A stretch of DNA of 64,000 nucleotides, from the NCBI RefSeq assembly GCF_013009555.1, contig NZ_CP046176.1:4681501-4745500 (forward strand). The letters are read 5' to 3'. This DNA is from Phocaeicola dorei. Lineage in GTDB: Bacteria > Bacteroidota > Bacteroidia > Bacteroidales > Bacteroidaceae. How positions within the stretch are numbered: the first letter of the stretch is position 1; every line of letters begins with the position of its first letter. The notes under the pieces were generated by a model. It was not told the origin of the DNA. It made no database searches and was given only the letters and a program-made list of their open reading frames with translations. A program made the translations under genes and the position numbers. Positions 1-64,000 of this stretch are shown piece after piece.

Positions 1-563
1 GTACCAATCCATATTTGTCCTTCCCTGTCTTCGATAACGGACTTTATGTCCATGTTCTTTTCACAATCGAAAGTACGTCCTCCGGCTTTCCTGCGAAACA
101 ACCCTTTGTTGCTTCCCACCCATAAGTCCCCGTTGCTTGCATAAAGAATACTCTCCACATTGCTTACCTGTAACAAAGGACTGATTATTTTTTCTATCTC
201 ATCCGTTTCCTTATGCAATACATATAATCCATTGTGCGTACCTATCCACAAATTATTCTCCTTGTCTTCGGCCACCATGTTCACAAAACTATCAATAGAA
301 CGTCCATGATTCACTCCATCGGGTTTATATACCACAATAGAATACCCATCATAGCGCAAAAGGCCATTGTAAGTCGATATCCATATATACCCCTGGCTAT
401 CCTGAAATAATTTCCGGACTTCATTGGTCGGAAAATTCACCGAAGTGGAAATAGATTTAAAATGATAGGTATTGACCTTGTTATCAGCCCAAAGCCAAAC
501 GGGAAAACACAAAAGATATATTACTCCAAGAATATATTCACAGTTACGGTGTGCAAAGTGCAT
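1..563 (-). CDS. Hybrid two-component system regulator, N-terminal part (cut by window edge)
   Basis: The minus strand is open from a start at 563 to the left edge, about 187 codons. A signal peptide (MHFAHRNCEYILGVIYLLCF then PVWLWA) is followed by repeated propeller-type blades with the motifs NEVRKLFQDSQGYIWIST, YNGLLRYDGYS, NNLWIGTHNGLYVL and GDLWVGSNKGLF. These match the Reg_prop (two-component regulator propeller) repeats at the periplasmic start of Bacteroidetes hybrid two-component systems, which sense glycan fragments and activate neighbouring polysaccharide loci. Kinase, receiver and AraC-type output domains would lie beyond the left edge and are not seen. An in-frame ATG at 608 exists, but the one at 563 gives the better signal peptide. 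The gene is divergent from the AraC gene at 775. Confidence 0.85.
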   Translation of the reverse strand, partial: MHFAHRNCEYILGVIYLLCFPVWLWADNKVNTYHFKSISTSVNFPTNEVRKLFQDSQGYIWISTYNGLLRYDGYSIVVYKPDGVNHGRSIDSFVNMVAEDKENNLWIGTHNGLYVLHKETDEIEKIISPLLQVSNVESILYASNGDLWVGSNKGLFRRKAGGRTFDCEKNMDIKSVIEDREGQIWIG

Positions 564-731
564 AGATTCAACTTTAAGATTTGATGCAATATTCGCAAAA
601 AAAAGCATTTTAAGCAAATATTCCATAAGATTTGTTCTAAATTTCCCTCATCCGCATACATAAGAAACTAAAATTATACCTCCAGAAACACTTAGGACAA
701 AAAGGTTAGAGGCAGTTAAGATAAAAAATTG

Positions 732-739
732 TATATTTG
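732..739 (+). promoter_or_regulatory. Promoter -7 element for the AraC gene
   Basis: TATATTTG fits the Bacteroidetes -7 consensus TAnnTTTG and lies 36 bp before the ATG at 775. No convincing -33 TTTG is seen at the usual spacing. Confidence 0.5.
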
Positions 740-774
740 CCGATAAGTGTGACCTAATTTTAAAACAGAGAAAC

Positions 775-1695
775 ATGCATTACAACGACCAAGGCGCTGA
801 TTTTAAATACCTAATTGTCAATGAACGTGACAAGCGTTTCGGCTTGTCGGTGACTACCGTCGGATTCCAGGCCATCAGGGCCGGGAGCGTTTATCCACCA
901 CGCAACCACCCGGACGCTTATTATTTCACGGCCCAGAAAGGACGTGTGCTGCATGAATATCAGTTGGTATACATTACTAAAGGACGGGGAACTTTCGCCA
1001 GCGATACTACTCCGTCTGTCGACATATCTAAAGGACAGATACTTTTCCTGTTTCCCGGACAGTGGCATACCTACGCGCCGCTGCAAAAAACAGGATGGAA
1101 CGAATATTACATCGGTTTTGAAGGTCCGATTATAGACAATCTGGTAAAAAACAGCTTTATTTCAAAAGAAAACCAGATTTTGGATATCGGTATCAATGAA
1201 GAACTGGCCAGTCTTTTTGCCCGTGCACTGGAAGTAGCGGAAGCAGACAAGACCGCAGCGCAACAATATTTGTCCGGCATTGTTTTACACATTATGGGAG
1301 CCGTACTTGCTATCTCGCAGAACAAACGCTATGAGGTGGACAATGCGGCACAAAAAATAGAAAGTGCCAAAATCATCATGCACGAAAATGTGTACAAGGA
1401 TATAGATCCGGAAGAACTGGCACTGAAATTAGGTATCAGTTATTCCTGGTTCCGCAAAGTATTCAAAGAATACACCGGCTATGCGCCTGCCAAGTATTTC
1501 CAAGAGCTGAAACTGCGCAAAGCGAAACAATTATTGATTGAAAGTTCCATGTCAGTGAAAGAGATATGCTATGAATTGAATTATACCTCTACTGAACACT
1601 TTTTCTCGGTATTTAAAAAACGTACCAACTTCACCCCTACCGAATATCGTAACTTCGGACGGGGAGGAAAAGAAAAAGAGAATGAAAACGAATAA
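775..1695 (+). CDS. AraC family transcriptional regulator
   Basis: A 306-residue protein. The N-terminal part (about 40-150) is a cupin-like AraC ligand-binding domain, with the segments QLVYITKGRGTF and QILFLFPGQWHTYAP. The C-terminal part (about 195-295) is a double helix-turn-helix: IDPEELALKLGISYSWFRKV is the first helix pair and VKEICYELNYTSTEHFFSVF the second, ending in the usual FTPTEYR. It has no membrane segment, so it is a cytoplasmic regulator that probably senses a sugar or related metabolite. The next gene begins within or just after its 3' end, so the two are probably co-transcribed. The target is unknown; the divergent hybrid sensor gene and the transglycosylase are possible candidates. 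Confidence 0.88.
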   Translation: MHYNDQGADFKYLIVNERDKRFGLSVTTVGFQAIRAGSVYPPRNHPDAYYFTAQKGRVLHEYQLVYITKGRGTFASDTTPSVDISKGQILFLFPGQWHTYAPLQKTGWNEYYIGFEGPIIDNLVKNSFISKENQILDIGINEELASLFARALEVAEADKTAAQQYLSGIVLHIMGAVLAISQNKRYEVDNAAQKIESAKIIMHENVYKDIDPEELALKLGISYSWFRKVFKEYTGYAPAKYFQELKLRKAKQLLIESSMSVKEICYELNYTSTEHFFSVFKKRTNFTPTEYRNFGRGGKEKENENE

Positions 1696-2701
1696 AGGAA
1701 AAATGAGAAAAATAACCATCAATCTGGCTGCTGTGGCAGCCTTTTGCATTGTAGTCGCCTCACCCGCCTTAGTGAGCAGCAGTTGTGCTACTCCCCAAAC
1801 GGAACAGGAAGATACCACTATCATACAAGAAGATTTAGGTATTACGGCATTGAAATACAGTAGTCCCAAAGTTCCCTCCAGCATTGAATTTTGTGGTAAA
1901 GTGATTGACTTGAGCCGCTTTGACCGCCACGAGCGTATGGACCGTGAATTATTGGCATTCACCTATATGCACAGTACTTCCCTGCAAATGCTGAAAAAAG
2001 CCAACCGTTATTTCCCCATTGTAGAACCCATACTGAAAGAGAACGGAATCCCCGATGATTTTAAATACCTGATGGTCATAGAGAGTAATATGAATCCCAC
2101 CGCCCGTTCCTCTGCCGGAGCCGCCGGACTATGGCAATTCATGCAAGGTACGGGAAGGGATTACGGACTGGAGGTTAACAACAATGTGGATGAACGTTAC
2201 CATATTGAGAAAGCGACTCGTGCCGCCTGCCGCTATCTGAAAGACGCGTATGCAAAATATAAGGATTGGGTGGCTGTTGCCGCCTCATACAACGCTGGTC
2301 AGGCACGTATTGCCAGCCAACTGGCTAAACAGGATGTGGACGATTCGCTGGATTTGCAACTGGTAGAAGAAACAGCCCGGTATGTGTACCGCATTCTTGC
2401 AGCCAAACAATTGTTCAGTGCCCCTACTACTTTCGGTTTCCGTCTGCGCGCATCGGATTTGTATCCGCCCATTCCCTATACGGAAGTCACTGTGACGAAA
2501 GGAATTGCAGACTTGGCACGTTTCGCACGCAGCAAAGGAATCAATCTGGCCATATTAAAGAATATGAATCCCTGGTTGCGGGAAACATCCTTGTCCAACC
2601 ATAGCGGGCGGACTTACGTGATAAAAATCCCTACCAAAGAAGGAATGACTTATGATCCGAAAAAGACGGTGGCGCATGATAAGCGATGGGTGATAGAATA
2701 A
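1682..2701 (+). CDS. Lytic transglycosylase (SLT/MltD-like)
   Basis: A 339-residue exported murein lytic transglycosylase. After a signal peptide ending near VSSSC there is a linker and an SLT domain at about 115-230. It carries the catalytic glutamate in MVIESNMNPTARS (Glu134), followed by SAGAAGLWQFMQGTGRDYGL and AVAASYNAGQ, the goose-lysozyme-like signature. The C-terminal part (about 265-325) looks like a degenerate LysM-like wall-binding region (VTKGIADLARFARSKGINL). It would cleave peptidoglycan glycan strands to 1,6-anhydro products. The start at 1682 overlaps the AraC stop by 14 bp. An alternative ATG at 1703 is preceded by AAAGGAAAA, a good ribosome site, and avoids the overlap, so it may be the true start. 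Confidence 0.85.
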   Translation: MKTNKGKMRKITINLAAVAAFCIVVASPALVSSSCATPQTEQEDTTIIQEDLGITALKYSSPKVPSSIEFCGKVIDLSRFDRHERMDRELLAFTYMHSTSLQMLKKANRYFPIVEPILKENGIPDDFKYLMVIESNMNPTARSSAGAAGLWQFMQGTGRDYGLEVNNNVDERYHIEKATRAACRYLKDAYAKYKDWVAVAASYNAGQARIASQLAKQDVDDSLDLQLVEETARYVYRILAAKQLFSAPTTFGFRLRASDLYPPIPYTEVTVTKGIADLARFARSKGINLAILKNMNPWLRETSLSNHSGRTYVIKIPTKEGMTYDPKKTVAHDKRWVIE

Positions 2702-2726
2702 CTTTCTATCATACAGCATTCCATAA

Positions 2727-3584
2727 TCAATTTACCAGTTTTCCTCCACAGTATTTACAATAAGCAGCCCCGTCCTCATGTCCGTCCTTACCACAGTGCG
2801 GACATTTCAGGGCCACCCTGCGCCTGTGTTCCTGAATCATAGATGCAGACACAATTCCTGTGGGAACTGCAATGATGGTATAGCCCAGTAACATTACAAT
2901 GGCCGAAAGGAAGCGCCCTAACGGAGTTTCCGGAGTAATATCCCCATAACCTACTGTTGTCATCGTCACTATCGCCCAATAAATACTATTCGGAATATTA
3001 TTGAAAGAAGTACCCGGCCGCTGTCCCTCAATCATATACATCAATGTACCGATCGAAGTCACCAATATCAGTACAAACAAGAAAAAAACAATAATCTTCC
3101 GACTGCTGAACACCAAAGAGCGCAACAAGAAATTACCTTCATTCAGATAATTGAAAAGTTTAAAGATACGGAACACACGAATCAACCGGAAAGTGCGGAT
3201 CACCAGCAGATAACGTGCCGTGCCGAAAAGCCAGCCTATATATAAAGGTAAGGTAGCCAACAAATCCACTATACCGAAAAAACTAAGAGCATACTTGCGC
3301 GGTTTAGGAGAACAATAAAGCCTCAACACATACTCCAACGTAAAGAAGAAAGTAAAAACATACTCCGACACTCGCAGATAAGGCCCGATAACAGCATCCC
3401 AACTCTTGATACTCTCGGCAACAACCACCAGAATACTCAAGACAATAAACCCTATCAACGCCACATCGAATAACTTTCCCATCGGTGTGTCACTCTCAAA
3501 AATAATCACATATATTTTATGCTTTAATTTCTCATCATGCAGTAAATTCTGCCACCTGTTCCAAATATGCTTCAAGAATGCCAT
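2727..3584 (-). CDS. Voltage-gated potassium channel-like ion transporter with zinc-ribbon tail
   Basis: A 285-residue six-helix channel subunit. S1-S3 fall at about 38-110. An S4-like segment (124-143, RYLLVIRTFRLIRVFRIFKL) has arginines spaced every third residue. The pore loop carries the potassium selectivity filter TTVGYGD (209-215) before S6 (about 221-240). The soluble C-terminus ends in two CxxC pairs (C261, C264, C276, C279), a zinc ribbon in place of the RCK or cyclic-nucleotide domain common in related channels. It presumably conducts K+ across the inner membrane; gating is unknown. It converges with the transglycosylase gene and is divergent from the beta-galactosidase gene. Confidence 0.87.
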   Translation of the reverse strand: MAFLKHIWNRWQNLLHDEKLKHKIYVIIFESDTPMGKLFDVALIGFIVLSILVVVAESIKSWDAVIGPYLRVSEYVFTFFFTLEYVLRLYCSPKPRKYALSFFGIVDLLATLPLYIGWLFGTARYLLVIRTFRLIRVFRIFKLFNYLNEGNFLLRSLVFSSRKIIVFFLFVLILVTSIGTLMYMIEGQRPGTSFNNIPNSIYWAIVTMTTVGYGDITPETPLGRFLSAIVMLLGYTIIAVPTGIVSASMIQEHRRRVALKCPHCGKDGHEDGAAYCKYCGGKLVN

Positions 3585-3648
3585 AATTTTTTATAATAGA
3601 ACGCAAATCATTCATAATTATAACAAATATTGCCCGATTTATGTCCTA

Positions 3649-3676
3649 TTGGTCACTATTATTTTCACTATATTTG
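3649..3676 (+). promoter_or_regulatory. Promoter of the beta-galactosidase gene
   Basis: TTGG at 3649-3652 and TATATTTG at 3669-3676 approximate the Bacteroidetes -33/-7 pair, ending 23 bp before the ATG at 3700. Confidence 0.55.
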
Positions 3677-3699
3677 CACAAAACCAATAAAATAATAGC

Positions 3700-6600
3700 A
3701 TGAAGAAACAACTTATGACAGGTCTGTTCACAGTCCTCGCCCTTACAGCAGGTGCGCAGACCTTCCAAGAATGGCGCAATCCGGAAATAAATGCGGTAAA
3801 CCGTGCGCCGATGCACACGAACTACTTTGCTTTTGAAAATGCAGATGCAGCTAAGAAAGCGAACAAAAAACAATCAACCAACTACATGACTTTGAACGGA
3901 ACCTGGAAGTTCAACTGGGTGAAGGATGCGGATTCCCGCCCCACTGATTTCTGGAAAACCGGTTTCAACGACAAAGGCTGGGATGACCTGCAAGTGCCCG
4001 CCGTATGGGAACTGAACGGATACGGTGATCCTATTTATGTGAACGTAGGCTATGCCTGGCGCAACCAGTTCCAGAACAACCCTCCCGAAGTGCCGACAGA
4101 AAACAACCACGTTGGTTCTTACCGACGTGAAATTGTAGTTCCTGCCTCATGGAATGGAAAAGATATTATCGCTCATTTCGGTTCGGTTACCTCTAACATG
4201 TATTTGTGGGTAAACGGACGTTATGTAGGCTACAGCGAGGACAGCAAACTGGAAGCCGAATTTGACCTGACTCCGTATTTAAAACCGGGTCAGAAGAATC
4301 TGATCGCTTTCCAAGTATTCCGCTGGTGCGACGGTAGTTACCTGGAAGACCAGGATTTCTTCCGCTACAGTGGTGTGGGACGTGACTGCTATCTATATGC
4401 CCGCAACAAAAAACGCATTCAAGATATCCGTGTAACTCCCGATTTGGACGCAGCTTATCAAAACGGTAGCCTGGCTATCAATCTGGATTTGAAAGGCAGT
4501 GGCAAAGTCGATTTGGAACTGGTGGATGCACAGGGCAAGCAAGTGGCAACCGCTACCGCCAACAAATCCGGTCTGGTAACGATGAACGTAGAAAACCCCA
4601 AAAAGTGGAGTGCCGAAACACCTTATTTATATACGTTGCGTGCCAGTATGCAGGGCAGCAATGAAGTAATTCCCGTCAAAGTAGGTTTCCGCAAGATTGA
4701 ATTGAAAGGTGACCAGATCTTAGTTAACGGTAAAGCAGTCCTGTTCAAGGGGGCCGACCGCCACGAAATGGATCCGGACGGAGGATATGTAGTATCTCCC
4801 GAACGTATGCTACAGGATATCCAGATAATGAAGCAATTCAACCTGAACGCTGTACGTACCTGCCACTACCCGGATGACAACTTATGGTACGACTTATGTG
4901 ACCAATACGGTATCTATGTCGTAGCCGAAGCCAATATAGAATCTCACGGCATGGGCTACGGCGAAAAGACTCTGGCCAAGAACCCCTCTTATAAGAAAGC
5001 CCATCTGGAACGTAACCAGCGCAATGTACAGCGCGGATTCAACCACCCAAGCATCATCTTCTGGTCATTGGGTAATGAAGCCGGCGACGGCCCCAACTTC
5101 GAACAATGCTATCAATGGATTAAAGCAGAAGACCCCAGCCGTGCCTGCCAATATGAACAAGCACGCCAGAAAGACCATACCGACATCTTCTGTCCGATGT
5201 ATTATGGCTACGAAGGAATGGAAAAATACGGTCAACGTACCGATGCTACCAAACCATTGATTCAGTGTGAATATGCCCATGCAATGGGTAACTCGCAAGG
5301 TGGTTTCAAAGAATACTGGGATTTGATTCGCAAATATCCGAACCTGCAAGGTGGATTTATCTGGGACTTCGTTGACCAGTCCTGCCGTTGGAAAGGAAAA
5401 GACGGTGTGATGATTTACGCTTACGGTGGAGACTTCAACCGCTTTGACGCTTCTGACAACAACTTCTGTGACAATGGTTTGATCAGCCCCGACCGCGTTC
5501 CTAATCCGCACATGTATGAAGTAGGCTATTTCTATCAGAACATTTGGACTACTCCCGCCGATTTAAGCAAAGGGGAAGTAAATGTGTTCAATGAGAACTT
5601 CTTCCGTGACCTATCCGCCTACTATATGGAATGGCAAGTACTGAAAGATGGAAAAATAATCCGCACCGGACGCGTGGATGATTTAAAAATCGCTCCTCAG
5701 GAAACAGCCAAAATTACGTTGAATATCGGCAAGACCTGTACCTGCAAGGAATGGTTGCTGAACGTTTCCTACAAACTGAAAAACCGCGAAGGTTTGCTGC
5801 CTGCAGGTTTCACCGTCGCCAAGAATCAGTTGACACTGAATGATTACAAAGCACCGTCTATGGATTTGAAGAACGTGGAAACAACCAATGTAGCCACCGT
5901 TGTTCCGCAAATCATCGACAACCAATATCATTATCTGATCGTAAAAGGCAATAACTTCGTAGCCGAGTTCAACAAACAGAACGGTTACTTAAGCAAATAT
6001 GCAGTGGACGGAACGGAAATGCTGAAAGAAGGCGCAGCCCTGACCCCTAACTTCTGGCGTGCCCCGACAGACAATGATATGGGAGCCGGCCTGCAAAACA
6101 AATATGCAGCATGGAAGAACCCGGGATTGAAACTGGTTTCCTTGAATTCCAAAACAGAAAATGACCAGATAGTAGTGAATGCGGAATATGACATGAAGAA
6201 TGTTTCCGCCAAATTATATCTGACTTATGTCATCAACAACGAAGGAGCCATCAAAGTGACCCAAAAGATGACAGCCGACAAGAATGCCACAGTATCTCCG
6301 ATGTTCCGCTTCGGTATGCAAATGCAGATGCCTAAGTGTTTTGAAACCGTAGAATATTATGGTCGTGGTCCGGTAGAAAACTACAGTGACCGCAACCACA
6401 GCACAGACTTGGGTATTTATCGCCAAAGTGTGGATGAACAATTCTATTCCTATATCCGTCCGCAGGAAACAGGAACCAAGACCGATATCCGTTGGTGGAA
6501 GCAACTGAATGCCGGTGGTAACGGACTGAAGGTGGTAGGTGATGCTCCATTCTCCGCATCTGCCTTGCATTATACCATCTGTTCACTGGATGATGGCGAA

Positions 6601-6795
6601 CAAAAAGACCAGCGTCACTCGCCCGAAGTACAGAAAGCAGACCTGACCAACCTGATTATCGACAAGGCTCAGATGGGATTAGGTTGTGTAAACAGCTGGG
6701 GAGCTCTGCCGTTGCCTCAATATATGTTGCCTTACGGTGATTATGAATTTACTTTCATCCTGACTCCGGTAAAACATCAGATTGAAATAGAATAA
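3700..6795 (+). CDS. lacZ: Beta-galactosidase, glycoside hydrolase family 2
   Basis: A 1031-residue enzyme of normal length for LacZ-type GH2. A signal peptide (MKKQLMTGLFTVLALTAGAQ) predicts export to the periplasm or outer surface. The order is a jelly-roll sugar-binding domain, an immunoglobulin-like domain, the TIM barrel and the C-terminal small chain of beta-galactosidase. Catalytic residues are visible: the acid/base in SLGNEAGDG (Glu460) and the nucleophile in IQCEYAHAMGNSQGG (Glu524). The WRAPTDND motif of the C-terminal region is present. It hydrolyses terminal beta-galactosides. It stands alone between its own promoter and a terminator, so it looks monocistronic. Activity on lactose versus host or plant galactans cannot be told from sequence alone. 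Confidence 0.92.
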   Translation: MKKQLMTGLFTVLALTAGAQTFQEWRNPEINAVNRAPMHTNYFAFENADAAKKANKKQSTNYMTLNGTWKFNWVKDADSRPTDFWKTGFNDKGWDDLQVPAVWELNGYGDPIYVNVGYAWRNQFQNNPPEVPTENNHVGSYRREIVVPASWNGKDIIAHFGSVTSNMYLWVNGRYVGYSEDSKLEAEFDLTPYLKPGQKNLIAFQVFRWCDGSYLEDQDFFRYSGVGRDCYLYARNKKRIQDIRVTPDLDAAYQNGSLAINLDLKGSGKVDLELVDAQGKQVATATANKSGLVTMNVENPKKWSAETPYLYTLRASMQGSNEVIPVKVGFRKIELKGDQILVNGKAVLFKGADRHEMDPDGGYVVSPERMLQDIQIMKQFNLNAVRTCHYPDDNLWYDLCDQYGIYVVAEANIESHGMGYGEKTLAKNPSYKKAHLERNQRNVQRGFNHPSIIFWSLGNEAGDGPNFEQCYQWIKAEDPSRACQYEQARQKDHTDIFCPMYYGYEGMEKYGQRTDATKPLIQCEYAHAMGNSQGGFKEYWDLIRKYPNLQGGFIWDFVDQSCRWKGKDGVMIYAYGGDFNRFDASDNNFCDNGLISPDRVPNPHMYEVGYFYQNIWTTPADLSKGEVNVFNENFFRDLSAYYMEWQVLKDGKIIRTGRVDDLKIAPQETAKITLNIGKTCTCKEWLLNVSYKLKNREGLLPAGFTVAKNQLTLNDYKAPSMDLKNVETTNVATVVPQIIDNQYHYLIVKGNNFVAEFNKQNGYLSKYAVDGTEMLKEGAALTPNFWRAPTDNDMGAGLQNKYAAWKNPGLKLVSLNSKTENDQIVVNAEYDMKNVSAKLYLTYVINNEGAIKVTQKMTADKNATVSPMFRFGMQMQMPKCFETVEYYGRGPVENYSDRNHSTDLGIYRQSVDEQFYSYIRPQETGTKTDIRWWKQLNAGGNGLKVVGDAPFSASALHYTICSLDDGEQKDQRHSPEVQKADLTNLIIDKAQMGLGCVNSWGALPLPQYMLPYGDYEFTFILTPVKHQIEIE

Positions 6796-6816
6796 GACAA
6801 GAATTTAAACGATAGA

Positions 6817-6860
6817 AACAGGGTGGCTGGATTTGGTTCTCAGCCACCCTATTCTATTCT
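6817..6860 (+). terminator. Rho-independent-type terminator after the beta-galactosidase
   Basis: A perfect 9-bp stem GGGTGGCTG (6821-6829) pairs with CAGCCACCC (6841-6849) across an 11-nt loop, followed by a pyrimidine-rich tract. The rest of the gap, up to 7195, holds no recognisable gene. Confidence 0.75.
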
Positions 6861-7195
6861 CTCTGTTCTTCATAGCTACCGCCATCTACAATTTCCTATG
6901 CAACAAGTGTAACACAAGTAGCTGGCCTAATCATCTCCTTTCAAGATACATTTTCCACCTTTTTTCCCTTCAAATCCTTCATACACAACCAATACACTGA
7001 ATATCAAACTATTACAATGAATCATTCTTATTCCAATCCTTCATAAATTCTTCATAAAGTTATATCCGTTCCCTTTGCATGAACCAACCACGGGAATCCA
7101 TTCCGACAACCCATCGAATCTTTTTCCTTATTTTACCGTACCCGATTACAAACCTCGGTTGTATTACTCATAAAGAACAATTAAACACTAGTAAA

Positions 7196-9763
7196 ATGAG
7201 ACCAGACGGCTATTTGAAAACAGCGTGGATCATGACCATATTATTCAGCATCATCCTTCCGCTTCATTCACAAACACCCCGGCAATTCTCTATAGAATTA
7301 AAGGACAAACCACTTCCCGCTGCCCTTAAACTAATCGAAAAGGAAGGTGGAAAGAATATTATCTTCTCCTATAACGAAACTGAAAGTTACCGGGTTACAG
7401 CCTCCATCCGGCAAAAAACTGAACTTGAAGCCATCGGCACTGTCCTGAACGGCACTCCTTTCATTTGCAAAGAACGGGAAGAATACTTCGTCATACAGAA
7501 AAAGGGAAAGAATGTACCCACCACCGAAATACGAGGACAAGTAACCAATGAAAAGAATGAACCGCTGCCCTACTCCAATGTACTCTTATTGACCCCCGGC
7601 GATTCCACCTTTGTAAACGGATGTGTCACCCGTGAAGACGGAAGTTTCCTGATGATAGCGGAAGAAGGGAGACCTTACTTGATACGGGTTTCTTACATAG
7701 GCTATAAGACAGAAGTGCAACCTTACCACCCTACTCCTACGTTTCACCTGCTTCCCGACACCCAACTGATGCAGGAAGTCACCATCAGCGCCCGACGCCC
7801 CATGATAGAAGTGGGTCCCAACGGACTAAAAGCCAACGTGGCAGGAACTTCCCTGGCCCGAATGGGGTCTGCCGCAGAAATGTTGCCCCATCTTCCTTTC
7901 GTCACCGGCCGTAACGGCGAATACAATGTAATGGGATGTGGTTCTCCTGTAATCTATATAAATAATAAGAAGGTACGCGACATTACAGAACTGGAGCGTA
8001 TCCGAGCCAACGAAATCTTATCCGCGGAAGTCATCACCACTCCCGGAGCCGAATATGCCTCGGACGTAGCAGCCGTCATCCGCCTCCACACCATCCGCCG
8101 GCGCGGACAAGGGTTGAGCGGCCATTTCAATACGACTTATTCACAAGGACATTCTGCCAACGCCAACGAATATATGGCATTAAATTATCGCACCGGCGGT
8201 CTGGATCTCTTTGTAAAAGGCTATCTGGCACAACAAAACTCGTATGGAAAAACCACAAATATGAACCGCATCAAGGGTTCCGCCATTTGGCAAACCAACA
8301 AAAATGATGTGCAAACCCATAAGAGCCAACGTTTTTCCGGTGAGCTGGGATTCAATTATGAACCGGATGAACACCATTCTTTCGGTCTGCGCTATATGCC
8401 CGAAACCGGAATAGGGAATGCAGACAGAAATTCATCCGGTAGAACCGTCACCAGACGTAACGATGAAGAAACCGACCGGATAAACTTTACTACAGCAGAA
8501 CAAACACATACAGGTTGGGATCACGCGGCAAACGCCTACTACGCAGGAGAACTGGGCAAATGGAATATTGACTTCAACGCCGATTATCTATTCAAACGCT
8601 CGCATTCCGACCAGAACGCCATTAATAATGACGATGCAACCGTGCAAGCAGACAGTCGTATGCGCAGCTCCCTCTATGCCGCCAAGCTGGTAGTCAGTGC
8701 CCCTTTATGGAACGGACGTTTTTCATTCGGTACGGAAGAAACTTTTACCAACCGCCATGATATCTTTACCCAAAACGGTTTCTCTGCCGATGCCGACGAC
8801 CACATCAAACAATCCGTATATGCCGCATTTGCTGACTATTCAAAATCCATCCGCCATTGGAAACTGAATATGGGAATACGTTATGAACATCAACAAACAG
8901 ATTATTATGAAAAAGGAATAAAGATAGATGCACAAAGCCCTACCTATAATGATATTATTCCTGTATTGGCCGCCAGTTGGTCACACAATGGCAAAAGTTT
9001 CAGCCTCTCTTACCGGTTAAGGAAAAATAATCCCGACTATAGTTTATTGACCAATTCCATCCGCTATCGCAGCAAATATGAGTATTCTCAAGGAAACCCT
9101 TTGCTGAAAACACAAAAGACGCACCGTTTTTCGGCCAGTACCTCTTGGAATTGGCTCTATTTCTCAGCCTATTTCAGCCGTATTCTCAATATGTATACCA
9201 ATATAATTATGCCATACAAGGAAGATACACATCCGGGCGTCCTCTTATTTGCCACACAGACCATTCCTACAACCCATAATTACGGCATTAGTCTCAACGC
9301 CTCTCCCAAGCTAGGGTATTGGGAACCGCAACTCAATGTGAATATGGCTTTTTTGGATATGAATGCGAATAAAATAGGAATCACCGAACGCCGGAACCAA
9401 CCCCGTTTCTATATCAGTCTGGACAACAACTTCAACCTTCCCAAAGGCTGGTTCTTCAATATAGAAGGATATCTCTCCACCGCTTCCCGGCAAGGATTTT
9501 TTGTAACGCGCACGGAAGGACAAATCAGTGCACGCTTATCCAAATCATTTTTAAATGAAACATTAAACATAGCACTTACCGCCAATGACATTCTTCATAC
9601 CGGTTACTATCATTTCAATTTATACGGCATAAACGCTTATATGGAAAATCGGATTTACCGCGACTTCCAACGCTTCGGCCTCCAAGTATCCTATAAATTC
9701 AATGCAACCAAGAGCAAATATAAAGGAACCGGAGCCGGACAAAGCGAAAAGAATCGTCTGTAA
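7196..9763 (+). CDS. TonB-dependent outer-membrane receptor/transducer with STN domain
   Basis: About 855 residues from the ATG at 7196 (MRPDGYLKTAWIMTILFSII, a signal peptide); the frame is open further upstream to 7079, but that stretch does not look like a signal sequence. After cleavage comes an STN domain (SIELKDKPLPAALKLIEKEG), used for signalling to a FecR-type anti-sigma. Then follow a carboxypeptidase-regulatory-like beta-sandwich (EIRGQVTNEKNEPLPYSNVL), a plug-like region (MLPHLPFVTGRNGEYNVMG) and a beta-barrel. The barrel resembles the outer-membrane beta-barrel family more than classic SusC, and no SusD follows. The sigma and anti-sigma genes directly downstream suggest a trans-envelope signalling triad. 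The ligand is unknown. Confidence 0.8.
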   Translation: MRPDGYLKTAWIMTILFSIILPLHSQTPRQFSIELKDKPLPAALKLIEKEGGKNIIFSYNETESYRVTASIRQKTELEAIGTVLNGTPFICKEREEYFVIQKKGKNVPTTEIRGQVTNEKNEPLPYSNVLLLTPGDSTFVNGCVTREDGSFLMIAEEGRPYLIRVSYIGYKTEVQPYHPTPTFHLLPDTQLMQEVTISARRPMIEVGPNGLKANVAGTSLARMGSAAEMLPHLPFVTGRNGEYNVMGCGSPVIYINNKKVRDITELERIRANEILSAEVITTPGAEYASDVAAVIRLHTIRRRGQGLSGHFNTTYSQGHSANANEYMALNYRTGGLDLFVKGYLAQQNSYGKTTNMNRIKGSAIWQTNKNDVQTHKSQRFSGELGFNYEPDEHHSFGLRYMPETGIGNADRNSSGRTVTRRNDEETDRINFTTAEQTHTGWDHAANAYYAGELGKWNIDFNADYLFKRSHSDQNAINNDDATVQADSRMRSSLYAAKLVVSAPLWNGRFSFGTEETFTNRHDIFTQNGFSADADDHIKQSVYAAFADYSKSIRHWKLNMGIRYEHQQTDYYEKGIKIDAQSPTYNDIIPVLAASWSHNGKSFSLSYRLRKNNPDYSLLTNSIRYRSKYEYSQGNPLLKTQKTHRFSASTSWNWLYFSAYFSRILNMYTNIIMPYKEDTHPGVLLFATQTIPTTHNYGISLNASPKLGYWEPQLNVNMAFLDMNANKIGITERRNQPRFYISLDNNFNLPKGWFFNIEGYLSTASRQGFFVTRTEGQISARLSKSFLNETLNIALTANDILHTGYYHFNLYGINAYMENRIYRDFQRFGLQVSYKFNATKSKYKGTGAGQSEKNRL

Positions 9764-9817
9764 CCCCAGCGGAGAAAAGGAAATTTCCGTACCTTTGTTC
9801 ACGGAAGACAAGGAAAC

Positions 9818-10345
9818 ATGCAGATTTTATTCAGGAGAAGAAACCATAAAGAAGAGCACTTCGAACGACTGTTCGCAGAGATGTACCCACGCCTCGTCCG
9901 CTTTGCCGCTACCTTGATGGACAATACGGAAGAAGCCAAGGACATAGTAAGCGAAACCATGGAACAAGCCTGGAAGGAGTTCGACCAACTGAAGGAAAAC
10001 ACCCGTAGCGCCTGGCTCTATGCCACCGTACGTAATGGGTGCCTCAACCGTTTGAAGCATTTGAACGTGGAACAGCAACACACCGACCGCCTCACCGAAG
10101 CCACCCGTGCAGAAATGAATCAAGGTTATCGTGCACACGAGGCACTGTTGCAGCAAGCGGAAAACATAGCCCGCAGTTTGCCCGAACCAACTTGTACTAT
10201 CTTACGAAGCTGCTATTGGGAGAAAAAAACATATCAACAGGTAGCCGAAGAACTGGGAATCAGCCCCGACACCGTGAAAAAACATATATCAAAAGCATTG
10301 CGGACTCTGCGCGAAGCGATGCTGGGAAAGGAGGAGAAACAATGA
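9818..10345 (+). CDS. RNA polymerase ECF sigma factor
   Basis: A 175-residue ECF sigma factor. Region 2 (about 15-80) has FERLFAEMYPRLVRFAATLM and EEAKDIVSETMEQAW. Region 4 (about 115-165) has TYQQVAEELGISPDTVKKHI, the helix-turn-helix that reads the -35 element. It overlaps the FecR gene by ATGA (10342-10345), so synthesis of sigma and anti-sigma is probably translationally coupled. By family knowledge it would be held at the membrane by the FecR partner and released when the STN-type receptor just upstream binds ligand. Confidence 0.88.
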   Translation: MQILFRRRNHKEEHFERLFAEMYPRLVRFAATLMDNTEEAKDIVSETMEQAWKEFDQLKENTRSAWLYATVRNGCLNRLKHLNVEQQHTDRLTEATRAEMNQGYRAHEALLQQAENIARSLPEPTCTILRSCYWEKKTYQQVAEELGISPDTVKKHISKALRTLREAMLGKEEKQ

Positions 10346-11352
10346 AAAAGGAGTTTTCAACAAATGACCACATCCATCCGGACAGCGGAAAGGATACCCA
10401 TAACCAAAGCTCCCAAGAAAACGGGACTTGGAATGACCATCAATTGGAACAGCTCTTCGGTGAAGCATTGGGGGATACTCCCACCGCGGACGAAACCCGG
10501 AAAGCCTGGCAGACATTCATCCGTCGTCACCGTATCAGACACCAATCTATCCGCCGGATAATGATACTAGGTATAGCCGCCGCTGTCATCGCCTTGGCAC
10601 TTGTATTCCAGCCTTTACTGCAACCTGAGCAGCAGGAAGTGGAAGTCTTCACTTCACTGGAAGTTCCTGAGGAAATTACTTTTCGGGAAGAAGGGAAAAG
10701 GATAATTGTAAGCACCCCGCCCGCTACCATTACCTCCGTTCAATTAAGCGACGGAAGCAAGGTATTGCTCAGCGCAAACAGCCGTCTGGAGTATCAGAAA
10801 GAGTTTACAGATACCATTCGCAGTGTCAAACTAAGCGGAGAGGCCCGTTTTGAAGTAGCCAAAGACGCTTCCCACCCCTTTATAGTCTGCACCGAGCAAC
10901 TACAAACACGAGTATTGGGAACGGTGTTCGATGTGAAAGCCTATCCCCGTTACTCGCCGGATGTCATCCTCTATCAAGGACGAGTGAATGTAAGTCATAC
11001 CAAGCGCCGTCAAAGCCGGGAAATGCACCCGGGGGAACAAATATCCTTGGATAAACAAGGAAAACTCCAATTGAAAAGAGTCGATACGGAGAAGAGAAAA
11101 GGATGGGCGGAGAATAAATTTTCTTTTGACAATACCGACTTGAGGCAAGTCATGCAAGAAATAGGTTCATGGTATAACATCAGCATCGTATTCCGTTCAC
11201 GTCCGTTGCTGGACGAACGCATCTATTTCCATATCAACCGCCAACTCCCGATGAATACCGTACTGGATGCGCTGAATGATTTGAAAATCGCACAGTTCAC
11301 CATGAAAGAAGGAAAAATAATAGTGGAAACACCACAAGACAAGAAACGATAA
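10342..11352 (+). CDS. FecR family anti-sigma factor
   Basis: 336 residues from the ATG at 10342, which is preceded by GGAGGAG-like purines. The longer open frame to 10039 is an overlap with the sigma gene. The order is a cytoplasmic N-terminus (1-70) with a sigma-binding-like helix, a membrane segment IMILGIAAAVIALALVFQPL (about 74-93), a periplasmic FecR domain (VQLSDGSKVLLSANSRLEYQ, LSGEARFEVAKDASHPF, LGTVFDVKAY) and a C-terminal DUF4974-type domain (FSFDNTDLRQVMQEIGSWYN). It would hold the ECF sigma at the inner membrane and read the STN domain of the receptor encoded upstream. Confidence 0.88.
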   Translation: MKKEFSTNDHIHPDSGKDTHNQSSQENGTWNDHQLEQLFGEALGDTPTADETRKAWQTFIRRHRIRHQSIRRIMILGIAAAVIALALVFQPLLQPEQQEVEVFTSLEVPEEITFREEGKRIIVSTPPATITSVQLSDGSKVLLSANSRLEYQKEFTDTIRSVKLSGEARFEVAKDASHPFIVCTEQLQTRVLGTVFDVKAYPRYSPDVILYQGRVNVSHTKRRQSREMHPGEQISLDKQGKLQLKRVDTEKRKGWAENKFSFDNTDLRQVMQEIGSWYNISIVFRSRPLLDERIYFHINRQLPMNTVLDALNDLKIAQFTMKEGKIIVETPQDKKR

Positions 11353-11473
11353 CATCAATGGGAGTTCAATAAACAAGCCTATATTTTCATCTGGAGATTA
11401 AAATATCAGCGTTCTTTTCATCTTCAGGTGAGAACCATTCGGTTTATCCCCCTGTGCTAAAGAACCTACAGCA

Positions 11474-12715
11474 TTATCTCTTTTTCCAGTCCCCTCGTGT
11501 GAAATCGGGAATCTCCACCGGAACACTGCCCTGCCGCACGGAACGCTCGCTCAGTTCCGTAATGCAGGACCATTCGGCGGCATCATACACATCCTGATCC
11601 AACGGCAAACCGTTCCTCAAACAATGAATAAGCCGATAGTCCATGATATAATTCATTTCATTCGGCATATTCTTCCGCCGGGCCTCTTCTCCGATAACAG
11701 CTGTAAAAGGATGTTTATACTGCTCCATCATTCGCTCAAACTGCTCGCCGGACAAAGGCTCTTTTCCGTATTTATCCAGCATAAGACAGGGAACGGGATA
11801 TTTCTGCATGAATCCCTTCGTGCCGCACACCGTCTGATGGCGGCTGTACGGGCGAGGAGTGGTCACATCATATTGCAACAAGATAGTTCTTCCTTTTGCG
11901 GTATGAATCAGCGTGGTATTCACATCCCCCATCTCATAATTCTGTGCCGCTTCTTCGGAGGATGCGCCAAACACCTGTCCGGCATAAGCAGACAGACCGG
12001 CCTGACGCGAGGACATGGAAACCAGATACTCCATACGGTCTCCCCGATGAATATTCATCCATTGGCAGACAGGCCCCAAACCGTGAGTAGGATAAGGATT
12101 CCCCGTATGCTGCTGACTGTAAAGCTTTATCCAGTGATTGTGATACCCACCCGCTTTTTCATCTGCAAAATAATGCTTGCGCAAGTCATGGATGTATGCC
12201 CCCTCGGCATGAGTGATCTCTCCCAACACCCCCTGCTGCACCATGTTCAATGTAGTCAGGGCAAATGCATCGTAACAACAGTTCTCCAGCATCATGCAGT
12301 GACGGCGGGTTTCTTCGGCTGTATCCACCAAACGCCAGCAATCGGCCACACTCATGGCGGCAGGAACCTCCAAAGCGACATGGCGTCCCTGCTGCAAAGC
12401 ATAAACCGCAATCTCGGTATGAGTCAGCCAGTCTGTACAAATATAAACAAGATCTATCTCTTTACATTCGCACATCCTGCGCCACATCCCCTCTTCTGAA
12501 TAGTTCTCAGCCTTGGGGCGGCCGGACTCCTGCAAAATCCGCTCTGCACGCTCTATGTTTTCCTTCCGCAAATCACAAAGCGCTTTCACCTCAATGCCTT
12601 CCAGGTGCATATATCTCTCGAGTGCAAGAATGCCCCTGTTTCCTAATCCGACAAAACCGATCCGAACTACGGGGATGGCAGGGCAGGTTAAATTAAGTAC
12701 GTTGGGTCGTTTCAT
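11474..12715 (-). CDS. Gfo/Idh/MocA family oxidoreductase, GH109-like
   Basis: A 413-residue NAD(P)-binding protein. The Rossmann motif is [17 protein letters not shown] (about 17-33). The cofactor/sugar segment includes [12 protein letters not shown], in the position of the EKP motif, and the C-terminal alpha/beta domain has [19 protein letters not shown], typical of GH109 enzymes that use NAD+ for redox-assisted cleavage of alpha-N-acetylgalactosamine. Unlike many GH109 proteins it has no Tat signal or lipobox, so it is predicted to be cytoplasmic. A sugar dehydrogenase role cannot be excluded. It has its own promoter and lies next to the integrase fragment that begins the foreign-looking island. 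Confidence 0.78.
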
Positions 12716-12735
12716 GGACTGCTTTATTTTTCTGA

Positions 12736-12743
12736 CAAAGATA
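12736..12743 (-). promoter_or_regulatory. Promoter -7 element for the GH109-like gene
   Basis: On the minus strand TATCTTTG matches TAnnTTTG, 20 bp upstream of the ATG at 12715. Confidence 0.5.
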
Positions 12744-12803
12744 AAGAGAAAATTCGAGAATGGGAGCGGATTGGAGCAAGAAGGTTGTAAACAAGGGATT
12801 TAG

Positions 12804-13121
12804 AGAGAATCGAACTGCGATATCGAAGCCAAACCGAAGCCATCGAAAAGCCAACTGAAACCGGGCGACAACTATGTTACCGCCGAGAAAGTTCGCAATG
12901 CCTATTTAGGTTTGGGCATGAACCACGAGACGCAGGTCGGTAAACTCAAAAGCCTGCGCAGCTATTGGAAATACTGCGTCGTTTACAAACACCTCGCGGA
13001 GTTCGTCGAAAAGCGATACAAGGCCAGTGATATTGCGCTGAAAAAGCTCACTCCGACATTCATCACCGACTTCGAGTTGTTCCTCAAAGTGGAAAAGGAC
13101 CACTGCAATAACACGATCTAG
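12804..13121 (+). pseudogene. Tyrosine recombinase (phage-type integrase), N-terminal fragment
   Basis: An open frame bounded by stops, with no good start codon, encodes about 105 residues resembling the arm-binding and SAM-like core-binding domains of Bacteroidetes tyrosine integrases (AEKVRNAYLGLGMNHETQ, SYWKYCVVYKHLAEFVEKRY, KASDIALKKLTPTFITDFEL, then FLKVEKDHCNNT). The frame then stops at TAG and none of the catalytic domain (R...HxxR...Y) follows. It is therefore a decayed remnant of an integrated element, at the left edge of the oxidoreductase island. Confidence 0.72.
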
Positions 13122-13208
13122 TCGTATACAGAGGAATAAAAATTTAAGTAAAAAACAGCCGTATAAAACGGTTGTTCTTATTTGTATCTTGAACAAATAT
13201 CTTGTTGT

Positions 13209-14036
13209 TTAGCGGACAGATATATCTTTCCTATACTCTGACGGTGTTGTCTTCATCCTCTTTTGCACATACCGACTGAAATAAGAAACAGACGAGAAAT
13301 TCATTCGCTCGGCAATCGTAGTTAAAGACAACTCTTTTTGTCGCAGCAAGCGGGTAATCTCTTGAAGAGTAAAACGATCAATCCAATAAGTGGCAGGTTT
13401 GCCGCTTACCTTTTTACATATCTCCGACAGATAATGAGGTGTTATGCAAAGCCGGGATGCATAAAAATCGAGATCTCGATTTCGGATATATTCGCCGTTA
13501 TATAACAGTTCTATGAAATTTCGCAGTAAGACCGTAATACGCTCCGATACCTGCATGGTATTCTGACTGCGTGCATGAATATCATAAAGGTCGAGGATGT
13601 GCGCCGTAAGCAGGCTTCCCATCAATTCTTCCCAAAACAGATGCTCTTTATCTTTCAGACGTTGCCGGATACAGCGCATTGCCTGCTCGCATACTTGAAA
13701 ATCATGAGAGGAAAGTTTCATGACCGGATTCTGCAAGAGTGATAGATACCCAATAATGCCGTAATTGCTGCGAATAGCAATCGAGGAAACGAACGCATCC
13801 GAAAGGTTCATCAGGATACCTTGAAAGTCTTCGGAGTCCGAAAATTCCGATACGAGTGTGGCGTTGGGCAGAATTACATAATCCCCGGCCGCGATGTTAT
13901 AACGGGTATCCTGAAACGTGAAACCCATATTTCCTCCGCTGCAAAGAATATGGATTACTCTTCCTGCATATCGTAAAGCATTAAATTCCTGCAATGTATC
14001 AGCAAAAATAATCCCGTCGAAGTCTGTATGTGTCAT
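13209..14036 (-). CDS. AraC family transcriptional regulator of the oxidoreductase cluster
   Basis: 275 residues from the ATG at 14036, chosen because AGGAAA lies just upstream; the frame is open to 14138, but that extension overlaps the promoter region. The N-terminal part is a cupin-type sensor (VIHILCSGGNMGFTFQ, YNIAAGDYVILPNATLV). The C-terminal double HTH has RDLDFYASRLCITPHYLSEI and TTIAERMNFSSVSYFSRYVQ, ending in KTTPSEYR. It is transcribed divergently from the aldo/keto reductase operon, so it most likely controls that operon in response to a small molecule. Confidence 0.88.
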   Translation of the reverse strand: MTHTDFDGIIFADTLQEFNALRYAGRVIHILCSGGNMGFTFQDTRYNIAAGDYVILPNATLVSEFSDSEDFQGILMNLSDAFVSSIAIRSNYGIIGYLSLLQNPVMKLSSHDFQVCEQAMRCIRQRLKDKEHLFWEELMGSLLTAHILDLYDIHARSQNTMQVSERITVLLRNFIELLYNGEYIRNRDLDFYASRLCITPHYLSEICKKVSGKPATYWIDRFTLQEITRLLRQKELSLTTIAERMNFSSVSYFSRYVQKRMKTTPSEYRKDISVR

Positions 14037-14053
14037 TTCTCTTTCATTTCCTG

Positions 14054-14061
14054 CAAAAATA
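14054..14061 (-). promoter_or_regulatory. Promoter -7 element for the AraC gene (minus strand)
   Basis: TATTTTTG on the minus strand fits TAnnTTTG, 17 bp before the chosen ATG. Confidence 0.45.
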
Positions 14062-14127
14062 ACGAAAAACCACGAATAGTGAAAATTCTTCCCCGAATAA
14101 TGAAACAATAAAATGATAGGTACCCTG

Positions 14128-14135
14128 TAACTTTG
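14128..14135 (+). promoter_or_regulatory. Promoter -7 element of the reductase operon
   Basis: TAACTTTG fits TAnnTTTG, 26 bp before the ATG at 14162. It shares a short divergent region with the AraC promoter, so a regulator bound here could control both. Confidence 0.5.
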
Positions 14136-14161
14136 CATCAGAATTAAAAACCATAAAGGAT

Positions 14162-15010
14162 ATGAAAAATGTAAGATTAAGCAATGGAGTAATGATGCCT
14201 GCTATCGGGTTCGGTGTCTTTCAGATTCCTGAAAACGAAACGGAACGAGCCGTAAATGATGCTATCGAGATCGGTTATCGGAAATTCGATACGGCCGCTG
14301 CTTATTTCAACGAGGAACAGTTGGGAAATGCCATCCGGCAAAGCGGCATTAAACGAGAGGAGTTTTTCATAACCACCAAATTGTGGGTGCAGGACTACGA
14401 ATACGACGATGCTCTGCGCGCTTTCGACCTCTCGATGAAAAAACTCGGGTTGGACTACCTCGACCTCTACTTGATGCACAAACCCTACGGGAATTACTAT
14501 GCCGCATGGCGGGCGATGGAGCGGCTCTATAAAGAGGGACGCATCCGGGCTATCGGGGTTACGAGTTTCTCTAATGAACGCCTACAAGACCTTTTCTTGC
14601 ATAACGAAATAAAACCCGTCGTAAACCAGCTTGAAACGCATCCGTTTTTCCAGCAGCAGGCTGCCAATGCTTTCTTACAGCAGGAAGGCATCCAGCACGA
14701 AGCATGGGCGCCTTTTGCCGAAGGGCAGAATGACATATTCAATCATCCTACATTGAAAGCGATAGCAGAGCAACACGATAAGGGGGTCGGAGCCGTGATT
14801 CTTCGCTGGCTGAACCAGCGCAACATCGTAGTTATCCCGAAATCCGTACATAAGGAACGGATGATCGAGAACTTCAATATTCTCGATTTTACGCTGTCCA
14901 AAGAGGAAATGGATGCCATCGCCCTGCTGGAGACAGGGAAAAGTCCTATCTACGATGACATGGATTTACTTACGGTAAAAGGTATCGGGTTGCACAAAAT
15001 CCATGAATGA
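14162..15010 (+). CDS. Aldo/keto reductase
   Basis: A 282-residue AKR-type TIM-barrel oxidoreductase. The tetrad positions are visible: Asp and Tyr in KFDTAAAYFNEEQLG, Lys in EFFITTKLWVQDY and His in LDLYLMHKPYGNYY. The NADPH-binding end is VVIPKSVHKERMIENFNILD. It reduces aldehydes or ketones with NAD(P)H; the substrate is unknown. It is first in a tight series with a second aldo/keto reductase 43 bp downstream. The two are clearly related but diverged, so they are not a recent duplication. Confidence 0.88.
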   Translation: MKNVRLSNGVMMPAIGFGVFQIPENETERAVNDAIEIGYRKFDTAAAYFNEEQLGNAIRQSGIKREEFFITTKLWVQDYEYDDALRAFDLSMKKLGLDYLDLYLMHKPYGNYYAAWRAMERLYKEGRIRAIGVTSFSNERLQDLFLHNEIKPVVNQLETHPFFQQQAANAFLQQEGIQHEAWAPFAEGQNDIFNHPTLKAIAEQHDKGVGAVILRWLNQRNIVVIPKSVHKERMIENFNILDFTLSKEEMDAIALLETGKSPIYDDMDLLTVKGIGLHKIHE

Positions 15011-15053
15011 TTTCAAAAAACAAATAGAATATTAACCCTTAAAACAGAATCAT

Positions 15054-15917
15054 ATGCAGACTGTAAAATTGAACAACAGCATCGAAATGCCGGTATTAGG
15101 ATATGGTGTATTTCAAGTATCGCCCGAAGAGTGCGAGCGTTGCGTACTCGATGCCATCGACGCGGGTTATCGGTTGATAGACACGGCGCAGGCGTATTAT
15201 AACGAAGAGGGCGTGGGTAATGCCGTCGCCAGATGCGGCGTGTCCCGTGATGAACTTTTTCTCACGACCAAAGTGTGGATTACCAATGCCGGAGAGGAAA
15301 AGGCAACCCGCAGCATCGACGAATCGCTCCGTAAGTTGCGCACCGATTACATCGACCTGCTGCTTATCCATCAGCCGTTTAGCGACTATCCGGGAACATG
15401 GCGGGCGATGGAGAAAGCGGTAAAGGCCGGAAAAGTCCGTGCCATTGGGCTATCGAATTTCTATCCCGACCGCTTCGTGGATATGGCCGAATGTGCCGAA
15501 ATAAAACCTGCCGTAAACCAACTAAAAACCAATGTATTCAGTCAGCAGTGGGATGCTGAAGCTGAAATGAAGCCCTATGATACACGTATCATGGCTTGGG
15601 CCCCACTGGCACAAGGCGATCCCGACCTTCTGACCAATCCCATACTGACGGCTTTGGCCGAACGATACAATAAAACGGTACAGCAAGTCGCCCTGCGTTA
15701 CTTGGTGCAACGCGGCATCATCGCCATCCCGAAAAGCACGCATATCGAGCGAATGAAACAAAATCTGGATGTATTCGATTTCACACTTACACCGGAAGAT
15801 ATGGAAAGTATCCGTCCGCTCGACAAACCTGCCGACTTCCGCTGGTCGCACCGTAATCCCGAACTCGTAAAATTCCTTCTGAATTACGACAAGCAATTTA
15901 ACCCTAATAACAAATAA
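15054..15917 (+). CDS. Aldo/keto reductase (second copy)
   Basis: A 287-residue AKR with the same tetrad pattern: LIDTAQAYYNEEGVG, ELFLTTKVWITNAG and IDLLLIHQPFSDYPGTW, and the cofactor motif IAIPKSTHIERMKQNLDVFD. It resembles the 2,5-diketo-gluconate/methylglyoxal reductase type of AKR used for small carbonyl compounds. It ends 6 bp before the short-chain dehydrogenase gene. Substrate unknown; carbonyl detoxification is a reasonable inference from the company of reductases. Confidence 0.88.
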   Translation: MQTVKLNNSIEMPVLGYGVFQVSPEECERCVLDAIDAGYRLIDTAQAYYNEEGVGNAVARCGVSRDELFLTTKVWITNAGEEKATRSIDESLRKLRTDYIDLLLIHQPFSDYPGTWRAMEKAVKAGKVRAIGLSNFYPDRFVDMAECAEIKPAVNQLKTNVFSQQWDAEAEMKPYDTRIMAWAPLAQGDPDLLTNPILTALAERYNKTVQQVALRYLVQRGIIAIPKSTHIERMKQNLDVFDFTLTPEDMESIRPLDKPADFRWSHRNPELVKFLLNYDKQFNPNNK

Positions 15918-15923
15918 TAACCC

Positions 15924-16673
15924 ATGTATAAGTCATTGAACAACAAAGTCGCTCTTGTAACCGGAGCCGGGACGGGCATCGGAAGAGCTATTGCCCAACG
16001 TCTGGCCGATGAAGGTGCTAACGTATTGATTGTAGGCCGCACGGAAACGACACTTGTCGAAACGGCTGCTTACAGTGATAAAATCTCCTATCTTGCCATC
16101 GACCTCGAATCGGAAGACGGGATACGCACTATCATCCGTACTGTCGGAGAACGGTACGGTCGTCTCGACATTCTTGTCAATAATGCCGGATGGGCACCCG
16201 TCACCCCGTTTGCAACGATGAAAATCGACGAATACGACAAGGTATTCGCCATCAACGTGCGTGCCGTTGTCATGCTGACACAGGCCTGCCTGCCGATGAT
16301 AAAGGCAGCAAAAGGCAATATCCTGAATGTCACGACAACTATGACAACCAATCCTATCGCGACGATGGCGAACTATGCCGCCTCGAAAGCTGCCGTCTAT
16401 ACCATGACACGTGCATGGGCGAAAGAGTTGGCAAAAGACGGCGTGCGTGTCAATTCACTCGGCGTGGGGCCCATCGAAACCCCTATTTACGGCAAGACCG
16501 AGCTTTCGGACGAGGCCGCGAAAGCCCACAAGGATATGGTAACGAAGAGCGTGCCTCTCGGTAGAATGGGACAGCCCGAAGAGGTTGCCGCCGTCGTCGC
16601 TTTCCTGACGAGCGACGAAGCCAGCTTCGTAACCGGAGCCGACTATAAAGTGGACGGTGGTGTAGGTGCATAA
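15924..16673 (+). CDS. Short-chain dehydrogenase/reductase (SDR)
   Basis: A 249-residue classical SDR. The dinucleotide motif is TGAGTGIG (13-20), with NNAG at about 86-89 and the YxxxK active site at Tyr151/Lys155 in YAASKAAVYT. The position of the usual catalytic serine is occupied by threonines (LNVTTTMTT, about 135-143), which some SDRs tolerate. The C-terminus VTGADYKVDGG is typical. It would oxidise or reduce an alcohol/ketone with NAD(P). It is in an operon with the two aldo/keto reductases and the flavodoxin-fold enzyme. Confidence 0.88.
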   Translation: MYKSLNNKVALVTGAGTGIGRAIAQRLADEGANVLIVGRTETTLVETAAYSDKISYLAIDLESEDGIRTIIRTVGERYGRLDILVNNAGWAPVTPFATMKIDEYDKVFAINVRAVVMLTQACLPMIKAAKGNILNVTTTMTTNPIATMANYAASKAAVYTMTRAWAKELAKDGVRVNSLGVGPIETPIYGKTELSDEAAKAHKDMVTKSVPLGRMGQPEEVAAVVAFLTSDEASFVTGADYKVDGGVGA

Positions 16674-16693
16674 AACAAATAACAATAAAAAGA

Positions 16694-17257
16694 ATGAATA
16701 TGAAAAATGTATTGATTATCAGCGGCCATACAAACCTTGCCGCATCTGTAGCCAATAAAACGATTCTCGAAACCCTGAACGAACGGCTGCCGGAAGCCGA
16801 AATCGTAAAGCTGGATGAACTCTATCCCGATTTCAAAATCGACGTGGAAGCCGAACAGCAGAAATTGCTCCGGGCAGACATCATCGTATTGCAGTTCCCC
16901 CTTTTCTGGTACTCCGCACCCTCCATATTGGAACGCTGGATGGAAGAGACTTTCCGTCACGGATTCTCGCACGGAAGTACCGGAGACAAACTCAAAGGCA
17001 AGAAACTCGTTCTCTCTTTCACAACGGGAGCACCCGAAGCATTGTATAGCCACAAGGGGGCGATGGGCTACACCATAGACGAATTTTTAGCTTGCTACAA
17101 AGCAACCTGCCGACTGACGCACATGGAGTATAGCGGCAGTGTTTATACCTGCGGCGTAAGTTACGGCAACCGTACCACACCGGAACTTATCGAGCAACAA
17201 AGAAATATATCAGTAGCGCACACCGAACGTCTTATCGAATTACTCGAAACGCTCTAA
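16694..17257 (+). CDS. NAD(P)H oxidoreductase, flavodoxin-like fold
   Basis: A 187-residue protein with a flavodoxin-2 fold. The N-terminal beta strand and phosphate loop are NVLIISGHTN. The characteristic segment of KefF/MdaB-type quinone reductases is IIVLQFPLFWYSAPSILERW (about 75-94), followed by a glycine-rich segment (TTGAPEALYSHKGAMGYT). It would be an FMN or FAD enzyme reducing quinones or other electrophiles. It is last in the reductase operon. Its stop overlaps the start of a truncated regulator frame (TAATG at 17255-17259). Confidence 0.85.
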   Translation: MNMKNVLIISGHTNLAASVANKTILETLNERLPEAEIVKLDELYPDFKIDVEAEQQKLLRADIIVLQFPLFWYSAPSILERWMEETFRHGFSHGSTGDKLKGKKLVLSFTTGAPEALYSHKGAMGYTIDEFLACYKATCRLTHMEYSGSVYTCGVSYGNRTTPELIEQQRNISVAHTERLIELLETL

Positions 17258-17385
17258 TGCTTGAAGACAGACTACATAATTTCGATGATATAGTATTCAG
17301 TTGCTTCCTACCCGATGACTGGCTGAATGAATTTCGTATGCCGCAACACGTACTCGTGTATGTTTATGCTGGTTTTCTACTTTGA
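17257..17385 (+). pseudogene. Truncated 42-codon frame after the reductase operon (regulator-like debris)
   Basis: An ATG overlapping the preceding stop opens a frame reading MLEDRLHNFDDIVFSCFLPD, then about 22 more residues to a stop. It has the look of the N-terminus of an AraC-type sensor (QHVLVYVYAG resembles the cupin entry strand), but nothing follows in frame. It is probably the start of a gene lost by deletion. Family assignment is tentative. Confidence 0.35.
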
Positions 17386-17417
17386 TGGCCTGATGCTGTT
17401 CGCTTTATAAAAAATAA

Positions 17418-17606
17418 TTCTCCACCGAGTTCCACTTAAACAAACTCGAAGAAACGGATTTATTTACTTATAAAACGAACATTTATGATACATCATACCA
17501 TGCGGATCGTTTGGTGGAATCCGCCACCCAAACCGTCACAGAAGAACTGTTCCGCGACTTCGGCAATACACTCCGCATCCTCTGCGACGAAGACGTTCAA
17601 CAGTAA
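17418..17606 (+). pseudogene. C-terminal gene fragment of unknown family
   Basis: A 62-codon open stretch without a start codon ends at a TAA; it includes KLEETDLFTYKTNIYDTSYH and VTEELFRDFGNTLRILCDED. The composition is coding-like and a frame change separates it from the fragment upstream. It could be the remains of the same gene or of another. I do not recognise the family. Confidence 0.35.
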
Positions 17607-17670
17607 ACATAAGCCTTTTTATCCATACAACTAAGGTCTTTATTCCTATTATCTTCTATAGTCTTCCGGT

Positions 17671-17747
17671 GCAGACCGTACAGTCCACTGTAGCAGACCG
17701 TACAGTCCATTACGGCAGACTCTACAGTCCATTACAATGGACTGTAG
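17671..17747. repeat. 22-bp tandem repeat, three units, ending in a perfect palindrome
   Basis: Three units start at 17671, 17693 and 17715, each GCAGAC followed by two variable bases, TACAGTCCA and a short variable tail. The third runs into an 11-bp perfect inverted repeat (17722-17732 CTACAGTCCAT with 17737-17747 ATGGACTGTAG, 4-nt loop). The rest of 17607-17861 shows no gene. Confidence 0.75.
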
Positions 17748-17861
17748 AAGGTTTCAATATAAAAGCCCTTAAGCATCCGGAAGAAAACACTTAGCCAAAG
17801 AGAAGATGGCACTTAAGAACCGCTTTATAACCAGACAGGTCCCTTTTCCGGGAAAAAACAA

Positions 17862-17907
17862 AGAGGATGTGTCCGGGCCGAAGTGACAGCCACAGGACAC
17901 ATCCTCT
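17862..17907. terminator. Strong hairpin terminator downstream of the GH130 gene
   Basis: A 13-bp perfect stem, AGAGGATGTGTCC (17862-17874) with GGACACATCCTCT (17895-17907), is flanked by A-rich and T-rich sequence, so it can act in both directions. It lies 30 bp beyond the 3' end of the minus-strand GH130 gene. Confidence 0.75.
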
Positions 17908-17937
17908 GTTTTCTAATGAGAACAGTACAAACTGTGC

Positions 17938-18939
17938 TTAAATAATAGAAGTACGCTTGGTAAATTCTATAATTTCAGGAATATAACCGAATGCCAGACC
18001 GGTCACCGTATCGGCACAACCATAATAAACGGCTACCCGTCCCGTTGCCGGATCATGCAAAGCCGCACAAGGGAAGCATACATTGGGCACATCACCCATA
18101 CATTCGTAAGGTTCACGCGGAGAGAGGAGATAAGGTCCCGAACGGAACTTCACCTTCCAAGGCTCGTCCAAATCAAGCAATGCCGATCCAAAGGCATAGA
18201 CATAACCATTGCAGGAACGAAGCACACCGTGGTAGAACAACAACCAGCCTTCACTGGTTTCGATAGGAATAGGACCGGCACCTATTTTCAAGCACTGCCA
18301 TGCACTCTGTTCAAAAGGCGCAGGCGACATGACATGCCGATGGCGTCCCCAAAACTCCAAGTCGGGCGACTCGCTATAATAAATATCTCCGAAAGGAGTA
18401 TGCCCGTTGTCACTGGGACGGCTCAACATGGCAAAATTACCATTAATCTTGCGAGGGAACAGCACGCCATTACGGTTGAAAGGCAGGAAAGCATTCTCCA
18501 CCTGGTGGAACGTCTTGAAATCCGTAGTCCATGCCACGCCGATGGTGGGCTGGCCCTTATATCCGTTACACCAAGTCACATAGTAACGGTCATCGATAAA
18601 GCAGACACGCGGGTCATAACCATACACCCATTCACCTATCTCGGGGATATCACACTGGAACTGCAACTTCTCCGGATTGATGTCCCAATGAACGGCATCC
18701 TTGCTGAATCCCACATGAAGCGCCATCCGGCGGTTTGTATCATCACAACGGAACACTCCGGCATACCCTTCGCCGAAAGGTACTACCGCACTATTGAATA
18801 TACTATTGGATGTAGGCAGCAAATCACGGGGAATGATAGGATTCGCACTACATCTCCACATTACATTTTTACAACCTTCGGGACGCTCCTCCCACGGCAT
18901 ACCGGGCAACGGATTGCCCGCAATCTTCAATTCACTCAT
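17938..18939 (-). CDS. Glycoside hydrolase family 130 mannoside phosphorylase
   Basis: A 333-residue cytoplasmic protein (no signal peptide) with a five-bladed propeller of the GH130 type. Typical elements are [37 protein letters not shown] (holding the conserved Asp that acts as proton donor), [20 protein letters not shown] and [20 protein letters not shown]. Family members phosphorolyse beta-1,4-mannosides, for example mannosyl-GlcNAc from N-glycan cores or mannobiose and mannosylglucose, releasing mannose 1-phosphate. The MFS transporter gene just upstream in the same operon suggests uptake of the disaccharide. With GH92 genes nearby, the N-glycan core disaccharide is the likely substrate, by inference. 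Confidence 0.88.
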
Positions 18940-18971
18940 ATTCTCTTTTTTGTTAGGTTAATGGTTTTTCT

Positions 18972-20270
18972 CTATTTCTTGTCTTCGTGTGTGAAGGGTA
19001 CAAACCAGGTCATCAGAAAGGCCGGAATGGTAGCCACCAGCACAAAGATGAAAAACAGTTTATAGCCCAGCCAGTCGCTGACATATCCGGACATCATACC
19101 GGGCAACATGACACCCAGATTCATGATACCCGATGCAAAAGCATAATGCGCCATCTGATGAGGACCGGCAGCCACTTGCTGCATCATGAACAAGGTAAGC
19201 CCCACAAAGCCGAAACCATATCCGAAATACTCCAGCACAATGGCCCCTCCGATAAGGGGCGCACTCTGCGGTTGGAAAATGGCAAGCAGCGTGTAAGCCA
19301 TAAAAGGCAGATTGAACACACAACACAAGGAGAACAAAGTCTTTTTCAATCCACGTGCGGAAATATAATATCCACCCAGCAATGAACCGAGTACGAAAGC
19401 TGCCGCTCCGAAGGTTCCATAATAAATACCAATCTCCTGTTCTGTCAATCCCAAGCCACCCACATCACGACCGGCTTTCAGGAACAAAGGTACAATTTTC
19501 ATCACAAACCCTTCGGCAAAACGATATAAAATAATAAAGCAAATGTAGTAAACAATATGCTTTTTCGTAAAGAAGTTCCGGATGACATTCCATAACTCGG
19601 TCATACTCTGCGAAAAAGAGGTGACCGAATGGGCGTGCTTGCCCGAAGGTAACATACGGGTATGATAAATTCCCAAGGCGAACATCACTACTCCGAGGAT
19701 AATCATAATGACCGTCCAGGAATAAAGTACCGCATCTTCTGCAGGCCCTTCGTATTCATCTTTCAGAAAACCGGCCAGATAGACCAGCAAGCCTGTACCG
19801 ATAATCTTCGCCACATTATAAAAAGCTCCCTGCCAACCTATATATTTAGCTTGTTCCTGCGCATTCAACTCGTCCATATATACTCCGTCACAGGCCACAT
19901 CGTGCGTTGCTCCGCTAAAAGCGACAATAGCGAACAAGGCAATAGTGACCGCAAAGAAAGACGGAAGATGAAGCGACAAAGCGATCAACCCGAAAGTAAC
20001 TCCCGACACCATCTGAGTGAGGACAACAAAGAATTTCTTGGTACGGTACATCTCCAGCAACGGACTCCAAAGGGGTTTCAGTGTCCAAGGAAGCATGATA
20101 AGGGAAGTCCAGAAGGCTATTTTCGCATCACTGACTCCCAGACCTTTGTACATCAGTACGGCTACCATATTGAGGACAACAAAAGGGAGCCCCATACCAA
20201 AATAAGCGGTGGGAACCCAGAAAATAGGACTACGGCGTCTGGACGGAGTTGGGGTTTCGGTTGTTTTCAT
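18972..20270 (-). CDS. MFS transporter (AmpG-like) for an oligosaccharide
   Basis: A 432-residue membrane protein with about 12 hydrophobic segments. The N-terminus is RSPIFWVPTAYFGMGLPFVV. The acidic motif VAFSGATHDVACDGVYMDEL is shared with AmpG-type permeases that import muropeptides or sugars. A central charged loop sits at about 200-230 and C-terminal helices follow. It lies 32 bp upstream of the GH130 gene in the same direction. The pairing of a GH130 phosphorylase with an MFS permease is common in Bacteroides mannoside pathways, so it probably imports the phosphorylase substrate from the periplasm. Confidence 0.83.
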   Translation of the reverse strand: MKTTETPTPSRRRSPIFWVPTAYFGMGLPFVVLNMVAVLMYKGLGVSDAKIAFWTSLIMLPWTLKPLWSPLLEMYRTKKFFVVLTQMVSGVTFGLIALSLHLPSFFAVTIALFAIVAFSGATHDVACDGVYMDELNAQEQAKYIGWQGAFYNVAKIIGTGLLVYLAGFLKDEYEGPAEDAVLYSWTVIMIILGVVMFALGIYHTRMLPSGKHAHSVTSFSQSMTELWNVIRNFFTKKHIVYYICFIILYRFAEGFVMKIVPLFLKAGRDVGGLGLTEQEIGIYYGTFGAAAFVLGSLLGGYYISARGLKKTLFSLCCVFNLPFMAYTLLAIFQPQSAPLIGGAIVLEYFGYGFGFVGLTLFMMQQVAAGPHQMAHYAFASGIMNLGVMLPGMMSGYVSDWLGYKLFFIFVLVATIPAFLMTWFVPFTHEDKK

Positions 20271-20308
20271 TTATATCTAAGTTTTAAGGTTGTTGAATTC
20301 GGCTATAA

Positions 20309-20356
20309 CCGAAGATAACTTCATCTCCTTCTGAGAGGGGATGAAGTTACCTTTCG
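20309..20356. terminator. Long hairpin between the GH97 and MFS genes
   Basis: AACTTCATC (20317-20325) pairs with GATGAAGTT (20339-20347), extended by GC pairs inside and by CCGAA/TTCGG outside. It lies just downstream of the minus-strand GH97 gene. There is no good T tract, so a terminator or mRNA-end-protecting role is likely but not certain. Confidence 0.5.
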
Positions 20357-20393
20357 GAATCTATTAATGCAATAGGACGAAGCATTTGGTAAA

Positions 20394-22409
20394 TCAGTCA
20401 GTTACAGGAATAAAGCTTACCGCTTGTCCACCACCTTTTGCCATGACTACAGACAAGGTATCGGCTGCTGTCACCTCTCTGTCCTTAATCTGATAAGAAG
20501 TAGGATTTGTTTTCCAGTCGGCATCTTCTCCATCAGCATAAATCACCGCATGGTATTTTTTATCTTTCTCAAGGAAATCCAGAGGAATGGTCAGCGTACG
20601 TGCTTCCTCATTGGTCGTGGCTCCTAAGAAATAATTGTCTTTCGCTTTCCGTACTACGGCTACAAACTCTCCCGGTTCGCCCTGCAAGGCTTCAGACCAG
20701 TCACAGTCCGCATCAAAATCCCGGAAGAACTGGAAAGCAGGATGCCCTTCATAATTCTCAATCATATCCGATGCCATTTGCAATGGAGAATAAATGATTA
20801 CCCAATTGGCAATCTGCTTTGCCAAGGTGGTATTCACACGGCTGTTTCCTTTATCCAAGTCATTCCATTTCTTGCGACGGGGAGAATTGCGTGTCTTTTC
20901 ATAAAGAATATCAAAAGTACCCGGCGTATAATCCATCGGACCGCCCAGCAAGCGGGTAAACGGCAATAACTCGTGATGCTCGGGAGGATTACCTTCACTC
21001 CATCCGTTCCACTCCATACCGCGGGCGCCTTCCCGTGTCATCATATTGGGGTAAGTACGACGAATTCCTGTATCTTTGATAGGTTCGTGGGCATTAACGG
21101 TTGTATGATAACCGGCGGCAGTCTGCACCACCTTGCGGTAATGGCGTACATTGAACTGTCCATGATGGCTGTGACCGCCCGGCAGTCCTCCGGCATAACC
21201 GGTCTTCACGCTGTGCACTCCCAAGTCGGCATACCATTTGTAAGCATTGTCCAACTGGCGTTCGTAATTAAAGATATTGCCACCTGTTTCGTGGTGACCG
21301 ATTATTTCAATCCCTTTCTCCTTGGCATAACGTGCCACCTCTGCCATATCAAAATCGGCGTAGGGTTTGGTATAGTCAAAAGTCTGCATACCGCCCCAAC
21401 TTTCCCAGCCTTCATTCCATCCCTCGAACATTACCGCTTCTATGTTATTGGCAGCAGCAAAGTCTATATAACGTTTGGCATTAGCGGTGGTGGCGCCGTG
21501 GCGTTCATCCATCGTCCACGTTTCGACTCCCAGATGCATTCCCCACCAGATACCTACGTATTTCATAGGACGTATCCAGCTCAAATCCCCCTCCAGCACA
21601 CAAGGCTCATTCAGATTCAGTATCAGGCCGGAGTTTATCAGACCTACCGCTTTGGGAGCTATCTGAATACTGCGCCACGGAGTCACGAAAGTCCCTCCGG
21701 CAAAACGGGCTTTCACCCCATCGGGCCAGGAAGCCAGTTCCGATTTGAAGTGACAACCTTCGGTATGCTTCAAAGTCATTTCGGGGAAATCGGTCAAAGC
21801 TGCTTCGTGGATACTGGCATATACCCCGTTATCTGTTTTGAAAGTCATCGGGGTATTGGCATTATCCACCTTGCTGACGGGCAGGGTGCGATACAGCAAT
21901 TCGTAGGTTTCAAAACTGGCGGGAATAGACCATGACTTGCCGTCTTGTGCCAAATTAAATGAAGTGAGCTCATCCATTACGAACACACTGTCCACTTGGG
22001 GTACTTGATATTCATAGCGGAAGCCCAGGCCGTCATCGAACACGCGGAAACGGAGGGTCAGCTGTGTATTTGCCTGGTCTTTCAAACGCACGGCCATTTC
22101 GTTATAATGGTTCCGGATTGATTTATTTTCTCCCCAAGGTTGGGTCCAAGTTTCATCCTTTGTGGTGTACTCGGTACTTTCTATCAGAAAACCTTTGGAA
22201 AGATTTACCCCGTCACGGCCTTCAAAGCCCATAACGGAGGGGGTGATGAATGGATTCCCTCCTACAGAAACTCCGTAGGTCATCTCTCCCGCTTCATTGA
22301 GATTGAATACTAATTTTATATTGCCATCCGGCGATGTCAATTCTGTGGGGCGAGAACACCCACAAAACACGACTAACAAAAATAATACATAGTAACTGTA
22401 TGCCTTCAT
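20394..22409 (-). CDS. Glycoside hydrolase family 97 (SusB-like)
   Basis: A 671-residue lipoprotein: the signal MKAYSYYVLFLLVVFCGC has a lipobox-like end. The N-terminal beta-super-sandwich begins with PTELTSPDGNIKLVFNLNEA, then comes a TIM barrel, with HHETGGNIFNYERQ and NAHEPIKDTGIRRTYPNMMT then REGARGMEWN, and a C-terminal beta domain. The glutamates in HHETGG and in the NAHEPIKDTG/REGARG stretch agree with the inverting, calcium-dependent GH97 group to which SusB (alpha-glucosidase) belongs; the retaining alpha-galactosidase group uses an Asp nucleophile. It acts in the periplasm on alpha-glucosides, possibly the glucose cap of immature N-glycans. It has its own promoter. Confidence 0.85.
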   Translation of the reverse strand: MKAYSYYVLFLLVVFCGCSRPTELTSPDGNIKLVFNLNEAGEMTYGVSVGGNPFITPSVMGFEGRDGVNLSKGFLIESTEYTTKDETWTQPWGENKSIRNHYNEMAVRLKDQANTQLTLRFRVFDDGLGFRYEYQVPQVDSVFVMDELTSFNLAQDGKSWSIPASFETYELLYRTLPVSKVDNANTPMTFKTDNGVYASIHEAALTDFPEMTLKHTEGCHFKSELASWPDGVKARFAGGTFVTPWRSIQIAPKAVGLINSGLILNLNEPCVLEGDLSWIRPMKYVGIWWGMHLGVETWTMDERHGATTANAKRYIDFAAANNIEAVMFEGWNEGWESWGGMQTFDYTKPYADFDMAEVARYAKEKGIEIIGHHETGGNIFNYERQLDNAYKWYADLGVHSVKTGYAGGLPGGHSHHGQFNVRHYRKVVQTAAGYHTTVNAHEPIKDTGIRRTYPNMMTREGARGMEWNGWSEGNPPEHHELLPFTRLLGGPMDYTPGTFDILYEKTRNSPRRKKWNDLDKGNSRVNTTLAKQIANWVIIYSPLQMASDMIENYEGHPAFQFFRDFDADCDWSEALQGEPGEFVAVVRKAKDNYFLGATTNEEARTLTIPLDFLEKDKKYHAVIYADGEDADWKTNPTSYQIKDREVTAADTLSVVMAKGGGQAVSFIPVTD

Positions 22410-22432
22410 AATATTAAATTGGATTAATGATA

Positions 22433-22440
22433 CAAATATA
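22433..22440 (-). promoter_or_regulatory. Promoter -7 element of the GH97 gene
   Basis: TATATTTG on the minus strand, 23 bp upstream of the ATG at 22409. Confidence 0.55.
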
Positions 22441-22514
22441 AAACAATTAAATAAGGTATTACACTTATCGAAGGAGGAAAATTATTTTAAATGGGAGAGG
22501 GAATGATAAGCTTA

Positions 22515-22546
22515 TTTGTACTGACAGCATTAATTTTGTACTTTTG
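22515..22546 (+). promoter_or_regulatory. Promoter of the YhcG-type nuclease pseudogene
   Basis: TTTG (22515-22518) and TACTTTTG (22539-22546) lie 20 bp apart, a near-perfect Bacteroidetes -33/-7 pair, ending 23 bp before the ATG at 22570. The promoter looks intact even though the gene is broken. Confidence 0.6.
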
Positions 22547-22569
22547 TCACATATAACAACAAAGTGCAA

Positions 22570-23671
22570 ATGAATATAAATCAGAATTATAGAGAAGCAG
22601 TAAAGGCCATAAAAGAAGCTATCTTACGAAGCCAGTACCGTGCAGCCGCATCAGTAAATAAGGAACAATTATCTCTTTATTACGGCATCGGGCGTTACGT
22701 GTCGGAAAATTCCCGTACAGGCTTTTGGGGGAAAGGTGCCATTGAACAAATATCTTCTCTGTTACAAAAAGAATTGCCGGGGCTGAGGGGATTTTCAGCA
22801 ACAAGCATAAGAAATATGCGTATTTTTTATGAAGAGTGGGATAAAGTTTTAAATCATCCGCCATTGGCTGATGATTTGGTGTTGAATGAAAAATTGCTTC
22901 TTGTAGCAATTCATCAGCCAGTGGCGGATGAATTTAATTGGTCAGACTTCTTTTCAATCGGCTTTAGTCACCATACCGAAATAATATCCAAAGCCAAGAC
23001 TTTAGAAGCAAGACTATTTTATATACATGAGTGCGCCATTCGCTATTGGAGTAAATACACGTTAAGGGATTACTTAAAAGCAGATCTATACAGCCATCGG
23101 GGAACTTTACCCAACAATTTTGCACAAACATTGCCTGATACTAAGCAAGCGCTAAAAGTTGTTTGTTCATTCAAAGATGAATACTTGCTTGATTTCATCA
23201 ATGTGGAGGAACTGAAAGCAGGAAGAGGACTTAGACGAAAAAATAGTAGAAAAGGCAATTGTTGCCAATGTGAAGAAATTTATTATGACCTTCGGACAAG
23301 ATTTCAGCTTTATAGGCAATCAATATCGCATGGAAGTTGCAGGAGAAGAAATGTTTATTGATTTGCTCTTTTTCAATCGGGAGCTTAACTCCTTAGTCGC
23401 AGTTGAGCTTAAATCCGGAAAATTCCGCACTTCTTATTTGGGGCAGTTGAATACTTATCTATCCGCTTTAGATACATATATCAGAAAACCGCACGAAAAC
23501 CCTTCTATCGGAATAATTCTTTGCAAAGAAATGAACCAAACCTTTGTAGAGTTTGCCGTTCGTGATTATAACAAGCCGATGGGAGTTGCCACTTACCGTG
23601 CATCTAAAGATATGCCGGAACGACTTCGTAACGCTCTGCCAAACATTGAAGATTTGAAAAAGTTATTGTAA
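22570..23671 (+). pseudogene. YhcG/DUF1016-type PDDEXK nuclease, single frameshift
   Basis: Two overlapping frames together make one full-length protein of about 365 residues. The first (from 22570) has the DUF1016 N-terminal helical domain: SLYYGIGRYVSENSRTGFWG, ISSLLQKELPGLRGFSATSI, RNMRIFYEEW. The second (to 23671) has the PDDEXK nuclease: DFSFIGNQYRMEVAGEEMFI, DLLFFNRELNSLVAVELKSG, YLGQLNTYLSALD. The frames meet near 23215, where reading one A fewer in the run within CTGAAAGCAGG would give an uninterrupted VEELKQEEDLDEK. So this is a one-base insertion or a sequencing error. YhcG-like proteins are often near restriction or defence genes, but here it sits alone inside the glycan locus, on the opposite strand. 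Confidence 0.85.
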
Positions 23672-23732
23672 TACAAACGCCGATAAAGCCCTTTTAAAGA
23701 CTCTACCGGCGTAAGTTCACCTATTAAAAAAA

Positions 23733-24578
23733 TCAGAATTCCAAGTCAGCCAACTGAGGATTATGATCGGAAAGCAAAGCTTCCGGTACTTCAGCCGGTA
23801 TCTCACAGTTCTTTACCAGAACTTGCGGAGTGACAAAGATGAAATCAATCTTTTCACAATCCTCGGCCGGAATACGGGCAAAATCATGAAAAGTATAATC
23901 AACGCCGGTCACACGGGCAGCCGTCTTATAAGCATCCTTCATCACAAACTCGTTGGTAGTGATCGTTTCGTATGCATCGCTCGCATCGGTCACATTAAAG
24001 TCACCCGTAACCACTGCGGGGCGTTCGCCTACGATCTCTTTTATCTTACGGATAATGAGCAATGCGCTTTGACGGCGAGCCTCTTCACCTACATGGTCAA
24101 AATGAGTATTGACAGCCATGAATATCTTTCCGGTGGCCTTGTCTTTAAATTTCGCCCAAGTGGCGATACGGACACAAACCGCATCCCATCCCATCATTCC
24201 TACGCTATCGGGATTTTCGGCCAACCAGAAGGTATTGGAGTCCAACACCTCATATTTGTCCTTACGATAGAATAGCGGCGCATATTCACCTGCTGTCTTC
24301 CCGTCATCACGTCCCACACCGATACCATCGTATTCGGGCAAGCCTGCACGAAGATCCTGAAACTGGTTATGCAAAACTTCCTGCATACCGACAATATCCA
24401 GTTCACGGTCCTTAATAAACTGGCACACACGGTCTTTCCGATATTGCCAATTGTTCAAACTGTCTTGCGGATTGTCATAACGGACATTAAAAGTAGCCCA
24501 ACGAACGTCGGTCTTCTTCTCTTCCGCACAGCCGCCCAATAACAGGACGGCTGCCAATAAAAATAGAATTTGCTTCAT
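23733..24578 (-). CDS. Endonuclease/exonuclease/phosphatase family lipoprotein
   Basis: 281 residues from the ATG at 24578, chosen because it gives a lipoprotein signal MKQILFLLAAVLLLGGCAEE; the longer frame runs back into SusD. The EEP fold is shown by RWATFNVRYDN, LDIVGMQEVLHNQFQDL, AVNTHFDHVGEEARRQSALL, VVTGDFNVTDASDAYE and ALLSDHNP, so the metal and catalytic residues (Asn, Glu, Asp, His) are in place. In glycan loci this family is thought to remove phosphate or act on phosphorylated or modified glycans rather than DNA. It is third in the SusC-SusD operon (43 bp after SusD) and a similar gene is known in the high-mannose N-glycan locus of B. thetaiotaomicron. Confidence 0.85.
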   Translation of the reverse strand: MKQILFLLAAVLLLGGCAEEKKTDVRWATFNVRYDNPQDSLNNWQYRKDRVCQFIKDRELDIVGMQEVLHNQFQDLRAGLPEYDGIGVGRDDGKTAGEYAPLFYRKDKYEVLDSNTFWLAENPDSVGMMGWDAVCVRIATWAKFKDKATGKIFMAVNTHFDHVGEEARRQSALLIIRKIKEIVGERPAVVTGDFNVTDASDAYETITTNEFVMKDAYKTAARVTGVDYTFHDFARIPAEDCEKIDFIFVTPQVLVKNCEIPAEVPEALLSDHNPQLADLEF

Positions 24579-24621
24579 TTTGTTTCTTTTTATGTTCCCT
24601 AGGATACAAAGATAGCAATTT

Positions 24622-26391
24622 CTATCGGAAATTATTCGGAGTATGCCACTGACCTTTATCATTCATCGTATCGGCCACATCCCACCATACACGGCTACCC
24701 TGGTTCACATTGCCCGGTTTATTAGGGTTACGGGACTCGCTGTTAGGATAGTTGATGCGTTTGATAAGCTTGCCGGACGCCACTTCTCCATTGGAATTGT
24801 TTCCATTAACCGGAGCCAGCAGATAACGCGGATAGTCGGTACGACGCACTTCTGCCCATCCTTCATTTCCATTCGGGAAAACGGCAATCCACTTCTGAGT
24901 AATAATCTGTTCCAATTGTTCTTCCTTACTACCACCGGCAAATGCTTTTACGCCATCCAGATGACTGATGTATTCATTGGCCTTGTCCGCATCAATTTCA
25001 TAATAATCCATAGATGCCTTGATACCTTTCAAATAAAGAGCTTCAGCAGTTTCATCCACCAATGACGGCCAGCGCAATGCTGCTTCCGCTTTCAGGAACA
25101 AACTTTCAGAATACCCCATCCAGACTATTTCACGGGCCAGATTCCACCAATAATCCTTGTTCATGGCATCAGATGACAGAATACAACGGTTGGCAGAGTA
25201 TCTGTTCAGATAAGAGCCGCCTACATTGGTTTCTCCATTCATCACCCCGTTGAAATCTCTCTTCAGATTCTCTGTGGGAAGCGGACTGGTAGTCAACGAA
25301 TCAAACGGAGTAGGACGGAACCATAAAACTTCACAACGAGGGTCAAGATAACAATTCTCAGAATTCTCATTGAAAGTAACGGCATCGGCTGCCGCACCTT
25401 CTTTCAAGGCCTGATTCTTATAGGCCCGTTCCATTTCTTTCGACAATACAGCATTGCCGGTCCAGCTGAACAACAATGCGTATATATTTTCATTACCGCC
25501 GGCGATATACTGACGTTTTGGAGTCTGCTTCATATTGTCATCCTGGCTTTGCATCAGACCGGCCGGATCTGTCAAAGCTGCTTTTGCCTGAGTCTGGGCC
25601 AATTCCGGATTTACATTGGATACACGCAAAGCAAGGCGCAAACGCAGTGTGTTGGCAAAACGACGCCATTTGTCCACATCACCTCCATAGCATTTGTCAT
25701 TGTCACCTAAATCATACTGACTGACAGCAGGAAGATTTTCCTGGTGCAACTCTGTTATAGCCTGATCCAACAGCTGGAAAAGGATATTATAGACCTCTTT
25801 CTGAGGCGTATAAGACACATTTTCTTCCGGCGGCATAGCTCCCTTCACATAATAAGCGACGGGAATATCTCCGTAAGTATCTGTCTGCATGGACAACAAG
25901 AAAGCATAATAAATGCGGGTAATATAGAATGCCGTATGATAATAATCCTTATTACAGAAATAGAATGTCTTGACCAACTGACTGTATTCCGAAGTGCTGC
26001 GGTCATCATAGAAATGCTTCCATCGGCTGGCCGACCATCCATCCGTATAAGAATAGGTAGGCGCCTGATTCACAAAGCCGCTGACATTGTTTCCCCAATA
26101 ACCGGCATAGATATCATGAGTCAGATTGGTCGTTGTCTGATAATCATTGTAAAGACCTTCGTAGGTGAAATTGGCAAAAATACTTCCGATAGCGCCTTCC
26201 ATCCCTTTCAAACTTGCCATGGCATTGTCTGTCAAGGTGTAATCAATGTCTATTCCATCGGCCGATACATTCTCCACAGTCGGGTCGTAAATCGGTGCGT
26301 AAGGATTTGTATTCAATTCCTCAAAATCATGGCATCCGGCCAGAGCCAGCAATGAGCATAAGGCTACGGATTTATATAATTTGATTTTCAT
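24622..26391 (-). CDS. SusD/RagB family glycan-binding outer-membrane lipoprotein
   Basis: A 589-residue lipoprotein with signal and lipobox MKIKLYKSVALCSLLALAGC. The body is helix-rich with TPR-like repeats. The C-terminal region carries RREIVWMGYSESLFLKAEAA-like SusD features (actual text LAREIVWMGYSESLFLKAEA) and ITQKWIAVFPNGNEGWAEVR with the closing RRTDYP. It forms the lid of the SusCD complex on the cell surface and captures oligosaccharide for the TonB-dependent channel encoded 23 bp upstream. The substrate is inferred from the neighbouring GH92 genes to be a mannose-rich glycan. Confidence 0.92.
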   Translation of the reverse strand: MKIKLYKSVALCSLLALAGCHDFEELNTNPYAPIYDPTVENVSADGIDIDYTLTDNAMASLKGMEGAIGSIFANFTYEGLYNDYQTTTNLTHDIYAGYWGNNVSGFVNQAPTYSYTDGWSASRWKHFYDDRSTSEYSQLVKTFYFCNKDYYHTAFYITRIYYAFLLSMQTDTYGDIPVAYYVKGAMPPEENVSYTPQKEVYNILFQLLDQAITELHQENLPAVSQYDLGDNDKCYGGDVDKWRRFANTLRLRLALRVSNVNPELAQTQAKAALTDPAGLMQSQDDNMKQTPKRQYIAGGNENIYALLFSWTGNAVLSKEMERAYKNQALKEGAAADAVTFNENSENCYLDPRCEVLWFRPTPFDSLTTSPLPTENLKRDFNGVMNGETNVGGSYLNRYSANRCILSSDAMNKDYWWNLAREIVWMGYSESLFLKAEAALRWPSLVDETAEALYLKGIKASMDYYEIDADKANEYISHLDGVKAFAGGSKEEQLEQIITQKWIAVFPNGNEGWAEVRRTDYPRYLLAPVNGNNSNGEVASGKLIKRINYPNSESRNPNKPGNVNQGSRVWWDVADTMNDKGQWHTPNNFR

Positions 26392-26414
26392 AATCAGTTT
26401 TTCCTTTTAATTAA

Positions 26415-29400
26415 TTAGAAACCTAAGTTGATAGAAATACCGAAAGTACGTGTAAACGGCAACGATGCATAGTCAATGGCTTGTGAGAACATCGTAGTGT
26501 CATAGCCGCCTTCGGGGCTTGTACCCGGCGTGTGCTTCATCAGATAACACAAGTTACGTGCTACAAATGAAACATTCAGCGAGTTGACAGGAGTCTTCTT
26601 CAGCATAGATGAAGGGAATGAATAGCCAATTGACAATTCTTTCAGTTTAATGAATGAAGCATCGTAGATGAAATCCTCAGCCTGCAATGAGCCGTAGTAT
26701 TCTGAGGCGGAAACCTGTTTTGTATTCACCTCGCCTGATTCTGTCACACCGGGGAATACCATCATATAGTTGTTTTCCTCACCACGGTTCAAGGTACGCT
26801 TAGCCAAACCGTTTCCGGTAGCCAGCATCTCGGAATAAGAGAAGATATCACCACCGAATTTCATATCAAACAGTGCAGACAGTGTAATCCCTTTATAAGT
26901 AAAGGTAGGAGATACAGACATGGTCAGCTTAGGCTGGATATTACCGATAGGTTTGTTCACATATTCAGACTCATTGGTCACAGTCATGGGCAAACCATTT
27001 TCATTTACGATAATATCACCGTTTTCATTGCGCTTATAAAGCGATGTAGCATAAATCTCGCCTAATTTGTGTCCGGCGCGTGTACCTACTTTTACAGGGA
27101 AGTTTCCATCACCGTTAAAGAACATATAGTTCACATTTTCTTCCGGAGCCAGTTCTTTCACTTTCGATACGTTGTGAGCCATATTCACATTCAAATCAAA
27201 AGCGAAATCCTTTGTTTCTACCAGAGTGGAATACAACATAAATTCTACACCTTGATTGGTTACCATACCTGCGTTTACCCATTGGCCACCACTCCAGGGA
27301 GCTGCTGCGGGCACTTTCATAATCTGGTTCTTTGTTTTGCTGTAATAGTAAGTAAAGTCAAAGCCCAGACGGTTGTTCAAGAACTTCATGTCCAGACCTG
27401 CTTCATAAGAGGTCGCGATTTCAGGCTTCAACTGATCGTTCATCTTCACATTATCCTTGGTCGGAGTCAATACACCATTATCGAATTTGAAAGAGTAGGT
27501 GTTGTATAACTGATAAGGGCTTGTGTCCTTACCTACCTGTGCGGCAGACAGACGTGCCTTGGCAAATGTCACCCAGCTTGGCAACGGTTTGTCGATGGAG
27601 CGCAAAAAGTCGGAAACCACGAAACTGAGGTTGGCAGACGGATAGAAGAAAGAATTGTTACCTGACGGAAGAGTGGATGACCAGTCGTTACGAGCTGTCA
27701 AATCCAAAGACAGATATTCCTTCCATGCCATCTGTACAGAGCCGAACACTGAGTTCATGGCACGCTTGTAACCATCCTCACTACCGGTTCTCAACAAATT
27801 GGCCGCATTCAGCATCCAATTACCTTTATCCACCATATTACCTACGCCCACACCCAAAGTTTCCGAACGCTGGTACATAAAGTTACCACCGACATTGAAG
27901 CCCAGACGGAAGTTATCAGTCAACTGACGGTCACCCATCAAAATGACTTCAGCATTTGACTCGAAGAAGTTTTCTTCACTACGGTCCATTGAGTCATTCG
28001 TAATCATGGAAGTATTGGCTTCTCCATTGATACCATCACCCGCATTGGTGCTTTGCACTCTGGTGCGGTAGTAGTCAAAAGCGTATTTGGCAGACAGATG
28101 CAGCCAATCTGTGAAATTGATTTTCATGCTATAATATCCGAAAGCACGCCAGCGTTCATCTGAATTCTGACGCTGATGCAATACATAATAAGGATTACGG
28201 ATACTGGCAGTAGGTCCTGTCCAGTTCACATGCGCATGAGTTTCATCAGAATATTGTTTCAAGTCATCCAGACGGACGTTGTTAGGGATTCTCATCAACT
28301 GGGAAATAGCACCGTAATCACCATACAGTGGACGGTTATCGGCTTTTGTACGTGAAAGAGAAATCTTTCCGTCCATAGACACCCATTTGTTCAATTCCGT
28401 TCCTGCATTCAGGTCGGCATTCACACGGCTCAAACTTTCAGTGGGGAATACACCGTCATTATCTGAGTATCCGAAAGAAGTACGGAAATGTGATTTCTCT
28501 GTACCGTTGCTGATAGATACGTTATGCGTATGCGAGAAACCGGTATCAAAATAATCTTTCAACTTATCCCCATAGTTAGAGTAAGCGTAAGTTTCTCCGT
28601 TCCAAGCCTCTTTCATGCTTCCATCCAATACCGGGCCCCAGCTTCCGCTATCCGTTTTGTCATACACCGCAGTCTTGGCATCTTTTGTATCAATATGTCC
28701 TTGTCCGTAACGGCGTTGCATATCCAATGTCTCGCCGATAGCTGTCCAAGTGAAGTTACCACTATAACGGATTCCGAAACCATCTTTCTTACTGCCTTTC
28801 TTTGTCGTAATCAAGATAACGCCATTACCTGCACGCGAACCGTAAAGAGCAGCCGCATTCGGACCTTTCAATACCGAGATGCTCTCGATGTCATCCGGAT
28901 TAATGTCCATGGAAGCGCTACCACGGTCAACACCATCATAGCGGGATGCGCTTGAAGTGCTAGTGTCGCTGAAAGGAACGCCATCCACAATCCATAACGG
29001 CTGATTGTTGTCGGTAAGAGAAGAGTTACCACGAATGGTGATTTTCGTAGAACCACCTAAACCTGTAGCCGAAGTATTCATCTGAAGACCTGCCACCTTA
29101 CCTTGCAAGGCACTGGTCACAGACGGGTCACCTGTCTTGTTCAGTTCATCACTTTTCAGTTCCTGAACCGCATAACCCAACATCTTCTTCTCACGTTTGA
29201 TCCCCAAAGCGGTTACCACCACTTCGCCAATCTGCTGTGTGTCTTCCTGCATGGTTACGTTCAGTACATTCTTGCCATCGGGCTTCAACGTTTCCGAACG
29301 GTAACCAATGTATGAGAACACAATCTCGCCATTTCCGGGAACCGACAAAGAATAGTTACCTTCAAAGTCAGTAATCGTACCGGCTGTAGGGTTTCCTTTC

Positions 29401-29816
29401 ACTTGTACGTTTACACCAATCAAGGCCTCTCCTGTCGCATCAACCACTGTTCCGGTCACTGTATGCTCCTGTCCTGTCTGTTGAGGTGTCTGAGGTTCTC
29501 CGGGTGCTGATAGATAGACAATATTATCCTCTATCTTGTAGGTAATTCCTTTGCCTTGCAAAGCTGCATCAAGTACAGACTGCAATGAACCGTTCTTTAC
29601 ATCAATGGCATTCACCGGCGTTTCAGCCAGTTTGTCATCATAGAAAAACTGATAGTTAGACTGTGATTTGATGTTCTTGATTACCGCTCCAAGAGTTGTC
29701 TTGGGAGTTGAAAGAACAATTTGTGCGCGAGTCCATTGCATGGGTGCAGCCACAAACAAAAGAATCAAAAGCGCCCTGAGTAATTTGGGCTTTCTCATTA
29801 ATTGATTGCCTTTCAT
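26415..29816 (-). CDS. SusC/RagA family TonB-linked outer-membrane protein with STN domain
   Basis: A 1133-residue import channel. After the signal peptide (LLILLFVAAPMQWTRAQ) there is an STN domain (TTLGAVIKNIKSQSNYQFFY, residues about 35-105), then a CarboxypepD_reg-like domain (VTGTVVDATGEALIGVNVQV), the SusC TonB-box/plug motif (GEVVVTALGIKREKKMLGYA) and plug text SIRGNS-type (KITIRGNSSLTDNNQPLWIV), then the 22-strand barrel ending FTRTFGISINLGF. The STN domain means that it also signals to a FecR anti-sigma, here probably the one at 34748, so substrate entry would induce the locus. The leader is about 145 nt from the likely promoter and contains a hairpin. Confidence 0.94.
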   Translation of the reverse strand: MKGNQLMRKPKLLRALLILLFVAAPMQWTRAQIVLSTPKTTLGAVIKNIKSQSNYQFFYDDKLAETPVNAIDVKNGSLQSVLDAALQGKGITYKIEDNIVYLSAPGEPQTPQQTGQEHTVTGTVVDATGEALIGVNVQVKGNPTAGTITDFEGNYSLSVPGNGEIVFSYIGYRSETLKPDGKNVLNVTMQEDTQQIGEVVVTALGIKREKKMLGYAVQELKSDELNKTGDPSVTSALQGKVAGLQMNTSATGLGGSTKITIRGNSSLTDNNQPLWIVDGVPFSDTSTSSASRYDGVDRGSASMDINPDDIESISVLKGPNAAALYGSRAGNGVILITTKKGSKKDGFGIRYSGNFTWTAIGETLDMQRRYGQGHIDTKDAKTAVYDKTDSGSWGPVLDGSMKEAWNGETYAYSNYGDKLKDYFDTGFSHTHNVSISNGTEKSHFRTSFGYSDNDGVFPTESLSRVNADLNAGTELNKWVSMDGKISLSRTKADNRPLYGDYGAISQLMRIPNNVRLDDLKQYSDETHAHVNWTGPTASIRNPYYVLHQRQNSDERWRAFGYYSMKINFTDWLHLSAKYAFDYYRTRVQSTNAGDGINGEANTSMITNDSMDRSEENFFESNAEVILMGDRQLTDNFRLGFNVGGNFMYQRSETLGVGVGNMVDKGNWMLNAANLLRTGSEDGYKRAMNSVFGSVQMAWKEYLSLDLTARNDWSSTLPSGNNSFFYPSANLSFVVSDFLRSIDKPLPSWVTFAKARLSAAQVGKDTSPYQLYNTYSFKFDNGVLTPTKDNVKMNDQLKPEIATSYEAGLDMKFLNNRLGFDFTYYYSKTKNQIMKVPAAAPWSGGQWVNAGMVTNQGVEFMLYSTLVETKDFAFDLNVNMAHNVSKVKELAPEENVNYMFFNGDGNFPVKVGTRAGHKLGEIYATSLYKRNENGDIIVNENGLPMTVTNESEYVNKPIGNIQPKLTMSVSPTFTYKGITLSALFDMKFGGDIFSYSEMLATGNGLAKRTLNRGEENNYMMVFPGVTESGEVNTKQVSASEYYGSLQAEDFIYDASFIKLKELSIGYSFPSSMLKKTPVNSLNVSFVARNLCYLMKHTPGTSPEGGYDTTMFSQAIDYASLPFTRTFGISINLGF

Positions 29817-29857
29817 AATTTATTAAATTAGTTAACACTGACTTATTTTTCTCCAGT

Positions 29858-29880
29858 GAAGGGGTTCTCATGCCCCTTTC
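29858..29880 (-). promoter_or_regulatory. Hairpin in the SusC mRNA leader
   Basis: GAAGGGG (29858-29864) pairs with CCCCTTTC (29873-29880) around a short loop, about 45 nt upstream of the susC start. A role in leader-level control is possible but unproven. Confidence 0.35.
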
Positions 29881-29964
29881 GAGAATAAAAACAGGCAGCT
29901 AAAAGAAAACACTTACTCCATCTCGTTCTTTTTTCTAAATTTTCTAGAAAAAACAGAGGAAAGG

Positions 29965-29972
29965 CAAAAGTA
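29965..29972 (-). promoter_or_regulatory. Promoter -7 element of the SusC-SusD operon
   Basis: TACTTTTG on the minus strand fits TAnnTTTG and lies about 150 bp upstream of the susC ATG, giving a long leader. An additional ECF-dependent promoter is expected but could not be pinned down. Confidence 0.4.
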
Positions 29973-30021
29973 GTGATATCATCGGACTTTGACGTATAGA
30001 AGAAATATTTAAAAACAAAAA

Positions 30022-30062
30022 GGGGATGTACTCTTGCAATGCTGCCAAAAGAGAACATCCCC
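30022..30062 (-). terminator. Terminator after the GH92 operon
   Basis: On the minus strand GGGGATGT and ACATCCCC pair (30055-30062 with 30022-30029), with an inner CTCTT/AAGAG extension, followed by a T-rich run. It separates the GH92 operon from the SusC operon. Confidence 0.7.
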
Positions 30063-30104
30063 CTCCAACCTCTCTTTACAAGAGAGAAATGCATGGTGAA
30101 ACTT

Positions 30105-32417
30105 TTATTTCATTGTTTCGTCTTTTGAAAATGAATAAGGCAAATCACTTTCTTGTGTTCCACGTTGCATATTCGGACGGTCGGTCATCTTGAAATCGAT
30201 AACACCACCTTGTAACAATTCATTGTGTTTCAAATAATTCTTGGTATAAACAGTACCGTTTACACGCATTTCATCTACATATCGGTTGGTATCGCTGTTA
30301 TCCGGTGCGGTTATTACCAAGTTCTTTCCGTTTTCAAAATGCAGTGTCGCTTTCTTGAACAACGGAGCACCCAGAATATATTCATCTGTACCGGGACATA
30401 CCGGATAGAATCCTAATGCAGAGAATACATACCATGCCGAAGTCTGTCCATTATCCTCGTCACCGCAATATCCGTCAGGTCCGGCTGTATACATACGGTT
30501 CATCACCTCACGCAACCAATATTGGGCTTTCCAAGGCTGACCCGCATAATCATACATATAAATCATGTGCTGAATGGGCTGGTTTCCATGTGCATAGTTA
30601 CCCATATTCATAACTGTCATTTCACGGATTTCATGAATCACCTGTCCATAATAGCTATCATCAAAGATAGGGGGAACCGAAAAGACAGAATCAAGCATGG
30701 TAATGAACATTTCCTTACCTCCCATCAAGTCAATCAAGCCTTGGGGATCATGGAATACAGACCAAGAATAGTGCCAGCTGTTTCCTTCCGTAAAGTCACC
30801 TCCCCACTTTAACGGTGAGAATTTAGGAGCGAATTTGCCGTCCTTCTGCTTGCCGCGCATCAGCTTGCTTTCCGAATCAAACAGGTTCTTGTAATTCATG
30901 GCACGCTTGGCAAAGAGTGCGATTTCCTTCTTCGGACGTTTCAATTCTTTCGCCAGCTGATAAATACACCAGTCATCGTATGCATATTCCAATGTACGGG
31001 CTGCATTCTCATGAATCTTCACATCACAAGGCACATAGCCCAGCTTGTTATAATATTCATATCCCAGACGTCCGGTAGAAGAAACTTCAGGATGTACAGC
31101 TTCCGTTCCATGAATCAGTCCTTTGTATAATGTTTCCACATCTTCCACACGTACTCCTTTCAGATAAGCATCGACCAAGATAGAAGCTGAATTATTGCCG
31201 ACCATGCAACCACGATGACCGGGGCTGGCCCATTCGGGGAAAAAGCCGCTTTCCTTATAAGTATTAATCAAACCTTCCTGTATTTCCTGATTTACCGAAG
31301 GATACATCAGGTTCAAGAAAGGGAACAAGCAACGGAATGTATCCCAGAATCCTGTATCCGTATACATATATCCCGGCAATGTTTCCCCATTGTAAGGACT
31401 GTAATGAACAGGTTGCCCATTGGCATCCAGTTCATAGAATTTACGCGGGAACAACAAGGAACGGTACAAGCAGGAATAGAAAGTACGGTATTGATCCAAT
31501 GTTCCACCTTCCACTTCTACTTTACCTAAGACCTCATTCCAGGCATCTTTACCTTTCTGTACCAATACTTCAAAACTGTCTCCACCCAATTCCTTCAGAT
31601 TCTGAATTGCTTGTTCAGGACTGATGAATGAAGAAGCGACACGGGCATGAACTACTTCGCCTTTCTTTGTCTTGAAACCGATAACGGCTCCGGTATGGAA
31701 ATCAGTCTGCTCCAGTTTACCTTCTTTCAAGGTTACAGGAACACTGCCGTCCGGTTTTTCAGGCTGTACATCGTTAGAGAACGTAGCCTCATAAGTAAAC
31801 GGCTTATCAAACTCAATAACGAAATAATTCTTGAAGTTGGCAGGAACACCACCACTGTTGCGAGTGGTATAGCCCACAATTTTGTTTTCTCCGGGAATCA
31901 CCTTGATAGATGAGCCACGATCAAAAGCATCAACCACTACGTATGAGTCATTTTCAGGAAAAGTAAAGCGGAACATAGCGGCACGTTCCGTAGGAACCAT
32001 TTCAGTCACCACATCATGTTCTGCCAAATAAACCTTATAATAATAAGGTTTTGCAATTTCAGCTTTATGAGAGAACCAACTTGCACGCTTGTCCTCCTCA
32101 AATTCCGGTTTTCCAGTTACGGGCATGATGGAAAATTGACCATAGTCATTAATCCACGGACTGGGCTGATGGGTTTGTTTGAAACCACGGATTTTATTAG
32201 CCGTATAGACATACTGCCATCCGTCCCCCATCTTTCCTGTCTGGGGAGTCCAGAAATTCATACCCCACGGACGGGATATGGCAGGATAAGTATTTCCTGT
32301 AGAGAGTTCAAAGGAAGACTGTGTACCTACCAACGGACTCACATAGTCTGCATAATCCTTTGCCTGCACAAACAGTGTAACACACAGGACTGCAACTGAT
32401 AGAAATAATTTTTTCAT
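30105..32417 (-). CDS. GH92 alpha-mannosidase (1)
   Basis: 770 residues, with a signal peptide MKKLFLSVAVLCVTLFVQAK and no lipobox, so probably periplasmic. GH92 features: the N-terminal beta-sandwich (DYVSPLVGTQSSFELSTGNT), the catalytic-acid region FTEGNSWHYSW, and the calcium/base region GYCGDEDNGQTSAWYVFSAL preceded by NMGNYAHGNQPIQHMIYMYD. GH92 enzymes are calcium-dependent inverting exo-alpha-mannosidases. The active-site wording (GNSWHYSW instead of GTAWQ or SNGWQ) differs from the other two copies here, which suggests different linkage preference; alpha-1,2 is a reasonable guess from recalled relatives. It is the last gene of the minus-strand operon, 30 bp after the second GH92. Confidence 0.9.
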   Translation of the reverse strand: MKKLFLSVAVLCVTLFVQAKDYADYVSPLVGTQSSFELSTGNTYPAISRPWGMNFWTPQTGKMGDGWQYVYTANKIRGFKQTHQPSPWINDYGQFSIMPVTGKPEFEEDKRASWFSHKAEIAKPYYYKVYLAEHDVVTEMVPTERAAMFRFTFPENDSYVVVDAFDRGSSIKVIPGENKIVGYTTRNSGGVPANFKNYFVIEFDKPFTYEATFSNDVQPEKPDGSVPVTLKEGKLEQTDFHTGAVIGFKTKKGEVVHARVASSFISPEQAIQNLKELGGDSFEVLVQKGKDAWNEVLGKVEVEGGTLDQYRTFYSCLYRSLLFPRKFYELDANGQPVHYSPYNGETLPGYMYTDTGFWDTFRCLFPFLNLMYPSVNQEIQEGLINTYKESGFFPEWASPGHRGCMVGNNSASILVDAYLKGVRVEDVETLYKGLIHGTEAVHPEVSSTGRLGYEYYNKLGYVPCDVKIHENAARTLEYAYDDWCIYQLAKELKRPKKEIALFAKRAMNYKNLFDSESKLMRGKQKDGKFAPKFSPLKWGGDFTEGNSWHYSWSVFHDPQGLIDLMGGKEMFITMLDSVFSVPPIFDDSYYGQVIHEIREMTVMNMGNYAHGNQPIQHMIYMYDYAGQPWKAQYWLREVMNRMYTAGPDGYCGDEDNGQTSAWYVFSALGFYPVCPGTDEYILGAPLFKKATLHFENGKNLVITAPDNSDTNRYVDEMRVNGTVYTKNYLKHNELLQGGVIDFKMTDRPNMQRGTQESDLPYSFSKDETMK

Positions 32418-32447
32418 GATATTGTTATTTGGGTTAAGTTATACTTT

Positions 32448-34730
32448 TTAATTCTTTATCTGTTTTCCCCATTCCGTCGGTACGGGACTCATGGTAATCT
32501 CCATCGTTCCCCCACGTACTATGTCATTATGGGTAAAGAAAGGAACATCCAGTGGTTTTCCGTTCAACAGAACCGACTCAATGTACTTATTGGTCTTCGA
32601 GTTGTTGTGGGTACGGATAACGAAAGTCTTGCGGTCGGGCAGATTAATCGTCACCTCCTCAAACAACGGACGTCCGATAGAATAAACCGGCTTGCCGGGA
32701 CATACCTGATAGAAGCCCATGGAGTTCAAAATATACCATGCAGACATCTGACCGCAATCTTCATTACCCGACAAGCCATCAGGAGCATTGAAATACTGGT
32801 TATGCAGCACACTGTCAACCAATTCCTGAGTACGCCATGGACGATTTACATAGTTATACATGTGAGTAATGTGATGACTCGGCTCATTGCCATGCGCATA
32901 CTGGCCTATCAGTCCTGTGATATCAGCAGAGGTAGCCTCTCCTTCCAACTGGGAAGAAACCGTAAACAAAGAATCCAGCTTTCCAACGAAAGCATCCTCT
33001 CCACCCATCAACTTCACCAATCCCGGAATATCATGCGGAACAAACCAAGTCCACTGCCATGCAGTTCCTTCACAATAATCATCATTACGGTGATTGGAAG
33101 AACGGGGATTGAACGGGGTACGCCATTCACCTTTACTATCCAATCCGCGCATGAAACGGGTGGCAGGATCAAAATAAAATTCGTACGCATCCGCAAAACG
33201 GGCATATTTCTCCTTGGTTTCAGTATCTCCCAGGCTGTCTGCCAACACGGAAATACACCAGTCATCGTATGCATATTCCAACGCTTTCGCAACCGATTCA
33301 TTCTCACGATCACACGGGATATAGCCAAGGGTATTCTTATAGTAACGAGCTTTAGGCATTACATAAGGAATCAGCCAACCGGGAGCGACAATACCGGTCG
33401 TATCATATTCCGCCGCACGCAAACATGCCTTGTAAGCTTCCTGCACATCAAAATCGCGATATCCCTTCACATAAGAATCGGCTACCAACGAAGCCGCATG
33501 ATACCCTACCATCGTTCCGGTATAATTGGATACACAATCCCATTTCGGGAAAATACCACCTTCTTGATGCTTCTTTATCAATGAACGGATAAATTCCGTA
33601 TTCAACTGAGGATCGACAATAGTCAGTAACGGATGTAACGCACGGAAAGTATCCCACAAAGAGAAAATGGTATAAACCGGATGTTTCATGTCGGTGGTAT
33701 GCACTTTCAAATCCATTCCCAAGTAACGCCCGTCTACATCAGTAAACAGATTGGGACTTAGGAAAGCATGATACATAGCCGTATAGAAAATGGCACGCTG
33801 GTCTTCATTATTGGTTTTGACTGCAATCTTTGACAGGCATTCATTCCATTTCTTCTTAGCATCGGCACGCACTCCATCAAAATTCCAACCGGGCATCTCA
33901 GCCTGGAGGTTCTTATAAGCACCTTCCGCATCAACAGAAGAGATAGAGAACTTAGCCAGCACTTGTTCGTCTTTCGCCGTTTCAAAATGCAAAAGCATTT
34001 TGCATACAGGAATCTGTTTGTCATTTTCCTGAACAGTATCCGTGTACAAAGTATACGTGAAGGGTTTGGAAAATACGGCATAAAAATAAAGATCCTGCCG
34101 GTATGCCCAATAGGCACTGCGTTTGCGCCCCCGCAACACAGTATCATTCACAGCCTCCACTTCCATGACCTGATTGATTTGTTGCTGAATATTATAGTCC
34201 ATATCCAAGATAAATCCTGACTCCTTACTTTCCGGGAAAGTATACCGATGCATTGCCGCACGCTCTGTTGAGGTCAGTTCGGCTTTTACCCCGTATGTAT
34301 CCAGGAAGACAGAATAATATCCCGGTTCGGCATGTTCCTTTTCATGAGAAAAAGCCGATGCGAAAGGACGCTTCTGGCTTTCTGTTCCCAAAAAATCAGT
34401 GCGTTGCACACCTACAGTCGGCATCAACAGGAAATCTCCGAAATCCGCACACCCGGTACCACTAAGACGTGTATGGGCAAAGCCATTGATCGTAGTATCT
34501 TCATAATAATATCCGGAACAGGAATCCCAACCGTCAATACGAGTATCTGGTCCCGGCTGTATCATGCCATGGGGAACCATAGCACCCGGATGGGTATGTC
34601 CATGGCCTCCTGTACCAATAAAAGAGTTGACATAATGGGTGTAATCATTCATTTCATTGCCCTCAGAATCACATGCGGTGAAACACAATAACCCTAGAAG
34701 ACAGCCGCTTAAGAGCATGTTGATTTTCAT
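32448..34730 (-). CDS. GH92 alpha-mannosidase (2), lipoprotein
   Basis: 760 residues with the lipoprotein signal MKINMLLSGCLLGLLCFTAC. The N-terminal domain has YVNSFIGTGGHGHTHPGAMV and HTRLSGTGCADFGDFLLMP. The catalytic acid region is YCEGTAWQWTWFVPHDIPGL, and the calcium/base region is GNEDCGQMSAWYILNSMGFY, preceded by GQYAHGNEPSHHITHMYNYV. It removes terminal alpha-mannose, probably with a different linkage preference from the first copy because the acid-loop residues differ. It lies 17 bp after the FecR gene, so enzyme and regulator are co-transcribed, and the promoter of the first GH92 probably drives the whole unit. Confidence 0.9.
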   Translation of the reverse strand: MKINMLLSGCLLGLLCFTACDSEGNEMNDYTHYVNSFIGTGGHGHTHPGAMVPHGMIQPGPDTRIDGWDSCSGYYYEDTTINGFAHTRLSGTGCADFGDFLLMPTVGVQRTDFLGTESQKRPFASAFSHEKEHAEPGYYSVFLDTYGVKAELTSTERAAMHRYTFPESKESGFILDMDYNIQQQINQVMEVEAVNDTVLRGRKRSAYWAYRQDLYFYAVFSKPFTYTLYTDTVQENDKQIPVCKMLLHFETAKDEQVLAKFSISSVDAEGAYKNLQAEMPGWNFDGVRADAKKKWNECLSKIAVKTNNEDQRAIFYTAMYHAFLSPNLFTDVDGRYLGMDLKVHTTDMKHPVYTIFSLWDTFRALHPLLTIVDPQLNTEFIRSLIKKHQEGGIFPKWDCVSNYTGTMVGYHAASLVADSYVKGYRDFDVQEAYKACLRAAEYDTTGIVAPGWLIPYVMPKARYYKNTLGYIPCDRENESVAKALEYAYDDWCISVLADSLGDTETKEKYARFADAYEFYFDPATRFMRGLDSKGEWRTPFNPRSSNHRNDDYCEGTAWQWTWFVPHDIPGLVKLMGGEDAFVGKLDSLFTVSSQLEGEATSADITGLIGQYAHGNEPSHHITHMYNYVNRPWRTQELVDSVLHNQYFNAPDGLSGNEDCGQMSAWYILNSMGFYQVCPGKPVYSIGRPLFEEVTINLPDRKTFVIRTHNNSKTNKYIESVLLNGKPLDVPFFTHNDIVRGGTMEITMSPVPTEWGKQIKN

Positions 34731-34747
34731 AGTTCTTTATTTAAAAA

Positions 34748-35740
34748 TTATTTCGTTTCCGATGAGATAAATATATTGTTATCATCTACTTTCTTATAAT
34801 TGAAAGGAATAGAGTTACGCAAAGAATTCAGCACAGACTCTATATTATCTTTCTTTTTCAGCACTCCTGAATAAGTATTGGTACTGTCTACATCCGGTGA
34901 AAGGATAATCTTCACCCCATAGAACCGTTCCAATGCTGCCGCAATCTGGAAAATAGATGATTTTTCAAATGGAATCAAATCATTATGCCAGACTATCTCC
35001 ATCTTGGGATCGACCTGTTTTACCTGCATCCGCCCTGTCACCCTGTTTAAAACAGCCTTTTGTCCCGGTAACAAAGTAATTCTGCCTTTATCTGATTTAT
35101 CTTTTACCTCAACTTCCCCCTCTACCAGAGTCGTTTCAGCAAAACTGTTATCCGGACGGCATTTTATATTGAAAGAGGTTCCCAAGACCCTGACATCCAT
35201 TGCCTGGCTTTTTACCGTAAAAGGTTTCTCATGATTACGTGCCACTTCAAAATAAGCCTCCCCATCCAGATATACATGACGTTCTTTACCTTCAAAAGCA
35301 CGCGGATATTTTAAAACAGACGACTGGTTCAACCATACTTTTGTCCCGTCAGGCAACAACATCTCACGCACTTGTCCATGAGCAGCCGATGCTACCACCA
35401 ATTCCTCCGCTTTATTCCGGAACCAATAGGCCAATCCCGCAGCCAGCACTATCACGCCCACTATAGCAGCTGCATAACGCAACACACTCTTAAGCTTGAA
35501 CACCTCCTGTCTCTTTTGATTTTCCTGTTCCAATCTTCTACCCAACCTGCGCTCTGCCTTCGCTACCAGATTTTCCTCCTCAAAGGGGAATTTACCTAAC
35601 TGATAAATCTCCTCCATACGGAATAACTCTCCGGCATTCTCATCAGATTCTTTCATCCATTCATTGATAAGAACAAAATCCTCCTCCGAGCATCGGTTTT
35701 CCAAATACCTGATAATAATATCTTCGTTAAGTTTACTCAT
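34748..35740 (-). CDS. FecR family anti-sigma factor of the mannan/N-glycan locus
   Basis: A 330-residue single-pass protein. The cytoplasmic N-terminus (1-85) carries YLENRCSEEDFVLINEWMKE. The membrane helix is YAAAIVGVIVLAAGLAYWF (about 89-107). The periplasmic FecR domain has MLLPDGTKVWLNQSSVLKYP, YLDGEAYFEVARNHEKPFTV and LGTSFNIKCR, and the DUF4974 domain is at the end (FEKSSIFQIAAALERFYGVK). It keeps the ECF sigma inactive until the STN domain of SusC signals substrate binding. The gene begins 28 bp after the sigma gene ends. Confidence 0.9.
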   Translation of the reverse strand: MSKLNEDIIIRYLENRCSEEDFVLINEWMKESDENAGELFRMEEIYQLGKFPFEEENLVAKAERRLGRRLEQENQKRQEVFKLKSVLRYAAAIVGVIVLAAGLAYWFRNKAEELVVASAAHGQVREMLLPDGTKVWLNQSSVLKYPRAFEGKERHVYLDGEAYFEVARNHEKPFTVKSQAMDVRVLGTSFNIKCRPDNSFAETTLVEGEVEVKDKSDKGRITLLPGQKAVLNRVTGRMQVKQVDPKMEIVWHNDLIPFEKSSIFQIAAALERFYGVKIILSPDVDSTNTYSGVLKKKDNIESVLNSLRNSIPFNYKKVDDNNIFISSETK

Positions 35741-35768
35741 CTTTTTCCCTATTCATATAGTAAACAAT

Positions 35769-36344
35769 TCAACTTGTAAAAACACTTAGCAGTTTTGCTG
35801 AAAATATAATCAATGACAATAATAAATGGCTGAGACGTTCGCGCAAAAATTTCAAGGCCTTATACATATGTGCCTCTACGGTACGTAAAGAAATACCAAG
35901 AGTATCAGCAATTTCCTTGTTTTTCATATCATGAAGATAACTCAGTTTGAACACCTCCTTACATTTATCCGGCAATTCATTAATCGCTTCAAAAATTTCC
36001 TGACGTAATTCCTGATTCTCTATCTTTTTAATAACTTCAGCATGATCCGGCTGGTAATATTGCAATTTTCGTTCATAGATTTCTATCATTGCCGCACTGT
36101 AGTTGTTCTCTATAACCTGATGCTTCAATAAATTTATAGCCTTGGTATATACAGAACGATAAAGGAAAGCTAAAATCTGCTCTCCTATGACGACTGAATC
36201 TCTCCGCCTCCACAACTCCACAAAAACATCCTGCACTACATCTTCGGCTTCTTCGGTACCGACCAGCCGTGTCGCATAAAACAACAGCTTAGGATAGCAT
36301 TGACGAAAGACGGCCTTATAGGTGTCATCAAGTTCCTCGTTCAT
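35769..36344 (-). CDS. ECF sigma factor of the mannan/N-glycan locus
   Basis: 191 residues from the ATG at 36344, preceded by AAAGGTGAA; the longer frame to 36488 has no ribosome site and a non-sigma N-terminus. Region 2 has YKAVFRQCYPKLLFYATRLV and EEAEDVVQDVFVELWRRR. Region 4 has LPDKCKEVFKLSYLHDMKNK followed by EIADTLGISLRTVEAHMYKA. The C-terminal 20 residues are hydrophobic (LLLSLIIFSAKLLSVF), unusual for an ECF sigma and possibly a membrane or anti-sigma contact. It is expected to direct transcription of the SusC operon on release by FecR. Confidence 0.88.
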   Translation of the reverse strand: MNEELDDTYKAVFRQCYPKLLFYATRLVGTEEAEDVVQDVFVELWRRRDSVVIGEQILAFLYRSVYTKAINLLKHQVIENNYSAAMIEIYERKLQYYQPDHAEVIKKIENQELRQEIFEAINELPDKCKEVFKLSYLHDMKNKEIADTLGISLRTVEAHMYKALKFLRERLSHLLLSLIIFSAKLLSVFTS

Positions 36345-36540
36345 ATTATATAATTCACCTTTGTATGAGGAGGGAGCCAATGTTCCAAATAACGATCCAA
36401 TCATCCACTGCAGGGGTAGAAAGCTTCCGCTCATCATACAATTTTCACGCAGATTCAACCCGCCTCTACAGCAAAACGATAACAACAAATATCACTTTTA
36501 ACTCACCTCCTGTACAATTCTTAATAAGTTGAACCAATTA

Positions 36541-38763
36541 TTATCTATACCAAATATTTCCCGGTTCCGGACCCATTTCAAATTCTACAGTAGCACCGTC
36601 CATTATTTGCCGGTGTGTGATATAGCTCTTATCGTATGGTTGCCCATTTACTTTCACCGACTGGATATAGATATTTTCACGACTTACTCCAGGGGCCAGT
36701 ACTGTGAACGTTTTTCCATTATCCAAATGCATCTGTATTTCGGAGAACAACGGCGTACCAATCTCATATTCACCACTTACCGGATTGACAGGATAAAATC
36801 CCATAGCACTGAATACATACCAAGCAGACATCTGTCCACAATCCTCATTACCACACAGTCCGGCAGGTGCATTGAAATAAAGGTCATGCATGACCTGCGC
36901 CGCATACTTCTGAGTTTTCCAAGGCTGACGTACCTTATTATATAGATAAATCACATGATGGCTAGGCTCATTACCATGAGCATACTGACCAATCATACCT
37001 GTACTGAAAAGAGGCAAATCTGCATTACTAGCCGGGATATAAGTAAACATACTATCCAACTTTTCTGTAAAACGATCCTTACCACCAGTCAAGGCAATTA
37101 ACCCCTTAATATCCTGCTGTACAGACCAAAAGTACTGCCAACCGTTACTTTCACAAATATGGGCAGTGTAGTCATCCGGGCTGAAATTAGGTTGGAATAT
37201 TCCTTTATCATCTATCGGCTGCATGAAGCTTGATGCCGGATTGAACACATTGCGATAATTCTGAGAACGCTTGTAGAATTCGTCCGCTAATTGAGTCCTC
37301 CCCATCTTCCGGGCCATTTCGGCTATGCAATAATCATCAAAAGCATATTCTAATGTCTTGGAAAGCGACCAATTTTCCGCATTATATTCATCCTTTATAT
37401 TATAAGGTATATATCCTAACTTTTTATACAAACCAATGCCACGATAATTATCCAAATTAGCAGTAGTCACACAAGCCTCCAATGCCTTCTCAGCATCAAA
37501 ATCACCAATACCTTTCAAATAAGCATCAACAATAACAGGCACAGCATGGTAGCCAATCATCATATCAGTTTCACTTCCCCAAAAGTTCCATACCGGCAAA
37601 CGTCCGTTCTGTTCATAAAAAGCAATGAATGATTTCACCATATCATTGACACGTTGAGGTTCCGTATAAGTAAATAACGGATGTGCGGCACGATAAGTAT
37701 CCCACAATGAAAAGGTTCCATAATTCACCCAACCATCCGTCTGATGAATTTTCTTATCGGGACCATAATAAGACCCGTCCACATCACTGTAAATAGTCGG
37801 GGCAATCATAGTATGATACAATGCTGTATAGAAATTGACCTTATCGTCCTTGTTGTCACCTGTTATTTCTATTTTTCCTAGCTGGCGGTTCCAATTATCT
37901 TTAGTTTCAGCCAAATATTTATCGAAATCATTGTGAGGTGCCTCAGCCGCCATGTTTTTAGCGGCACCTTCCATGCTCACTCCCGAAAGAGCAGTACTCA
38001 GAACAATCTGTTCTCCTTTTTCCGTATCAAAATTAAAGCGGGCGATATAAGCCGTACCTACACGTTTACCTTTCAAAGTAATGGCAGTAGTATCCATCTC
38101 TACCGAAGCAAACGGTTTGGAGAAACGAGTACGAAAATACACATGCTGGTCTCTTGCCCATCCTTCAGAAAAACGATATCCCTGAATAGTGCATGAGTCA
38201 ATTATTTCAATATAAGAATCATTGGTAAAATCCCAATTCATCGCTTTCTTCAGATTCAGAAAGACAGCCGACTCCCCTTCAGGAAACGTATAACGCTGGA
38301 TGCCGCAACGCTCTGTAGCAGTTAATTCCACATTGATATCATAATCTTTCAGCAACACGCGATAGTAACCTGCTGAAGCCTCTTCATCCGCATGAGAGAA
38401 TTTGGAATAGATGCCTAAAGGAGCTTCCGCTTCCTGATAAGGCAAAGTAACAGGCATAAAAGAGATATCATACAAGTCTCCGGCTCCCGTCCCCGACAAA
38501 TGGGTATGACTGAATCCGGCAATCGTACTGTCCGGATAAAAATAGCCGGAAATACGGTCCCATCCGGGCAAGCCGTTATCCGGACTAAGTTGTACCATTC
38601 CGAAAGGCGCTTGCGCTCCCGGATAAGTATTGCCGGTAAAATCGGTTCCGATAAACGGATTCACCAATTGGGTATAATCGGTTGACGGCTGGGTTTGTTT
38701 ATTGGACACACAGGCTCCAAATGCCACTAAAGAAATGAATAGCGCGAGAACAGGTGTTTTCAT
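36541..38763 (-). CDS. GH92 alpha-mannosidase (3), lipoprotein
   Basis: 740 residues from the ATG at 38763, giving the lipoprotein signal MKTPVLALFISLVAFGAC; an ATG at 38781 is also possible but would leave only about 9 nt between the likely transcription start and the codon. It contains VNPFIGTDFTGNTYPGAQAP, HTHLSGTGAGDLYDISFMP, the acid loop ICESNGWQYFWSVQQDIKGL and the calcium/base motif GNEDCGQMSAWYVFSAMGFY. The CESNGWQ loop differs from the EGTAWQ and EGNSWH loops of the other two, so the three enzymes probably split the alpha-1,2, alpha-1,3 and alpha-1,6 work of trimming high-mannose glycans. It is upstream of the sigma gene with its own promoter. Confidence 0.9.
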   Translation of the reverse strand: MKTPVLALFISLVAFGACVSNKQTQPSTDYTQLVNPFIGTDFTGNTYPGAQAPFGMVQLSPDNGLPGWDRISGYFYPDSTIAGFSHTHLSGTGAGDLYDISFMPVTLPYQEAEAPLGIYSKFSHADEEASAGYYRVLLKDYDINVELTATERCGIQRYTFPEGESAVFLNLKKAMNWDFTNDSYIEIIDSCTIQGYRFSEGWARDQHVYFRTRFSKPFASVEMDTTAITLKGKRVGTAYIARFNFDTEKGEQIVLSTALSGVSMEGAAKNMAAEAPHNDFDKYLAETKDNWNRQLGKIEITGDNKDDKVNFYTALYHTMIAPTIYSDVDGSYYGPDKKIHQTDGWVNYGTFSLWDTYRAAHPLFTYTEPQRVNDMVKSFIAFYEQNGRLPVWNFWGSETDMMIGYHAVPVIVDAYLKGIGDFDAEKALEACVTTANLDNYRGIGLYKKLGYIPYNIKDEYNAENWSLSKTLEYAFDDYCIAEMARKMGRTQLADEFYKRSQNYRNVFNPASSFMQPIDDKGIFQPNFSPDDYTAHICESNGWQYFWSVQQDIKGLIALTGGKDRFTEKLDSMFTYIPASNADLPLFSTGMIGQYAHGNEPSHHVIYLYNKVRQPWKTQKYAAQVMHDLYFNAPAGLCGNEDCGQMSAWYVFSAMGFYPVNPVSGEYEIGTPLFSEIQMHLDNGKTFTVLAPGVSRENIYIQSVKVNGQPYDKSYITHRQIMDGATVEFEMGPEPGNIWYR

Positions 38764-38794
38764 ACTTAAGAGGTTTTTCATTATTACTTTGTTA

Positions 38795-38824
38795 CAAAAA
38801 TACACATTATAATAATACGAACAA
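38795..38824 (-). promoter_or_regulatory. Promoter of the third GH92 gene
   Basis: On the minus strand, TTG at 38822-38824 and TATTTTTG at 38795-38802 are 19 bp apart, a good -33/-7 pair. The implied start is near 38790. Confidence 0.6.
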
Positions 38825-38856
38825 CCTTATTATGAAAAACACTTAGCTTTAATTCA

Positions 38857-39552
38857 TTATTTTTTCGTATTTAAATAGTAAAGAAGGGATTCTTTCACCT
38901 TTTCATCCGAAGTTACAATCAAAAATTCACCGCCTCTTTTATCATACAGAAAGCAATAGGTCTTATAAAGAGCTATACCTGCTATCTCTTCCCAAGGGAA
39001 TGTCTGTTTCAGTTTCGCCTTGTCATATGTCAACCCTTCCGGAGTTATTTCCACCCAAGTCTGCCCTGCAATACTCCGCTTATAAATTTTATTTAGTCTG
39101 ACAGGCAGCATAATCAAGATATAGATAAGACACAAGAACCAAATCAGCAGCGGGCTGAACAGGCTTTGCTCTTCGGGAACAATATAGTGCCCTGTACACA
39201 ATGCAATACAAATATAAATGATAAACAACAAAGAAAAACTGAAATGACGGATGTCCCACAATTTATACAAAGCATACTTTTTCAGGCTGATATTATAATC
39301 ACAAACCACGACACCTGGTTCCCGTGTCAGTTTGCTTTTCGGTATGCTGAAGATACGCAATATCTGGATTCCCCGCTTCACGCCGTACCCGAATAATAAA
39401 ACCATCACACCAAGATTTATCAAGATCCACCACCACAATGATTCGTTTGCCAAAGCCGGTTGCCCGACAAGCACCATTGATGCAAAAGTGATACCCGCCA
39501 CCAATAACAACATACTACAAATTACAGTTAAAATCCATCCTCTTGTTTTCAT
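38857..39552 (-). CDS. Four-helix membrane protein with C-terminal PH-like domain
   Basis: A 231-residue protein of unknown function. Hydrophobic helices at about 7-29, 41-62, 100-122 and 130-149 (ILTVICSMLLLVAGITFASM; WWWILINLGVMVLLFGYGV; SFSLLFIIYICIALCTGHYI; FSPLLIWFLCLIYILIMLP) are followed by a cytoplasmic end. That end (WVEITPEGLTYDKAKLKQTF, then PWEEIAGIALYKTYCFLY) resembles the bacterial PH-like domains found in small integral membrane proteins. It has no operon partner and is divergent from the stretch holding the decayed gene at 39787. I cannot name its role. Confidence 0.75.
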   Translation of the reverse strand: MKTRGWILTVICSMLLLVAGITFASMVLVGQPALANESLWWWILINLGVMVLLFGYGVKRGIQILRIFSIPKSKLTREPGVVVCDYNISLKKYALYKLWDIRHFSFSLLFIIYICIALCTGHYIVPEEQSLFSPLLIWFLCLIYILIMLPVRLNKIYKRSIAGQTWVEITPEGLTYDKAKLKQTFPWEEIAGIALYKTYCFLYDKRGGEFLIVTSDEKVKESLLYYLNTKK

Positions 39553-39786
39553 AATAACCTTTTTACTTTATTCCATGACGGGAAACAAAGATAAAAGATT
39601 ATGGCTAGATAACAAATAAAGAGCCGTCGAATTATTAATCACAGACCATATTATACATAAAATTGCCTGAAAGCAATCTTATTTGCCATTCCTTCACACC
39701 TCGAATTTAAATTGTTGTTTGGTTAGGAAGTTAGAAGTTTTTTCGTATGTTTGTCGCAAATATTAATGAAAAACACATTTCTATCT

Positions 39787-39954
39787 ATGAAAAAGAGTGA
39801 TATTCTGTTCTTTTTATTTATAATAGCATTGTTTCTGCCCTTTTTTATTAGTGATACCATTTATGAATGATACAAATCTTTCAATGCAATCCATGGTATG
39901 GTTATGAGTTTTGTGAAGTTCGCCATTCTAGCTACTTTGGGAGACAAAATTCAT
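39787..39954 (+). pseudogene. Decayed small membrane-protein gene (frameshift/stop, truncated)
   Basis: The start ATG at 39787 opens MKKSDILFFLFIIALFLPFF and ISDTIYE, then hits TGA at 39868. In a neighbouring frame the text continues KSFNAIHGMVMSFVKFAILA and TLGD before drifting to nonsense. From memory, Bacteroides genomes carry a conserved membrane protein with this kind of N-terminus and a following MSFVKFAILAT segment, so this looks like the start of that gene with a frame change and loss of the rest. The rest of 39553-40009 shows no other gene. Confidence 0.45.
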
Positions 39955-39987
39955 CTCTTCCCTACCCTACCTTTCCAATACTTTCCC

Positions 39988-39995
39988 TACCTTTG
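39988..39995 (+). promoter_or_regulatory. Promoter -7 element of the clpS-clpA operon
   Basis: TACCTTTG fits TAnnTTTG. The implied start near 40000 leaves about 25 nt before the ATG at 40025. Confidence 0.55.
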
Positions 39996-40024
39996 TGCCA
40001 TAAGTACGTATGACAAATACCAAT

Positions 40025-40333
40025 ATGGAACAACAACAATCATCTTATAAAGAAAAAGAACGTATAGACCTTCACGAGCCGCGACGCTTCAAAGTTATCA
40101 TTTTCAATGACGACTTTACTACAATGGAATTTGTTGTAAAGATATTAACTACCGTTTTTTTCAAATCAACGATGGAAGCAGAAGCTTTGATGATACAGGT
40201 ACATAAAAGTGAATCGGCCGTAGTAGGCATCTATACGTATGATATCGCCCGGTCAAAAGTACAAAAAGCCACCCGTATGGCTCGTGAAGAGGGATTCCCT
40301 CTCCGACTCACGGTTACACCGGAAGAAGAATAA
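40025..40333 (+). CDS. clpS: ATP-dependent Clp protease adaptor ClpS
   Basis: A 102-residue adaptor; an ATG at 40010 would add five residues, but the one at 40025 fits the promoter and the usual N-terminus. The ClpS fold is shown by RRFKVIIFNDDFTTMEFVVK (N-degron-binding Asn-Asp), MIQVHKSESAVVGIYTYDIA and the C-terminal KVQKATRMAREEGFPLRLTV. It binds proteins with destabilising N-terminal residues (Leu, Phe, Tyr, Trp) and hands them to ClpAP. It is 17 bp upstream of clpA, and the Leu/Phe transferase gene aat follows, so the whole N-degron pathway is together. Confidence 0.9.
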   Translation: MEQQQSSYKEKERIDLHEPRRFKVIIFNDDFTTMEFVVKILTTVFFKSTMEAEALMIQVHKSESAVVGIYTYDIARSKVQKATRMAREEGFPLRLTVTPEEE

Positions 40334-40350
40334 AAAATCAAGAATAAGAT

Positions 40351-42588
40351 ATGGATATACCAAATACCGATTCGGTGAACTACGCTTTCGCTTCTGCGCA
40401 GAGCCAAGCGATGCAATATCGGCATGAATTTATCACGCCCGAACACTTATTGAGCGCATTGCTGAAACAAGTTCCTTTTCAAAAAGCATTGGCAGAGTGT
40501 TTTTGTACCCCGGAAGAACTGTCCCAGTCCATTTCCGAATATCTGTCAAAAGAAGTGGAACGAGTTCCTCAAGAAATAGAATATGAATTGGAAATTTCAG
40601 GTCAACTCTCCGAGCTGCTGCAATATGCCTATATGACAATCAGCCATTCAAGCGCAGAAGAAATGGATGTTCCTCATCTGGTACAAGGAATGCTTCAACT
40701 GGAAGATTCATGGGCTGGCTATCTGTTAAAAAAAACAGTGGGCGAAGATATGCCGGAATTCTTCAGCACCCTCATTTCAAATTACGAGCACATGAATCAG
40801 TTTCAAGAGGAAACTTCCTCTGAGCAAGAGAAAAGCGAGCCTTGGCGTAACTATGTTACCTGCCTCAACGAGGGCCTGCAAGACCGGAATCCGCTTATAG
40901 GCAGGGATGTGGAATTGGAACGCACCATTCAGGTTCTCTGCCGCAAAGAAAAGAACAATCCTCTGCACGTGGGCGAACCGGGAGTGGGAAAAACCGCACT
41001 GGCCTACGGACTGGCCGCACGTATAGAAGCAGGCAATGTTCCCGAACGTCTCACAGGTTGTCGTATCTACGAGCTGGATTTAGGCAACTTATTGGCCGGT
41101 ACACAATATCGGGGTGAGTTCGAGAAAAGGCTGAAAGCCATTATGGAAGGAATACGGAAAGAAGGACACGCCATTGTATATATAGATGAAATACATAACC
41201 TGATAGGCGCCGGACGGACGGGAGACGGTTCGATGGATGCCTCTAATATGCTCAAGCCTTATCTGGAAGGAGGAGAGATCCGATTTATCGGCTCCACTAC
41301 TTACGAAGAATTCAACCGCTATTTTTCGCGTAGCAGAGGATTAGTACGGCGTTTCCAACAGATTGACATACAAGAACCGGGAATCGAGGAAACCATCCAC
41401 ATAGTGGAAGGGTTAAAAGAAAAATACGAAACGTTCCACGGAGTGATTTATGAAGAAGGAGTGATAGCGTATGCCGTTACAGCCGCCGCACGGTACATCA
41501 GCGACCGTTTCTTGCCCGACAAGGCCATAGACCTGGTAGACGAAGCCGGTGCTTATCGTGAGATCCACCCCACAGATACAGAAAAACAAACGGTGGACAA
41601 AGCATTGATAACCGATATACTGGCACGTATCTGTAAAGTGGATGTACTTGCCATGAAGGAAGAAGACAATGCCACATTAGAAACCTTGCATGAACGCATC
41701 AGTGCAAAGATATACGGTCAGGAAGAAGCTGTCTGCCAAGTGGTGGAAGCCGTACAAATGGCCAAAGCCGGGCTACTGGACGAAAACAAACCACTGGCAA
41801 GCCTTCTCTTCGTCGGCCCCACCGGTGTGGGAAAGACAGAGGTAGCCAAAGTATTGGCTTCCGAACTAGGTATCGCCCTGCAACGCTTTGACATGAGCGA
41901 ATATACGGAAAAGCATACAGTGGCCAAACTCATCGGCTCACCTGCCGGATATGTAGGTTATGAAGACGGTGGACTGCTGACAGATGCTATCCGCAAAACT
42001 CCCAATTGTGTGTTACTGCTTGACGAAATCGAGAAAGCACATCCCGATGTGTTCAATATTCTGCTGCAAGTTATGGACTATGCCGTACTGACGGATAACA
42101 AAGGACGAAAAGCGGACTGCCGTCATGTGATACTTATCATGACCTCCAATGCCGGAGCGCAATTCGCACACCAAGCCTCTATAGGTTTCGGCGGACAGGT
42201 TGCTGCTGGAGAGGCAATGTTGAAACAAGTTAAGAAAACTTTCAAGCCTGAATTTATCAACCGGTTGTCTGCAACAGTTGTTTTCCATGATATGGATTAC
42301 GGAATGGCTTCCCTCATCCTAAACAAAAAGCTCGGCGAACTGAGAAACAAGCTGTCGGCGCGTCATGTAGAAATGGAACTCAGCCTGGAAGCCTATAAAC
42401 ATCTGCTGAAGCTAGGTTTTACCAAAGAATATGGGGCCAGAGAAATGGACAGGGCAATTGCCTCGCATCTGAAACCACTGCTTATGCGTGAAATTCTATT
42501 CGGAACATTAAAAACGGGAGGCAAAGTGGAAGTGACAGTAGAGAACGGACAATTGAGCTTGCAAGTACTCAAAGAGCAACAAGCCTAA
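40351..42588 (+). CDS. clpA: ATP-dependent Clp protease ATP-binding subunit ClpA
   Basis: A 745-residue unfoldase. An N-terminal Clp-N repeat region at about 1-150 has the EFITPEHLLSALLKQ start. D1 has its Walker A at about 207-215 (HVGEPGVGKTALAYG), Walker B IVYIDEIHNLIGAG and the arginine-finger region. D2 has its Walker A at about 486-497 (LLFVGPTGVGKTEVAKV) and Walker B CVLLLDEIEKAHPDVF. The ClpP-docking IGF loop appears as SIGFGGQ near residue 611. It has no long middle coiled-coil, which separates it from ClpB and ClpC. It unfolds ClpS-delivered and other substrates into ClpP, whose gene is not in the window. Confidence 0.93.
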   Translation: MDIPNTDSVNYAFASAQSQAMQYRHEFITPEHLLSALLKQVPFQKALAECFCTPEELSQSISEYLSKEVERVPQEIEYELEISGQLSELLQYAYMTISHSSAEEMDVPHLVQGMLQLEDSWAGYLLKKTVGEDMPEFFSTLISNYEHMNQFQEETSSEQEKSEPWRNYVTCLNEGLQDRNPLIGRDVELERTIQVLCRKEKNNPLHVGEPGVGKTALAYGLAARIEAGNVPERLTGCRIYELDLGNLLAGTQYRGEFEKRLKAIMEGIRKEGHAIVYIDEIHNLIGAGRTGDGSMDASNMLKPYLEGGEIRFIGSTTYEEFNRYFSRSRGLVRRFQQIDIQEPGIEETIHIVEGLKEKYETFHGVIYEEGVIAYAVTAAARYISDRFLPDKAIDLVDEAGAYREIHPTDTEKQTVDKALITDILARICKVDVLAMKEEDNATLETLHERISAKIYGQEEAVCQVVEAVQMAKAGLLDENKPLASLLFVGPTGVGKTEVAKVLASELGIALQRFDMSEYTEKHTVAKLIGSPAGYVGYEDGGLLTDAIRKTPNCVLLLDEIEKAHPDVFNILLQVMDYAVLTDNKGRKADCRHVILIMTSNAGAQFAHQASIGFGGQVAAGEAMLKQVKKTFKPEFINRLSATVVFHDMDYGMASLILNKKLGELRNKLSARHVEMELSLEAYKHLLKLGFTKEYGAREMDRAIASHLKPLLMREILFGTLKTGGKVEVTVENGQLSLQVLKEQQA

Positions 42589-42604
42589 ATGAAACCGGTA
42601 ACTC

Positions 42605-42643
42605 CTCCGTAGGGGCATACATACGAGTCAGTCCCTACAGGAG
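42605..42643. repeat. Hairpin between clpA and aat
   Basis: CTCCGTAGGG (42605-42614) pairs with CCCTACAGGAG (42633-42643) with one bulged base. It lies in the 87-bp gap and might attenuate aat or protect the clpA message end. Confidence 0.5.
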
Positions 42644-42675
42644 ACAGTATATGAATCACACAAATAAAAAACATT

Positions 42676-43329
42676 ATGGTCTTTCAACTAACTCAAAAAC
42701 TTGTTTTCCCCGACCCTTACTATGGCGAGCCGGACGGACTATTGGCTGTGGGTGGTGACCTCTCTGTAGACCGCCTCATCCTTGCCTATTCCAATGGCAT
42801 ATTTCCCTGGTATGCTTTCCGTGAAAAACAGATACAATGGTGGTGTCCCCTGAAACGGTTTGTGATTTTCCCTAACGAAATTCACATTTCCCACTCCATG
42901 CGTACCCTTATGAACAAAGGACGATACGGAGTTAGTTTTAACCAGGCATTTCATGAAGTGATTCAAACTTGCGGTAATCTGCGGATGGAAGAAGCGGGAG
43001 CATGGTTGGGAGAGGATATCATGAAAGCCTACACCCGCCTGCATGAACAAGGTTTTGCAGCCAGTGTGGAAGTATGGGAAGAATCTTGCCTGGTCGGCGG
43101 GCTCTATGGAGTCACTTTGGGAAAGTGTTTTTTTGGTGAAAGTATGTTTTCTTTGGTTCCTAATGCGTCGAAACTGGCGCTTATCTATCTGGCACAAACA
43201 TTTCAAGAATTGGGAGGGACCTTGATAGATTGTCAATTTGAGACACCACACTTAAAGTCAATGGGTGGAAGGTATATAGACTATGAGGAGTATATGAGGT
43301 ATGTGCAGGAACCTTTCGAGTCTCTGTAA
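42676..43329 (+). CDS. aat: Leucyl/phenylalanyl-tRNA--protein transferase
   Basis: A 217-residue enzyme that transfers Leu or Phe from aminoacyl-tRNA to proteins with N-terminal Lys or Arg, creating an N-degron for ClpS/ClpAP. Family motifs are PDPYYGEPDGLLAVGGDLSV, LAYSNGIFPWY, IQWWCPLKRFVI, VWEESCLVGGLYGVTLGKCF and FGESMFSLVPNASKLALI. The length is normal for the small Bacteroidetes form. It follows clpA in the same direction, consistent with one pathway unit. Confidence 0.93.
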   Translation: MVFQLTQKLVFPDPYYGEPDGLLAVGGDLSVDRLILAYSNGIFPWYAFREKQIQWWCPLKRFVIFPNEIHISHSMRTLMNKGRYGVSFNQAFHEVIQTCGNLRMEEAGAWLGEDIMKAYTRLHEQGFAASVEVWEESCLVGGLYGVTLGKCFFGESMFSLVPNASKLALIYLAQTFQELGGTLIDCQFETPHLKSMGGRYIDYEEYMRYVQEPFESL

Positions 43330-43408
43330 ATGTCTCTTTTTTACCAATTTTGATTATCAAATCATCAGTCTGAAATAAAATATAGGATATAGAGCTAAGA
43401 TTATCAAA

Positions 43409-43425
43409 TATATTTGCTAACTTTG
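43409..43425 (+). promoter_or_regulatory. Two overlapping candidate -7 elements before the lipoprotein gene
   Basis: TATATTTG (43409-43416) and TAACTTTG (43418-43425) both fit TAnnTTTG, 55 and 46 bp before the ATG at 43472. Confidence 0.4.
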
Positions 43426-43471
43426 TTTTCGACATTACAAACAGAACTATTTACCAAGCCTCAGAAACAAT

Positions 43472-44308
43472 ATGAAAAAGAGATTCTACTGTTTGCTACT
43501 TACCTTCTTTGCTTTGTCTTGCTCCAAAGAAGAGGCCGATATGGATGGTGACAAAAATAAAGAAACAGAAAATAAAGACATAAAAATTATATTAGAAGCA
43601 GAAAAAAGTTCTCAAAACATATTTGCTCCTATTGTGTTCTACCAATCTTTTGATTTTGGTAAAGATGCACCTTGTTTAAGCGAAGTGTATGATTCCATAG
43701 TGTGGAAATCATCTCATTCCCCAAATAGTTTTAAAGTATTCAGTCATTCAAATTACGCCAGATATGTGGAAACAACATTCTTCAAATGGGCACATGTTTA
43801 TTACTCACCCGGCACATACAAGACTTATCTGCTAGGTTACAAAAACAATGAAATAATCTATAGTAGTGATACAATATCCATTGATATCACAAATAAAAAA
43901 GATTTCCTAGCTTTCAATTGGAAAGACGTAACCGACTCCAGTTTTATCACAGGCTATGCAAATAATCTAGACGAATATCATCTGAGTACACAGACTCATA
44001 TCCATCAAGGTATTCCATCTGTTGTGCTGTATGCTAGAAGTGAGAAATATGAAAAAGGGGGATCTATAAAAAGTAAACAGATACTGTATGACTACATAAA
44101 TTCATTTTTCTCATTACCTAATTATACCGCAACCTCAGACGAATCTTTGAGAAAAGAATTCAGCACTATATTTTCATTTCAAGAAGAGAATGCCATTCCA
44201 CTAAACATTTGGCTTACCCCCAAAGCTAAAATTGTACTCCTCAGAAAAGATTTCAAGGGACTAGAGAGCGAATACAAAATTTATGCCGAACCAGGAGATT
44301 TGATTTAA
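43472..44308 (+). CDS. Hypothetical lipoprotein
   Basis: A 278-residue protein with the lipoprotein signal MKKRFYCLLLTFFALSC. A low-complexity acidic linker (KEEADMDGDKNKETENKD) leads into a mostly beta-predicted body with no motif that I recognise; VYDSIVWKSSHSPNSFKVF and GTYKTYLLGYKNNEIIYSSD look like an immunoglobulin-like or PKD-like domain at about 35-130. The C-terminal half has no recognisable fold. It stands alone with its own promoter; the 215 bp after it hold only an imperfect 10-bp inverted repeat (44466-44509). Base composition is more AT-rich than that of the neighbours. Confidence 0.7.
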   Translation: MKKRFYCLLLTFFALSCSKEEADMDGDKNKETENKDIKIILEAEKSSQNIFAPIVFYQSFDFGKDAPCLSEVYDSIVWKSSHSPNSFKVFSHSNYARYVETTFFKWAHVYYSPGTYKTYLLGYKNNEIIYSSDTISIDITNKKDFLAFNWKDVTDSSFITGYANNLDEYHLSTQTHIHQGIPSVVLYARSEKYEKGGSIKSKQILYDYINSFFSLPNYTATSDESLRKEFSTIFSFQEENAIPLNIWLTPKAKIVLLRKDFKGLESEYKIYAEPGDLI

Positions 44309-44523
44309 CCTGCAAAACACAATTGTTTAACTAATGAAACATCAACTCTGTATATAGCTACATTCAACAAATAGCACTACCTCCCCAAGCTATTCAGCTA
44401 TTCTGACGGATCTTAAACAAGATTCGTTACAGAGTTTTATACCCCTATTATCAATTCATACAGATTATGCACCATCCCCAAACCGATAAGTGCATAAGCA
44501 TGGTGTATACATTAAGTTAAACA

Positions 44524-45816
44524 ATGAATTATACATATAGACAAATATGGCTCATCAACTTTCCCATAATGATGAGCGTTTTAATGGAGCAATTAATCAA
44601 TATTACCGATGCCGTCTTTCTGGGCCATGTCGGTGAAGTGGAACTTGGCGCATCTGCCTTAGCAGGAATATATTATCTGGTAACTTATATGCTAGGCTTC
44701 GGTTTCAGCATAGGGCTGCAAGTCATGATTGCCTGCAGGAATGGAGAACAGAACTATGCCGAGACAGGACGTACCTTCTTTCAAGGACTCTTTTTCCTTT
44801 CCGGACTAGCGCTCTCTTTATATTTGTTGATACAGGGCCTTTCCCCCTTCCTTTTGAAACAATTAATTACCTCACCGGAAATCTATCAGGCTATAACGGA
44901 CTATCTGGACTGGCGCAGTTTCGGACTTTTATTTTCATTTCCCTTTCTGGCACTCCGGGCTTTTTTTGTGGGAATAACAAAGACCAGGACCTTATCTTGG
45001 TCTGCAATAGCAGCCGTACTTATCAACATCCCTTTCAATTATCTATTGATATTTACCTTAAAGTTTGGGATAGCAGGATCGGCAATAGCCTCAACGCTGG
45101 CAGAAATGGTATCTTTAATCATTCTCCTTGTCTATATGTGGAGAAAGATTGATAAAAACAAATATGGACTACAATCGGTAGTTGATGGAAAACTATTGAA
45201 AAGACTGTTTTACCTGTCCGTATGGAGCATGCTGCATTCTTTTATCAGCATGGCGCCATGGTTCCTGTTCTTCGTCGCCATCGAACATTTAGGAAAGATG
45301 GAACTGGCCGTATCCAACATTACCCGCAGCGTTTCCACCCTTTTTTTTGTGATTGTCAGTTCTTTAGGAACCACCAACAGTTCCTTGGTAAGCAATCTTG
45401 TAGGAGCTGGACAACGAAAAGGTGTTTTTCCTATCTGCCACAAAATCATCAAAATGGGATATGCCATCGGTCTTCCACTGGTAGGAATCGCATTGCTTTG
45501 TAATTATTGGATTATCAGATTTTACACCAACAATGAAACACTGGTGCAACACACTGTCCCCCCTTTCATCGTTATGCTGTTTAATTATGTATTCGCAGTG
45601 CCCGGATATGTTTACATCAGTGCTGTCACTGGAACCGGAAAGACAAAAATTGCCTTTATCTTTCAAATGGTTACCATTATGGTATATCTTCTTTATCTTT
45701 ACTGGCTGAGCCACTGTATATATGCACCTCTAGCGGTATATATGACAACAGAATATCTGTTTGTCATCATGTTAGGAATACAATCTGTCATTTACTTGAA
45801 AAGGAAGCATTACTAA
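44524..45816 (+). CDS. MATE family multidrug/cation exporter
   Basis: A 430-residue polytopic protein with 12 hydrophobic segments in the two-lobe MATE layout. The first lobe begins QIWLINFPIMMSVLMEQLIN and has TDAVFLGHVGEVELGASAL, the classic MATE N-terminal motif with its conserved Asp. The link between lobes is near residue 210, and the second lobe includes ISMAPWFLFFVAIEHLGKME. It exports drugs or metabolites in exchange for Na+ or H+. It has no evident partner genes. Confidence 0.9.
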   Translation: MNYTYRQIWLINFPIMMSVLMEQLINITDAVFLGHVGEVELGASALAGIYYLVTYMLGFGFSIGLQVMIACRNGEQNYAETGRTFFQGLFFLSGLALSLYLLIQGLSPFLLKQLITSPEIYQAITDYLDWRSFGLLFSFPFLALRAFFVGITKTRTLSWSAIAAVLINIPFNYLLIFTLKFGIAGSAIASTLAEMVSLIILLVYMWRKIDKNKYGLQSVVDGKLLKRLFYLSVWSMLHSFISMAPWFLFFVAIEHLGKMELAVSNITRSVSTLFFVIVSSLGTTNSSLVSNLVGAGQRKGVFPICHKIIKMGYAIGLPLVGIALLCNYWIIRFYTNNETLVQHTVPPFIVMLFNYVFAVPGYVYISAVTGTGKTKIAFIFQMVTIMVYLLYLYWLSHCIYAPLAVYMTTEYLFVIMLGIQSVIYLKRKHY

Positions 45817-45898
45817 GTTCCTTGCCACACCCTTTCTCCCGATTCATTCCGGCAATAAATAGTTATTTATAACTATCTTCAGTTTGAAAGCTTTTCTC

Positions 45899-45906
45899 TA
45901 CTTTTG
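45899..45906 (+). promoter_or_regulatory. Promoter -7 element of the nucleotidyltransferase-fold gene
   Basis: TACTTTTG fits TAnnTTTG, 24 bp before the ATG at 45931. Confidence 0.5.
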
Positions 45907-45930
45907 CAAACTCACCATAAAAGATAGCGT

Positions 45931-46515
45931 ATGAATATTTTCGACATTGCCAAACAGAATCAGGAGAAAGCCTGGCAAGTTATCAAAAACACGAACATCA
46001 TCCAGATATGGGAAGATGCCGGTGCAAAAATTAATCTGGTAGGTTCACTCAGAACAGGGTTACTGATGAAACATAGGGACATTGATTTCCATATTTATTC
46101 ATCACCCTTGAACCTAGCGGACAGTTTTCTGGCAATGGCCAGACTAGCAGAGAATCCGTCTATCAAAAGAATAGAATGTGCCAATCTACTGCATACCTCT
46201 GAAGCCTGTATTGAATGGCATGCATGGTATCAGAATGAAGAAAACGAACTTTGGCAGATGGATATGATTCACATCCGGGAAGGTTCACGTTATGACGGTT
46301 ATTTTGAAAAGGTAGCCCAACGCATTTCGGAAATTATGACCGATGAAATACGGGAAACTATTCTAAGGTTAAAATATGAGACACCGGAAACCGAGAAGAT
46401 TATCGGAGTGGAATATTATCAGGCAGTCCTCCGAGATGGGGTACGGGATTATAGCGGATTTAAGGAATGGAGAAAGCAGCATCCTATTACGGGAGTAGTG
46501 GAATGGATGCCTTAA
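45931..46515 (+). CDS. Nucleotidyltransferase-fold protein
   Basis: A 194-residue protein. The segment INLVGSLRTGLLMKHRDIDF matches the GS...D.D signature of the DNA polymerase beta-type nucleotidyltransferase fold (metal-binding Asp pair at about 50-52), with a further acidic residue in WQMDMIHI. Proteins like this are sometimes labelled phosphoglycerate mutase in Bacteroides annotations, which the visible motifs do not support. The substrate is unknown. It is monocistronic and converges with the LuxR gene. Confidence 0.65.
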   Translation: MNIFDIAKQNQEKAWQVIKNTNIIQIWEDAGAKINLVGSLRTGLLMKHRDIDFHIYSSPLNLADSFLAMARLAENPSIKRIECANLLHTSEACIEWHAWYQNEENELWQMDMIHIREGSRYDGYFEKVAQRISEIMTDEIRETILRLKYETPETEKIIGVEYYQAVLRDGVRDYSGFKEWRKQHPITGVVEWMP

Positions 46516-46530
46516 CCCGATGAAATCGGG
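46516..46530. terminator. Short hairpin between convergent genes
   Basis: CCCGAT (46516-46521) pairs with ATCGGG (46525-46530) over a GAA loop, between the nucleotidyltransferase-fold and LuxR genes. It could serve both strands. Confidence 0.4.
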
Positions 46531-46533
46531 CAA

Positions 46534-47304
46534 TCAGCTTAACAGCCCCGACTCCTGTCCCAGGCGTATCGCCTCCAAAGAGTTGTGTACTCCCAGCTTA
46601 CGCAACAGATTTTGCCGGTGAATATGGACGGTATAAATACTGATACATAATTTATCGGCAATTTCTTTGCTTAAGAATCCTCGTTGGATGAGGCGTAATA
46701 TCTCCATTTCACGTCCGGTAAGACTGACAACCGGATTCATTATCACCACACCGGGTGAAAACATTTCTCCATTTCTCAGATTCAGAACAGTACATTCCAC
46801 CTGTTCTGATTCTTTCTGACCGGGGGCCATACTCATATTCCCTATAATGAGCCATGCTTTTCCGTCATGGCTCTGTTCCAAAACTTGATGCCTGCTTGTT
46901 ACACGCACATAGTTACCACGAGCATTGAGTATACGAAAACTATATACATTACAATAGTCATTCCGATGTTCCAAAGGCTGGTTATAAATGAACTTCCCCA
47001 GCCTGACTTGCAAGTCTTCCAATAGGGAACGATCATGCGGATGAATACGCGACTCCAGATAATCACCCTGTTTTTCCAATGTTTCTATCTTGTGCCTGTC
47101 ATATCCCAACCAATCGACAAAACCCGTAGAAGCATACGCATAACATCCTTTATATACATCCACCACGAAAGAACAGCCGCCATTGATTCTAGATAACTTC
47201 CGGAGCATGGATTTATCCCGTTCCCATACTGCATAATCTATGTTTTTGCAAGACAAATGTTGCTTTGCCCACAATTCCTCACGGGTGACATCTGTTACAC
47301 TCAT
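46534..47304 (-). CDS. LuxR-type regulator with PAS-like sensor domain
   Basis: 256 residues from MSVTDV at 47304 (six codons more if 47322 is used). The N-terminal region (about 25-165) resembles a PAS/PAC fold (FVVDVYKGCYAYASTGFVDW, YNVYSFRILNARGNYVRVTS-like text). The C-terminal LuxR/GerE HTH is SLTGREMEILRLIQRGFLSK followed by EIADKLCISIYTVHIHRQNL. No receiver domain, so it is a one-component regulator. The GH27 gene ends 50 bp upstream, so the two may be co-transcribed and it may regulate alpha-galactoside use. Confidence 0.8.
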   Translation of the reverse strand: MSVTDVTREELWAKQHLSCKNIDYAVWERDKSMLRKLSRINGGCSFVVDVYKGCYAYASTGFVDWLGYDRHKIETLEKQGDYLESRIHPHDRSLLEDLQVRLGKFIYNQPLEHRNDYCNVYSFRILNARGNYVRVTSRHQVLEQSHDGKAWLIIGNMSMAPGQKESEQVECTVLNLRNGEMFSPGVVIMNPVVSLTGREMEILRLIQRGFLSKEIADKLCISIYTVHIHRQNLLRKLGVHNSLEAIRLGQESGLLS

Positions 47305-47354
47305 ATTCTTACTCTTTATCAAAGTAGTACTTCAAGAGGATAGATCTTCTCAGC

Positions 47355-48962
47355 TTACTCACTTACTTTTTTCAAAGTAAAACAGTCAATATCCGGAGCC
47401 CAGCAAAATGAACTTCCCATACGTACCTTATTATACCCTGCTTTCAAATGCACCGGAACAGTAATCGAAGCTATTTTTTGAGTTTCATCCGCCGACAGCG
47501 AATCAAGAAGAATCCTTTTTTCATTATTCACACAGACTTCCAGCTTACGGTCTGCTTTAGGCACATAGCGGATAGTCATTTCGTATTTACCGCCTTGCTC
47601 ACTGTACACCTCTTTCCATTCTGCAAAATTCTCTTTTCGCCCTCCCAGATAGCTTACCTTCATGCCTCCGGATGCTTCATGTAACGGAACATATACGATG
47701 CTTTTCGGAGTCTTTCCCAAATCATTGAAACAAGGCAGATAAGCCCATTCCGCTTCATAAACAGTCGGTTCCAACCTCTTTTCGGACTCCATACGTAAAA
47801 TCAGCACACTATGGGGAGGCAATTCCCGATTCAGAACACCCCCTTTTATCTCCGGTAAATCCTGCTGTTTCATCAGGTCTCGTACCTTAACTTTTCCTCC
47901 TAATTCCAAAATATTCATCGGAACTGTAAAGTTACAAATCGTGTCCGAAGGATTGTATAAAGCAACCGCACGTACATTACCACGCTTCCGTTCTATATCT
48001 TTCACCAACACATACCCTTCATTTTCATGCTGAACTACGTATGCCTGTAATCCTAAAGGGTCTTGGTTCAAAGCTATCAGTTCTTTATTTTTCAACAGTT
48101 TTAATGACGCCTCCGGAATGGTTGTCAGATCACATCCTATCAACAAAGGTGAACTCATGATGCACCACATTCCAAAATGCACCTCTTCCTCTTCAGGCTT
48201 TAGCCCCCGGCCTATTTCCAACATATCCATATCATTATAATGACCTTCTCCCGCATAGGCAGACAGATAAAGATTTTTATTGATAATATACTTTACTGAT
48301 CCCCACTCCGGACGGATATCCGCACTGATTCGCCATGAACGAGCAATGTTTCTAGCCCAAGTACCCGGGAAAGCCCATCGACAGATATTAATAGAAACAT
48401 GTCCGCAACCCAGATTATCTATAGCCTGACGAATCTCTGTATATCGCTTTTCCTCTTCCAAATTCAATTCCTGACCGGCTCCGCAATAATCAATTTTGAT
48501 AAAATCAAATCCCCACTCTTTAAAATACAACGTGGCATCCTGAAATTCATGTCCATACAAACCGGAACCTATTCCGTTCATATCTTTATCCCAGATAGAA
48601 CCACAAGTATTGCTTCCCGCATCCGAATAAATGCCGGCTTTTAATCCTAAAGAATGAATATGATCAGCCACCCCCTTCAATCCGTTCGGAAAACGTTCGG
48701 GATGTGTTTGCATCACTCCTCTTTCATCCCGCCATCCAAAAAAACCGTCATCTACATTCACATAGGAATAGCCCACTTCTTTCAACCCTTTCTGCACCAT
48801 AGCATCCGCTTGTCTTATTATTAAGGTGTCATTGATATGAACCCGATAGGTATTCCATGAGCTCCACCCCATAATAGGAGATTCAAAAACTGTCGTATTT
48901 TGGGCGAATATGCCGGAACATAGACCAAAAGCTAAAGTCAAAAACAAATTTCTCATATTCAT
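47355..48962 (-). CDS. Alpha-galactosidase, glycoside hydrolase family 27, with C-terminal binding domain
   Basis: A 535-residue exported enzyme (signal MNMRNLFLTLAFGLCSGIFA). The GH27 TIM barrel has MGWSSWNTYR, YVNVDDGFFG, KAGIYSDAGSNTCGS, the nucleophile Asp158 in DFIKIDYCGAG and the acid/base Asp215 in RISADIRPEW. A beta-sandwich follows (about 290-390). The last 130 residues (YEAEWAYLPC to DIDCFTLKK) look like a CBM35/CBM6-type carbohydrate-binding domain. It removes terminal alpha-galactose; host blood-group-B or plant raffinose-type substrates cannot be told apart here. Confidence 0.9.
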   Translation of the reverse strand: MNMRNLFLTLAFGLCSGIFAQNTTVFESPIMGWSSWNTYRVHINDTLIIRQADAMVQKGLKEVGYSYVNVDDGFFGWRDERGVMQTHPERFPNGLKGVADHIHSLGLKAGIYSDAGSNTCGSIWDKDMNGIGSGLYGHEFQDATLYFKEWGFDFIKIDYCGAGQELNLEEEKRYTEIRQAIDNLGCGHVSINICRWAFPGTWARNIARSWRISADIRPEWGSVKYIINKNLYLSAYAGEGHYNDMDMLEIGRGLKPEEEEVHFGMWCIMSSPLLIGCDLTTIPEASLKLLKNKELIALNQDPLGLQAYVVQHENEGYVLVKDIERKRGNVRAVALYNPSDTICNFTVPMNILELGGKVKVRDLMKQQDLPEIKGGVLNRELPPHSVLILRMESEKRLEPTVYEAEWAYLPCFNDLGKTPKSIVYVPLHEASGGMKVSYLGGRKENFAEWKEVYSEQGGKYEMTIRYVPKADRKLEVCVNNEKRILLDSLSADETQKIASITVPVHLKAGYNKVRMGSSFCWAPDIDCFTLKKVSE

Positions 48963-49059
48963 TAATTCTCATTTTTTACTTAAAGAAATCATCAAGAAGG
49001 TATATCTTATGATCCTAATGGTTAACAGGAAAATAAAATCAGTTTTATCATGTAGAGAG

Positions 49060-49067
49060 CAAAGATA
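49060..49067 (-). promoter_or_regulatory. Promoter -7 element of the GH27 gene
   Basis: TATCTTTG on the minus strand, about 98 bp upstream of the ATG at 48962. The rest of 48963-49278 shows no gene. Confidence 0.5.
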
Positions 49068-49278
49068 ACGAAAAACTCTTACCCCACCATATACTATCCC
49101 GGAATTTTTCGGCAGGCAGGATAGTGGCCATCATAATCCGGGAATTAGTTGAACTTTAAATATAAGCCAAACTGACAAATATCTAAAAATACTGATAGGA
49201 AAGATATAAAAGAAAGCAGGTAATTACATATGTAATTACCTGCCTAATGCGCTTTTAAGTAAAGTTATGTACTTTCTT

Positions 49279-49303
49279 TGGTGGTGCCACCAGGAATCGA
49301 ACC
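49279..49303 (-). other. Detached tRNA 3' end, likely attachment site of the integrative element
   Basis: Read on the minus strand: AGG TTCGATT CCTGG (end of T-stem, T-loop and T-stem), then TGGCACC (3' acceptor strand), A and CCA. The 5' part is not a tRNA: the bases before AGG do not complete the T-stem and no anticodon arm follows upstream. So only the last 25 bp of a tRNA gene (acceptor 5' end expected GGTGCCA) are present. This is what integration into a tRNA 3' end leaves at one border. The full tRNA would lie beyond the right edge. The stretch 49304-49551 shows no gene. Confidence 0.65.
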
Positions 49304-49551
49304 TTTTGCTTCGGTTTATTCTAACTCCTTGAGTGACTGTACCTTTTTGCTTTATCTTTTATGAAAACCATTGAATTGGCCTTACGCTAAATTCATTGTT
49401 TTTCTTTACTAATCTGACAGAATTTGTCTCTTTGACACTGCAAATATAATACACAGGTTCGATTTCTGCAAATATTTTCATTCCTTTTAATTATAGTTTT
49501 CAACAAGAGAAAAAAAATAAAAACATGTGCTTAATTAAATGCATTAAGAAT

Positions 49552-50193
49552 TTATTTATTGTTTGGGGTGTTGACTTTAAAGTTGGAAATTTTGCTTCGC
49601 AAATCATTAGAAAGATATACCCCTTGAATCTTTATTTTGCATGAATAAACCAAAAGCACTAAAAGAGCAAAAATACAAATGACGACTATTTCACTAGGCG
49701 CCAAAAAGTTTGGAACTGACTTGGGCATGAAGGCACCTGCAAAGAGATCTACTAAACATAAGATTATAGCTCCCACCTTTCCTAAAGCACTCTTTACCTT
49801 TCTTGATTTTTGTATCTCTATATCGCTTACAATTTGTGCAATCACAGTATTATTGGTTTTCATTGCATATTCTTTCAACGTAAATATCGAAACTTCTTCA
49901 TTATTAAATAGAAAAATATAATTCCCAATTAAGGGTACTGCTAGTGTACATAATGCAAAGAGGATACAAGTAAAAAATTTCACAGTCCAAATACAGACAA
50001 TACCTAATATTACGAATGGAATCAGGTTTATTAGAGTTAAATCCTGAAACGTAATTCCAGGTTCTTTTTGGGGACAACACACACCTAAATACAAATCTGT
50101 AAACACCAATAGAATAAGGACATTTGTCCATATATCCGTATCATAAATCTTGTGGTTGTCAAATAACGCAATCAAATCTTTCATGTTGTTCAT
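49552..50193 (-). CDS. Hypothetical membrane protein
   Basis: 213 residues with about five hydrophobic segments in two groups (VLILLVFTDLYLGVCC, LINLIPFVILGIVCIWTVKF, FFTCILFALCTLAVPLIGNY; then VGAIILCLVDLFAGAFM and VVICIFALLVLLVYSCKI), joined by a charged stretch (EIQKSRKVKSALGK). The two groups look like a weak internal duplication, since each has a DL.LG/DLFAG turn. No known family recognised. It is the first gene inside the element border, AT-rich, on the minus strand. Confidence 0.6.
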   Translation of the reverse strand: MNNMKDLIALFDNHKIYDTDIWTNVLILLVFTDLYLGVCCPQKEPGITFQDLTLINLIPFVILGIVCIWTVKFFTCILFALCTLAVPLIGNYIFLFNNEEVSIFTLKEYAMKTNNTVIAQIVSDIEIQKSRKVKSALGKVGAIILCLVDLFAGAFMPKSVPNFLAPSEIVVICIFALLVLLVYSCKIKIQGVYLSNDLRSKISNFKVNTPNNK

Positions 50194-50544
50194 AAATACT
50201 TTTTTAAATTAATAGTTTATAGTAAAGCGGCAGTCAACATTTTAAATTTCCACTGTATTTTATACAGAAAAGAAACAGGGCTATTGGTTATCAATATCCT
50301 AAAACCTTATTCGATATAATGTCTACAGATTATACCATTCAAATATATTATGTGTTATTGGATTTTACAAATATACAGATACTATTCAGAATGTCATAAC
50401 TTCTCCATAAATATTATTTTGTACAGTTTTGTTTTACTTATAATTCATGCCTTTATCATACTTTGCGGCATTGCTGCATGAAGGAGGTGTGCATGCCAAA
50501 ACAGAAAAGTTTTTGAGCCATTCATGTAAAAAGGATATACAGGA

Positions 50545-50580
50545 TGTCATCTGATGACTTTTAATGACATCTGATGACAC
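50545..50580. repeat. Operator-like repeat pair upstream of the primase gene
   Basis: CATCTGATGAC occurs at 50548-50558 and again at 50568-50578, 20 bp apart. The first lies in a palindrome, GTCATC-T-GATGAC. The same sequence type recurs at 53403-53442. It is 79 bp before the primase ATG. Apart from it, 50194-50656 shows nothing recognisable. Confidence 0.6.
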
Positions 50581-50656
50581 TGCTTTTTATGTTTCGGATA
50601 TAAAGCGGTTCTTTGTCGTGTATTAATAGTGAACTAACCCTTGAAAATGAGATGCC

Positions 50657-51520
50657 ATGAACATACAAGAAGCAAAGAACATCAGGCTTGTTGATTTTTT
50701 AGCCGGATTCGGATACAAGCCGGTAATACAGCGTGGGAACAGCGTATGGTACAAATCGCCCTTCAGGACGGAAAAGGAGTCCTCTTTCAAGGTTGACCTC
50801 CATAAGGAACTGTGGTATGATTTCGGTCTGGGGAAGGGAGGGGACATTATAACGTTGGCCAAGGAGATTTATCGGACACAAGATATAGGTTATGTACTAC
50901 AGTGTATTGAGGATAAAAGAGCCGTACTGAAACCGGTTACTGTTTCCTGTCCGTTTGAAAAGGCATATCCCGCCTTTCAAGATCTGAAAATCATTCCTCT
51001 TGCCAACCGGATACTGCTTACTTATCTGAAGGAACGGTGCATCGATCTGGAAACTGCCCGAAAAATATGCAGGGAAGCCCATTTTAAACGGAATGGGAAG
51101 AATTATTTTGCCATCGCTTTCCCTAATATTTCCGGAGGGTACGAAATCAGGAACAGGTATTTCAAGGCTTGTATTGCTCCCAAGGACATCAGTCGCATCA
51201 TTAGCACGCCGGAAAGCAGGATTTGCTATATTTTTGAGGGGTTTATGGATTTTCTGTCTTTCAGACCGGCTTTTCCATCTTTGGAAGAGGGGGATTATAT
51301 AGTGTTGAATTCTGTCAGTAACTTACAGAAGGCTTTTTCTTTCCTTTCACAATATGACGGCATCCGTTGCTGTCTGGATAATGATACCGCCGGGAAAAAT
51401 GCGGTGCAGGCACTAAAGGACAAATACGGAATCCGTTTATGCGATTTTTCGCATGAATATTCCGGATATAAGGATCTGAATGAATATTTGTGCGGGAAGA
51501 ACAATCTGCTCCATATCTAA
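50657..51520 (+). CDS. Toprim-domain DNA primase-like protein of the element
   Basis: A 287-residue protein. The N-terminal region (about 1-85) resembles the CHC2 primase domain with the cysteines lost (VWYKSPFRTEKESSFKVDLH, LWYDFGLGKGGDIITLAKEI). The Toprim region at about 190-285 has CYIFEGFMDFLSF (Glu) and CCLDNDTAGKNAVQ (DxD-type), the metal-binding residues. Such short primases are common in Bacteroidetes conjugative and mobilisable elements, where they are thought to prime the transferred strand. The repeat pair just upstream may control it or form part of an origin. Confidence 0.82.
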   Translation: MNIQEAKNIRLVDFLAGFGYKPVIQRGNSVWYKSPFRTEKESSFKVDLHKELWYDFGLGKGGDIITLAKEIYRTQDIGYVLQCIEDKRAVLKPVTVSCPFEKAYPAFQDLKIIPLANRILLTYLKERCIDLETARKICREAHFKRNGKNYFAIAFPNISGGYEIRNRYFKACIAPKDISRIISTPESRICYIFEGFMDFLSFRPAFPSLEEGDYIVLNSVSNLQKAFSFLSQYDGIRCCLDNDTAGKNAVQALKDKYGIRLCDFSHEYSGYKDLNEYLCGKNNLLHI

Positions 51521-51620
51521 TAGAAGTTTTGAAAAGACTGCCTTATGATATACCCTTGTTTCCTTCCTGTCATATGTGGCAGAAGAAAACAAGGGTGATT
51601 TTTCATGTGGCGATACTATG

Positions 51621-52400
51621 TTAATAGTAGAATGTGGTCAGATGCGTTTTATGGTCTTTTACAATCTTTACTTCATGCATCTGTCCGTATATCTCACGCA
51701 TGGATACCGGACAATCCATCTTTTCCCATTCTTCCGGGGAAATCCTCATGTCGGAATGCCTGAAACACAGCATGACCATTTCCTGAGAATCCTCTTCTGC
51801 GAATATGCTACCTTCATGGTCGTTGACAAACTGTTTGAGTCCATCCTCATCCTTGCAGGATATTTCTCCGACGTACATATCCTCGCCCGGCCGGGTGTTT
51901 TTGCGAATATGGATTTTGAACCATTCCCGGCTTTCCGGCTGTTCAGGTGCGCCACACTCCCACAGGGCTATTTTCGCATCGTAGTAAACCTCCCCGTTTT
52001 CACATGCTCCGTAATGGCCCCAATGCTTGAAACGGCTGGTAGTCCATGCCTTGAACCTTACATCGCCTGCCTTTACCAACAGACACTCACCGCCATGCAT
52101 ATCGCATTTGATACCCTCTTTGTCACGGGACACGAATGGAACACAGGAAAAATCCCGGAGTATAATGTTATCTCCATATACGGCATCTATAAAGAACAGC
52201 CGGGAACGCTCACCATAACCGGAAACAAAGAACAGGTTGTCTCCTGTTCGTGGATACCGGCTGGAGCGTGTCTTTTCGATGTGTTCCACCATGGTATTCA
52301 CTTTATCTATATCTTCCTGTACAAGTCCGTGTATCCGATCATACCAGTAGTTCAGGCGGATGAAAGTTTCTTTGCTATACTTGTTTGTTGTCTGAATCAT
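51621..52400 (-). CDS. Element-borne hypothetical protein (DUF4121-like)
   Basis: A 259-residue soluble protein. Text such as SKETFIRLNYWYDRIHGLVQ, RYPRTGDNLFFVSGYGERSR, FKAWTTSRFKHWGHYGACEN and GEISCKDEDGLKQFVNDHEG reminds me of the DUF4121 family found in Bacteroides conjugative elements; this is a recollection, not a search. No catalytic motif is evident. It is preceded on its own strand by a hairpin (CCGGCTTTG/CAAAGCCGG at about 52429-52447) and the long structured repeat at 52449-52614, so expression may be controlled through its leader. Confidence 0.6.
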   Translation of the reverse strand: MIQTTNKYSKETFIRLNYWYDRIHGLVQEDIDKVNTMVEHIEKTRSSRYPRTGDNLFFVSGYGERSRLFFIDAVYGDNIILRDFSCVPFVSRDKEGIKCDMHGGECLLVKAGDVRFKAWTTSRFKHWGHYGACENGEVYYDAKIALWECGAPEQPESREWFKIHIRKNTRPGEDMYVGEISCKDEDGLKQFVNDHEGSIFAEEDSQEMVMLCFRHSDMRISPEEWEKMDCPVSMREIYGQMHEVKIVKDHKTHLTTFYY

Positions 52401-52448
52401 AATTTTCTTATTTTGTGATTAAACATTTCCGGCTTTGGCAAAGCCGGT

Positions 52449-52614
52449 ATTTCTATCTCTTACATGTCAGACATTTGTCTTTTGCTCTGATAGTGCAAGG
52501 CTTGGCGAAAAAATACCGCAGCGAAGCGAGGATGATTTTTTCAGCCAACCAGTCCGAAGGACCGCCTTGCGCATCAGAAGCAAAAGGCTACCTTTACATG
52601 TAAGAAATAGAAAT
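52449..52614 (-). repeat. Long imperfect palindrome, copy A (structured leader element)
   Basis: Outer arms 52449-52500 and 52564-52614 are imperfect complements (both carry TTTCTA, CTTACATGT and CTTTTGCT in inverse sense). Inside are GCAAGGC/GCCTTGC (52495-52501 with 52564-52570), TTGGC/GCCAA (52502-52506 with 52544-52548), GAAAAAAT/ATTTTTTC (52507-52514 with 52535-52542) and a side hairpin GTCC-GAA-GGAC (52552-52562), which reads C-UUCG-G on the minus strand. The minus strand places it in the leader of the gene starting at 52400. A related copy lies at 62061-62249. Confidence 0.75.
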
Positions 52615-52670
52615 GCTGACCGATATATGATTCCAAAATAAAAAAACTTATAATCTGCCGGTTCTGTAAT

Positions 52671-52717
52671 AAGAAAGCCATGAAACCCTCTCTTTTTATT
52701 GTTTCCATGACTTTCTT
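52671..52717. terminator. Hairpin terminator of the helix-turn-helix pair
   Basis: AAGAAAG...CATG (from 52671) pairs with CATG..CTTTCTT (to 52717) around a T-rich loop, 31 bp past the 3' end of the minus-strand gene at 52749. Confidence 0.5.
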
Positions 52718-52748
52718 ATGTTTATGTCGTGATACTTGGAAACGGGTA

Positions 52749-53051
52749 TTACCAATGATCAAATGTTTCCACCCTGTTTTTTTCCAACAGAACAAGAATG
52801 TCCTTTTCCTTATATAATAATTTGCCTCCTACTTTGTAATAGGGCAACCTGCCGTTCATTCTGTAATCAGCCAGCGTCCTTCGTGTCAGCTTCAATTTCT
52901 CCGCCAACTCGCTGTCGGTAATGTAACGCTCTCCGTTCAGGACCGGACGAAGGCTTTTTTCCTGATCATCCAGCATTTTGGACAGGGTGCTTATGTTCCG
53001 AAAAAAACGTATAATCTCAGGGCTTTCTTTAGTCAGTATGAATTGAGTCAT
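52749..53051 (-). CDS. Helix-turn-helix (excisionase/MerR-like) protein
   Basis: 100 residues from the ATG at 53051, which overlaps the preceding gene's stop (ATGA). A helical N-terminus is followed by the winged-helix text ITDSELAEKLKLTRRTLADY and NGRLPYYKVGGKLLYKEKDI, the HTH_17/excisionase form. Such paired small proteins are the rule in Bacteroidetes integrative elements, where they control excision or transfer genes. Its partner is the gene at 53048. Confidence 0.82.
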   Translation of the reverse strand: MTQFILTKESPEIIRFFRNISTLSKMLDDQEKSLRPVLNGERYITDSELAEKLKLTRRTLADYRMNGRLPYYKVGGKLLYKEKDILVLLEKNRVETFDHW

Positions 53052-53341
53052 AAGGATTCGGGGGTTACATGGTGAATACTGTTTTCCAAATAACGTATAA
53101 TATCCTGACGCCTGTAATATACCTTGCGGTCTATATGGCTGTAAGGGATAATCCTGCTTCTCCGAAGTTGCAACAGCTTTCGGGGCGAGACATTCATAAG
53201 CATACACGCTTCCTGGTTATCAATCCAGTCATCCATACTACAGATGCCTCCTCCGCATGTTTCACGCATTTTCTTTTCAACGGCTTCCAAAGCCTCATTC
53301 ATTTCCATGAATGCCTTAGCTTCGATACATACAAACTCCAT
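53048..53341 (-). CDS. Helix-turn-helix (excisionase-like) protein
   Basis: 97 residues from the ATG at 53341 (MEFVCIEAKAFMEMNEALEA). A coiled-coil-like N-terminus (about 8-30) precedes the HTH text DNQEACMLMNVSPRKLLQLR and SRIIPYSHIDRKVYYRRQDI. It is translationally coupled to the next HTH gene by an ATGA overlap. Its upstream side holds decamer tandem repeats (53403-53442), which may be the operator of this pair. Confidence 0.82.
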   Translation of the reverse strand: MEFVCIEAKAFMEMNEALEAVEKKMRETCGGGICSMDDWIDNQEACMLMNVSPRKLLQLRRSRIIPYSHIDRKVYYRRQDIIRYLENSIHHVTPESL

Positions 53342-53402
53342 AAACTCTGCTTTTTTTGTCCGGCACGAAAATACGGGAAGTAAAAGTCGTGGGCAAAAGG
53401 AT

Positions 53403-53442
53403 GTCATCAAACGGCATCAGATGTCATCAGATGTCAGAGACC
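53403..53442. repeat. 10-bp tandem repeats, four units, in a divergent promoter region
   Basis: GTCATCAAAC, GGCATCAGAT, GTCATCAGAT and GTCAGAGACC follow one another without gaps. The 10-bp step puts every unit on the same face of the helix. The core CATCAGATG is the complement of the repeat near 50548-50578. It sits between the HTH pair (minus, start 53341) and the phosphoribosyltransferase (plus, 53552). Confidence 0.7.
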
Positions 53443-53551
53443 GCTCTGTTTGGGGAAGCAAAGTAAAAGAATGGCTAAAAGTCTGTTTCTTTACCGGAAA
53501 AACAGTATTTTTATCCCGGACAATCTGTCCGAAAATAAAAAAACAGGAAAT

Positions 53552-54382
53552 ATGGAACTGATAATCAATGCAACATTATTACTAGCGGCTATCGTTCTCT
53601 GGATATACGGACAATACTGGAGAAAAAAGTGCGGCAAGGTGCTATGCCAATATGCAGCAGCCTACGATGAGCGGGAAGACAGGGAGAAACCGCTACGTCA
53701 AGCCATCATAGCAGGAAATCCTCATGCACCGCTGCTATATGCGCTGACTTGTCCTGAGCTGTTTGATAAAGTCCGTCCGTTGCGATTGTTCTCATTCGGG
53801 AGCATTCGCTGCGTGTTTGCCGGCTATTATTTTCCCAAACGCTTTGAAAGTTGGCTTTGTGATGACCAGTTGGCATTCGTGCAAAAAGTATATGATTTCA
53901 AGGATGGAAAAGACAGCTGTACGGAATATTTTTCACAAGCATTCCTGCTTCTTTCCACTGATGAGGATATTACTGCCATGTTTATGCCGTGCAGCACATC
54001 AGACCGCTATTACAGACGTTTCTCAGGTATTGCCAGTTTTCTGGAAACGCATGGCTATGTCCGTTCAGGACTGGATTTAATATGCATTACGGAAAGCAGG
54101 GAGTGTAAACACGCCTCAGAAAAACGCTCTGAAATAAATACCGCCAACTATATGATGTCAAACGATCTGTACGGAAAGCGCGTGGTGATTGTCGATGATT
54201 TGCTGACCAGCGGATCCAGCCTGATGGAATACGCCCATAATCTGGAAAGGGCCGGTGCCAAAGTGGAAGGTGCTGTATTTCTTGCCCGTACCTTTCAGAT
54301 GTCTTCGCCGGCAAAAGTAAAACGCCTGGTATGGAAACGCCATCTATCAGTCCTGATCCGGAGAAGGTCTGACGACCTGTAA
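53552..54382 (+). CDS. Membrane-anchored phosphoribosyltransferase-domain protein
   Basis: 276 residues from the ATG at 53552, preceded by AGGAAAT; the frame is open to 53450. An N-terminal membrane helix (LIINATLLLAAIVLWIYGQY) is followed by a central region with no known motif, then a type I phosphoribosyltransferase domain (about 170-265) with the PRPP loop VVIVDDLLTSGSSLMEYA. Nearby text SRECKHASEKRSEINTANYM replaces the usual flexible loop. Type I PRTases act in nucleotide salvage or, as ComF-type proteins, in DNA uptake; the substrate is unclear. The gene is alone on the plus strand within the element. Confidence 0.7.
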   Translation: MELIINATLLLAAIVLWIYGQYWRKKCGKVLCQYAAAYDEREDREKPLRQAIIAGNPHAPLLYALTCPELFDKVRPLRLFSFGSIRCVFAGYYFPKRFESWLCDDQLAFVQKVYDFKDGKDSCTEYFSQAFLLLSTDEDITAMFMPCSTSDRYYRRFSGIASFLETHGYVRSGLDLICITESRECKHASEKRSEINTANYMMSNDLYGKRVVIVDDLLTSGSSLMEYAHNLERAGAKVEGAVFLARTFQMSSPAKVKRLVWKRHLSVLIRRRSDDL

Positions 54383-54440
54383 ATTGTAAAGTTTACATTC
54401 GGATTTTACAATTTTACACCTCGAATTTTTACATTTCAAT
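54383..54440. repeat. TTTACA-type repeats upstream of the HTH gene
   Basis: The segment holds the palindrome TGTAAA-G-TTTACA followed by further TTTTACA copies at about 12-bp steps, ending near 54436. This is an operator-like or iteron-like arrangement in the 238-bp gap before the gene at 54621. Confidence 0.5.
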
Positions 54441-54620
54441 TTCCCCTATACTATTTTTATATCTGTATTTTATTGATTTGCAGCATTATATAATTCCCCG
54501 TCCAATATAAACGGATAATGTGGCATACATTTTTCACTGAACATGGCATATACTCTTGAAAGTGCGCACAAGAAAAGGGTATTCCAGTAATAACCTTTAA
54601 AAAGACAGGAGAAAATTGCC

Positions 54621-54914
54621 ATGATGTATATAGACAATGAAGTGCTTGAAAAAATGATAATGACCATAGTGGAAGGTTTTGACCGTATAGAAAAGAAACT
54701 GGACAGGATGGGACGCGTGAAGGACTGCCTGAACGGAGACGAGCTTTTGGACAACTATGACATTGCCAAACTGCTAAACGTGTCATTGCGGACAGTCGCC
54801 CGTTACAGGGAAAAAGGGCTGATCCGTTATTACCAGACGGACGATAACGGGAAAAACTTCTACAGAAGCTCGGAAATACAGGAGTTTTTACAGAAACGTG
54901 GGAAAAAAAGATAA
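54621..54914 (+). CDS. Helix-turn-helix (excisionase-like) protein
   Basis: 97 residues. The N-terminal helix (DNEVLEKMIMTIVEGFDRIE then KKLDRMGRVK) is coiled-coil-like. The HTH has LLDNYDIAKLLNVSLRTVAR and RYREKGLIRYYQTDDNGKNF, the HTH_17 excisionase type. The third such protein in the element, here on the plus strand. The gap 54915-55139 shows no convincing gene beyond a short Lys-rich frame near 55042. Confidence 0.82.
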   Translation: MMYIDNEVLEKMIMTIVEGFDRIEKKLDRMGRVKDCLNGDELLDNYDIAKLLNVSLRTVARYREKGLIRYYQTDDNGKNFYRSSEIQEFLQKRGKKR

Positions 54915-55100
54915 GAGCGTGAATGCCATCCCTGAAAAGTTATGCTACTGACAGCAAAGAAGAAGCTTCCCTTTCCCTAATCGGCGGTACTTTGAAAAGA
55001 ATGATGCCAAAATTAATGGTCATAAGATATAGGTGAAAAACATTGGGCAAACTTTATGAAAAGCTGAACCGATATGAGCAGGTCATGACAGACAAATGGG

Positions 55101-55132
55101 CAAGTGCCGTGCAGCTGAAAAGCTGAACGGCA
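55101..55132 (-). terminator. Hairpin at the end of the Hcp-effector-immunity operon
   Basis: AGTGCCGT-G-CAGCT pairs with AGCTG-A-ACGGCACT over a short A-rich loop. It lies just past the minus-strand stop at 55140; the T tract is poor, so its role is likely rather than sure. Confidence 0.5.
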
Positions 55133-55139
55133 CTACCAA

Positions 55140-55595
55140 TCATGGTATCTCTATATTCATTTTCTTCATATACGCTGTATCCAGCTCAGCACCTTTCCAG
55201 TTTATGTCGGGAGGGAACTGTTTCCATCCGTCTTTGGGAGGGGATAATACCCATTTAGGAACAACTGTTTTTACAACAATTCCTGCTCCATGCATTTTTG
55301 TTGAATATTTAATAAGTAGTCTATCTTCCTCAAGATTATAATTGCTTAGAGTTGCTCTTGTGTAAGTATTATAGCTGTTTCCATTTACTTCATAAGAAAA
55401 ATCATATTGTATTTTGGGATTTTTTCCTACCAGAAAATTGGTATCTTTATACTTGGCAATAGTATAACGTACATTTTGAGAATTATAAAAGTAATATTTA
55501 TCAGAAAAATAGACGTAAATAATATTTCCAGCTAGTAAAATACCTGCTATTATCCAACAATTATCCTTTATCCAATTTATATACTTATTTCCCAT
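55140..55595 (-). CDS. Putative immunity protein of the Hcp cassette
   Basis: 151 residues from the ATG at 55595 (MGNKYINWIK), overlapping the end of the effector gene by 11 bp. It has one N-terminal membrane helix (DNCWIIAGILLAGNIIYVYF, about 10-29) and a periplasm-facing beta-rich domain (YTIAKYKDTNFLVGKNPKIQ, IQYDFSYEVNGNSYNTYTRA, EDRLLIKYSTKMHGAGIVV). No known family. The position, the gene overlap and the predicted inner-membrane anchor are what one expects of an immunity protein to a periplasm- or membrane-acting effector; this is inference from context only. Confidence 0.55.
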   Translation of the reverse strand: MGNKYINWIKDNCWIIAGILLAGNIIYVYFSDKYYFYNSQNVRYTIAKYKDTNFLVGKNPKIQYDFSYEVNGNSYNTYTRATLSNYNLEEDRLLIKYSTKMHGAGIVVKTVVPKWVLSPPKDGWKQFPPDINWKGAELDTAYMKKMNIEIP

Positions 55596-56628
55596 TTGTT
55601 TCTTTATTATTAGTTTTTGGAAAAATAATATCAATCTTGCTCTGAAAATATTCTTGGGTTAATGAAGTCCCCAATTTTATAGCCCCTTGATCTAAGATCT
55701 CCCCAAATCTCAATCCTCGATAGACCGTTTGCATTGCTGTCTCTGTTAAATGTGGAATTTGGGTTGCCGTATTCAGTCCTACTGAAAGAATTATTTCTCT
55801 TTTGTTCTGTATCTCAAAAGGAATCTTACTTTCCACTTTTCCGAAAGCATATCCCAATCCCCAATTTATAAGAAATTTTTCAGCTGAGATTGAATCAAAA
55901 ACACTTTCTTGCTTTTCTATACTGTAATCAAAGGCTGCTGATATAGCAGAACTAAAACCAAGAGGTAGTCCTAACGCATTAGCACCTACTTCAACAAAAT
56001 TAATCTCTCTTACTGCCTTTTTTCCTGCTTCTCTAAAACCCATATCTTTAAAATATGCATTATAAATAACATTAGTACCATACTGCCAAGAAGCATTACC
56101 CACTCCTTCCTTCAGTATCATTTTCAGTGTTGTATGTTTTGGGTACAGCATTTTTGCTGTAATGTTTGACAATGTATGCTGTCCTGGAGCATTTCTCATT
56201 ATGGCATTTGAAATTGTACGCACTCCTTTAGTGCCAATATCTTTCATAGCTGCTGTCAGCCGTGATGTCAAGGCTGCATTATGGGAAACAGAACTTCCCC
56301 ATAATCTGCCACCAACCTTTCCCAAGGAAGTAAAACCGAGTGAAGCTCCTGCGGTGGATATGGCGGAAATAATCCCTGCTGCCGTCAAAGCGGCTTGAAC
56401 AAACTGTTGACTGGCTTCTTCCCTTGCCGCATTGAAAGCCAGATTAAAATAAAACTGTTCTTCCTCTAATGAAGTGGCATTTTTCATACATTTTCTAAAC
56501 AATGCAGGATTATGGTGAAGCACCATACCCAATTGCCTGCGCATCCATCCCGGCATTTTACCTTTCACTACCACTTCCGGCAGCTGGAAGTGGTATTCAT
56601 TCTTGTCATTTGTATTCTTATGTTCCAT
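55585..56628 (-). CDS. Candidate type VI effector following the Hcp protein
   Basis: 347 residues from the ATG at 56628, one base after the Hcp stop. The N-terminus (MEHKNTNDKNEYHFQLPEVV then VKGKMPGWMRRQLGMVLH) has the LPEVVVK-type linker I associate with Bacteroidetes secreted toxins. A Gly/Ala-rich helical region (about 80-112, QAALTAAGIISAISTAGASL) could insert in a membrane. The remaining 230 residues (ISNAIMRNAPGQHTLSNITA, GGWG-like GLGYAFGKVESKIP) show no catalytic motif. There is no signal peptide, as expected of a T6SS cargo. Function as a toxin is inferred from the order Hcp, effector, immunity. Confidence 0.5.
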   Translation of the reverse strand: MEHKNTNDKNEYHFQLPEVVVKGKMPGWMRRQLGMVLHHNPALFRKCMKNATSLEEEQFYFNLAFNAAREEASQQFVQAALTAAGIISAISTAGASLGFTSLGKVGGRLWGSSVSHNAALTSRLTAAMKDIGTKGVRTISNAIMRNAPGQHTLSNITAKMLYPKHTTLKMILKEGVGNASWQYGTNVIYNAYFKDMGFREAGKKAVREINFVEVGANALGLPLGFSSAISAAFDYSIEKQESVFDSISAEKFLINWGLGYAFGKVESKIPFEIQNKREIILSVGLNTATQIPHLTETAMQTVYRGLRFGEILDQGAIKLGTSLTQEYFQSKIDIIFPKTNNKETNGK

Positions 56629-56629
56629 A

Positions 56630-57556
56630 TCACTCTTCTGCCCATTTACCATTATTGAAATCTATATTTCCGAACTTCAGGAACTCTGGTGTGAAAATCA
56701 TTTCCAAAAGGATTCCATCGGTTGCAGTTGATACGGACTTTTTATAGCTTATACAATATGCGTTCTCAAAACGAATGGAAAGAACGGCACTGGACAGCCC
56801 GTCAGGATTCCTGAAAATGATGTAACCGGAGTGTTGCTGCTTGTATTTATACATAGCCCAATGGTTGAACAGAAAATTTGAAGGATGGTTCAGTGATATG
56901 GAAAACAATCCTCCTTTCTCTTCCCATGCGGGTTCTCCTTTGTGATTCACACGTTGCATAAATTCTATGGAGAAAGAGTCCAGACTATACGAATTCAGTT
57001 CTCTGTCCCCGTCAATCTCCATAAATGCCTTGATACATGGGTCAACAACAATGGGAATTGCCTTGTCTGCATTATAGGTCGAGTTGAATATGGTTGCTGT
57101 CCGTTGCGGTTTATCCCGACTTTCCTGCCATTCATAAAACAGAGAGTCCGAGCCTAATGTAACATCTTCACCTTGCAATGTGAGTATGGTTGTGACAAGA
57201 CCTTGTTTGCCAAACCCTTCATAAGAAAACTTCATTGCAATACAGGCAACATTTAGTAATTGCAATGTCTCTTCGGGTATTCTTGTTTCCGAAAGGTCCA
57301 AGACCTCCAGCTGCACATTCAACCTTTCTTCACTTCCAAGAATCCATTTATGAAGATATTGGGGAGGAAATCCCCTGAATGCAACGGTAACCATACCGCC
57401 AATGATAGGAGTGGAAGGTTTTCCGTTATCGCTGATCCCTCTGTCGAAAGAGTATTCCATGCTTTCCACCTCAAAGACATCCGTGAAGAAAGGCACACCG
57501 TCAGAATTTGTATTATAAATGCTGCCTGTTCTCATTATTGTTTTGTATCCAGCCAT
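56630..57556 (-). CDS. Tandem Hcp (TssD)-like type VI tube protein
   Basis: 308 residues from the ATG at 57556 (MAGYKTIMRTGSIYN; 57535 is another option). It contains two related domains. Domain 1 has MEYSFDRGISDNGKPSTPII then GGMVTVAFRGF, LHKWILG and GEDVTLG. Domain 2 has FSIEFMQRVNHKGEPAWEEK then GGLFSISLNHP, FNHWAMY and a final FLKFGNIDFNNGKW. The shared pattern (aromatic-S.D/E.F.R..N..G.P....GG....) is that of Bacteroidetes TssD/Hcp. A fused pair in one chain is unusual, since tube Hcp is normally a single domain of about 130 residues. It probably carries or docks the cargo encoded next. No other T6SS gene is in the window. Confidence 0.65.
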   Translation of the reverse strand: MAGYKTIMRTGSIYNTNSDGVPFFTDVFEVESMEYSFDRGISDNGKPSTPIIGGMVTVAFRGFPPQYLHKWILGSEERLNVQLEVLDLSETRIPEETLQLLNVACIAMKFSYEGFGKQGLVTTILTLQGEDVTLGSDSLFYEWQESRDKPQRTATIFNSTYNADKAIPIVVDPCIKAFMEIDGDRELNSYSLDSFSIEFMQRVNHKGEPAWEEKGGLFSISLNHPSNFLFNHWAMYKYKQQHSGYIIFRNPDGLSSAVLSIRFENAYCISYKKSVSTATDGILLEMIFTPEFLKFGNIDFNNGKWAEE

Positions 57557-57609
57557 AAACCACAATTTTGTTTCGTTTGCAAGTAATGAAAAATAAGGGA
57601 TAATTCCAA

Positions 57610-57629
57610 AAACTATACAAAAATAGTTT
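57610..57629 (-). promoter_or_regulatory. Promoter with overlapping inverted repeat for the Hcp cassette
   Basis: TATTTTTG on the minus strand (57618-57625) fits TAnnTTTG and sits inside a perfect 7-bp inverted repeat AAACTAT/ATAGTTT (57610-57616 with 57623-57629), which could be an operator. It lies about 60 bp upstream of the Hcp ATG, so the cassette has its own promoter. Confidence 0.5.
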
Positions 57630-57660
57630 CACATATATACAAGAAAGTGAGGGAAATATA

Positions 57661-57710
57661 AAAAAGGCAGTTTCCCTTTGTCTGCCCAGACAATAGGAAA
57701 ACGCCTTTTT
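57661..57710. terminator. Terminator after the PRTRC operon
   Basis: AAAAAGGC at 57661-57668 pairs with GCCTTTTT at 57703-57710, with inner pairs TTTCC/GGAAA and TCTG/(C)AGA. It is symmetrical with A- and T-runs, between the ThiF gene end (57716) and the Hcp promoter. Confidence 0.7.
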
Positions 57711-57715
57711 GTGTT

Positions 57716-58495
57716 CTATACCGGGATGGGGTTTACCCGTAACGTGTCAAGATTGAGATAGGCTCCCCGGTAGAACGTTCTTCCTTCCCTGAGCATGCGC
57801 CACAGGACGTCGCATCCGATTTGTGCCAACATGGAATTGATGAAGAGATCCTGCTTTTGCAATGCCTCCGTCAGCGAGCAGCTCGGTCCCGAATCCTTCT
57901 CCCTGATGGTGGAATAAGGAACTTCCTCCGTTATGACGTTCATCTTGGGTATAGGCAGGTATTCAGTGGAGGAGGGCTGCGGTATCTTGCTTTTGACATT
58001 TCCTATCAGTACTTGTCCGGTGGTCTGGGCATTGCCGAAATCCATCCAGTATATCGGTGATTTCTCGTCATCGTATGAACGTTCCCTATGCTTTTTCAAA
58101 AAACGCCACAGACCGGTCCGTGAACGGGTGGTGTCCGTGCAGGTGATGATGATATTCGCCAAAACGGAATCTGATGTTCCTGACGGATAGCATTGCCCTT
58201 TTGCCTCCCATGAAAAGCCGAAAAAGCGGTTGATACGGGTTACAAGTGCCACCGCCTTGTTCAGTCCGAGCTCGGATTCGCTGAACAACTGGCGTCCGAT
58301 GTTCGCTTCCGTGACAGTATCGGGGTCAAAAACCGTCACGTGCAGGCCCGGATGTCCGAGTGCCTGCAATGCGATACTCATCCTTGCCAGATTGGTGGCC
58401 ACCTGCGATCCGGTTCCGCCTGCACCGATTATGAAAACGGTTACGGGATGGTGGGGATTGAGCAGGTATCTGTCTGTATAATGAATCTTTTTCAT
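57716..58495 (-). CDS. PRTRC system ThiF family protein
   Basis: A 259-residue E1-like adenylating enzyme. The nucleotide motif is VFIIGAGGTGSQVATNL (20-36), followed by VTVFDPDTVTEANIGRQLFS, with the conserved Asp and Arg/Gln of the E1 active site. IIITCTDTTRSRTGL is the catalytic loop region. No CxxC zinc pairs are seen. In PRTRC clusters a ThiF protein accompanies proteins A to F and is thought to be involved in a ubiquitin-like modification or plasmid/element maintenance; the mechanism is not established. It overlaps the upstream gene by four bases (58492-58495). Confidence 0.85.
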   Translation of the reverse strand: MKKIHYTDRYLLNPHHPVTVFIIGAGGTGSQVATNLARMSIALQALGHPGLHVTVFDPDTVTEANIGRQLFSESELGLNKAVALVTRINRFFGFSWEAKGQCYPSGTSDSVLANIIITCTDTTRSRTGLWRFLKKHRERSYDDEKSPIYWMDFGNAQTTGQVLIGNVKSKIPQPSSTEYLPIPKMNVITEEVPYSTIREKDSGPSCSLTEALQKQDLFINSMLAQIGCDVLWRMLREGRTFYRGAYLNLDTLRVNPIPV

Positions 58496-59193
58496 ACCAA
58501 TAAGTCTTTAAGTTGTCTGTCCATAGGTTTCAATTCGTTATAGTCAAACGGATTGGTCCGTGCCTTTTCCGTCACCGAAACCAGATTGCTTTCGGTGGGA
58601 TTCCTGCTTCCTCCCAAATGGGAAAATTCACTGAGCCAGAAGCGTTTTTCCCAATGCTCAAGGAGTTTTGAGAAAGTCATGTTTTCCGGAGGAGTCAACG
58701 AGGCATTTCCCAGACAGACACTGCTTCCCGTTACATTGAAAAACGGGGCAAGGAAAAGCGGGCTGTCTTCTGCCGGTGCTTCTCCCTTATAGGCAAAAAT
58801 TTCCAGTCTGTCACCGGAAACCCTGTAAATGACACCGGGTACATGGAATGTCCCGTCCGGAATATTCAGCCTTTCGGAAAAGAACATCTGCCGTTTTCCC
58901 GGAGGATTGTACCAGATGTACCTCTCGTGTCCCTTGCGTGTATCGCACCACAGCATATTGGCGGGGATTTTCCCATGCGGTACATCCTGCCGGTTATCCG
59001 TATAGTATTCCACAAGGGAGTCCATAAATTCATACGTAACGGGGACGGCAGCCTCCATCCGGCCTCTGTCGTTGATCGGATGCAGTTCGAGATAATATGT
59101 CCCGTGTCCATAGCGGCCATCACTGTATTCGTAAGCAATCAGTGCCGCTTTGGGAACCATCACCTGTTGAAGTTTCTTAGTCAGTTCATTCAT
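58492..59193 (-). CDS. PRTRC system protein B
   Basis: 233 residues from the ATG at 59193 (MNELTKKLQQVMVPKAALIA); a start at 59217 would overlap the preceding gene. The text YYLELHPINDRGRMEAAVPV, MLWCDTRKGHERYIWYNPPG and LEIFAYKGEAPAEDSPLFLA matches what I recall of PRTRC protein B, whose family includes a short Trp-Tyr-rich segment. The biochemical function is unknown. It overlaps the ThiF gene by four bases, so they are co-translated. Confidence 0.75.
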   Translation of the reverse strand: MNELTKKLQQVMVPKAALIAYEYSDGRYGHGTYYLELHPINDRGRMEAAVPVTYEFMDSLVEYYTDNRQDVPHGKIPANMLWCDTRKGHERYIWYNPPGKRQMFFSERLNIPDGTFHVPGVIYRVSGDRLEIFAYKGEAPAEDSPLFLAPFFNVTGSSVCLGNASLTPPENMTFSKLLEHWEKRFWLSEFSHLGGSRNPTESNLVSVTEKARTNPFDYNELKPMDRQLKDLLV

Positions 59194-59203
59194 TTCATTC
59201 GTT

Positions 59204-60313
59204 TTAAAAGTTGTCATCAATATAGTCTGTAAAACGCACCAACCATCTGGAAAGCCTTTCCGGATAGTCATCCATCTGAAAAAGACAGTCCGTTTCCGGT
59301 GTCAGTAGCTTGTAAGTGACCGGAGTAAGGGCATAGACCTCCCGGTAGTCCGAATTCATATACTCCTTGACACACTCCGTCAGCGTATCACCAGTAGAAT
59401 AGACCAGCATGACCTGGCTTTCCATTCCCACCGGGGGAAAATCGCATTCCTCTTCATAAGCCCAATCGTACTGGTAGCCTGTCAGGACCGGGCTTTCCGG
59501 AGTAATCAATGCCATGCCGTCCTCTATCAGTTCCAACAGCTTCAGCTCTTTTTCCTTTTTTGTCCGGTAATTCCGCACAGCCTCTTCCAAAGACTTGCAG
59601 AACGGTTTGCCCGACATCCGTCTGAGTGCTTTCATCCGTTTTCCAGACTGATAGGAATCCGCCAGTCGTCTGTTCGCCCTGATTTCCTTCGGGGAAGCAT
59701 CGGAATCCCGGTTTCCCCAGTCTTCCAGCTCTTCTATGGCAAAGTCATAATAAAATGTCTCGGTAACATCGTACAGCCCGTGATGCCGGACAAATTGCCG
59801 GATGAATTCCCTGACAATGTCCTTCAATGGTACCGGAAGCCGTTCCGTAAAATCAACCGGAATCCAGAACAAAGCAGGTTCCGGCCAGTCGTGATGGCGG
59901 AACAGACAGAAATGCAGCCTTCCGCTTTTCTTTTCCAGATTGATACACTCCGGTACACACTCTTCCATAACTCTGTACAACTCGGTAATATTCAGGCGGG
60001 GGCACCCCCCTTTCCTGTATCGGAAAGGGAGTTTTATGCCCATAAGTTCCGCATATCTTGATGCCGACCGGTAGAGATAGTCAAAATTTTCCGGAGTCGT
60101 GAGATTGACCGGAGAATCATTATCCATATCCTGATGCCAATAATCCGGTGCAAGGGGTGTGATTCTACCGGTCAGAAAAGCATTGTGCTTCCCGGTGGCG
60201 GAAGTATCCTTCTTTTCCGTTCCGAGGTTCCCCTTCGGATGTGGGACGAACTTACTGAGAGAATAATCAGCCGTGCCAGTCCATCCTTGGCTTGTTCTGA
60301 AAGCTGTCTGCAT
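59204..60313 (-). CDS. PRTRC system protein F (probable)
   Basis: A 369-residue protein in the position of PRTRC F, between C and B. Motifs include ENFDYLYRSASRYAELMGIK, YRVMEECVPECINLEKKSGR, LHFCLFRHHDWPEPALFWIP and VREFIRQFVRHHGLYDVTET. No catalytic motif is evident. The assignment rests on order and on memory of the family. An ATG four bases after the C gene opens a different frame (MNKKKKDKETCRQLSEQA...) that closes at 60172; the frame used here is the one that stays open, and it begins at 60313. Confidence 0.6.
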   Translation of the reverse strand: MQTAFRTSQGWTGTADYSLSKFVPHPKGNLGTEKKDTSATGKHNAFLTGRITPLAPDYWHQDMDNDSPVNLTTPENFDYLYRSASRYAELMGIKLPFRYRKGGCPRLNITELYRVMEECVPECINLEKKSGRLHFCLFRHHDWPEPALFWIPVDFTERLPVPLKDIVREFIRQFVRHHGLYDVTETFYYDFAIEELEDWGNRDSDASPKEIRANRRLADSYQSGKRMKALRRMSGKPFCKSLEEAVRNYRTKKEKELKLLELIEDGMALITPESPVLTGYQYDWAYEEECDFPPVGMESQVMLVYSTGDTLTECVKEYMNSDYREVYALTPVTYKLLTPETDCLFQMDDYPERLSRWLVRFTDYIDDNF

Positions 60314-60347
60314 GTTTCCTTATCCTTTTTTTTCTTGTTCATATCGC

Positions 60348-60569
60348 TTACCCTTTCACTCCGATGGTTGTCTTGAAGCGGTAAACCGCCTTGTCGTCCT
60401 CCCACTCAGGACCATGTACCGTTGCCGTGGTCAGTTCAGGGTAGGTCATGGAATAGAAGTCCATCACCTCGTTTACGGACAGTTCGCTGTTCGGATCATC
60501 CAACACGAGCTCCATGGAGTCCTTCTTAAATTTGAATACTCTCTGTAATCCTTTGATTTCAAGTGCCAT
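60348..60569 (-). CDS. PRTRC system protein C
   Basis: A 73-residue protein: MALEIKGLQRVFKFKKDSME then LVLDDPNSELSVNEVMDFYS, MTYPELTTATVHGPEWEDDK and a short end. The beta-rich layout with DPNSELSVNEVMDFYS and the TTATVHGP segment is characteristic of PRTRC protein C, a short beta-grasp-type (ubiquitin-like) protein. If so, the ThiF homologue encoded downstream could adenylate it, though it lacks a C-terminal diglycine (it ends VKG). It lies 21 bp after PRTRC E. Confidence 0.82.
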   Translation of the reverse strand: MALEIKGLQRVFKFKKDSMELVLDDPNSELSVNEVMDFYSMTYPELTTATVHGPEWEDDKAVYRFKTTIGVKG

Positions 60570-60590
60570 ATTATTTTTCTTTTATAGGGT

Positions 60591-61565
60591 TTAACAATAT
60601 ACCATATCCATTTGTGCCATATCCGTCATGCGGCATTCCTTCGGAAAGTCCGGATATTCCGCATAAGGGTCCTCCCTGAGCAGCTCCCGGTCATCCTCGT
60701 AATCCTTGTCGAAGTTATACATTGCAGCCTCCTGCACCGTTGCATACTGTGACGGAGCCGGTTGTTGTATCCAGCGATTGTCCGCCAATTGCGGTTGCGG
60801 CACCTGTACCGGTTGATGGAACTGGATGTCTTGCGGTTGTGGAGCAGCCTGCTGAGGAACCGGTTGCGGTGCAGGTTGCCTATATTGTACGGGCTGGACT
60901 TGCGGCTGTGCAACGGGTTGCGGAGCCGGGGCAGGCTGTTCGGGCATGAACATCGGAACTTGCTCTCCGCTCCGGTATTGTGGCGTCGGGGCTGCCATCA
61001 GTTGTGGAGCCGATTGCTGCAAGGATGGCTGTGGAGCAGTTACCGGCGGCTGTACCATGTCGAACAGACTTCCCTCGGATGCCTTCTTCTGCACTTCCGC
61101 CATTTTTTTGTCAATGTCCGTCTGTTTGTCCGGCTGTGCCAGTACCTTAGCCTGCCTGAGCCAGGTCAATGCTTCGGAATAATGCTTTCCTGCCGTGGCA
61201 TCCTCAGCTTTCTTCAGCAGTTTTTCCATCTTTTCCCGTTTTTCACGGGCTTCCTTGGACTCCTTTTCCACCGTAGGCTTGGAGGTTTTGCTTTGTGAAA
61301 CCGCCTGCTCTGCCTGCTTCTCGAACGATTCCAGGTTGGTAAGGATACCTTGCGCTTTCTGTACGGGTGCACCGACAGCCTGCAGGAATCCTGCATCCAG
61401 TTCTTCCGGCGTACCGTTCAGGATGAGCGGGACAATGCGTTCGCCGGCCTTTACTCCCGACCGTCTGGGAACGACGGCTACCGTCAGATTGTCGTTTACC
61501 CGTCTGATGTTGATACTCAGGTCTGTGCCTGTCGTAATCATTTGGTTGATTGCTTGAAAAAACAT
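60591..61565 (-). CDS. PRTRC system protein E
   Basis: 324 residues from the ATG at 61565 (MFFQAINQMITTGTDLSINI). The N-terminal domain (1-75) is the PRTRC E core (NDNLTVAVVPRRSGVKAGER, IVPLILNGTPEELDAGFLQA). A charged coiled-coil follows (KESKEAREKREKMEKLLKKA) with a TPR-like pair, then a Pro/Gln-rich linker (about 170-285, e.g. PAPQPVAQPQVQPVQYRQP) and an acidic tail ending in MDMVYC. Its role is unknown, but it heads the PRTRC C-F-B-ThiF series on the minus strand. Confidence 0.8.
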   Translation of the reverse strand: MFFQAINQMITTGTDLSINIRRVNDNLTVAVVPRRSGVKAGERIVPLILNGTPEELDAGFLQAVGAPVQKAQGILTNLESFEKQAEQAVSQSKTSKPTVEKESKEAREKREKMEKLLKKAEDATAGKHYSEALTWLRQAKVLAQPDKQTDIDKKMAEVQKKASEGSLFDMVQPPVTAPQPSLQQSAPQLMAAPTPQYRSGEQVPMFMPEQPAPAPQPVAQPQVQPVQYRQPAPQPVPQQAAPQPQDIQFHQPVQVPQPQLADNRWIQQPAPSQYATVQEAAMYNFDKDYEDDRELLREDPYAEYPDFPKECRMTDMAQMDMVYC

Positions 61566-61584
61566 AATGGTAAAATTTAAAATG

Positions 61585-61794
61585 TTATACATAAGTTTCC
61601 TTGAAAAAATCCTTCAGGATTCTCTGCCTGTCCGGATTCGAGGCGATGCCTTTCAACGGTTCCAGATAGTAGCCGATACGTCTGGGTCCGTCTGTCGTAC
61701 AGGGAGGCTGTCTTTTGACAGGTGTTGTCCGGTTTGTGGCAGGCCATGCAGCCGGCATGACCGGAGCCGAGGAGGTAAATGTGTAAGTTCTCAT
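61585..61794 (-). CDS. Small protein of the PRTRC operon
   Basis: 69 residues, with a purine-rich AGAAG stretch just before the ATG. It begins MRTYTFTSSAPVMPAAWPAT and ends with IGYYLEPLKGIASNPDRQRI and LKDFFKETYV. No known domain. It sits between the small membrane protein and PRTRC E, all on the minus strand with short gaps, so it is probably a genuine small gene. A longer overlapping frame on the same strand (61577-61960) has poor start context. Confidence 0.5.
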   Translation of the reverse strand: MRTYTFTSSAPVMPAAWPATNRTTPVKRQPPCTTDGPRRIGYYLEPLKGIASNPDRQRILKDFFKETYV

Positions 61795-61812
61795 ATCTTC
61801 TGCATTTAATGA

Positions 61813-62025
61813 TTATACAAGTATGCCCATGACAATCAGGACAAGGATTGTTTTCAAGACAAAGGTGAATGTCCTGAAGGCGAGACGGACCAGTGTTCCG
61901 GACATAAGGAACAGGACAGACAGGTACACGGGAATGACGCCCTTGCAGTAAAGCAGGCATATTCCTGTAAGCAGAACCAGTGCGACCACTTGCCTGCAGA
62001 TGTTTTCGATGAGTTTCAGTTTCAT
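61813..62025 (-). CDS. Small two-helix membrane protein
   Basis: 70 residues, nearly all hydrophobic: QVVALVLLTGICLLYCKGVI (about 12-31), then VYLSVLFLMSG and TFTFVLKTILVLIVMGIL. Two or three membrane passes are predicted. It is just downstream of the structured repeat copy B, which therefore lies in its leader. Possibly part of a transfer or element-specific membrane complex. Confidence 0.6.
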   Translation of the reverse strand: MKLKLIENICRQVVALVLLTGICLLYCKGVIPVYLSVLFLMSGTLVRLAFRTFTFVLKTILVLIVMGILV

Positions 62026-62060
62026 GTCTTTAAATTTTTAAGAATGAATAATCCCATCGG

Positions 62061-62249
62061 GATATGTTTTCCCGATTTTATAGGCCTCCGGCCCTTGGAT
62101 TGCCTTTTTGCGCAAGGCTTGGCAAAAGAAAATACCGCAGCGAAGCAAGGATGATTTTCTTTTAGCCGACCAGCCCCTGAAAGGGGCCGCCTTGCGGCAA
62201 AAACGAGGCAATCCAAGACCTTTGCCGCTTAAAAGCGGAAAAACGTATC
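62061..62249 (-). repeat. Long imperfect palindrome, copy B (structured leader element)
   Basis: Stems seen: GATATGTTTTCCCG (62061-62074) with CGGAAAAACGTATC (62236-62249), 12 of 14 pairs counting the two mismatches; CTTGGATTGCC (62094-62104) with GGCAATCCAAG (62207-62217); GCAAGGC (62112-62118) with GCCTTGC (62189-62195); AAAAGAAAAT (62124-62133) with ATTTTCTTTT (62154-62163); side hairpin CCCC-TGAAA-GGGG (62174-62186). The core is shared with copy A; the arms are not. Confidence 0.78.
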
Positions 62250-62321
62250 TTGTACATATATAAAAAAGAGGCACAGACCCCAGTCTGCACCTCTTCTGTT
62301 CCGTACCTTCCGCCCGGCCGT

Positions 62322-64000
62322 CTATATGGAACCATGCGGCCGTTCATCTTCCGAAAGTTTCCGGAAAATCTCACCGGTAACCTCATTTACCGTTTCCAAT
62401 ACGCCATCCAGAAATTCTTTCTGTGTGAGTTCTCCCCGTTCAATCCGTGCCAGCTCCGCTTCCCAGCCGGAGGTGAGGGAGGCGTCAGCCACTTTCATTC
62501 CGCGTACCGTTTCATATAAAAGAAGACCTTTTGGGGTCGGGATAATGTATTTGCCCGAATACCGGATATATTTACGCTCCAGAAGCGTACGGATGATATT
62601 CGTGCGCGTGGATGCGGTTCCCAGACCGGTCTTGTCCATATAGTCCGCCAGTTCCTCATCCGTATAAGGGGCAGCGGGCAGCGATTTCCTGTGTATAAGG
62701 CTGCATCCCGTTACCGGCAGCTTCTCCTCCCGAAAAAGTTCAGGGGATACGGGACAGAGGTCGTTGTCTTCCGCGACAAGCCGTTCCCTATGAAAGATAC
62801 CGAGCCACCCCGCTTCCAAAATGCGGTATGTACGGATTCGGAACTTGCGTGCGGCACAGACCGCTTCAACTGTCGTATATTCCACCTTGCAGGGCGGCAT
62901 GAACGTTTCAAGCATCCTGCCGACAACAAGGGTGTAAACCAGCCTTTCCTCCCTGTCCAGTTCCCCCGGCTGTATGCCGGTGATGACAATGGCATGATGC
63001 TCCGCCGTGTCCTGATTTCCGGTTACGCCTTTCCTTGCAGCAAGGTCGATCATACCGGCATATTGACGGAATTCCTTGCCGGACAGCAGCTTTTCCATAA
63101 CCGGAGGCAACATGCCATACACATCTTCGGGCAGCAGACGGCTGGAAGTGCGCGGGCAGGAGATCAGTTTTTTCTCATACAGGCTTTGGGTAATTTCCTG
63201 CACCCGTATGGCTGTCAGGTTATGGTAACGGTTCGCATCCTTCTGAAGCCCGGTCAGGTTATAAAGGGCAGGTGCGGTGATTTCCTCAGTCCGGCTGTTG
63301 ACCGCCGTGATACGGGCATATCCTGCCGCCTTGCAGTCCTCGTAAAGTTCCAGGGCATCCCGGCGGTTGCAGAAATCTTCCACATGCCGCATCTTTATTA
63401 TCTTCCCGTTCTTGCAGAGGCTGACGAATACGGGCCAGCTGTCTGCAGGAATGTGATTTTCCCTTTCCCTGTACCGTCCGCTTATTGCTGCCAATACAGG
63501 GGTCTGTACCCTTCCAAGCGAGTTGTTCCCGAAACCGACCGCCTTGCAGACGGCATAGCTCGAATTGACTCCAAGAAGCCAGTCGGCCTTGTTGCGGCTG
63601 TCTGCCGCCAAAAACAAGTTGTCGAACAGGCTGCAGGGACGAAGGTTTTCCATTCCTTTGGCAATGGCTTCGTCCGTCAAGGAGGAGATCCACAGGCGGA
63701 GGCAAGGTTTCCTGCATCCCAAAAAACGATAAAGATACCGGAACAGCATTTCCCCCTCGCGGGAAGCGTCGGTTGCCGCAACAATGGTGTCACACGCATC
63801 GAACACCCCGGCTATCACCTTCAACTGGAGCACCGCATTGATGTCGGGATTCCATCCCGTGTCCGTCTTTACATGCCGTACCGTCAGAAAAGGAGGCGGC
63901 AGCAGGGGGAAGTTCTCCCGCTCCACCCATGCCGTACCGGTATCTTTCGGCATCGCCAGGGAAAGCATGTTGCCGTATGTCCATGTTACCATGTATCCGT
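62322..64000 (-). CDS. topB: Type IA DNA topoisomerase (TopB-like), N-terminus beyond window, active-site Tyr missing
   Basis: About 560 codons are seen, open to the right edge. The Toprim end has IVAATDASREGEMLFRYLYR (the DxD-type site lies in this region). Then come AADSRNKADWLLGVNSSYAV, NSLGRVQTPVLAAISGRYRE, EITAPALYNLTGLQKDANRY and GLGTASTRTNIIRTLLERKY. The active-site segment normally reads ..ISYPRT.SR.., but here it is LISCPRTSSRLLPEDVY, with a TGC (Cys) codon at 63156-63158 in place of the catalytic Tyr. Full-length enzymes have about 650-720 residues. Element-borne TopB is usual in Bacteroides conjugative elements; this one may be inactive for strand passage. Confidence 0.85.
   Translation of the reverse strand, partial: GYMVTWTYGNMLSLAMPKDTGTAWVERENFPLLPPPFLTVRHVKTDTGWNPDINAVLQLKVIAGVFDACDTIVAATDASREGEMLFRYLYRFLGCRKPCLRLWISSLTDEAIAKGMENLRPCSLFDNLFLAADSRNKADWLLGVNSSYAVCKAVGFGNNSLGRVQTPVLAAISGRYRERENHIPADSWPVFVSLCKNGKIIKMRHVEDFCNRRDALELYEDCKAAGYARITAVNSRTEEITAPALYNLTGLQKDANRYHNLTAIRVQEITQSLYEKKLISCPRTSSRLLPEDVYGMLPPVMEKLLSGKEFRQYAGMIDLAARKGVTGNQDTAEHHAIVITGIQPGELDREERLVYTLVVGRMLETFMPPCKVEYTTVEAVCAARKFRIRTYRILEAGWLGIFHRERLVAEDNDLCPVSPELFREEKLPVTGCSLIHRKSLPAAPYTDEELADYMDKTGLGTASTRTNIIRTLLERKYIRYSGKYIIPTPKGLLLYETVRGMKVADASLTSGWEAELARIERGELTQKEFLDGVLETVNEVTGEIFRKLSEDERPHGSI

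What the first reader, a model, noticed from the sequence alone, without database searches (positions are those of the whole stretch)
55140..57629. Tandem-Hcp, candidate effector and candidate immunity cassette in an integrative element
Seen in sequence: three tightly packed minus-strand genes with a promoter (57610-57629) and terminators on both sides. The first protein has two domains that align with each other by their GG...HKW/NHW patterns and resemble Bacteroidetes TssD/Hcp. The second starts one base later, lacks a signal peptide and has an LPEVVVK-type N-terminus and a hydrophobic Gly/Ala stretch. The third overlaps it and has one membrane helix. Known: Hcp proteins can carry T6SS cargo, and Bacteroidales T6SS cargo sets travel on mobile elements. 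Inference: a moveable T6SS weapon with a two-domain carrier that could load onto a resident or incoming T6SS tube. A fused Hcp pair would break the six-fold ring unless three chains form it, which would be an unusual design.
Basis: partly seen in the sequence, partly recalled or inferred. Interest (0 to 1): 0.82.

Follow-up and report, generated by a model that had tools for sequence, protein, structure and literature searches.

The report
Fused Hcp pair with toxin cassette
A mobile element of a gut bacterium carries a small weapon set in which two ring proteins of a toxin-injecting machine, usually made as separate proteins, are joined into one chain and are followed by a likely toxin and its likely antidote.

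Summary
The three-gene minus-strand cassette at 55140-57556 is real. The 308-aa protein has two Bacteroidota TssD/Hcp domains (PF17642, 2.7e-35). They are not a simple duplication: the first half groups with Hcp2 and the second with Hcp3, which PDB entry 9vnd is titled as a heterohexamer with effector Bte1 in Bacteroides fragilis. One chain thus holds what neighbouring genes usually make as two. A GA2-like T6SS lies 15-53 kb away, apparently in the same element, with the unfused order hcp2-hcp3-variable effector-small hydrophobic protein. The second gene is a polymorphic effector candidate: against Phocaeicola coprocola its first ~95 codons are near-identical and the rest has strongly diverged. 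The third gene has relatives in immunity-like clusters. A middling-confidence model superposes on T5-type tail-tube proteins, whose fused pair forms trimeric pseudo-hexamers, so a three-chain ring is plausible. A related genome has the insertion site without the cassette. P. coprocola carries the fused gene, but no TssC was found there. Two of 35 TssD-bearing genomes found have the fusion. Toxicity, immunity, ring formation and secretion are untested. New variant of a known kind.

The parts
56630..57556 (-). Fused Hcp2-Hcp3 (tandem TssD) carrier gene, 308 aa
   Evidence: PF17642 2.7e-35 with two stretches; PDB 9vnd_C over residues 1-143 at 1.6e-13 and 9vnd_B over 171-305 at 4.4e-14; dN/dS 0.127 against P. 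coprocola
57128..57556 (-). N-terminal Hcp2-type domain, residues 1-143
   Evidence: Hcp2-like profile 50.6 bits, Hcp3-like 26.1, canonical TssD 18.9 (residues 1-150); groups with the first genes of separate pairs, 95/92
57047..57127 (-). Inter-domain linker, residues 144-170
   Evidence: pLDDT under 50 at residues 142-174
56630..57046 (-). C-terminal Hcp3-type domain, residues 171-308
   Evidence: Hcp3-like profile 82.9 bits, canonical 36.5, Hcp2-like 25.6 (residues 151-308); groups with the second genes of separate pairs, 99/98
55585..56628 (-). Candidate T6SS effector, 347 aa (possible earlier start at 56652)
   Evidence: Follows the fused hcp by one base; no Pfam or NCBIfam match over cut-off and no PDB match better than E 0.96; constant front and divergent back against P. 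coprocola
56344..56628 (-). Constant N-terminal segment of the effector (about residues 1-95), proposed carrier-loading part
   Evidence: Ungapped DNA identity 0.80-1.0 per 30 nt over codons 1-90, 0.60 at 91-100, 0.23-0.40 over 101-140; dN/dS 0.064 over residues 1-94
55585..56343 (-). Variable C-terminal part of the effector, proposed toxin
   Evidence: No blastn match to P. coprocola here, weak protein similarity remains; GC 0.364 against 0.44 in the constant part
55140..55595 (-). Candidate immunity gene, 151 aa, one membrane helix
   Evidence: 11-base overlap with the effector; relatives in 3 other Phocaeicola genomes, in two of them beside other immunity-like genes; GC 0.311
57655..57720 (-). 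Terminator hairpin between thiF and the cassette
   Evidence: -24.8 kcal/mol, z -5.6
55095..55150 (-). Hairpin at the end of the cassette, shared with the 3' end of the older NYN gene
   Evidence: -24.6 kcal/mol, z -5.3; similar inverted repeat at this place in G018 (seen by eye)
54948..55133 (+). 3' remnant of an NYN/OST-HTH gene that is intact at this site in G018
   Evidence: 82% identity over 189 nt; intact gene L098:2067-2771, NYN 2.7e-31
57716..58495 (-). PRTRC ThiF gene, last gene of the element's PRTRC cluster and upstream border of the cassette
   Evidence: TIGR03736 4.5e-70

Best explanation
This is an accessory T6SS cargo cassette in a GA2-like integrative element. The carrier is an Hcp2-type subunit joined by a ~27-residue linker to an Hcp3-type subunit. 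Proposed working: three fused chains close into one ring with six Hcp domains, Hcp2 and Hcp3 alternating. The ring assembles around the effector, gripping its constant N-terminal ~95 residues, and is stacked into the tube of TssD made by the T6SS of the same element. The tube is fired and the variable C-terminal part of the effector acts in the target cell, probably at its envelope. The small membrane-anchored third protein protects the producer. Joining the chains fixes the Hcp2:Hcp3 ratio and keeps the two matched halves together when the cassette moves. Shown: two Hcp domains of two different classes, gene order, constant/variable split, insertion site, purifying selection. Inferred: ring of three chains, loading, secretion, toxicity, envelope target, protection.
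Against: No function was measured. The fold model is of middling quality (mean pLDDT 65, pTM 0.66), its C half rests on 2 alignment rows, and Foldseek's own superpositions on the same tail proteins are poor (rmsd 9-13, TM 0.38-0.54). PDB chain counts (8 Hcp2, 4 Hcp3 over two entries) suggest 4:2 in B. fragilis, not the 3:3 that three fused chains give. The effector lacks the front motif seen in effectors of the unfused pair, and its own model failed (pLDDT 35). P. coprocola has no open frame of 80 aa or more right after its effector.
Confidence: 0.68

Rival explanations
1. Mixed ring: two fused chains close together with two free Hcp2-type subunits from the T6SS of the same element, giving the 4 Hcp2 : 2 Hcp3 ratio that the B. 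fragilis entries suggest.
For: Chain counts 8 and 4 over two heterohexamer entries; a free Hcp2-type gene is nearby.
Against: In P. coprocola the only TssD matches are in the fused gene, so a mixed ring cannot form there from its own genes; the fused N half is only 22% identical to the resident Hcp2-type protein.
Confidence: 0.2
2. The fused protein is a stay-at-home chaperone or adaptor for the effector and never enters the tube.
For: Divergent from the single tube subunits; a single chain could cradle cargo without a ring. Chaperone roles of Hcp are described (PMC4714493, passages).
Against: Both domains keep the TssD profile and are under purifying selection; domain placement resembles fused tube proteins.
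Confidence: 0.15
3. It is a tail-tube gene of a decayed phage with unrelated neighbours.
For: Whole-chain matches to phage tail proteins.
Against: No PHROG match up to E 1 for this protein; no hit in phage records or, for close relatives, in viral contigs; specific affinity to T6SS Hcp2 and Hcp3; T6SS-like gene order.
Confidence: 0.03
4. The third gene is not the cognate antidote but an independently acquired orphan immunity gene against other strains' toxins.
For: An 89%-identical protein in G025 lies in a row of three small genes (two of them relatives of the window gene), and G025 has no match to this effector; the P. coprocola and G053 relatives lie on stretches without a fused hcp.
Against: 11-base overlap with the effector; same place as the small protein after effector candidates in GA2-like loci.
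Confidence: 0.25

Closest known systems
B. fragilis NCTC 9343 Hcp2-Hcp3 heterohexamer with effector Bte1 (PDB 9vnd, 9vne; probably the work cited as Zheng et al. 2026 Nat Commun, title seen only in the reference list of PMC13323088)
   Same: Same two Hcp classes; entry title says heterohexamer in complex with the effector
   Different: There two separate proteins, apparently 4:2 by chain count; here one chain, which alone would give 3:3; the window effector matches no PDB chain better than E 0.96
Variable effector region after the hcp pair in GA2-like T6SS loci (PMC4714493, passages; loci L008, L074, L075, L076)
   Same: Gene order Hcp2, Hcp3, variable effector candidate, small protein
   Different: Cassette lies outside the T6SS operons, after the PRTRC genes; the Hcp genes are fused; effector front lacks the motif of the four GA2-like effectors
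Phage T5 tail tube protein pb6 (PMC5717097, passages)
   Same: Two tube domains fused in one chain; trimer with pseudo-hexameric symmetry; our model superposes over both domains
   Different: Phage tail, domains from duplication; here T6SS Hcp of two different classes; oligomer not measured
Evolved Hcp (Hcp with C-terminal toxin domain; described in PMC4714493, passages)
   Same: Hcp domain with an extension
   Different: Here the extension is a second Hcp domain and the toxin candidate is a separate protein
Acquired interbacterial defence / orphan immunity clusters of Bacteroidales (PMC12247911, passages)
   Same: Third-gene relatives in G025 lie in a row of small genes on a stretch with a tyrosine recombinase
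   Different: The window copy is a single gene overlapping its effector

Membership tests
Bacteroidota TssD/Hcp (PF17642) | Profile match over the curated cut-off | tested here: met
   121.5 bits against 25.8, two stretches
Bacteroidota TssD/Hcp (PF17642) | Hexameric or pseudo-hexameric ring | not testable with these tools
   Only one chain could be modelled; placement resembles fused tube proteins but confidence is middling
Hcp2-Hcp3 heteromeric carrier | Both subunit classes present, N half Hcp2 and C half Hcp3 | tested here: met
   Class profiles, tree with 50 rows, PDB sequence hits
Hcp2-Hcp3 heteromeric carrier | Holds an effector in the ring | not testable with these tools
   No complex prediction available
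T6SS polymorphic effector | Conserved N-terminal part with diverged or exchanged C-terminal part among relatives | tested here: met
   One comparison only, P. coprocola, the single clear relative found
T6SS polymorphic effector | Known toxin domain or toxicity | tested here: inconclusive
   No Pfam or NCBIfam match over cut-off; model failed; toxicity not tested
T6SS immunity protein | Adjacent, overlapping gene; relatives beside other immunity-like genes | tested here: met
   Overlap; G025 and G053, but not P. coprocola
T6SS immunity protein | Neutralises the effector | not testable with these tools
   Bench test needed
GA2 T6SS element | Five Hcp genes plus a larger evolved Hcp in the T6SS locus (as described in PMC4714493) | tested here: met
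   Five single TssD frames and one longer frame in G000 4769471-4786377; description from passages
GA2 T6SS element | Core T6SS genes and conjugation genes in one element | tested here: inconclusive
   TssC, TssN, TssR, ClpV-, VgrG- and TssE-like, relaxase, collinear with G018; TssB, TssF, TssG, TssK and tra genes not tested by profile, subtype and element ends not determined
Evolved Hcp | C-terminal toxin domain after the Hcp domain | tested here: not met
   C-terminal half is a second Hcp domain
Phage tail tube protein (T5 pb6 type) | Phage tail gene family or context | tested here: not met
   No PHROG match, no phage record; like it in architecture only
Acquired interbacterial defence cluster | Immunity genes in an array without effectors | tested here: not met
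   Window gene is single and overlaps its effector candidate

The most novel reading that the evidence does not exclude
A naturally fused heteromeric Hcp forms the first known three-chain, pseudo-hexameric ring of a T6SS. It is a portable cargo ring with its own effector class that can be inserted into T6SS-bearing elements or wait in genomes without a T6SS until one arrives. Tube proteins of T6SS would then have followed the same path as phage T5, but starting from two already specialised subunits.
Probability: 0.4. Interest if true: 0.75.

Novelty: new variant of a known kind. Interest (0 to 1): 0.6.

Why it matters
Why gut Bacteroidales encode several Hcp proteins per T6SS was called unknown in 2016 (PMC4714493, passages); by 2026 PDB entries are titled as Hcp2-Hcp3 heterohexamers. 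A natural fusion of just these two classes, in the same order, with its own cargo candidate, suggests that their pairing is a functional unit. It also fixes a subunit ratio that can be measured against the 4:2 ratio suggested for B. fragilis, and it offers a single-chain handle for studying Hcp cargo rings. The P. coprocola copy, in a draft genome with no TssC found, suggests that the carrier-effector unit travels without the machine.

Tried and rejected
Effector fold: AlphaFold2 with 2 rows gave pLDDT 35, so no fold search was made; phmmer against the PDB gave only chance-level HlyB hits (best E 0.96); PADLOC (0.032) and PHROGs (0.27) gave nothing usable for the effector. For the third gene PHROGs gave phrog_4495 of unknown function at 4.5e-4, not pursued.

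Fused-Hcp relatives: none in viral contigs (a close-relative scan), plasmids or phages. Genome contigs gave only P. coprocola DSM 17136, two contigs, from 80 candidate stretches. The effector had no match in plasmids or phages; effector and immunity queries in viral contigs gave no confirmed relative. The genome collections hold one genome per species, so strain-level frequency is unknown.

A joint alignment of fused and single Hcps put the singles on the C half (A4) and was not used; A5, with first-gene singles only, was used for the model, so its C half rests on 2 rows. An early idea that G009, G012, G013, G017 and G057 carry orphan Hcp pairs was dropped: each has TssC. The idea that every Hcp-linked effector starts alike was dropped: the motif of the GA2-like effectors is absent in the window effector; that motif was written after looking at four of the sequences, so its 5 hits in 2,745 frames carry no significance. 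A weak effector hit in G001 (0.002, 67 residues, one stop inside) was not counted as a relative.

Prior reports of fused or tandem Hcp: two full-text searches of the held library returned 2 and 1 papers, none about a two-domain Hcp judging by titles and abstract starts. Phrases of that kind only; papers not held are unseen. Two wanted papers (GA2 effectors, 2022; Hcp heterohexamers, 2026) are not held.
Full report
WHAT IS THERE. The window lies at G000:C1:4681501-4745500, one 5.6-Mb contig. Its genus is Phocaeicola, inferred from P. coprocola DSM 17136: the search tool lists G006 as same genus, and genome contigs returned contigs of the same lengths and matches under that name. The cassette has three minus-strand genes: 56630-57556, 55585-56628 and 55140-55595. 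It sits after the thiF gene that ends the PRTRC cluster (thiF, B, C, E) and next to a small HTH gene (54621-54914).

THE CARRIER. PF17642 (TssD/Hcp) matches the 308-aa protein with 121.5 bits in two stretches. Scored separately in one 332-aa open frame, they reach 1.8e-19 and 9.8e-14. Against the PDB, residues 1-143 match B. fragilis Hcp2 (9vnd_C, 1.6e-13) and residues 171-305 match Hcp3 (9vnd_B, 4.4e-14). I built class profiles from 7 of 11 first genes, 7 of 11 second genes (the pair before tssE in the four GA2-like loci left out) and 7 single TssD genes. The N half scores 50.6 bits with the first-gene class, 26.1 with the second and 18.9 with TssD. The C half scores 82.9 with the second-gene class, 36.5 with TssD and 25.6 with the first. 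For a tree, 57 domains were taken (domains scoring under 60 and the duplicate loci L007 and L015 left out); 4 shorter than 115 aa and 3 identical rows were dropped, leaving 50. The two fused N halves join 11 first genes (95/92) and the two fused C halves join 11 second genes (99/98). The program flags long branches, so exact placement is soft. The unfused first gene on this contig matches Hcp2 at 1.7e-44 and the second matches Hcp3 at 1.1e-35. The fusion therefore reproduces the hcp2-hcp3 gene order in one chain. Between G000 and P. coprocola the carrier has dN 0.065 and dS 0.51 (ratio 0.127), with both halves constrained, so a sequencing slip is unlikely.

THE EFFECTOR CANDIDATE. The 347-aa protein has no Pfam or NCBIfam match over cut-off. 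In P. coprocola the gene after the fused hcp is 316 aa. DNA identity to the window is 88.3% over 56339-57558 and then the match stops. In ungapped 30-nt steps it is 0.80-1.0 over codons 1-90, 0.60 at 91-100 and 0.23-0.40 over 101-140. GC falls from 0.44 to 0.36 at the same place, and to 0.31 in the third gene. Weak protein similarity of the two back parts remains, so the back may have diverged fast rather than been swapped. This is a polymorphic-toxin pattern, but it rests on one comparison, the only clear relative found. In 4 of 4 GA2-like loci read (G000, G018, G025, G011), the separate hcp2-hcp3 pair is followed by an unlike effector candidate of 291-361 aa and a 120-172-aa protein that looks hydrophobic by eye. 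Those effector candidates share a short front motif that the window effector lacks. I therefore propose, as inference, that the fused ring has its own cargo class.

THE THIRD GENE. One membrane helix by hydropathy. Relatives occur in 3 other genomes of 61 searched (G025 twice, G006, G053). In G025 a protein 89% identical to the window's lies in a row of three small genes, two of them relatives, on a stretch with a tyrosine recombinase, an Hcp with an extension, a CHAP-domain protein and a LysM protein. In G053 the gene lies beside a relative of a GA2-like small protein (27%, 4e-9 for that one comparison). In P. coprocola it lies on another contig without such neighbours. The last ~40 residues are nearly invariant, least so in G053, while the front varies. 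In P. coprocola no open frame of at least 80 aa follows the effector before the next gene.

MOBILITY. G018 aligns with the element on both sides (window 52748-54909 and 57715-66454). Between them the window has 2.8 kb and G018 has 0.85 kb. At this place G018 holds an NYN/OST-HTH gene ending 83 bp from thiF. The window keeps only about 190 nt of the end of that gene, and the cassette stands between the remnant and thiF. Further along, and largely collinear with G018, are a TetR-like regulator (named by look, no call), TssC, TssN, TssR and VgrG-, ClpV- and TssE-like proteins and a MobA-type relaxase. GA2-like is my label: five single TssD frames and one longer one fit the published GA2 description (PMC4714493, passages). 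TssB, TssF, TssG and TssK were not tested by profile, and the element's ends were not found.

DISTRIBUTION. TssD was sought in 61 genus, 148 order and 296 phylum genomes at E 1e-5: 15, 5 and 17 carriers, G000 in each, so 35 different ones. Two TssD domains in one frame occur in 2 of 35: G000 and G006 (P. coprocola, two contigs sharing 3,455 bp at 99.86%, so either two copies or an unmerged overlap). Direct searches with the carrier agree: 2 of 61 genus genomes at 1e-30, 2 of 399 family genomes at 1e-15 and 1 of 395 phylum genomes at 1e-15, G000 itself. In the order, 2 of 393 at 1e-20: G000 and G337, whose match crosses a stop between two separate genes. TssC was found in 14 of 61 genus genomes; the only TssD carrier without it is P. 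coprocola (draft genome, 99% complete). In that genome tyrosine-recombinase genes lie on either side of the fused gene, one on each contig.

VERDICT. The finding stands, in a sharper form: a natural Hcp2-Hcp3 fusion as carrier of what looks like a portable effector-immunity set. Each part belongs to a known kind; the fused heteromeric carrier appears to be a new variant, within the limits of the two literature searches made. Functional claims are untested.

Noticed in passing
G000:C1:4793267-4805040 (end of L009 and L010:1-10340): Five head-to-tail copies of a 605-aa open frame, period 2489 bp, beyond the T6SS. One copy was scanned: reverse transcriptase, maturase and HNH domains; group II intron RNA was found 4 times in L010, the fifth place was not scanned. 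Could be real or an assembly effect.
   Followed up: partly
window 54948-55133: Remnant of the 3' end of an NYN/OST-HTH gene that is intact at the same site in G018 (L098:2067-2771); the cassette's arrival may have removed the rest.
   Followed up: yes
L094:7573-16463 (G025): Stretch with a tyrosine recombinase, an Hcp with an extension, a CHAP-domain protein, a LysM protein with the GA2-like effector front motif, and a row of three small genes of which two are relatives of the window's third gene.
   Followed up: partly
G000:C1:4785946-4787013 (L009:11146-12213): Hcp-like domain followed by an SsdA-type deaminase-like C-terminus near the T6SS genes, an evolved-Hcp effector candidate.
   Followed up: no
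window 59204-60313: A 369-aa gene inside the PRTRC cluster without a Pfam match at E 0.01.
   Followed up: no
window 55140-55265 and L094, L095, L096: The last ~40 residues of the third protein are nearly invariant in relatives that are otherwise 42-50% identical overall, and are what blastn finds between them; the reason is not clear.
   Followed up: partly
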